Shown here one piece after another: positions 1-25,049 of a stretch of 25,049 nt of DNA. Within the stretch, counting starts at the first letter, position 1; each line of letters begins with the position of its first letter. A model generated the notes under the pieces. It saw only the letters and a program-made list of their open reading frames with translations, was not told the origin of the DNA and did not search any database. Position numbers and translations under genes: made by a program. The stretch spans positions 1 through 25,049 of the forward strand of contig DHJA01000265.1 of assembly GCA_002404095.1 (NCBI GenBank), read 5' to 3'. This stretch comes from Planctomycetaceae bacterium UBA4732 (GTDB lineage Bacteria; Planctomycetota; Planctomycetia; Gemmatales; Gemmataceae).

Positions 1-46
1 ATGATTTTTCGCACAGGCTCTCAGTGGCATTCTACTTTAAACACCT

Positions 47-1537
<1,491 letters not shown>

Positions 1538-1653
1538 TCAACCTCGGAAAAGTCTTCGCACCACGTTCGCACGGCAAATGCCCGGGGTCGATGCGCCTCA
1601 GTAATTTCGGCGCGCGGCGGCGGGTGGTCGCACGACTCCTATCCGCAAATGCG

Positions 1654-2286
1654 TCATAAGAACTCCTCATGGTCCTCTTCCGCCTGGATGTCCTGCGCGA
1701 CCAGTTCCTTCCAGGCGGCCATCACATCTTCGCCGGCCTCGGCGGCTCGCAGCCGTTCGGCGACCGGGCCTTCTTCCTTCTTCAATTCCGGAAAAGCCAA
1801 CAACAGCCGATATAGGTCCGCCTGATCCTGAAATCCTTTCGGCTTGTTCCGGCGGCCGACCATGCTGGCCACCTTGTTGGCGATCAGTTCAGGCGGCGCC
1901 ACCACGAGCACCTTCCGGACCCGCTGGGAGGGCGGCAAGGCCGCCACCGGACGAAGGTCCACCAGATAACGGTTGTTCGGCTTCCTCACCTGATAGATGC
2001 GGTAGCCGAGGCCGTCTCTGACTTCCCGGACGCGCACGGCAATGTGGAAGCGCTGGTTAAGGAAGGCCCGCAGTTCCTCCGCGAGTTCCTCTGCGCGAGG
2101 CGAGGCAATGTCTACATCCTGGGTCATCCGCGATTCCGTGACATAGGCGTTGACCGCCTGGGCGCCGAACAACACGGCGTCGGTTCGGTCGCGCAGGAAC
2201 TCCAAGATCGCGTCGTGGATAACGGCCAACGGATGCGGCTCGCGCATGGCGAACTCCTGGAAAGTCAATGAACCGTCGCCGAACAT
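1654..2286 (-). CDS. AbiEii/MNT-like nucleotidyltransferase-fold protein
   Basis: A 210-residue protein resembling the nucleotidyltransferases of the AbiEii/MNT group, which transfer nucleotides to protein or RNA targets and are often toxin-antitoxin or defence components. Seen: FGAQAVNAYV (40-49), then R53 and the metal-binding TQDVDI (D57, D59), and a later ELIANKVASM segment followed by a K/R-rich stretch and DQADLYRLLL, the usual 'K...D..DL' part of this fold. The ATG at 2286 is chosen because AAGGAGG lies just upstream. A longer in-frame reading to 2340 would overlap the phosphatase gene. Only 16 bases separate it from the phosphatase stop, so the two are probably cotranscribed. No antitoxin-like partner is visible unless the phosphatase plays that role, which is speculation. 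Substrate unknown. Confidence 0.75.
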   Translation of the reverse strand: MFGDGSLTFQEFAMREPHPLAVIHDAILEFLRDRTDAVLFGAQAVNAYVTESRMTQDVDIASPRAEELAEELRAFLNQRFHIAVRVREVRDGLGYRIYQVRKPNNRYLVDLRPVAALPPSQRVRKVLVVAPPELIANKVASMVGRRNKPKGFQDQADLYRLLLAFPELKKEEGPVAERLRAAEAGEDVMAAWKELVAQDIQAEEDHEEFL

Positions 2287-2302
2287 GGCCCCTCCTTTTT
2301 CA

Positions 2303-2815
2303 TCACCGTCCGGGCAATGCCGCCGGAAGAGTTTCGGCAAGGCGGGCGACCCAGGCGCGTTGTTCCGCCGTATCCGGTACCGGACAACCGCGAGCCGCCC
2401 TCACTTTCCCCCAAGCTGTTTCCGCTTCCACGCCCGCCGCGACCAACACGCAGGCCGCTATGAGCGCAGACCTGCCCACGCCCTGCCGACAGTGAATTGC
2501 GACGTTTTTCCCTTTCGCCAGCTTCACTTCCAAACGTCTAGCCAATTCAGCAGTGGCCGTAAAGGAGGAAGGCAACCCACGATCTTCGACCGGGAACATG
2601 AAAAAATCGACGCCATTCGCCTGGCATAGCTCTGCTTCCTCAGACAAATCCAGCTCGGCGATCTCATCGCTCGTCAGCGTGGAAACAACCGCGTCAATCC
2701 TCGCCAACCGCCAGGCGCCCACCTCGTCCTCCAACCAGTCGCCGCCGCGCGGGCGCGGCAAGATGGCCAGGCGGCCGGGCCACGTTCCTTCGATCCAATA
2801 TGGGGTCGCTTCCAT
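2303..2815 (-). CDS. PTP/dual-specificity-type protein phosphatase
   Basis: A compact 170-residue cysteine phosphatase of the PTP/DSP superfamily, predicted cytoplasmic (no signal or membrane segment). The P-loop HCRQGVGRS carries the nucleophile C109 and phosphate-binding R115. The upstream PVEDRGLPS segment supplies the likely general acid D78. Such enzymes remove phosphate from Tyr or Ser/Thr, and some act on RNA or inositol phosphates, so the substrate is open. The same frame stays open upstream into gltB, but the ATG at 2815 is chosen because the family homology starts there (MEATPYWIEG) and GAGG precedes it. It begins 53 bases after the gltB stop; that gap contains a repeat shared with another gene of the window. 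Its position between gltB and gltD suggests cotranscription with nitrogen-assimilation genes. Confidence 0.85.
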   Translation of the reverse strand: MEATPYWIEGTWPGRLAILPRPRGGDWLEDEVGAWRLARIDAVVSTLTSDEIAELDLSEEAELCQANGVDFFMFPVEDRGLPSSFTATAELARRLEVKLAKGKNVAIHCRQGVGRSALIAACVLVAAGVEAETAWGKVRAARGCPVPDTAEQRAWVARLAETLPAALPGR

Positions 2816-2830
2816 TTTTGCGCCCTCGCA

Positions 2831-2859
2831 CCACGCTCCTCTTCGGGTCGCGGCTAAAC
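2831..2859 (-). repeat. 29-nt leader repeat, copy 1
   Basis: The minus strand reads GTTTAGCCGCGACCCGAAG followed by AGGAGCGTGG. This matches 27 of 29 bases of the sequence at 19965-19993 on the plus strand. It fills half of the gltB-phosphatase gap and ends 15 bases before the phosphatase ATG. The AGGAG inside it resembles a ribosome site, but is too far from this ATG to be the main one. Confidence 0.7.
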
Positions 2860-2868
2860 GATCGCCGT

Positions 2869-5800
2869 TTACTTGCCCCCTGCTCGCGCCAAATCGTGCG
2901 AATTCTCCTCGAACGCCGCCATCACTGCATCCTCGTCGGACAATCCCTGTAACTTGAAGCGCTTCTGCGTCTCCACTACGCGGCGGTAATCGTTGGGGTA
3001 CACCTTCACGAACTTCTTGACCATCTCCTCCCACTGCGCCAGAATCTGCCGCGTCCTGTCGCTGCCGGTATACTCCGCGTGCTTGCGGATCATTTCGCGC
3101 ACCTGGGCGATCTCTTCTAGATCGTTGAGCGGGTAAAGCGTGACCATCTCCTGGTTGCAGTTGCGCGGGAAACTGCCGTCCTCGTCCAGAACATAGGCCA
3201 CCCCGCCCGACATGCCGGCGGCGAAGTTGCGGCCCGTCGGCCCTAGCACCACAACTCGCCCGCCCGTCATATACTCGCAGGCGTGGTCGCCCACCGCCAG
3301 CACCACCGCGTCCACGCCGCTGTTTCGCACGCAGAAACGTTCGCCCGCCATGCCGCGGAAGTACGCCTCGCCGGCCGTGGCGCCGTACAAGGCCACGTTG
3401 CCGATAATGACGTTTTCCGACGGCGCGAACGTCGATGCCTCCGGCGAGTTGACGATGATTTTGCCGCCGGACAAGCCTTTGCCGACGTAATCGTTGGCGT
3501 CGCCTTCCAGCGTCAGCGTGATCCCGCGCGGCAGGAAGGCGCCGAAACTTTGGCCCGCCGACCCTTGGAAGTGCAGTCGGATCGTGTCGTCCGGTAGACC
3601 CTCGGCGCCGTAACGTCGCGTCACCTCGCTGCCCAGGATCGTACCCACTACACGGTTGACATTGCGGATAGGCAAAGTCGCCGAAACCTTTTCGCCGCGC
3701 TCCAACGCCGGTTTGCACAACGACAACAGCTGGGTGAAATCTAGCGACGCCTCCAGGCCGTGGTCCTGCGCAATCGAACAGTAGCGGCCGCGCGAGGCCG
3801 GCACGTCGGGGCGGTGGAAGATCAGCGAAAAGTCGAGGCCGCGCGTCTTGTAATGCTCGACGGCCGGCGTTTGGTCCAGCTTGTCGGCCCGGCCGATCAT
3901 TTCGTTCACCGTGCGGAAGCCGAGTTGAGCCATCAGCTCACGCACTTCCTGCGCGATGAAGCGCATGAAGTTAACGACGTGATCGGCCGCGCCGGTGAAC
4001 TTCGCCCGCAACTTCGGATCCTGCGTCGCCACGCCGACGGGGCAAGTATTGAGGTGGCAGACGCGCATCATAATGCAGCCCATCGCCACCAACGGCCCCG
4101 TCGCGAAGCCGAATTCCTCAGCCCCGAGAAGGGCGCCGATAATTACATCGCGGCCGGTCTTGAGTTGGCCGTCCACCTCGACGACGATGCGGCTGCGCAG
4201 GTCGTTGAGCAGCAGAGTTTGATGCGTTTCGGCCAAGCCCAGTTCCCACGGGGCGCCGGCGTGCTTGAGGCTGGTCAGCGGCGAGGCGCCGGTGCCGCCG
4301 TCGTGGCCGCTGATGAGTACCACGTCGGCGTGAGCCTTGGCGACGCCGGCCGCGATGGTGCCGACGCCGACCTCCGCCACCAGTTTGACGCTGATGCGAG
4401 CGTCGCGGTTGCCGTTTTTCAGGTCGTGAATCAGCTCCGCGAGGTCTTCAATGGAGTAAATGTCGTGGTGCGGCGGCGGTGAGATCAGGCCCACGCCCGG
4501 CGTCGAATGGCGCACCTTGGCGATCCACGGATAGACCTTGCTGCCGGGCAACTGGCCGCCTTCGCCCGGTTTGGCCCCTTGCGCCATCTTAATTTGCAGC
4601 TCTTTGGCGTTGACCAGATAGAGGCTCGTCACGCCAAATCGCCCCGACGCGACCTGCTTGATCGCGCTGTTCTTGGAATCGCCGTTCGGCTCAGGGACGT
4701 AACGCGCCGGGTCTTCGCCGCCCTCGCCGGTGTTGCTCTTGCCGCCGATGCGATTCATGGCAATAGCCAGGGTTTCATGCGCCTCCTTGCTGATCGAGCC
4801 GTAGGACATGGCGCCCGACTTGAAGCGCTTGAGGATCGCGTCGACCGGCTCCACCTCGTCAATCGGGATCGGCGTCTCGGCGAACTTCAGGCCGAACAGG
4901 CCGCGAAGCGTACACAGCCGCTCGGCCTGATTGTTGACTAGCTCGCTGTACTGCTTGAAGACCTTGTAATCGCCGGTTCGACAAGCGTATTGCAGCTTAT
5001 GCACCGTTTGCGGGTTGAAAAGGTGGTATTCCCCTTCCTTGCGGTACTGATACTGTCCGCCGGCCTCCAGAGTGTGGCCGTTGAGCGGCCGCTCGGGGAA
5101 CGCCTGGTCGTGGCGCGCCTTGGAGTCAGCGGCGACGGCGTCCAGGCCGACGCCGGAGATGCGCGACGGGGTCCAGGTGAAGTACTTGTCGATGAACGGC
5201 TGGCTCAGGCCGACAGCCTCAAAAATCTGGGCGCCGCAATAACTTTGCGCAGTGGAAATGCCCATCTTGGACATCACCTTGGCGACGCCCTTGCCGACCG
5301 CCTTGATATAGTTCTTTACCGCCTTTTCGTGGTCCATTTGGGGCAGATCGTCTTGGCGGAGCATGTCGTCGAGCGTCTCGAACGCCAGATACGGGTTGAT
5401 GGCGCCGGCCCCGTAGCCGATCAGCAGCGCGAAGTGATGCACCTCGCGCGGCTCGCCGCTCTCCAGCACCAGGCCGACTTTTGTTCGGTCGCCCTTGCGG
5501 ATCAAGTGGTGATGTACGCCGGCCACGGCCAGCAGCGCCGGGATCGGGGCCAAATCTTTGTCCACGCCACGGTCGGAAAGGATGATGAAGTCGCAGCCGT
5601 CGGCAATGGCGGCGCTGGCCTGACGACACACCTCGTCCATTGCCCGTTCCAGGCCGCCGGCGCCGTCCTTGACGGGATAAAGGATCGACAATGTCTCGCT
5701 CTTGAACTTCTCAGCGCCCGTGCCGTCGAGGAGTCGCAGTTTATCCAGCTCGTCATTGTCGATAATCGGCGTTTTCAGCTTGATCTGGCGGGCCGAACCC

Positions 5801-7470
5801 GGCGTCGGCTTGAGCAGATTATACTCGCGGCCGATGGTCGTCTCCATCGACATGATCAGTTCTTCGCGGATGCCGTCCACCGGTGGGTTCGTCACCTGAG
5901 CAAAGAGCTGCTTAAAATAGTTATAAAGAAGCTGGGGCTTGTCCGAGAGGACGGCCAGGGCGGCGTCATTGCCCATCGAACCGACGGCCTCGTTGCCGGA
6001 CGCGGCCATCGGCGCCATGAGGATCTGCAGGTCTTCGCTCGTGAAGCCGAACGCCCGCTGGCGCAACCTCACAGTCTTGTGTTCCGGCTCGTGCAAGCGC
6101 GGGCCGGGCGGCAGCTGCTCCAGCGAAACCAGATGCGCGCTCAACCAGTCGGCGTAGGGACGTTCGGCGGCGATCTTACTCTTGATCTCGTCGTCGGCGA
6201 TGATGCGGCCTTGCTCCAGATCGACCAAGAACATGCGGCCGGGCTGCAAGCGGCCCTTGAGCAGCACGCGCTCCGGCGGAATGTCCAGAACGCCGACCTC
6301 GGATGCCATGATGACAAGGTCGTCCTTGGTGACGTAGTAGCGCGACGGCCGCAGGCCGTTGCGGTCGAGGACGGCGCCAATGCGCACGCCGTCGGTGAAG
6401 GCGATCGACGCGGGACCGTCCCACGGTTCCATGAGACATGAATGGTATTCGTAAAACGCCTTTTTCTCAGCGCTCATGACTTGGTCGCCGCTCCACGGCT
6501 CCGGGATCATCATCATGACCGCGTGCGGCAGCGAACGGCCGGAGAGGACGAGCAATTCCAAGGCGTTGTCGAACATGGCGGAGTCGCTGCCGTTCTGGTC
6601 GATGATCGGCAGCAGCTTTTTCATGTCCGAGCCGAACAGGTCCGACGCGAACAGGTTCTCGCGGGCCGTCATCCAGTTGACATTGCCGCGCAGCGTGTTG
6701 ATCTCGCCGTTGTGGGAGATGTAGCGATACGGATGCGCTCGCGCCCAATTGGGAAAGGTATTGGTGCTAAAGCGCGAGTGGACCAACGCAAAGGCCGTGA
6801 CCATTTCCGGATCGGTCAGGTCGGGATAGAACGGCCCCAACTGGGTGGAGTTGAGCATCCCCTTGTAAACCAGCGTCTTAAAGGATAGCGAAGGGATGTA
6901 AAACATGCCCCGCTGGCCAACGTCCGACTCGCGCACGGCGTTTTCGACGCGGCGGCGGATGACATAGAGCTTGCGCTCGAAGTTGAGGCCGTCGGACTGG
7001 TTCGGCAGCGCGCCGCGGCCGATGAACACTTGGCGAATCATCGGCATGGTTTCGCGGGCGCCCTTGCCGAGCGGCCCCGGGTTGACAGGTACGTCGCGCC
7101 AGCCGAGGACGGTCTGACCTTCTTCACGCACGATCTGCTCGAAGAGCATTTCCACGCACTTACGGTCGCCGGCGTCGGTGGGGAGGAATACCGAGCCGAC
7201 GCCGTAGCCGCCCGGTTGAGGCAAGCGGATCTTCAGCCGGTCGCATTCGCGCGCCAGAAAGGCGTGCGGCGTCTGTAGGACGATGCCGGCGCCGTCTCCC
7301 GTTTCCGACTCGCAGCCGCAGGCGCCGCGATGTTCCAGGTTGCGCAGGATCTCTAACGCCTGCTCAATCAAGGAGTGCATTTTGCGGTTTTTCAAGTCAA
7401 CGACAAAGCCGACGCCGCATGAGTCATGCTCGTAACGAGGGTCATAAAGACCTTGTTTGAGAGGGTGCAT
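2869..7470 (-). CDS. gltB: Glutamate synthase (NADPH) large subunit
   Basis: Large (alpha) subunit of GOGAT, 1533 residues, the usual size. It hydrolyses glutamine in an N-terminal class-II amidotransferase domain, channels ammonia to the FMN-containing synthase domain and reduces 2-oxoglutarate iminium to glutamate. Seen: a 17-residue propeptide ending before C18 of DSCGVGFVV, the N-terminal nucleophile after processing; the FMN-domain segment [16 protein letters not shown] near 908; the 3Fe-4S cluster motif C1132-x5-C1138-x4-C1143; and the GXGXG beta-helix region from about 1330. The frame is open further upstream, but ATG 7470 is chosen because the family begins [11 protein letters not shown] and AGGA lies upstream. 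It starts 13 bases after the lysR-type gene, whose TAA stop is followed directly by TAG, implying one transcript. Confidence 0.98.
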
Positions 7471-7483
7471 GGCGTTGATCCTA

Positions 7484-8533
7484 TTAGCGCTTCCGTTTGG
7501 AAGATTGCGATTTGCCGTTGGTAGAATGCGCCTGGCCGTTGCGTTGCGACCATGAAGCGGGGCCGGCGCCGTCGTTGTCGCCGACCTCGCGCAGGAGTTC
7601 AAGGAATTGGAGAGCCGCACAACCGAGTTTATGGCGCCGTCGGCGAATGACGCCGATCGCCCGGACGAACCGGCAGCCGGCCAGAGGCACGGCTTTGAGC
7701 GTCCCGGCCCGCACTTCCAGTCGTATCGTGGGCGCCGGCAACAGGGAGACGCCGGCGCCGAACTTTACGCCCTCTTTAATGTTCTCAATCGTGTCGAATT
7801 GGGCCGCCGTGTCCACAACAACGTCTTGTTCGCGCAGGAAGCGATCCACCACGCGGCGGATCACCAGTCCCTTGACGAAGGCGACGAACTTCACACCGGC
7901 CATCTGCGCCGGCGTGACAGACGACAGACCTGCCAGCGGGTGCCCCGGCGCGCAAGCCAGCACCATTTCCTCTTCCCGCCAAGGCTCGACCGTCATCTCG
8001 CGCATCTTGCGAGGAAACGACACGAGGCCGAAGTCAGCGACGCCTTCATGCACCCGCTCGTATACCTGATCGGGATGGAGGTATTCAATGTTGACTTTTG
8101 CGGTAGGATAAAGGCGCTTAAAGCGCTCGACGTAACATCCCATGTCGCCAAGGCCGACGGAGTAGATGGCGGCGACCTGAACCGTGGCCCCGTCGCCGCC
8201 GCGGGCGCTGCGGATCGACGCCTCCAACTCCGTGTATTGTTCGACCAATCCCTTGCAACCCTCGTAGTAGACCTGTCCGAGCGCCGTCAGCTGCAAAGGT
8301 CTTTTGAGACGGTTGAAAAGCTGGACGCCGATTCGATTTTCCAGCTGACCGACGATAACGCTGACGGCCGGCTGCGACAGGTAGTTCTCGGACGCGGCAT
8401 GAGAGATGTTTTGGCAACGGGCCACGTCGCAAAACACCTTCAAGGCGTCAAATCCGGGGAGACGCCGATGGCTTTCCGCCGGGGCTAACGAGTCGGCGAC
8501 AACGCATTCATCTTGTAGCGAGGTACGATCCAT
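7484..8533 (-). CDS. LysR-family transcriptional regulator, probable regulator of the glt operon
   Basis: A 349-residue LysR-type activator/repressor. The winged HTH spans about 26-85 ([20 protein letters not shown], then [20 protein letters not shown] and LFNR), and a periplasmic-binding-protein-like effector domain covers about 115-320. The C-terminus ends in a basic tail rich in Ser, Lys and Arg, unusual for the family. The start is uncertain. ATG 8533 is preferred; a TTG at 8608 also keeps the frame open but would read through an AT-rich promoter-like stretch. ATG 8533 has no good ribosome site and lies in the loop of a perfect inverted repeat. The gene precedes gltB in the same direction with a 13-base gap, whereas GltC of Bacillus subtilis is divergent from gltAB. 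Glutamate/nitrogen control is inferred from position only. Confidence 0.9.
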
Positions 8534-8548
8534 ACGGATGATCGTACC
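8522..8548. promoter_or_regulatory. Perfect 9-bp inverted repeat over the lysR start codon
   Basis: GGTACGATC (8522-8530) and GATCGTACC (8540-8548) are exact reverse complements separated by 9 bases that contain the ATG of the LysR-family gene (8531-8533). As DNA it could be an operator for autorepression, as LysR proteins bind dyads. As RNA it would be a hairpin with the start codon in its loop. The symmetry is seen; the role is inferred. Confidence 0.55.
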
Positions 8549-8579
8549 ATGCGGTTCTTTTATAACAAGGGGAGTATTT

Positions 8580-8608
8580 ATTAAATAAAGTGATACTAGA
8601 CCATACAA
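8580..8608 (-). promoter_or_regulatory. Possible sigma-70-type promoter of the lysR-glt operon
   Basis: On the minus strand, TTGTAT (8608-8603) and TTTAAT (8585-8580) are separated by 17 bases, within the most AT-rich stretch of this region (8549-8605). It lies 47 bases upstream of the proposed ATG. Other -10-like hexamers (for example TATAAA nearer the gene) are possible, so the exact element is uncertain. Confidence 0.3.
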
Positions 8609-8659
8609 GCGCCGAGCGCAAGCGAGGGGCTAAGCGGAACCCCCCGCTTGCGCTCGGGG

Positions 8660-8661
<2 letters not shown>
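8608..8661. repeat. GC-rich palindromic repeat, copy A (sucC terminator-like)
   Basis: Two 22-base arms (8608-8629 and 8640-8661) pair at 20 of 22 positions around a 10-base loop. The arm core is GAGCGCAAGCG. The same element recurs at 10877-10931 with equal arm length, and both copies are bordered by TACA on the left and GT after the CTAG on the right. The right edge CTAG supplies the TAG stop codon of sucC. No T-tract follows, so an intrinsic terminator role is plausible but not proven. Confidence 0.75.
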
Positions 8662-9856
<1,195 letters not shown>

Positions 9857-10344
9857 GGAGTAACCTCGGGAGTAAGTCCGTGCGGCGCCGGCACGGCGGA
9901 CACGACGCTCTCTGTTATAGGGCGATGCGGCGAGGATGCCAGCGAGGTCGTTGGCGAATGCGACGCCCTTCGGAAACGATAGCTTGCCCCGTGGTAGCCG
10001 GGGTGACGTGAATTCTCGCCTTCAGACGGCCAAGGTACGCGAGACTCTGACCTGGATGAATCGGCCCTGGCCTCCCGTCAGCGAAGAGATGCTTCGACGC
10101 TCGCGGGAAGCCTTGAACCGCGGCGAGGGCGAGGAGGTTGGCGAAATCATCGCCCGTTTGCAGAGCGACGGTACTCTAGTCAAGGAGTGACCCTGTGCGC
10201 TATCTTCCGGGGCGGGAGGTAGGGCTGCCGGCAGGTTAGTGACAGAGGATTGTCTCCAAGTCGGGCGCGTCTTTCCCGAAAAATGCTTGTGCACTCGCGA
10301 ACTCCTGTTCAGAAATCCCGTTACTGCTGCTAAAATGGCAGACC
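9857..10344. other. Divergent intergenic region between sucC and the GNAT gene
   Basis: This 488-base stretch separates sucC (minus) from the acetyltransferase gene (plus). It holds the sucC ribosome site next to 9857, a weak minus-strand TATAAC at 9919-9914, and one small plus-strand reading frame (10056-10190) listed separately. Immediately after that frame a GTG-initiated 14-codon frame (MRYLPGREVG...) ends at a TAG; it may be a remnant of a second gene. I see no RNA gene or strong hairpin here. Confidence 0.5.
10056..10190 (+). CDS. Possible small hypothetical protein (44 aa)
   Basis: A short acidic, helix-prone frame starting MNRPWPPVSEEMLRRSREAL and continuing with a Glu/Gly-rich turn, then EIIARLQSDGTLVKE. 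The amphipathic 'EEMLRRSREAL...EEVGEIIARL' pattern resembles many small antitoxin-like or hypothetical proteins, but I do not recognise a family. The frame is open upstream to an ATG at 9936 and a GTG at 10008, and no start has a convincing ribosome site. ATG 10056 is chosen because the protein-like composition begins there. No complete toxin partner follows. It could be a chance frame in GC-rich DNA. Confidence 0.35.
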   Translation: MNRPWPPVSEEMLRRSREALNRGEGEEVGEIIARLQSDGTLVKE

Positions 10345-10857
10345 ATGACCATCAACGTCCGAGACGCAGTCGAAGCCGACCTGCCGGCCATTGTGGATAT
10401 TTATAATCAGTCAATACCCGACGGCTGGTCCACGGCGGACACCCAGCCGATCGCCGTCGCCGAACGGGTCGAGTGGTTCCGCAAGCACAATCCGCAAAAA
10501 CGACCGCTGTGGGCAGCGGAAATGGACGGACAGATCGTCGCCTGGATCGGCCTCACCTCGTTTTACGGCGGCCGGCCCGCTTACGACGCCACCGCCGAGG
10601 TCAGCCTCTACGTCGCCGCGGCGTATCGCGGCCGTGGGATCGGCCGTGAGCTTAAAAAGCGTATGATCGCGCATTGCCCGGCGTTGGGCGTGACCACGCT
10701 CCTGAGCATGTACTTCGACCACAACGGAGCGACGCGCCATTTGAATGAGCAACTCGGCTTTCAACCTCTGGGGCATCTCACTGAAATCGCCATGGTCAAC
10801 GGACAGAAGCGCGGCTTGATGATTGGGGCGCTGCGCATTCCGCCGCTAAATGGTTAA
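10345..10857 (+). CDS. GNAT-family N-acetyltransferase (phosphinothricin/methionine-sulfone type)
   Basis: A 170-residue acetyl-CoA-dependent N-acetyltransferase. The opening INVRDAVEADLPAIVDIYNQ is typical of the phosphinothricin/methionine-derivative acetyltransferase branch. The acetyl-CoA pyrophosphate loop is YRGRGIGRELKK (94-105), and the late motif HNGATRHLNEQLGF (126-139) matches this branch. It likely acetylates a small amino-acid-like compound in the cytoplasm. The exact substrate cannot be told from sequence. ATG 10345 fits the family start; a nearby ATG at 10335 is out of frame. It is a single gene on the plus strand, converging on the sugar kinase gene, with repeat copy B between them. 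Confidence 0.92.
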   Translation: MTINVRDAVEADLPAIVDIYNQSIPDGWSTADTQPIAVAERVEWFRKHNPQKRPLWAAEMDGQIVAWIGLTSFYGGRPAYDATAEVSLYVAAAYRGRGIGRELKKRMIAHCPALGVTTLLSMYFDHNGATRHLNEQLGFQPLGHLTEIAMVNGQKRGLMIGALRIPPLNG

Positions 10858-10876
10858 GAATCCTTTCGGATTTACA

Positions 10877-10931
10877 AGCCCTGAGCGCAAGCGAGGGGTT
10901 TCGCCCAAACCCCTCGCCTGCGCTCAGGGCT
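10877..10931. repeat. GC-rich palindromic repeat, copy B (bidirectional terminator-like)
   Basis: Arms 10877-10898 and 10910-10931 pair at 21 of 22 positions around an 11-base loop. The arm core GAGCGCAAGCGAGGGG is the same as copy A. It sits between the convergent GNAT and PfkB genes, where a shared terminator is expected. Its right edge CTAG provides the TAG stop of the PfkB gene, exactly as copy A does for sucC. Confidence 0.8.
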
Positions 10932-11904
10932 AGTTTTGCGAGGAGTTTGCCGCACCCGTCACTTCAATTCGCAACTCGTTGTCGCGCAAAAAGGCGTCAC
11001 ATTCCTCGCGCGTGAACACGCTCGTCGTCGTGCCGATAGCGCGCACACAACTGGCGCCGACCGCGCTGGCGCGGCGCAGACAGCCCTCGGGGTCCAGGCC
11101 GCGCAGCAGGCCGTCGATGTAGCCGGACGCGAAGGCGTCGCCGCCGCCGCTGCCGTCCACGAAGGGTACGCTGAAGCTGCCGGCGCGCAAGCGCTTTCCG
11201 TCCGTTACCAACACCGAGCCGCGGTCGCCCAGCGTCACGATCACGGTCTTGGCTCCGAGCGAGTGGAAGCGCTCCGCCTGGCGGAATGGGTCGGATTCGC
11301 CCGTTATCAACTCCGCTTCATGGTTATTAGGTAGGAATACGTCCACCTCCGGCAGTACCGGCGCCAACAGCGGCAGGTAGTCGCCCGGCCCCGGCGTCAC
11401 CACGTCCAGCATCGTTTTTGCCCCGTTACGGCGAGCCGCCGCGAAGACGGCCTGTAACTCGTCGGGCCGTACTTCGTTCATTAACAGGTAGCCGCCGAGG
11501 TACAATACGCGACATTGCGTAGCCGGAATGTCCGCCGCGCGGAATACCGCGTTGGCGCCAAAGGTGTGAATGAAACGGCGGTCCTCGCCAGCCACGTTGA
11601 CGATCAGCGTTTGGCTGGTGTCCACGCCCGGCGTCGTTTGCAAGGCCGATACGTCCACACGCCGCTCGCGCAGCATGTCGGCGACGACCCGGCCGAAGAT
11701 GTCGCCGCCCACCCGGCCGACAACCGCGGCCGACGCGCCCAAGCGAACCAAGTCCACGGCGACATTAGCGGCGCAGCCGCCGATGGTGAGCAGCAACTGA
11801 TCCGCCAGCACCAGTTCGCCCGCTGCCGGCATATGCGAAATTGGGGAACTCACATGGTCGGCGACAATAATGCCGGCGCACAGCACGTCGATCGGCGTAC
11901 TCAT
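10930..11904 (-). CDS. PfkB-family (ribokinase-like) carbohydrate kinase
   Basis: A 324-residue kinase of the PfkB/ribokinase family that phosphorylates a sugar or nucleoside with ATP. The N-terminal signature region reads IGGCAANVAVDLVRLG (41-56), followed by GRVGGDIFGR. The C-terminal signature is DGSGGGDAFASGY (250-262), where D256 is the expected catalytic base; the usual D-T-x-G-A-G-D form is changed to D-G-S-G-G-G-D. The frame is open upstream to 12006, but that part translates a DNA repeat (SYKSH/TYGTYGT), so ATG 11904 (MSTPIDVLCAG) is chosen. Its substrate is unknown. It follows the cytochrome gene in the same direction after a 147-base gap that holds a large palindrome, so it is likely transcribed separately or attenuated. 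Confidence 0.93.
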   Translation of the reverse strand: MSTPIDVLCAGIIVADHVSSPISHMPAAGELVLADQLLLTIGGCAANVAVDLVRLGASAAVVGRVGGDIFGRVVADMLRERRVDVSALQTTPGVDTSQTLIVNVAGEDRRFIHTFGANAVFRAADIPATQCRVLYLGGYLLMNEVRPDELQAVFAAARRNGAKTMLDVVTPGPGDYLPLLAPVLPEVDVFLPNNHEAELITGESDPFRQAERFHSLGAKTVIVTLGDRGSVLVTDGKRLRAGSFSVPFVDGSGGGDAFASGYIDGLLRGLDPEGCLRRASAVGASCVRAIGTTTSVFTREECDAFLRDNELRIEVTGAANSSQN

Positions 11905-11938
11905 GGATTGCGTCTCGTGAAAGGAAATTGTTAGCAAT

Positions 11939-12005
11939 GTCCCATAAGTCCCATAAGTCCCATATGTCCTATAGGACTTATAGGACATATGGGACTTATA
12001 GGACA
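11939..12005. repeat. Palindromic array of a 9-bp unit (GTCCYATAA), copy 1
   Basis: Four direct units of GTCCCATAA-like sequence are followed by the same unit inverted (GGACTTATA type). The core is a perfect 21-bp inverted repeat, 11953-11973 with 11979-11999, around the 5-base spacer GGACT. It lies between the cytochrome and PfkB genes. A related array is at 17582-17629. It can form a long AT-containing hairpin. It lacks the spacer pattern of CRISPR. Confidence 0.85.
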
Positions 12006-12051
12006 AATTGAGCCCCAGCCAAATCGTTGGTCCGATTGCCGCGCCCGCGGA

Positions 12052-13977
12052 CTAACGTTGCTGCTTAGTGAACCAAAAGTCCAGTTCTCTGTCGAAACCC
12101 GGCTGCAAGGCTTTTAGCGTCTTCAACTCCTTCTCGGCCGCGGCCTTGTCGCCGGTCTTGAGGAGACAGCGGATCCAGAGCCTGCGCGCGTCGCGATTCT
12201 CCGGGGCCATCCGCACCCAATCGCGCGCGTGAACCTGCGCCTCCGCCCATTCCTGCCGAAACGCCAAAAAAGTGGCGTACCCGCCATGCGTGAAAGGGTT
12301 CCAGGGATTGACCGCGATGGCACGGCGCCAATAGCCGAGAGCGGGGTCCGTTTTGCCCAGCGCCTGCGCCATTTGAGCCGCCCCCTCAAGAGCCATTTCC
12401 CGTTCCGGCGCCAAGGCCAGGCACGCCTCGAACGCTTTTAGCGCCTCTTCCGGGCGTTTCAGCAGCACCGCCACTTCTCCGCTTTGCTCCCAGGCGGGAG
12501 CGTCATTTGGAAAGTTTCGCACCGCCTCCTCGAGCAGCGCGATCGTCTCCGCCCGTGGAACTCCGTCCTGTATGCTGACGTGCGCCAGGGCCATGCCGAG
12601 GTCGCGGCGACGGTCCGGCGTCTCCGCGTTGACCCTATCGAAATGGAAGAGGACCGCCGGAAAGGGATCGCCTGGTTGCGCCGTTTCCGGCGCGACCGGC
12701 GCGTCGGCTTGGCTGGGGCGCCGCGGAACGCGATGGTCGGTGGAAGCGGTGTGAACGACGTCGGAGGCCGCGTAAGAAGGCATATGACACTGGATACAGC
12801 TGTCGTCCGGGCTGGTCTTACGGCGTTCCGCCACGGGAACGCTACACCCCGGCCGTTTGCCTTCGTGACACTTCAGGCAAGCCGCCCGGTAGACGGCGAC
12901 GCGTTCCTCTGGGCCGACGAATGTATGAGGATCGTGACAGGAGATACAACCGATCCGCTCCCGCGTCGTGCCGCCTCGAAAACAACCGCTCTGCTCCATC
13001 TGCTCGACGTGATTGACGGCCCGGCGATCCGTGCCGCCGGCCGTGTTCCTGATGAACACCGCCAGAAAATCCTCCAACGGTTGTCCGGGCCGGAAGTCGT
13101 AGAAGCCGCGCCCGCGGCGGACGACGCGGGCCACGCCTTCCAGGTGGCACTGCTCGCATACCGCGTCGCGCAAAGCCGGCTCCATCCGCGCGGGGTTGAC
13201 GATCGTGTGATCGAAGGATTCGGCGGACTTTAGTCCGGGGTTTTGAACGTGCAACTCTCCCGGCCCGTGACAGCGCTCGCAGCCGATGGAATACCCCTGG
13301 AAAAGCGGTTCCTCGTAGTGATTGGTCGTCCCTGTGACGGGGCGCATGCGGTTGGCGTGGCAGAACAGGCAGTCCGGCAACATCGGCCGGCCCGTAAGAT
13401 AATCCGCGGAAAACCGCGGCGACAAGTCCCAGATCTGTTTCGCCTCGAACCAGCTGATCGGCGTCTGAAAAAGGTATCCGCCCCGGTCGGTCAAGTACGA
13501 ATAGCCGTGGACGCCCGAACCGATGGCGTAATGGACGTCGAGGACGTTCTCGTAGATGGACGAGCCGGCTGGGTCGAATTTGGTCTGCCGGTGAAATACG
13601 GCGTCGCCCTGACGTCCCACCAGGAAACGCGACCCCAACGCTTCAAAGGGATTATGCTGGGCCGGGCCGTAGGATTGCGTGGGCGCGAGTTGGGCGATGG
13701 GTGTAAGAGAGCGGCTCATCGGATGTTTGTGGTACGACTCGGCGATCTTCGCGTGGCAGTCGGCGCAGCGGTCGTCGCCGACGTATTGAATGTCGGGGCG
13801 AACATTAAGGAAAGGCCCGGCATAGCTCAGACGCGGATCTTCCGGTTCCGGCCACGAAGGCGGCTTGGGCGGAAGCGGCCCCGCCGCGCCGCGCCACATC
13901 ACGGCCCACACGACGACAAAGAGCGCCGCCGTCAGTGTACAGCCTGCAATCGCCCATGTCCGACCGCCCGAGGGCAT
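12052..13977 (-). CDS. Membrane-anchored heptahaem c-type cytochrome with C-terminal TPRs
   Basis: A 641-residue envelope protein. One N-terminal hydrophobic segment (8-28) should anchor or export it, placing the rest outside the cytoplasmic membrane. Seven CxxCH haem motifs start at C71, C203, C233, C274, C344, C367 and C394, a cytochrome c554/multihaem-like arrangement. From about 480 onward the sequence changes to TPR-like helical repeats (PAWEQSGEVAVLLKRPEEAL, AFEACLALAPE, YWRRAIAVNPWNPF). Electron transfer through the haem part and protein binding through the TPR part are inferred. The ATG at 13977 is supported by AGGAGG 6 bases upstream. It begins 15 bases after the stop of the large membrane protein gene, so the two form one operon. 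The redox partner and substrate are unknown. Confidence 0.9.
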   Translation of the reverse strand: MPSGGRTWAIAGCTLTAALFVVVWAVMWRGAAGPLPPKPPSWPEPEDPRLSYAGPFLNVRPDIQYVGDDRCADCHAKIAESYHKHPMSRSLTPIAQLAPTQSYGPAQHNPFEALGSRFLVGRQGDAVFHRQTKFDPAGSSIYENVLDVHYAIGSGVHGYSYLTDRGGYLFQTPISWFEAKQIWDLSPRFSADYLTGRPMLPDCLFCHANRMRPVTGTTNHYEEPLFQGYSIGCERCHGPGELHVQNPGLKSAESFDHTIVNPARMEPALRDAVCEQCHLEGVARVVRRGRGFYDFRPGQPLEDFLAVFIRNTAGGTDRRAVNHVEQMEQSGCFRGGTTRERIGCISCHDPHTFVGPEERVAVYRAACLKCHEGKRPGCSVPVAERRKTSPDDSCIQCHMPSYAASDVVHTASTDHRVPRRPSQADAPVAPETAQPGDPFPAVLFHFDRVNAETPDRRRDLGMALAHVSIQDGVPRAETIALLEEAVRNFPNDAPAWEQSGEVAVLLKRPEEALKAFEACLALAPEREMALEGAAQMAQALGKTDPALGYWRRAIAVNPWNPFTHGGYATFLAFRQEWAEAQVHARDWVRMAPENRDARRLWIRCLLKTGDKAAAEKELKTLKALQPGFDRELDFWFTKQQR

Positions 13978-13992
13978 AGCCGTCCTCCTGGA

Positions 13993-16900
13993 TCAACGCC
14001 CAGCCGCGGCCTTGTCGAGCAGCTTTTGGCAGTCCTGGGCGAGGGGTCGCGCCGGGAAGTTTATTCCCGCGCCAGTGTCGACGGCGGCCTCACTCCCCCA
14101 CAGCATCAAGGCGTCGTGGAAGTCCTTCCGCGCCTGATCGATCCCGCCGTACTCAAGCGCCAAAATGCCGCGGAGAGTCGTCAGGTCGGCCTGCCGGTGC
14201 AAATTGGCTACCATCTTCATGCCGTTTTGCATGAGCGTGGGATAGAAGAAGGTCGTGCGAAACAGGAGGGGCTGATAGCCGTCTTGCGGCTGCGCGAGGA
14301 GCATGGTTCGCGCGGCGGCGATAGACATCAAGGTCCGCATCGGCAGCCGGCCCACTTGCGGATCAACCATGGCGTGGACCTCTTCGATCATCTCCTCAAG
14401 GTCATCCTCCGCCGACTGGTAATTTCCCAACGCCGCATCGAGTTGCACCTGAATTTCGAGATAGACGGCCGGCCCTAAAAAGTCCTTCGCGTCTTCCGGA
14501 TTGGGCCAATCGCGCACGTCCTTCACACGGCCGGTGTGCAACAATAGCTCCAGCTCCATGGCCATGCCTTCCGGCCCAAAGGAGGCCACGTCCGATGAAA
14601 GCAGGATCGACAGCGCCTTGCCAGCCAGGCCGAAATCATGCCAGGCCGTGTCGGCCTTCGTGTATACCGGCATCCCGGCCGACCTGACCTCGAACTTGTC
14701 CAGCAGGTCGGTTGTGTCCTTTTCCTTCTTGGCTGTCAGGTCTTCCAGGTCGAGGATGCGGGCGGCGTAATCCTTCTGGTCTTCTCCCGCCTTTCGGCCG
14801 GCCTTGCGGTTGCAGCGAAGCACTTCCTTGAGTTCCGCGAGGACTTCATCCTGATAATTCATGTCCTGATAGAGGGAAATCAGATCCACATGGGCTTCTT
14901 CAAGGTCCGGATTGACCACCAGCGCATGTTTATAAGCGGTCACCGCCTCGGCCGTCCGCACCCGATAGAGAAGCTGAAAAGCGGGCGGGCGCGGCGTGGG
15001 CGGACGATGCCAGAGCGCTTCCGGCGGGTTCCAGGTTCGTTCGGTGGTGTTTTGCAGGATGCGACGATAGGTCTTTCCGAGAATGAGATAAGCCTGGGCG
15101 TCGTCGGGGTTGTCGTGAACGGCCTGCCGCGCGGCGCGCAGGGCCAGGTAAAGGAGACTCTCCGGCCCCGAGGGCTGATGGGCGCCGTAGTCTTCTCGAA
15201 AATGGTAAGCCAATTGCTCCACCGGCGTCGGCTTGTAAGGTTCTCCGCCGGGCGGCGGAGCGCTGGCGCCGGCGGTGAGAACATTCAATCGCAACGTCAT
15301 CTCATAGGGCGCGACAATCGACCCATTGGAGCAGCAAGCCGCGCCGACGGCGCCGGCAAACAGAGATTCGTTCCAGGCGAGCTTGGCCCGGTAGCTGAAT
15401 TGCGGCGCCTCCTCGTCGAAGCGCACCAAATACAGAGCGGCCTCATCGCTTTTGGGCGAGCGCGGCCGCGGCGCTTTGAACCGGGCGTCAACCCAGTCAG
15501 GCGCGGCCGGTTCGCGGCCGGGCCAGGTACTCGGCGCTATAGTATCGGCCGCCTGGGGATGGTTTTGCGGATCTTGAAAGGCGAGCGCCTTCAGGTTGAT
15601 GGCAAGGGAGGCGAAGGCGTCTCGCTTGTCCGGCTCCTTGAGATCGCGCCACCCGAACACCGCCGTATGACCTTCCAGGTCGAGCAACGGCCACTCGGCC
15701 GGATATTGCATAAGTCTTTGCACCCACAGCAACGCCGTCTTCTTGTCGTTGTCGTAAATAACGAGATGATTGGCATTGCGGGCGCGCAGGATCTTACGCA
15801 CCTCCTCCATTGAGGCGCCGCCGAAACTCGATGGATCCGCGTCGTTCTCCGGCGCCAGGATCTCCGCCATGAATTTCTCGGGCGTCACGTCGTCCGGCAC
15901 TACGGAGAGTTGCTTCCGCATCGTCACGAAGTCCGCCGCGGCCGCCGCGGAGAACAGCGGAAGCCGGGCGTCGATTACTCCTTTCTCCTGCGGGCAGAAC
16001 CAGGCGAAATAGTTGGCCGCGTCCGCCGAGAGGTTGAAGCCTTGATCGTCGGCGCCGAGGAGACCGTCCTTTCGCCATTCGTGGATCTTCTCCGCCACGC
16101 CCTGGAGGCCGGCGTCGAGTTCTACGTCCCAGCGGGGCGATTCGCCGAACGGAGAGTGAAGCAATCCCGGCCAACCCGTCCCGAGCAGGGTGAGGCCGGC
16201 CAGGAGCGACGCGAGCCGCCCGGCCAAGGCCCAGCGCGACGCCTCGCCGCTGTTTCGCCATGAGATAACTCGCCGGCCGAAGAAGTCCCGCACGTTCAGC
16301 GCGAGAATCGGCCCGGCGGCGACCGCGAAAAACGGTATGGCCCGGACCTGGAAAGCGCTGAGCAGCAACAGGGCCGACCAAACCAGCAACCGTCGCCAGC
16401 GTAAGCCGGCCAGGTTCACGACGAAGGACAGCCCGCTGAGCAGGGCCAGCGAGTAGTACGCCAGGCCGGCGGCGCTCCAGCCCAGGCCCGGACGCAGATA
16501 GTCCGCCTCGAATGGCGACATAAGCAGCCCCCGGAATGCGGAATCATGCTGGAGGACGCTCATGGCCGGGAATAGGCCGAGTTGGGCCGGCGGCGTCAGG
16601 AAGGCGTAGACGCCAAACGGGTTAATTAGGCACACCGCCAGGCACGCCGCCAGCACTTGAACTAGGGCGGCCGTTTCTCCCAAGCGGAACGCCTCCGGGT
16701 CGTCGCGTGAGGGGCCGTAGTTTGCCTGAAGCACCTGGCCTAGTAAAACCAAGGCGACAGTTAGCGGTCCGAGGAGGAACCAGGAATCGAGATTGACCCA
16801 CAGGATGAATAGCGGCAACAGCGGCCAGTAAGCGATGAAAGATATCGGTTTAGCCGCCCATTCGCCGTTCTCCTCGTCGGGGCGGGAGGTATGCGGCCGT

Positions 16901-17535
16901 TCCAGGAAATACAACGTCAGGGCGAGAAAGAGGTACGACACAATCATCGGATGAGGCGCCAGCCAGGGGCTGAGGGCGAGTACGGCCAAGGCCGCGCCGA
17001 CGGCCGACGCCCACAGGCCGCCGCGGCGCCATCCCAGGCGCAGCATTACCACGGCCAGCAGCGTTGCCATTAGCGCCTTGAGGAGAATCAGCGCGGAGCC
17101 GCCCCGTCCCTCTATACCGCCAAAACCCTGGAATACGGCGTAAGTGATCAGGTCATACAGCCAATGCGTGTTCACCCAATAGACGCCTTGGGCGCCCTGG
17201 GAGTAGGGATCCACACCGAAATGAACCTTGCCCGCGGCGAGATCACGGCCCGTCGCCAAGTGGAGCCACAAGTCGCTATTGTGAGCCGGAAAGGAGCCGG
17301 CGAGGAAGGCGAACCCCAGGACCACGGCGACCAGGAGGTAATCCAGCCAGGATCGTTGTTGGCGCGGCGGCGTTTCCGGCGGAGCGACGGCTGGCGGCGG
17401 CAAGAGAATGCGATCCGGCATGGCCGGCTCTAAGGCGGGGGCCGTGAAGGCGTCCGGCGTCTGCGTTGGGTTGGGAGTGTCGCCAGATGTGGCCATGAAG
17501 GTCGGTCCTGAATGAAAAACCTGAGAGGGCGGCAT
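13993..17535 (-). CDS. Large polytopic membrane protein with TPR-containing C-terminal half
   Basis: A 1180-residue protein. A Pro-rich N-terminus (1-60) leads into about ten membrane segments between 62 and 455, for example 64-82, 148-165, 173-191, 196-210 and 232-268. The segment NSDLWLHLATGRDLAAGKVH (86-105), followed by DPYSQ and HWLYDLI, recurs in GT-C-like membrane proteins that bear a 'D-x-W-x-H-L-x-T-G' motif; I infer a distant link only. The rest is soluble, with TPR-like helices (AYLILGKTYRRIL, AVTAYKHALVVNPDLEEAHV) and a Lys/Glu/Asp-rich coiled-coil-like stretch. Two ATGs are possible: 17535 with GGGGAG upstream, or 17496 with AGGA. It is coupled to the cytochrome gene 15 bases downstream. 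Function unknown; a glycosyltransferase-like or assembly role is possible. Confidence 0.8.
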   Translation of the reverse strand: MPPSQVFHSGPTFMATSGDTPNPTQTPDAFTAPALEPAMPDRILLPPPAVAPPETPPRQQRSWLDYLLVAVVLGFAFLAGSFPAHNSDLWLHLATGRDLAAGKVHFGVDPYSQGAQGVYWVNTHWLYDLITYAVFQGFGGIEGRGGSALILLKALMATLLAVVMLRLGWRRGGLWASAVGAALAVLALSPWLAPHPMIVSYLFLALTLYFLERPHTSRPDEENGEWAAKPISFIAYWPLLPLFILWVNLDSWFLLGPLTVALVLLGQVLQANYGPSRDDPEAFRLGETAALVQVLAACLAVCLINPFGVYAFLTPPAQLGLFPAMSVLQHDSAFRGLLMSPFEADYLRPGLGWSAAGLAYYSLALLSGLSFVVNLAGLRWRRLLVWSALLLLSAFQVRAIPFFAVAAGPILALNVRDFFGRRVISWRNSGEASRWALAGRLASLLAGLTLLGTGWPGLLHSPFGESPRWDVELDAGLQGVAEKIHEWRKDGLLGADDQGFNLSADAANYFAWFCPQEKGVIDARLPLFSAAAAADFVTMRKQLSVVPDDVTPEKFMAEILAPENDADPSSFGGASMEEVRKILRARNANHLVIYDNDKKTALLWVQRLMQYPAEWPLLDLEGHTAVFGWRDLKEPDKRDAFASLAINLKALAFQDPQNHPQAADTIAPSTWPGREPAAPDWVDARFKAPRPRSPKSDEAALYLVRFDEEAPQFSYRAKLAWNESLFAGAVGAACCSNGSIVAPYEMTLRLNVLTAGASAPPPGGEPYKPTPVEQLAYHFREDYGAHQPSGPESLLYLALRAARQAVHDNPDDAQAYLILGKTYRRILQNTTERTWNPPEALWHRPPTPRPPAFQLLYRVRTAEAVTAYKHALVVNPDLEEAHVDLISLYQDMNYQDEVLAELKEVLRCNRKAGRKAGEDQKDYAARILDLEDLTAKKEKDTTDLLDKFEVRSAGMPVYTKADTAWHDFGLAGKALSILLSSDVASFGPEGMAMELELLLHTGRVKDVRDWPNPEDAKDFLGPAVYLEIQVQLDAALGNYQSAEDDLEEMIEEVHAMVDPQVGRLPMRTLMSIAAARTMLLAQPQDGYQPLLFRTTFFYPTLMQNGMKMVANLHRQADLTTLRGILALEYGGIDQARKDFHDALMLWGSEAAVDTGAGINFPARPLAQDCQKLLDKAAAGR

Positions 17536-17581
17536 GAAGCGCCGCTCCCCTTTTTGTACGCATCAGCCGGCATTTAGGTTT

Positions 17582-17629
17582 GTCCCATAAGTCCTATGGG
17601 ACTTATAGGACTTATAGGACATGTAGGAC
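17582..17629. repeat. Palindromic array of a 9-bp unit (GTCCYATAA), copy 2
   Basis: The same unit family as 11939-12005. Arms 17582-17594 and 17599-17611 pair at 12 of 13 positions around TATG, then two more inverted units follow. It lies in the divergent promoter region between the large membrane protein gene and the secreted SPOR-like protein gene. Read in frame it gives the low-complexity GLIGLIGHVGH and SYKSYKSH peptides of spurious frames. Confidence 0.8.
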
Positions 17630-17736
17630 ACACTACGAAACCCAAACGCCGGAAAGGGCCTATGGACGGAACGCTTTCCTTTTGGTATGAGGCCGCGAAA
17701 TGCAAGCTGTCCGCTCAAAAAGGAGGACGGAACCTC

Positions 17737-18786
17737 ATGAATAGGCTGATCTGGGCGCCGGCCCTGTGCTTGGCGCTTGTCGCGGCGGGCATCGTCCGCG
17801 CCGCCCCGCAAATCGACGCCGACCCCAATCGGGAATATCCCGTCACGCCAGAGGCGGGACCGTGGATGATCTGCGCCGCCCATTTCAACGGAGTCTCCGC
17901 GCCTCAGCTCGCTCATCAGTTGGTTTTGCTCATCCGCAGCCAGCACAACACGCCGGCTTACGTCTTCAACTATGCCGACGAGGAGCGGAAAAAACAGAAA
18001 GCCGTCCTCGATAAACAAGCCCCTTCTTTTATCACCCAGGAGGCGGCTCCGGGCGAAATCGTAGTGCCCATACCTCGTCATCGGCTTACGATCCGCGTGG
18101 AGGAGCAGTGCGCCGTGATGATCGGCGGCTACCCCGATGAGAAGACCGCCCACGAAGCGCTGTTGGCCGTCAAGAAATTGGACCCGCCCGATTTGAAGGT
18201 TCCCGAAGGCGCCCCCGCACCGTTCGCGTCCGTCGTTGACGATCAGGGTAAAGCCGCGTACCTCAATCCGTTCAGCTCCCAGAGCATGGTTGTCCGCAAC
18301 CCAAGCATTCCGCACGCCACTCACGCGATGCAGGCCAAGGACGACCCGTTCCTCAAGACGCTTAATGCGGACGAGGAATATAGCATGTTGCGCTGTCCGG
18401 GGAAGTGGACGCTGGCGGTGAGGGAATACGTCGGCGCTTCGATGGTGGAGAACAAACCGACGGGGTGGGGGCCTTTGCAAAGCATTTTTGGTCCGGGCAA
18501 AGGCAAGACCGGCGAGTCGCTGGCCTTGGCGGCGAACAATGCCCACGAGTTAGCCAAGACGCTGACCCAGCTGAAATTCGACGCCTACGTGCTGCACACC
18601 CGTACCAGCAGCGTTGTTTCCATCGGCGCCTTTAACGACCCTAACGACCCCGTTATGCAGAAGTATCGGGATCGCATTGACCAAATGCGGAATAGGAACG
18701 CCAACGCGCAGACGAACCCGTCCAAGAAAGATCCGCTGGGCTTGTTTCCGACGCTCATGCCGGTCGAGGCGCCTCATTTTCGATAA
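17737..18786 (+). CDS. Secreted protein with two SPOR-like halves
   Basis: A 349-residue exported protein. The start MNRLIWAPALCLALVAAGIV followed by RAAPQ is a clear signal peptide, and GGAGG lies 11 bases upstream of ATG 17737; a longer frame from 17596 translates the DNA repeat and is not used. Residues about 42-150 contain WMICAAHFNGVSAPQLAHQL and later VMIGGYPDEKTAHEAL. Residues about 222-304 contain KWTLAVREYVG, ANNAHELAKTLTQLKFDAYV and VVSIGAFNDPND. The two parts share the order 'W-x-hydrophobic ... helix ... AYV ... GxF/GY', resembling duplicated SPOR-like folds, which bind peptidoglycan in other bacteria. That link is inferred; no family is recognised with certainty. It is divergent from the membrane protein/cytochrome operon. 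Confidence 0.8.
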   Translation: MNRLIWAPALCLALVAAGIVRAAPQIDADPNREYPVTPEAGPWMICAAHFNGVSAPQLAHQLVLLIRSQHNTPAYVFNYADEERKKQKAVLDKQAPSFITQEAAPGEIVVPIPRHRLTIRVEEQCAVMIGGYPDEKTAHEALLAVKKLDPPDLKVPEGAPAPFASVVDDQGKAAYLNPFSSQSMVVRNPSIPHATHAMQAKDDPFLKTLNADEEYSMLRCPGKWTLAVREYVGASMVENKPTGWGPLQSIFGPGKGKTGESLALAANNAHELAKTLTQLKFDAYVLHTRTSSVVSIGAFNDPNDPVMQKYRDRIDQMRNRNANAQTNPSKKDPLGLFPTLMPVEAPHFR

Positions 18787-19016
18787 AGCGGCATTGAATC
18801 TCGCTTTGGAAAAGCATTAGGCGAGCCGCCGGGTTCATCCCGGCGGCGTTCGACGCGCGGCTTGCCGCCAGTCAATGACAGTTCGTCGTCGCGGTCGCCG
18901 CCGTGGCAGCCGTGACACACTGCCGCGAAGCCAATAAGCAATCCGATGACGGCGCCGGTCCAGCGCTGATGTGCTAGAAGCAACCGGCTTCCCTGCAAGA
19001 CGGTCGTGGAGGTCAT
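18774..19016 (-). CDS. Small hypothetical membrane protein (80 aa)
   Basis: The frame starts in an ATGA overlap with the hydrolase gene (hydrolase stop 19015-19013, ATG 19016-19014), the classic sign of translational coupling. It has one probable membrane segment (WTGAVIGLLIGFAAVCHGC, about 19-37) and then a charged tail. The tail crosses a GC-rich hairpin and ends by overlapping the convergent SPOR-like gene by 13 bases, so its last part may have been extended by repeat sequence. No family recognised. It could be a chance frame, but the coupling and hydrophobic segment favour a gene. Confidence 0.5.
   Translation of the reverse strand: MTSTTVLQGSRLLLAHQRWTGAVIGLLIGFAAVCHGCHGGDRDDELSLTGGKPRVERRRDEPGGSPNAFPKRDSMPLYRK
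18825..18847. repeat. GC-rich hairpin between convergent genes
   Basis: GCCGCCGGG (18825-18833) and CCCGGCGGC (18839-18847) pair perfectly around TTCAT. It lies 39 bases after the stop of the secreted protein gene, so it may act as its terminator, but there is no T-tract. It also lies inside the small minus-strand frame. Confidence 0.5.
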
Positions 19017-19870
19017 GGCTTCAAACGCTCGTCAAAGAATGTAACCATTTTCCCCAGACATTGTAGTAATTTCTCTGAGCGGAAGCCGTGGCCCTCGCCC
19101 TCGACGACGACCAACTCGGCGACGCCGCCGGCGGACGCGATTTTTTCGGCCATCCACCGTGACTGATCCACGAGAACCATCTTGTCCGCGGCGCCGTGGA
19201 AGAGTAGCAGCGGCGCGGCGTTCTTGCCTGCATAGGTCAACGGCGACGCCTTGCGGTACGCCTCCGGTTTTTCCTCCAGCGTCCCGCCCAGCAGCGGCAC
19301 GAGGTTCCGCTCCGATACGCCTGGACCCCAATCCTTGGCCGTCAGATCGGTTGGGCCGAAGAAGCTGACCACCGCCTGGACGCGGCTCGATACGTCGGCG
19401 TTGCCGCCGGCGCCGTCCAGGCCGTCCTCTTTGTCCGTTACGCCGAGCATACAGGCCAAGTGCCCACCGGCCGCGAAGCCAACCGCACCGATGTGATCGG
19501 GGTCGATGTTATATTTCACGGCGTTGGCGCGCAGCCAGCGGACAGCCGCCTTGCAGTCCTCGACTTGGGCGGGGAATCGGGCTTGCGCCGTGGCCAGGCG
19601 GTAATCGGGCGACACCGCCACATAGCCGCGACCGGCGAGAGCGTGGATGGTTTGGCTCATTTCCTGGCGTTTACCGCCGACCCAGCCGCCAGCGTGGATG
19701 CACACCACGGCGGGAAACGGCCCAGCGCCGTCCGCGGGCATCGCCAGATCCAGTTTAAGGTCCGTATCGCCGCCCTTGCCGAAGACGACGTCCAATTCTT
19801 CACGAACCGCCGGGCCGTTCGCCGTCGGCGCCGCGAGCGCCGCCAAAAGGCATAGAATAAGGGATCGCAT
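19013..19870 (-). CDS. Exported alpha/beta hydrolase (esterase-like) lacking the usual Ser nucleophile
   Basis: A 285-residue protein of the BD-FAE/acetyl-esterase-like alpha/beta hydrolase group. MRSLILCLLAALAAPTANGP looks like a signal peptide, implying action in the envelope or outside. The oxyanion region is HAGGW (59-63). The nucleophile elbow, normally GxSxG, reads GFAAGGHLA: position 133 is Ala, encoded GCG, one base from the Ser codon TCG. The other triad positions are kept: D229 in HGAADK and H261 in GEGHGF. It may be a pseudoenzyme, use another residue or carry a base error. GGAGG lies 5 bases before ATG 19870. It overlaps the downstream small membrane protein gene by 4 bases. Confidence 0.88.
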   Translation of the reverse strand: MRSLILCLLAALAAPTANGPAVREELDVVFGKGGDTDLKLDLAMPADGAGPFPAVVCIHAGGWVGGKRQEMSQTIHALAGRGYVAVSPDYRLATAQARFPAQVEDCKAAVRWLRANAVKYNIDPDHIGAVGFAAGGHLACMLGVTDKEDGLDGAGGNADVSSRVQAVVSFFGPTDLTAKDWGPGVSERNLVPLLGGTLEEKPEAYRKASPLTYAGKNAAPLLLFHGAADKMVLVDQSRWMAEKIASAGGVAELVVVEGEGHGFRSEKLLQCLGKMVTFFDERLKP

Positions 19871-19964
19871 GGGAACCTCCGTGTTTGTTCACCGCCCTCA
19901 CTATCGTGATTGGCTAATTAAAATACAATACGGGTGAGCCTCGCGCTCCCATGCGGGCGAGGTT

Positions 19965-19993
19965 GTTTAGCCGCGACCCGAAGGGGAGCGCGG
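19965..19993 (+). repeat. 29-nt leader repeat, copy 2
   Basis: GTTTAGCCGCGACCCGAAG followed by GGGAGCGCGG, 27 of 29 bases identical to the minus-strand sequence at 2859-2831. Here it ends 9 bases before ATG 20003, so its end adjoins the GGGGGAG ribosome site of the GYF-domain gene. Just upstream, CCTCGC (19939-19944) and GCGAGG (19957-19962) could pair. Confidence 0.7.
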
Positions 19994-20002
19994 GGGAGAC
20001 TT

Positions 20003-20797
20003 ATGGCGAACGATTGGCACTTCACCGTGAACGGACAGCCGGCGGAAACTCCCGTGTCCTGGGCACAGCTCAAGCAATTGGCCACCGCCGGCCGGCTGGA
20101 GCCTGCCGACAAAGTGTGGCGCGAAGACATGACCAGCTGGGAGCCGGCCGGCTCAATCAAGGGACTTTTCCCGCCGAGTAAGCTCCTGCCCGTTCCGGCC
20201 CTCGTGAAGAAGGAGCCAACCAAGAAGAATTTGGCAATGAAGACCGGGGAGCACCGCCCTCTGGACGGGCCGGCTTCGACGGAAGCAGTCGCCGGCCTGA
20301 CGGAAATGAACCCGTATCTCGCTCTCGTATTGACCATTTGCACCGGCGGCCTCTTCGGGCTTTTCTACGCTTCCAAGGTTTCGAGCGCCTACGCCAGACG
20401 GGCCGCCGCTCGCAAGGCGGATGCGGCAGGCCGCGCTCTCGGCCGGGCGCGCCACCCCGTGGCCGTGATGGTCCTGTCCTATCTCACCGGCGGAATCTAC
20501 TTTTCGTACTGGACGTACCGCGTCATGCAAGAGTGCAGCGTCTACACCAGCGGCCGCGATTGCGAATCTCGCTCCGAAATGACTTTAATGCTGTGCTTCC
20601 CGCCCTACGCCGCCTATACCGCCCTGTTTCGCCTGCCCGATCTTGTGAAGGCCGTCCGCAAGACCGCCGGGGCGCCGGAGTTCAGCGCCCTCGGCGCCGT
20701 GCCGTTCTTTCTCAGCCCGTGCATGTGGCCGCTCATGCCATTCCTCGCCATGATCTACCAAGACGCTCTTAATCAGGTTTGGTTCACCGCCCCATGA
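20003..20797 (+). CDS. GYF_2 (DUF4339) protein with DUF4234-like membrane domain
   Basis: A 264-residue membrane protein. Residues about 4-56 form a GYF_2/DUF4339 domain (WHFTVNGQPAETPVSWAQLK, then KVWREDMTSWEPA), a peptide-binding-like module at the N-terminus, probably facing the cytoplasm. Four hydrophobic segments follow, near 104-122, 152-170, 193-210 and 231-251. The phrases LTICTGGLFGLFYASKV and SYLTGGIYFSYWTYRVM look like DUF4234. ATG 20003 is chosen over the longer frame from 19934 because GGGGGAG precedes it and the GYF homology begins there. The stop TGA overlaps the ATG of the DUF2752 gene (ATGA), so the two are translated together. Such proteins are thought to organise membrane partners; the precise role is unknown. 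Confidence 0.85.
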   Translation: MANDWHFTVNGQPAETPVSWAQLKQLATAGRLEPADKVWREDMTSWEPAGSIKGLFPPSKLLPVPALVKKEPTKKNLAMKTGEHRPLDGPASTEAVAGLTEMNPYLALVLTICTGGLFGLFYASKVSSAYARRAAARKADAAGRALGRARHPVAVMVLSYLTGGIYFSYWTYRVMQECSVYTSGRDCESRSEMTLMLCFPPYAAYTALFRLPDLVKAVRKTAGAPEFSALGAVPFFLSPCMWPLMPFLAMIYQDALNQVWFTAP

Positions 20798-21267
20798 CGC
20801 GCTTCCTTCAAGTCCGTCCCTTCTCCCACCCTTCGCAGTGGACAAGCCGACTTATGACGCTCGGCGGCGCCTTGCTCGGCCTGGGAGTTGGCGTCGCCTG
20901 GAACCCACTGGCGCATCCAGGGCCGAAATGCTGTCTACTACGCATGAGCGTCGGCCTTCCGTGCCCGGCGTGCGGCATGACGCGCGGCGTCTGCCTGTGC
21001 GCACGCGGCCGATTCCTCGAAGCGATGTGGTACAACCCGATGGCCGTTCCGTTTGTCATCCTGGCCGTGGTACTTTGTCTGAAGTGGATATTTGAGATCG
21101 CGAGCAAACTGCATGTCGCAATAGTCCTGCGGCCTGCTTGCAAGAGGCGTCTATGGGCCGGCATATACGCCGTAGTGCTGGCGAGTTGGGTCTATCTGCT
21201 GGTGTTCCGCCGCGAAGACGTTTTCGCCTCGACTTGGCTGGGGCAATTGCTGCATCGGTTCCAGTAG
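20794..21267 (+). CDS. DUF2752 family membrane protein
   Basis: A 157-residue protein with the DUF2752 hallmark GLPCPACGMTRG (C57, C60, T63, R64) and a following WYNPM segment. Three hydrophobic stretches lie near 20-37, 83-101 and 121-138. The paired cysteines suggest metal or thiol chemistry, but no activity is known for the family. ATG 20794 overlaps the TGA of the preceding GYF-domain gene by four bases, showing coupling. An in-frame upstream ATG at 20779 lies inside that gene and is not favoured. The helicase gene begins 16 bases downstream, so all three may share one transcript. Confidence 0.88.
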   Translation: MTRFLQVRPFSHPSQWTSRLMTLGGALLGLGVGVAWNPLAHPGPKCCLLRMSVGLPCPACGMTRGVCLCARGRFLEAMWYNPMAVPFVILAVVLCLKWIFEIASKLHVAIVLRPACKRRLWAGIYAVVLASWVYLLVFRREDVFASTWLGQLLHRFQ

Positions 21268-21283
21268 GCCGGAGGGCCGCGTC

Positions 21284-23500
21284 ATGCTCCGCGAAAAAGA
21301 AATTGACATTCGCCGCAACCGCGCCGCAAAGGAGGGGTTCAGCATCCAGAACCTCGGCCGTAACCGCGTTTTCAGCGACTATAAAGTGACCAATCTGACC
21401 AACCATCACCAATACCGCGTGTCGATTCGCGGCTTCGATGTGGGCGACAATCGTTGTGAGTGCCCCGACTTCCTCGCGAACACGCTTGGAACCTGCAAGC
21501 ATATCGAGGCCGTGCTGATCTCGTTGCGCGACGAGACGCCGCCGCAGTTGCGGCGCCGTAAGGCCGCCGTCACGCATCCGGAGATTTATCTCCAATACAC
21601 AGAGCAATTGCGCGTCGGCATCCATTTGCCGCCGCGCCACTCCGACCAGTTGCACGCCTTGGCAGAGACGTTTTTCGACGGCCAGGGGTTATGGAAGGCG
21701 GAGGACCACTACCAGAATCTGATCGAGGCGGTGGCTGGCGTGCCGGAGCAGGTGACGACTTTTTCCGACGCGATGCAGTTCATGGAAGGGGAAATCGAGC
21801 GCCAGGAAATGGCCGGCCGCGAGCGCGATTGGCTCAATCAGCTGGAGCGCGAGGAGCCGTCGCCAGTGTTGTGCGATCTGCTCAAGGTGCCATTGTATCC
21901 GTACCAGATGCGCGGTGCGCTGTTCCTGGCGTGTCGCGGCCGCTGCGTCCTCGGCGACGACATGGGCCTTGGCAAAACGGTACAAACGCTCGCGGCGGTG
22001 GAATTGCTGGCGCGCGAGCGAGGCGTCGAGCGCGTGCTGGTGGTGGCGCCGGCCTCGGTTAAGTATCAGTGGGAGACGGAGATTCAAAAGTACACCGGCC
22101 GGCCGGTTCAGGTCGTGGAAGGCAACGCGGCGGAGCGACGCGCGCGCTATAAACAACCCACATTTTACCGCCTTATCAACTACGAAACGGTGGTGCGCGA
22201 CCTCCAGGAGTTAAACGCCTGGCAACCGGACCTAATCGTGCTGGACGAGGCCCAGCGCATCAAAAACTGGGAATCGAAGACCTCCAAAGCAGTAAAGCGC
22301 TTGTGCAGTCGTTACGCCGTGGTGCTGACGGGTACGCCGTTGGAAAACAAGTTGGAGGAACTATTCAGCATCGTGGCGTTCGTGGACGAGCGGCGCCTGG
22401 GACCGGCCTTCCAGTTTCGGCACGACCACCGCGTCGAGGACGCCAACGGCAAGCTGCTGGGTTATCGCAACCTCGACGCGCTGCGCGAGAAGCTGGCGCC
22501 GATCCTGCTGCGGCGGACGCGGGCCGAGGTGCTTTCCCAGCTGCCGGCCCGCACCGACACGACGGTCTATGTGGAAATGGCGGCCGCGCAACGTCCGCTG
22601 TACGCGGAACACCAGGCCACGCTCGGCCGGATCTTGCAGAAGAAATACCTGACGGAGCTGGACCGCCGCCGCATTCTCTGCTGCATCGCCAACCTGCGGA
22701 TGCTGTGCGACAGCACGTTCCTGCTGGACCATCAGACGAACGTATCGCCGAAGCTGGAGGAAGTTGCGGAATTACTACGTGAATTGCTGGGACCGGAACC
22801 GCATAAAGTGGTCGTGTTTAGCCAATGGGAAGTGATGTTGCGCAAGGCGGCGGAAGTGGTCGAGCAACTGGGCGTCGGCCATACGATCCTCCACGGCAAC
22901 ATACCGGGCAAGGATCGGCGAAAGTTATTGGAGAAGTTCCGCGACGACCCCGAGTGCCGGGTGTTCCTGAGTACGGACGCGGGCGGCACGGGATTGAACT
23001 TGCAGGCGGCGGACACGGTCATCAACCTGGAAGTGCCGTGGAACCCGGCGGTGCTGGACCAGCGCATCGCTCGCGTCCACCGCATGGGCCAGCATCGGCC
23101 GGTACAGGTGTTCAACCTGGTGACGCGCGACAGCATTGAGGAGCGCGTATTGCGGACATTGGAACAAAAGCGGTCGCTTTTGACGGAAATCTTTGCGGGC
23201 GGCAATGACGAGGTGGCGTTCGGGTCGTTGGGGCATCAGGCGTTTTTGGAGACGGTGCGCCAACTGGTCGGCGAGGAGGCGGTGCAGCTGACAGCTGCGG
23301 CGCCGCCGCCGACAACGGACGACGCACGGCTAAAGTTGGCCCAGGCGGGAGTGCAACTGTTGGAGGCGTTGGCGACAGTGATGGCGGAATCAACGCGGAA
23401 GGGTGGTCCGACAACGCTGCCGGCCGAGACGTTGCAGCGGGGGACGGCGGCGCTGCAGACGATATTGAAGAGCCTGGGGACGATGGAAGGGCCGGCTTAA
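21284..23500 (+). CDS. SWIM zinc-finger SNF2-family helicase/ATPase
   Basis: A 738-residue SWI2/SNF2 ATPase, which translocates on double-stranded DNA and remodels protein-DNA complexes. Residues 58-73 form a SWIM zinc finger (C58, C60, C71, H73). The ATPase core includes the Walker A motif GDDMGLGKT (224-232), the DEAH-type box DEAQ (321-324), LTGTPLEN (348-355), motif V STDAGGTGLNLQ (563-574) and motif VI QRIARVHRMGQ (593-603), all intact. A C-terminal helical tail (about 645-738) is Ala/Thr-rich. GGAGG lies upstream of ATG 21284. It follows the DUF2752 gene by 16 bases and converges on the alpha-CTD/sigma-4 protein gene. RapA is a related RNA-polymerase-associated SNF2 protein, so a transcription role is possible but unproven. 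Confidence 0.95.
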   Translation: MLREKEIDIRRNRAAKEGFSIQNLGRNRVFSDYKVTNLTNHHQYRVSIRGFDVGDNRCECPDFLANTLGTCKHIEAVLISLRDETPPQLRRRKAAVTHPEIYLQYTEQLRVGIHLPPRHSDQLHALAETFFDGQGLWKAEDHYQNLIEAVAGVPEQVTTFSDAMQFMEGEIERQEMAGRERDWLNQLEREEPSPVLCDLLKVPLYPYQMRGALFLACRGRCVLGDDMGLGKTVQTLAAVELLARERGVERVLVVAPASVKYQWETEIQKYTGRPVQVVEGNAAERRARYKQPTFYRLINYETVVRDLQELNAWQPDLIVLDEAQRIKNWESKTSKAVKRLCSRYAVVLTGTPLENKLEELFSIVAFVDERRLGPAFQFRHDHRVEDANGKLLGYRNLDALREKLAPILLRRTRAEVLSQLPARTDTTVYVEMAAAQRPLYAEHQATLGRILQKKYLTELDRRRILCCIANLRMLCDSTFLLDHQTNVSPKLEEVAELLRELLGPEPHKVVVFSQWEVMLRKAAEVVEQLGVGHTILHGNIPGKDRRKLLEKFRDDPECRVFLSTDAGGTGLNLQAADTVINLEVPWNPAVLDQRIARVHRMGQHRPVQVFNLVTRDSIEERVLRTLEQKRSLLTEIFAGGNDEVAFGSLGHQAFLETVRQLVGEEAVQLTAAAPPPTTDDARLKLAQAGVQLLEALATVMAESTRKGGPTTLPAETLQRGTAALQTILKSLGTMEGPA

Positions 23501-23507
23501 AAGGCGA

Positions 23508-23626
23508 TAAGAATTCGTTCTTGAAGGGGGGGTCAAACACGGCTGAAACAGCCGTGGCACACCCTATTTTCCCGTGTGCCACGGCTGTTTCAGCCGTGTT
23601 TCGATGACTTCAGGAACAGATTCTTA
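23508..23626. repeat. 119-bp nested palindromic element (MITE-like or bidirectional terminator)
   Basis: The outer arms 23508-23525 and 23609-23626 pair at 15 of 18 positions (TAAGAATTCGTTCTTGAA on the left). The inner arms 23535-23562 and 23574-23601 are a perfect 28-bp inverted repeat around an 11-base loop. Each inner arm also contains its own hairpin (CACGGCTG-AAA-CAGCCGTG). The element fills the gap between two convergent genes, and its right end includes the TAA stop of the alpha-CTD/sigma-4 gene. No transposase is present. Confidence 0.85.
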
Positions 23627-24898
23627 ATCCGTCACGGCAGCCACCATCCGCTCCCCACCGATCACCGCCAGCGCGAACGGCGCCTCGCGGCCGAGTAAGC
23701 GGGCCGCCTTGAGCAATCCCTCCAGGCGGAATTGGCTCCGAGTAATCCCCTTCGCTTGCAACTCCGCCTCCACGACCTCGGCGGCGGCTGGCAATCGTTC
23801 CGTCACTGCCAAGATTGCCTTGTCCAGCAGCGGCGTCGCACACTTTTTGTACTTCACGTCGCGCTTGACGCGGAAACAAATCTGGCGCACGCGCTCACGG
23901 GATAGGCCGTAAACTTCGCCGGCGGCTTGTAACGTCGCGCCGCCGGCGCCGTCGAAACCGTAGTGCTGGGCGGCCATGCGCACGTTGCGGTCGGTCGGCG
24001 ACGAGTGGCGGAAATTACAGGCATGAGATATGAGATAATTCAACTCGTCTTCGAGGATAGTGTGTTCCTCGGGTACGTCTTCCACGAAGTCCGCGCTCTC
24101 CAACGCAACGGTGTTGCCTGCCTCGAAGACGTCAATCGCGCGGAGCAGGTCGGAGAGGCAGTGATCCCCGAAGCCCGGCAGCGCCAGCATCTCACCGACC
24201 GTGTGTTCTTCCAGTTCATGGAGCCGGTCGCGGAATCCGTGGCGTTCCAGACAGTTGAACGTCCGGGGGTCCAATCTCAGGTTGCGCAGTGTGACGCCTT
24301 CAGGCATCTTCGGAAGGCGCAATTTGCGAACGGCCGAGAGTTTGATGGCGGCCCCGCGGTGATGGAACAGGCCGTAATGGGCGCCGGCCGGACTCCCCTC
24401 GACGCTCCAGTCTCTCGGCGAAGGTTTCGGTAAACCGTGCGCGAGGACCGTTTCCATGGACGTGAGAAGATCGACCAGACACTTCGCTCCGAAGCCGCCG
24501 ATCGAGAGAACTTCGCCGATGGTCTTGTCGCCCAGGTCGCGGACTTCTTGCAAGCGTCCGAGAATCTGCATTTTGTGGAGGCAATTGTACGTCCGCTGCG
24601 TCAGTTGAAGTTCTTCCAGTTGAATGTTTTTGGGCAGCCTGGGCAGCGCCTGGTTCTGGATGTTGTCCGGCAGAAGGTATAGCCCGACGCGCACCCGATC
24701 GACCAATTCCTCGGCCAGACGCAGGCAGACCTCGGGGCCGAACTGCGTCCACGACGACTCATCGAGATCGGCGAACCGGATCGGCTCTTTATAAGCTCGA
24801 CCGAGCAGCTTGCGTGGAACCAATACATCTTTGAGCAATTCGCCCAGGCCGTCGGGGGCGAGACGGCAGCCGGGACGCGGATATCGAGACAATGGCAT
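23624..24898 (-). CDS. Protein with two RNA polymerase alpha-CTD-like domains and a sigma-70 region 4-like HTH
   Basis: A 424-residue cytoplasmic protein, numbered from ATG 24898. The first alpha-CTD-like HhH domain (about 88-150) has LQLTQRTYNCLHK and later IGGFGAKCL. The second (about 196-258) has LRLDPRTFNCLER and LPGFGDHCL. Both keep the R-x-x-N-C pattern (R102/N105 and R212/N215) that in E. coli RpoA (R265, N268) contacts the UP-element minor groove. Near 320-345, TLQAAGEVYGLSRERVRQI is a sigma-70 region 4.2-like helix-turn-helix. The core polymerase-assembly domain of RpoA is absent, so this is not RpoA. It may bind promoters or polymerase as a regulator. A GTG at 24961 extends the frame but has no proper ribosome site; GGGGAGG lies 13 bases before ATG 24898. 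Confidence 0.85.
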   Translation of the reverse strand: MPLSRYPRPGCRLAPDGLGELLKDVLVPRKLLGRAYKEPIRFADLDESSWTQFGPEVCLRLAEELVDRVRVGLYLLPDNIQNQALPRLPKNIQLEELQLTQRTYNCLHKMQILGRLQEVRDLGDKTIGEVLSIGGFGAKCLVDLLTSMETVLAHGLPKPSPRDWSVEGSPAGAHYGLFHHRGAAIKLSAVRKLRLPKMPEGVTLRNLRLDPRTFNCLERHGFRDRLHELEEHTVGEMLALPGFGDHCLSDLLRAIDVFEAGNTVALESADFVEDVPEEHTILEDELNYLISHACNFRHSSPTDRNVRMAAQHYGFDGAGGATLQAAGEVYGLSRERVRQICFRVKRDVKYKKCATPLLDKAILAVTERLPAAAEVVEAELQAKGITRSQFRLEGLLKAARLLGREAPFALAVIGGERMVAAVTD

Positions 24899-25009
24899 GA
24901 GTAAGGTAGTCCTCCCCGGACAAGCGTCGGGCGCGCCGATCCGATGGCCTTTCCATTTCACTCCTTACAGAATATCGCGCGAAGCCTGTTTCGGCGCGCC
25001 AAGATGCTT

Positions 25010-25027
25010 CCCGCCGGGAACGGCGGG
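25010..25027. repeat. Short GC-rich hairpin at the window edge
   Basis: CCCGCCG (25010-25016) and CGGCGGG (25021-25027) pair perfectly around a GGAA tetraloop, 112 bases upstream of the alpha-CTD/sigma-4 gene. It is followed by CCTACAAGCC, whose TACAAGC also borders repeats A and B. The window ends before the element can be defined. Confidence 0.35.
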
Positions 25028-25049
25028 GCCTACAAGCCAAAGCCCCGTG

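Follow-up and report, generated by a model that had tools for sequence, protein, structure and literature searches.

A planctomycete protein joining two RNA polymerase alpha-CTDs to sigma-70 region 4, a candidate reader of promoter DNA

Results

Promoter-recognition modules of two polymerase subunits in one open frame

The window, that is, the whole stretch of 25,049 nucleotides analysed here (contig DHJA01000265.1 of Planctomycetaceae bacterium UBA4732, genome G000), carries on its minus strand a gene for a chimeric protein of 424 aa, P0001. The open frame is complete according to both the ORF call and the translation, and its start codon lies at the same position as in the homologues (Table 1).

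Table 1. The chimera gene and its domains, with positions in the window.
Feature	Residues	Positions	Strand	Evidence
Chimera gene, 424 aa + stop		23624..24898	-	ORF, translation, start shared with homologues
N-terminal domain (SRYPRPG ... DLDE)	1-88	24635..24898	-	family HMM map; mostly helical in model
Alpha-CTD 1	89-155	24434..24634	-	Pfam PF03118 at 91-146; R265 and N268 equivalents
Alpha-CTD 2	196-262	24113..24313	-	
Sigma-70 region 4 (4.1 + 4.2)	280-353	23840..24061	-	Pfam PF04545, PDB sequence matches, VIA to SigA region 4
Start of sigma4 recognition helix, RERVRQI	334-340	23879..23899	-	
C-terminal winged helix	354-424	23627..23839	-	three helices and a strand pair in model; family HMM

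A Pfam search of the chimera retrieved two alpha-CTD stretches (PF03118, RNA_pol_A_CTD, 4.7e-15) and a complete sigma-70 region 4 (PF04545, Sigma70_r4, 3.8e-5, half a bit under Pfam's cut-off). At an E-value of 10 nothing beyond these two families appeared: alpha-NTD, sigma region 2, which recognizes and melts the -10 element, and sigma region 3 were all unmatched, as was the N-terminal domain, residues 1-88, by any family. NCBIfam RpoA models likewise match over the CTD only. Since no alpha-NTD is matched, the protein is not expected to take part in polymerase assembly. A sequence-only reading had proposed two alpha-CTD-like domains and a sigma-4-like HTH in one protein that lacks the polymerase-assembly domains, and Pfam, PDB matches and VIA bear this out; in VIA, the C-terminal HTH of the predicted structure superposes on SigA region 4, and the refuting outcome named by that reading did not arise. 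That reading overlooked the conserved N-terminal domain and the C-terminal winged helix, which flank the three domains it had seen. HMMs built from the family alignment of P0001 itself place N-terminal domain, alpha-CTD, sigma4 and winged helix in this order.

Both alpha-CTD copies share with the CTD of RpoA the fold and, as had been claimed, its Arg and Asn (R265 and N268 equivalents), and differ from it in their tandem arrangement and in the missing alpha-NTD match. Alpha-CTD 1 is 36% identical to the host RpoA CTD, and alpha-CTD 2 is canonical in the window's clade, but degenerate or different at the same place in most of alignment A1. The sigma part shares the recognition helix and full fold of sigma-70 region 4 and differs in that regions 2 and 3 are unmatched and three core-binding positions are changed. 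Among P0001-P0007 the two linkers vary most (mean pairwise identity 0.67 and 0.40), and the domains are better conserved: N-terminal domain 0.78, alpha-CTD 1 0.88, alpha-CTD 2 0.82, sigma4 0.83 and winged helix 0.75. This pattern suggests a maintained gene.

The chimera comes on top of a separate RpoA CTD (C127, a partial frame entering from the stretch edge) and a separate sigma-70 factor (C289) encoded by the host genome. It is single copy: no paralogue of it was found in the host genome at an E-value of 10, and the sole other match was the C289 sigma factor (0.14), which carries LTRERVRQI in place of the LSRERVRQI of the chimera, RERVRQI being identical. Another gene of this genome (L096:842-2536, on C126) encodes a second non-RpoA protein with two canonical alpha-CTDs (79.3 and 77 bits), together with TPR-like repeats read by eye.

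The protein belongs to a larger family with variable modules

The family profile matches 398 protein clusters (120 of them among the matches listed), and P0001 has 71 homologues at an E-value of 1e-3. The domain order, whose spread the sequence-only reading had suggested tracing, thus recurs in a larger family, and the chimera is not unique. Six close homologues of 422-434 aa end, like the window protein, after the first winged helix, whereas long members carry further winged helices and, in the one modelled (P0052), a C-terminal B3-like domain. The window protein is therefore among the short representatives of a family that is larger and has been little studied. By title, 18 of the 24 named loci are planctomycete and 3 are verrucomicrobial.

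Occurrence is patchy, and the family is rare in the genomes searched. With P0001 as query, it was found in 1/61 genomes of the family draw, 1/102 of the order draw, 2/198 relatives and at least 4/392 of the phylum draw, where each count includes G000, the draws overlap and the phylum value is a lower bound with at most four candidates scored per genome. The alignment profile gave 376/392 genomes in the phylum draw, which we rejected as a family count because the listed matches lie mostly in the sigma4 part and, as a rule, only two candidates were scored per genome. A phage origin was set aside, P0001 having no match in 50,697 phage records at 1e-5. Among the viral contigs listed, at least 16 loci match, each inside query residues 207-312 (sigma4 and just before), and such confined matches are uninformative about the fusion.

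Modules vary within the family. The locus L119:8298-10574 encodes a member with three tandem units of N-terminal domain and alpha-CTD and no sigma4 match, and L120:7236-8624 one with a single such unit plus a match to the C-terminal part of the long members, again with no sigma4 match. No sigma4 match was found in the two phylum relatives G289 and G423, which counts against the promoter-reading interpretation discussed below.

The existing names of some family members refer to an alpha-CTD or a sigma-like HTH, as do those of 2 of 8 plasmid records. These 8 records, proteins of Pseudomonas, Variovorax and others, match P0052 from residue 260-280 (sigma4) through the winged-helix part to residue 572-647, and differ from the family in having no alpha-CTD within the matched part. 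One related plasmid protein, of Pseudomonas serbica (L025:7995-9080, 362 aa), matches only sigma4 in Pfam, near its N-terminus, shows weak winged-helix homology and neighbours DnaG-, DNA polymerase III alpha- and helicase-like genes.

In the open-licence papers listed by our literature searches, no title or abstract opening was about this fusion. Bacterial proteins combining RNAP alpha and sigma features were reportedly described by Aravind and Iyer in their 2012 HARE-HTH paper. The fusion of alpha and sigma features is itself not new, and the window clade is a variant of it. Alpha-CTD and sigma4 features are common to both sets, and the long members here also have winged helices; the proteins of the window clade differ in being short and in containing a pair of canonical alpha-CTDs and a single winged helix. 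Of the 38 families matched by 45 members, the 25 listed include no HARE-HTH, and they give no sign that the winged helices are of that type.

Conserved base-reading helix and changes at three core-binding positions

Conservation was counted over 177 family sigma4 domains and 302 alpha-CTDs of 178 proteins. The sigma4 positions that contact the -35 element or bind core polymerase were taken from PMC4943231, where R562 stands in both lists; our counts leave out D570, Y571, K593 and R596 of the first list and L598 of the second. Hardly any variation is seen in the base-reading helix (R584 175/177, E585 172/177, R586 174/177, R588 172/177, Q589 176/177), against a mean column identity of 25% in alignment A1, and R554 (173/176) and L573 (175/177) are equally well kept. 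R584, E585 and R588 set -35 specificity (PMC2613000). Other listed -35 contacts are less kept: E574 in 106/177 (20/28 in sigma factors) and E575 in 84/177 (25/28), with the T583 position being T in 84 and S in 92 of 177 and T in 26/28 sigma factors.

In the alpha-CTDs, R265 is kept in 295/299, N268 in 262/299, C269 in 275/300 and G296 in 227/302; the place of K298 holds K in 207/302 and R in 54/302, and H in alpha-CTD 2 of the window protein. Both R265 and N268 contact DNA (PMC11434276). Conservation, in sigma4 as in the alpha-CTDs, can reflect the fold as well as DNA reading.

The core-binding positions were compared with 28 control sigma factors, namely C289 and 27 loci (L048-L074) drawn by similarity from the best phylum matches. 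Since some of these controls hardly differ from one another, they amount to fewer than 28 independent cases. E555, present in 27/28 of these controls, is replaced by D (89) or N (77) in 166/176 family domains, the change to D being conservative. R562 is R in 20/177 family domains versus 27/28 sigma factors, and the place of I565, which is L or I in 27/28 sigma factors, is W in 151/177. G577, also listed as core-binding, is kept in 163/177, and the F563 place is Y, F or L in 162/177, much like the Y or F of the sigma factors. The equivalents in the window protein are N305 (E555), H312 (R562), Y313 (F563), F315 (I565) and G327 (G577). The residue pattern of sigma4 thus argues against sigma-like docking at E555, R562 and I565; G577 and F563 do not.

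The winged helix that follows sigma4 may itself bear on docking. In the predicted model of P0001, five fusions of sigma4 to the beta-flap tip align by VIA up to residue 403-405 (8d5v 91/94 residues, 7kuf 83/85, 7kug 91/96, 8cyf 88/89, 6ido 77/77), while chains with sigma4 only (4g6d, 6onu, 6ono) stop at residue 351-356. In the model of P0052, four such fusions align to 362-363, and in both models the alignment ends at the third helix of the first winged helix. These alignment ranges, read in two models (pTM 0.48 and 0.66), suggest that the flap-tip site on sigma4 is taken up by the winged helix of the protein itself.

These observations bear on whether the chimera is an activator or appropriation factor that binds both DNA and RNA polymerase and recruits or redirects the latter through contacts of sigma4 with the beta flap or of alpha-CTD with sigma4. 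Region 4 is present in full, with both 4.1 and 4.2, the F563 and G577 places are largely sigma-like, and the alpha-CTD position of D259 is D or E in 218/290, all of which would suit recruitment. We nevertheless consider it unlikely, since E555, R562 and I565 are systematically unlike those of sigma factors, the flap site may be hidden under the winged helix, and the alpha-CTD E261 position is unconserved.

Neighbouring genes and defence systems

The chimera gene adjoins a convergent gene for an SNF2-SWIM helicase (21284-23500). Between the two, at 23535-23601, lies a perfect 28-nt inverted repeat with an 11-nt loop, which has 71 matches on both strands of the genome and represents an interspersed palindromic repeat family. 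The helicase was rejected as a partner at the 27 other loci compared (L003-L026, L119-L121), where it had no tblastn match; some of these loci are short and none is from the window's own 424-aa clade. Its matches to PADLOC models of SNF2 type are those expected for that superfamily.

At 4 of the 27 loci (L012, L014, L015 and, in part, L005) a GHKL ATPase gene ends about 20-27 bases before the chimera frame, and at three of these four a small gene also precedes the GHKL gene. Specifically, at L012:1198-3441, L014:3974-6318 and L015:5735-7976 a small conserved gene and the GHKL ATPase gene stand directly upstream of a long chimera, making a three-gene cassette possible at these three verrucomicrobial loci. 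The GHKL protein was found in 3/17 genomes searched, those of L012, L014 and L015, titled Verrucomicrobia or Limisphaerales (the genome of L005 was outside the 17), and is absent from G000.

Among known systems, PglW of type 2 BREX is similar to the chimera in having an alpha-CTD-like domain followed by three wHTHs, and differs in its kinase, nuclease and STAND domains; the PglW passage of PMC12839542 mentions no sigma4, and a sigma-HTH-like domain is described there for BrxL. The PADLOC model MzaA matches the long member L006 (1.3e-4) over sigma4 only. Could the chimera read DNA for a restriction- or conflict-like system, with promoter modules reused to recognize particular DNA? Such a role is improbable for the window protein, given that neither P0001 nor P0052 matches any PADLOC model at 0.01, the GHKL protein is confined as described, the SNF2 gene is convergent and unmatched at the 27 other loci, none of them of the window's clade, and the window protein stops short of any B3 domain. 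Less probable still is a general role in binding nucleic acid or organising the chromosome, for which the alpha-CTD and sigma4 folds would be no more than convenient DNA-binding units devoid of promoter specificity: alpha-CTDs in another non-RpoA protein of the same genome and the varying modules of the family would fit, but backbone binding would not need near-invariant sigma70 base-reading residues R584 and E585.

Discussion

We put at roughly an even chance that the chimera reads UP/-35 DNA on its own, does not dock in the way sigma does, and acts mainly as a promoter-occluding regulator. Of the two functions offered by the sequence-only reading, redirecting polymerase appears to fit less well than marking promoters independently of RpoA and sigma, given the conserved base-reading helix and the changes at three core-binding positions. 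A solved structure (3n97) has alpha-CTD and sigma4 together on UP/-35 DNA. The alpha-CTDs of the chimera would read an UP-like A/T-rich minor groove, and its sigma4 a -35-like TTGAC site next to this DNA, with the winged helix either adding a further contact or covering the docking groove of sigma4. With no alpha-NTD, sigma2 or sigma3, the protein is not expected to nucleate or melt DNA. On the proposed reading it would not dock on core polymerase in the manner of sigma. When placed on the UP/-35 half of promoters that housekeeping-type sigma factors use, its main effect would be to keep the holoenzyme away, resulting in repression or promoter selection; we infer occlusion as the simplest consequence of promoter occupation independent of polymerase.

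For the family as a whole, it is conceivable, though we hold this only tentatively, that promoter reading was split from polymerase docking. The sigma4 base-reading helix and the alpha-CTD minor-groove contacts would then be under strong selection, with much of the core-binding pattern lost and the flap site perhaps filled by the protein's own winged helix, so that housekeeping promoters would be addressed from outside the polymerase. The division between base-reading and core-binding residues makes a chimera acting in this way directly testable in vitro. If the reading is true, some bacteria would control promoters by means of copies of the modules with which the polymerase itself recognizes them, and the promoters used by sigma would thereby become possible targets as a class.
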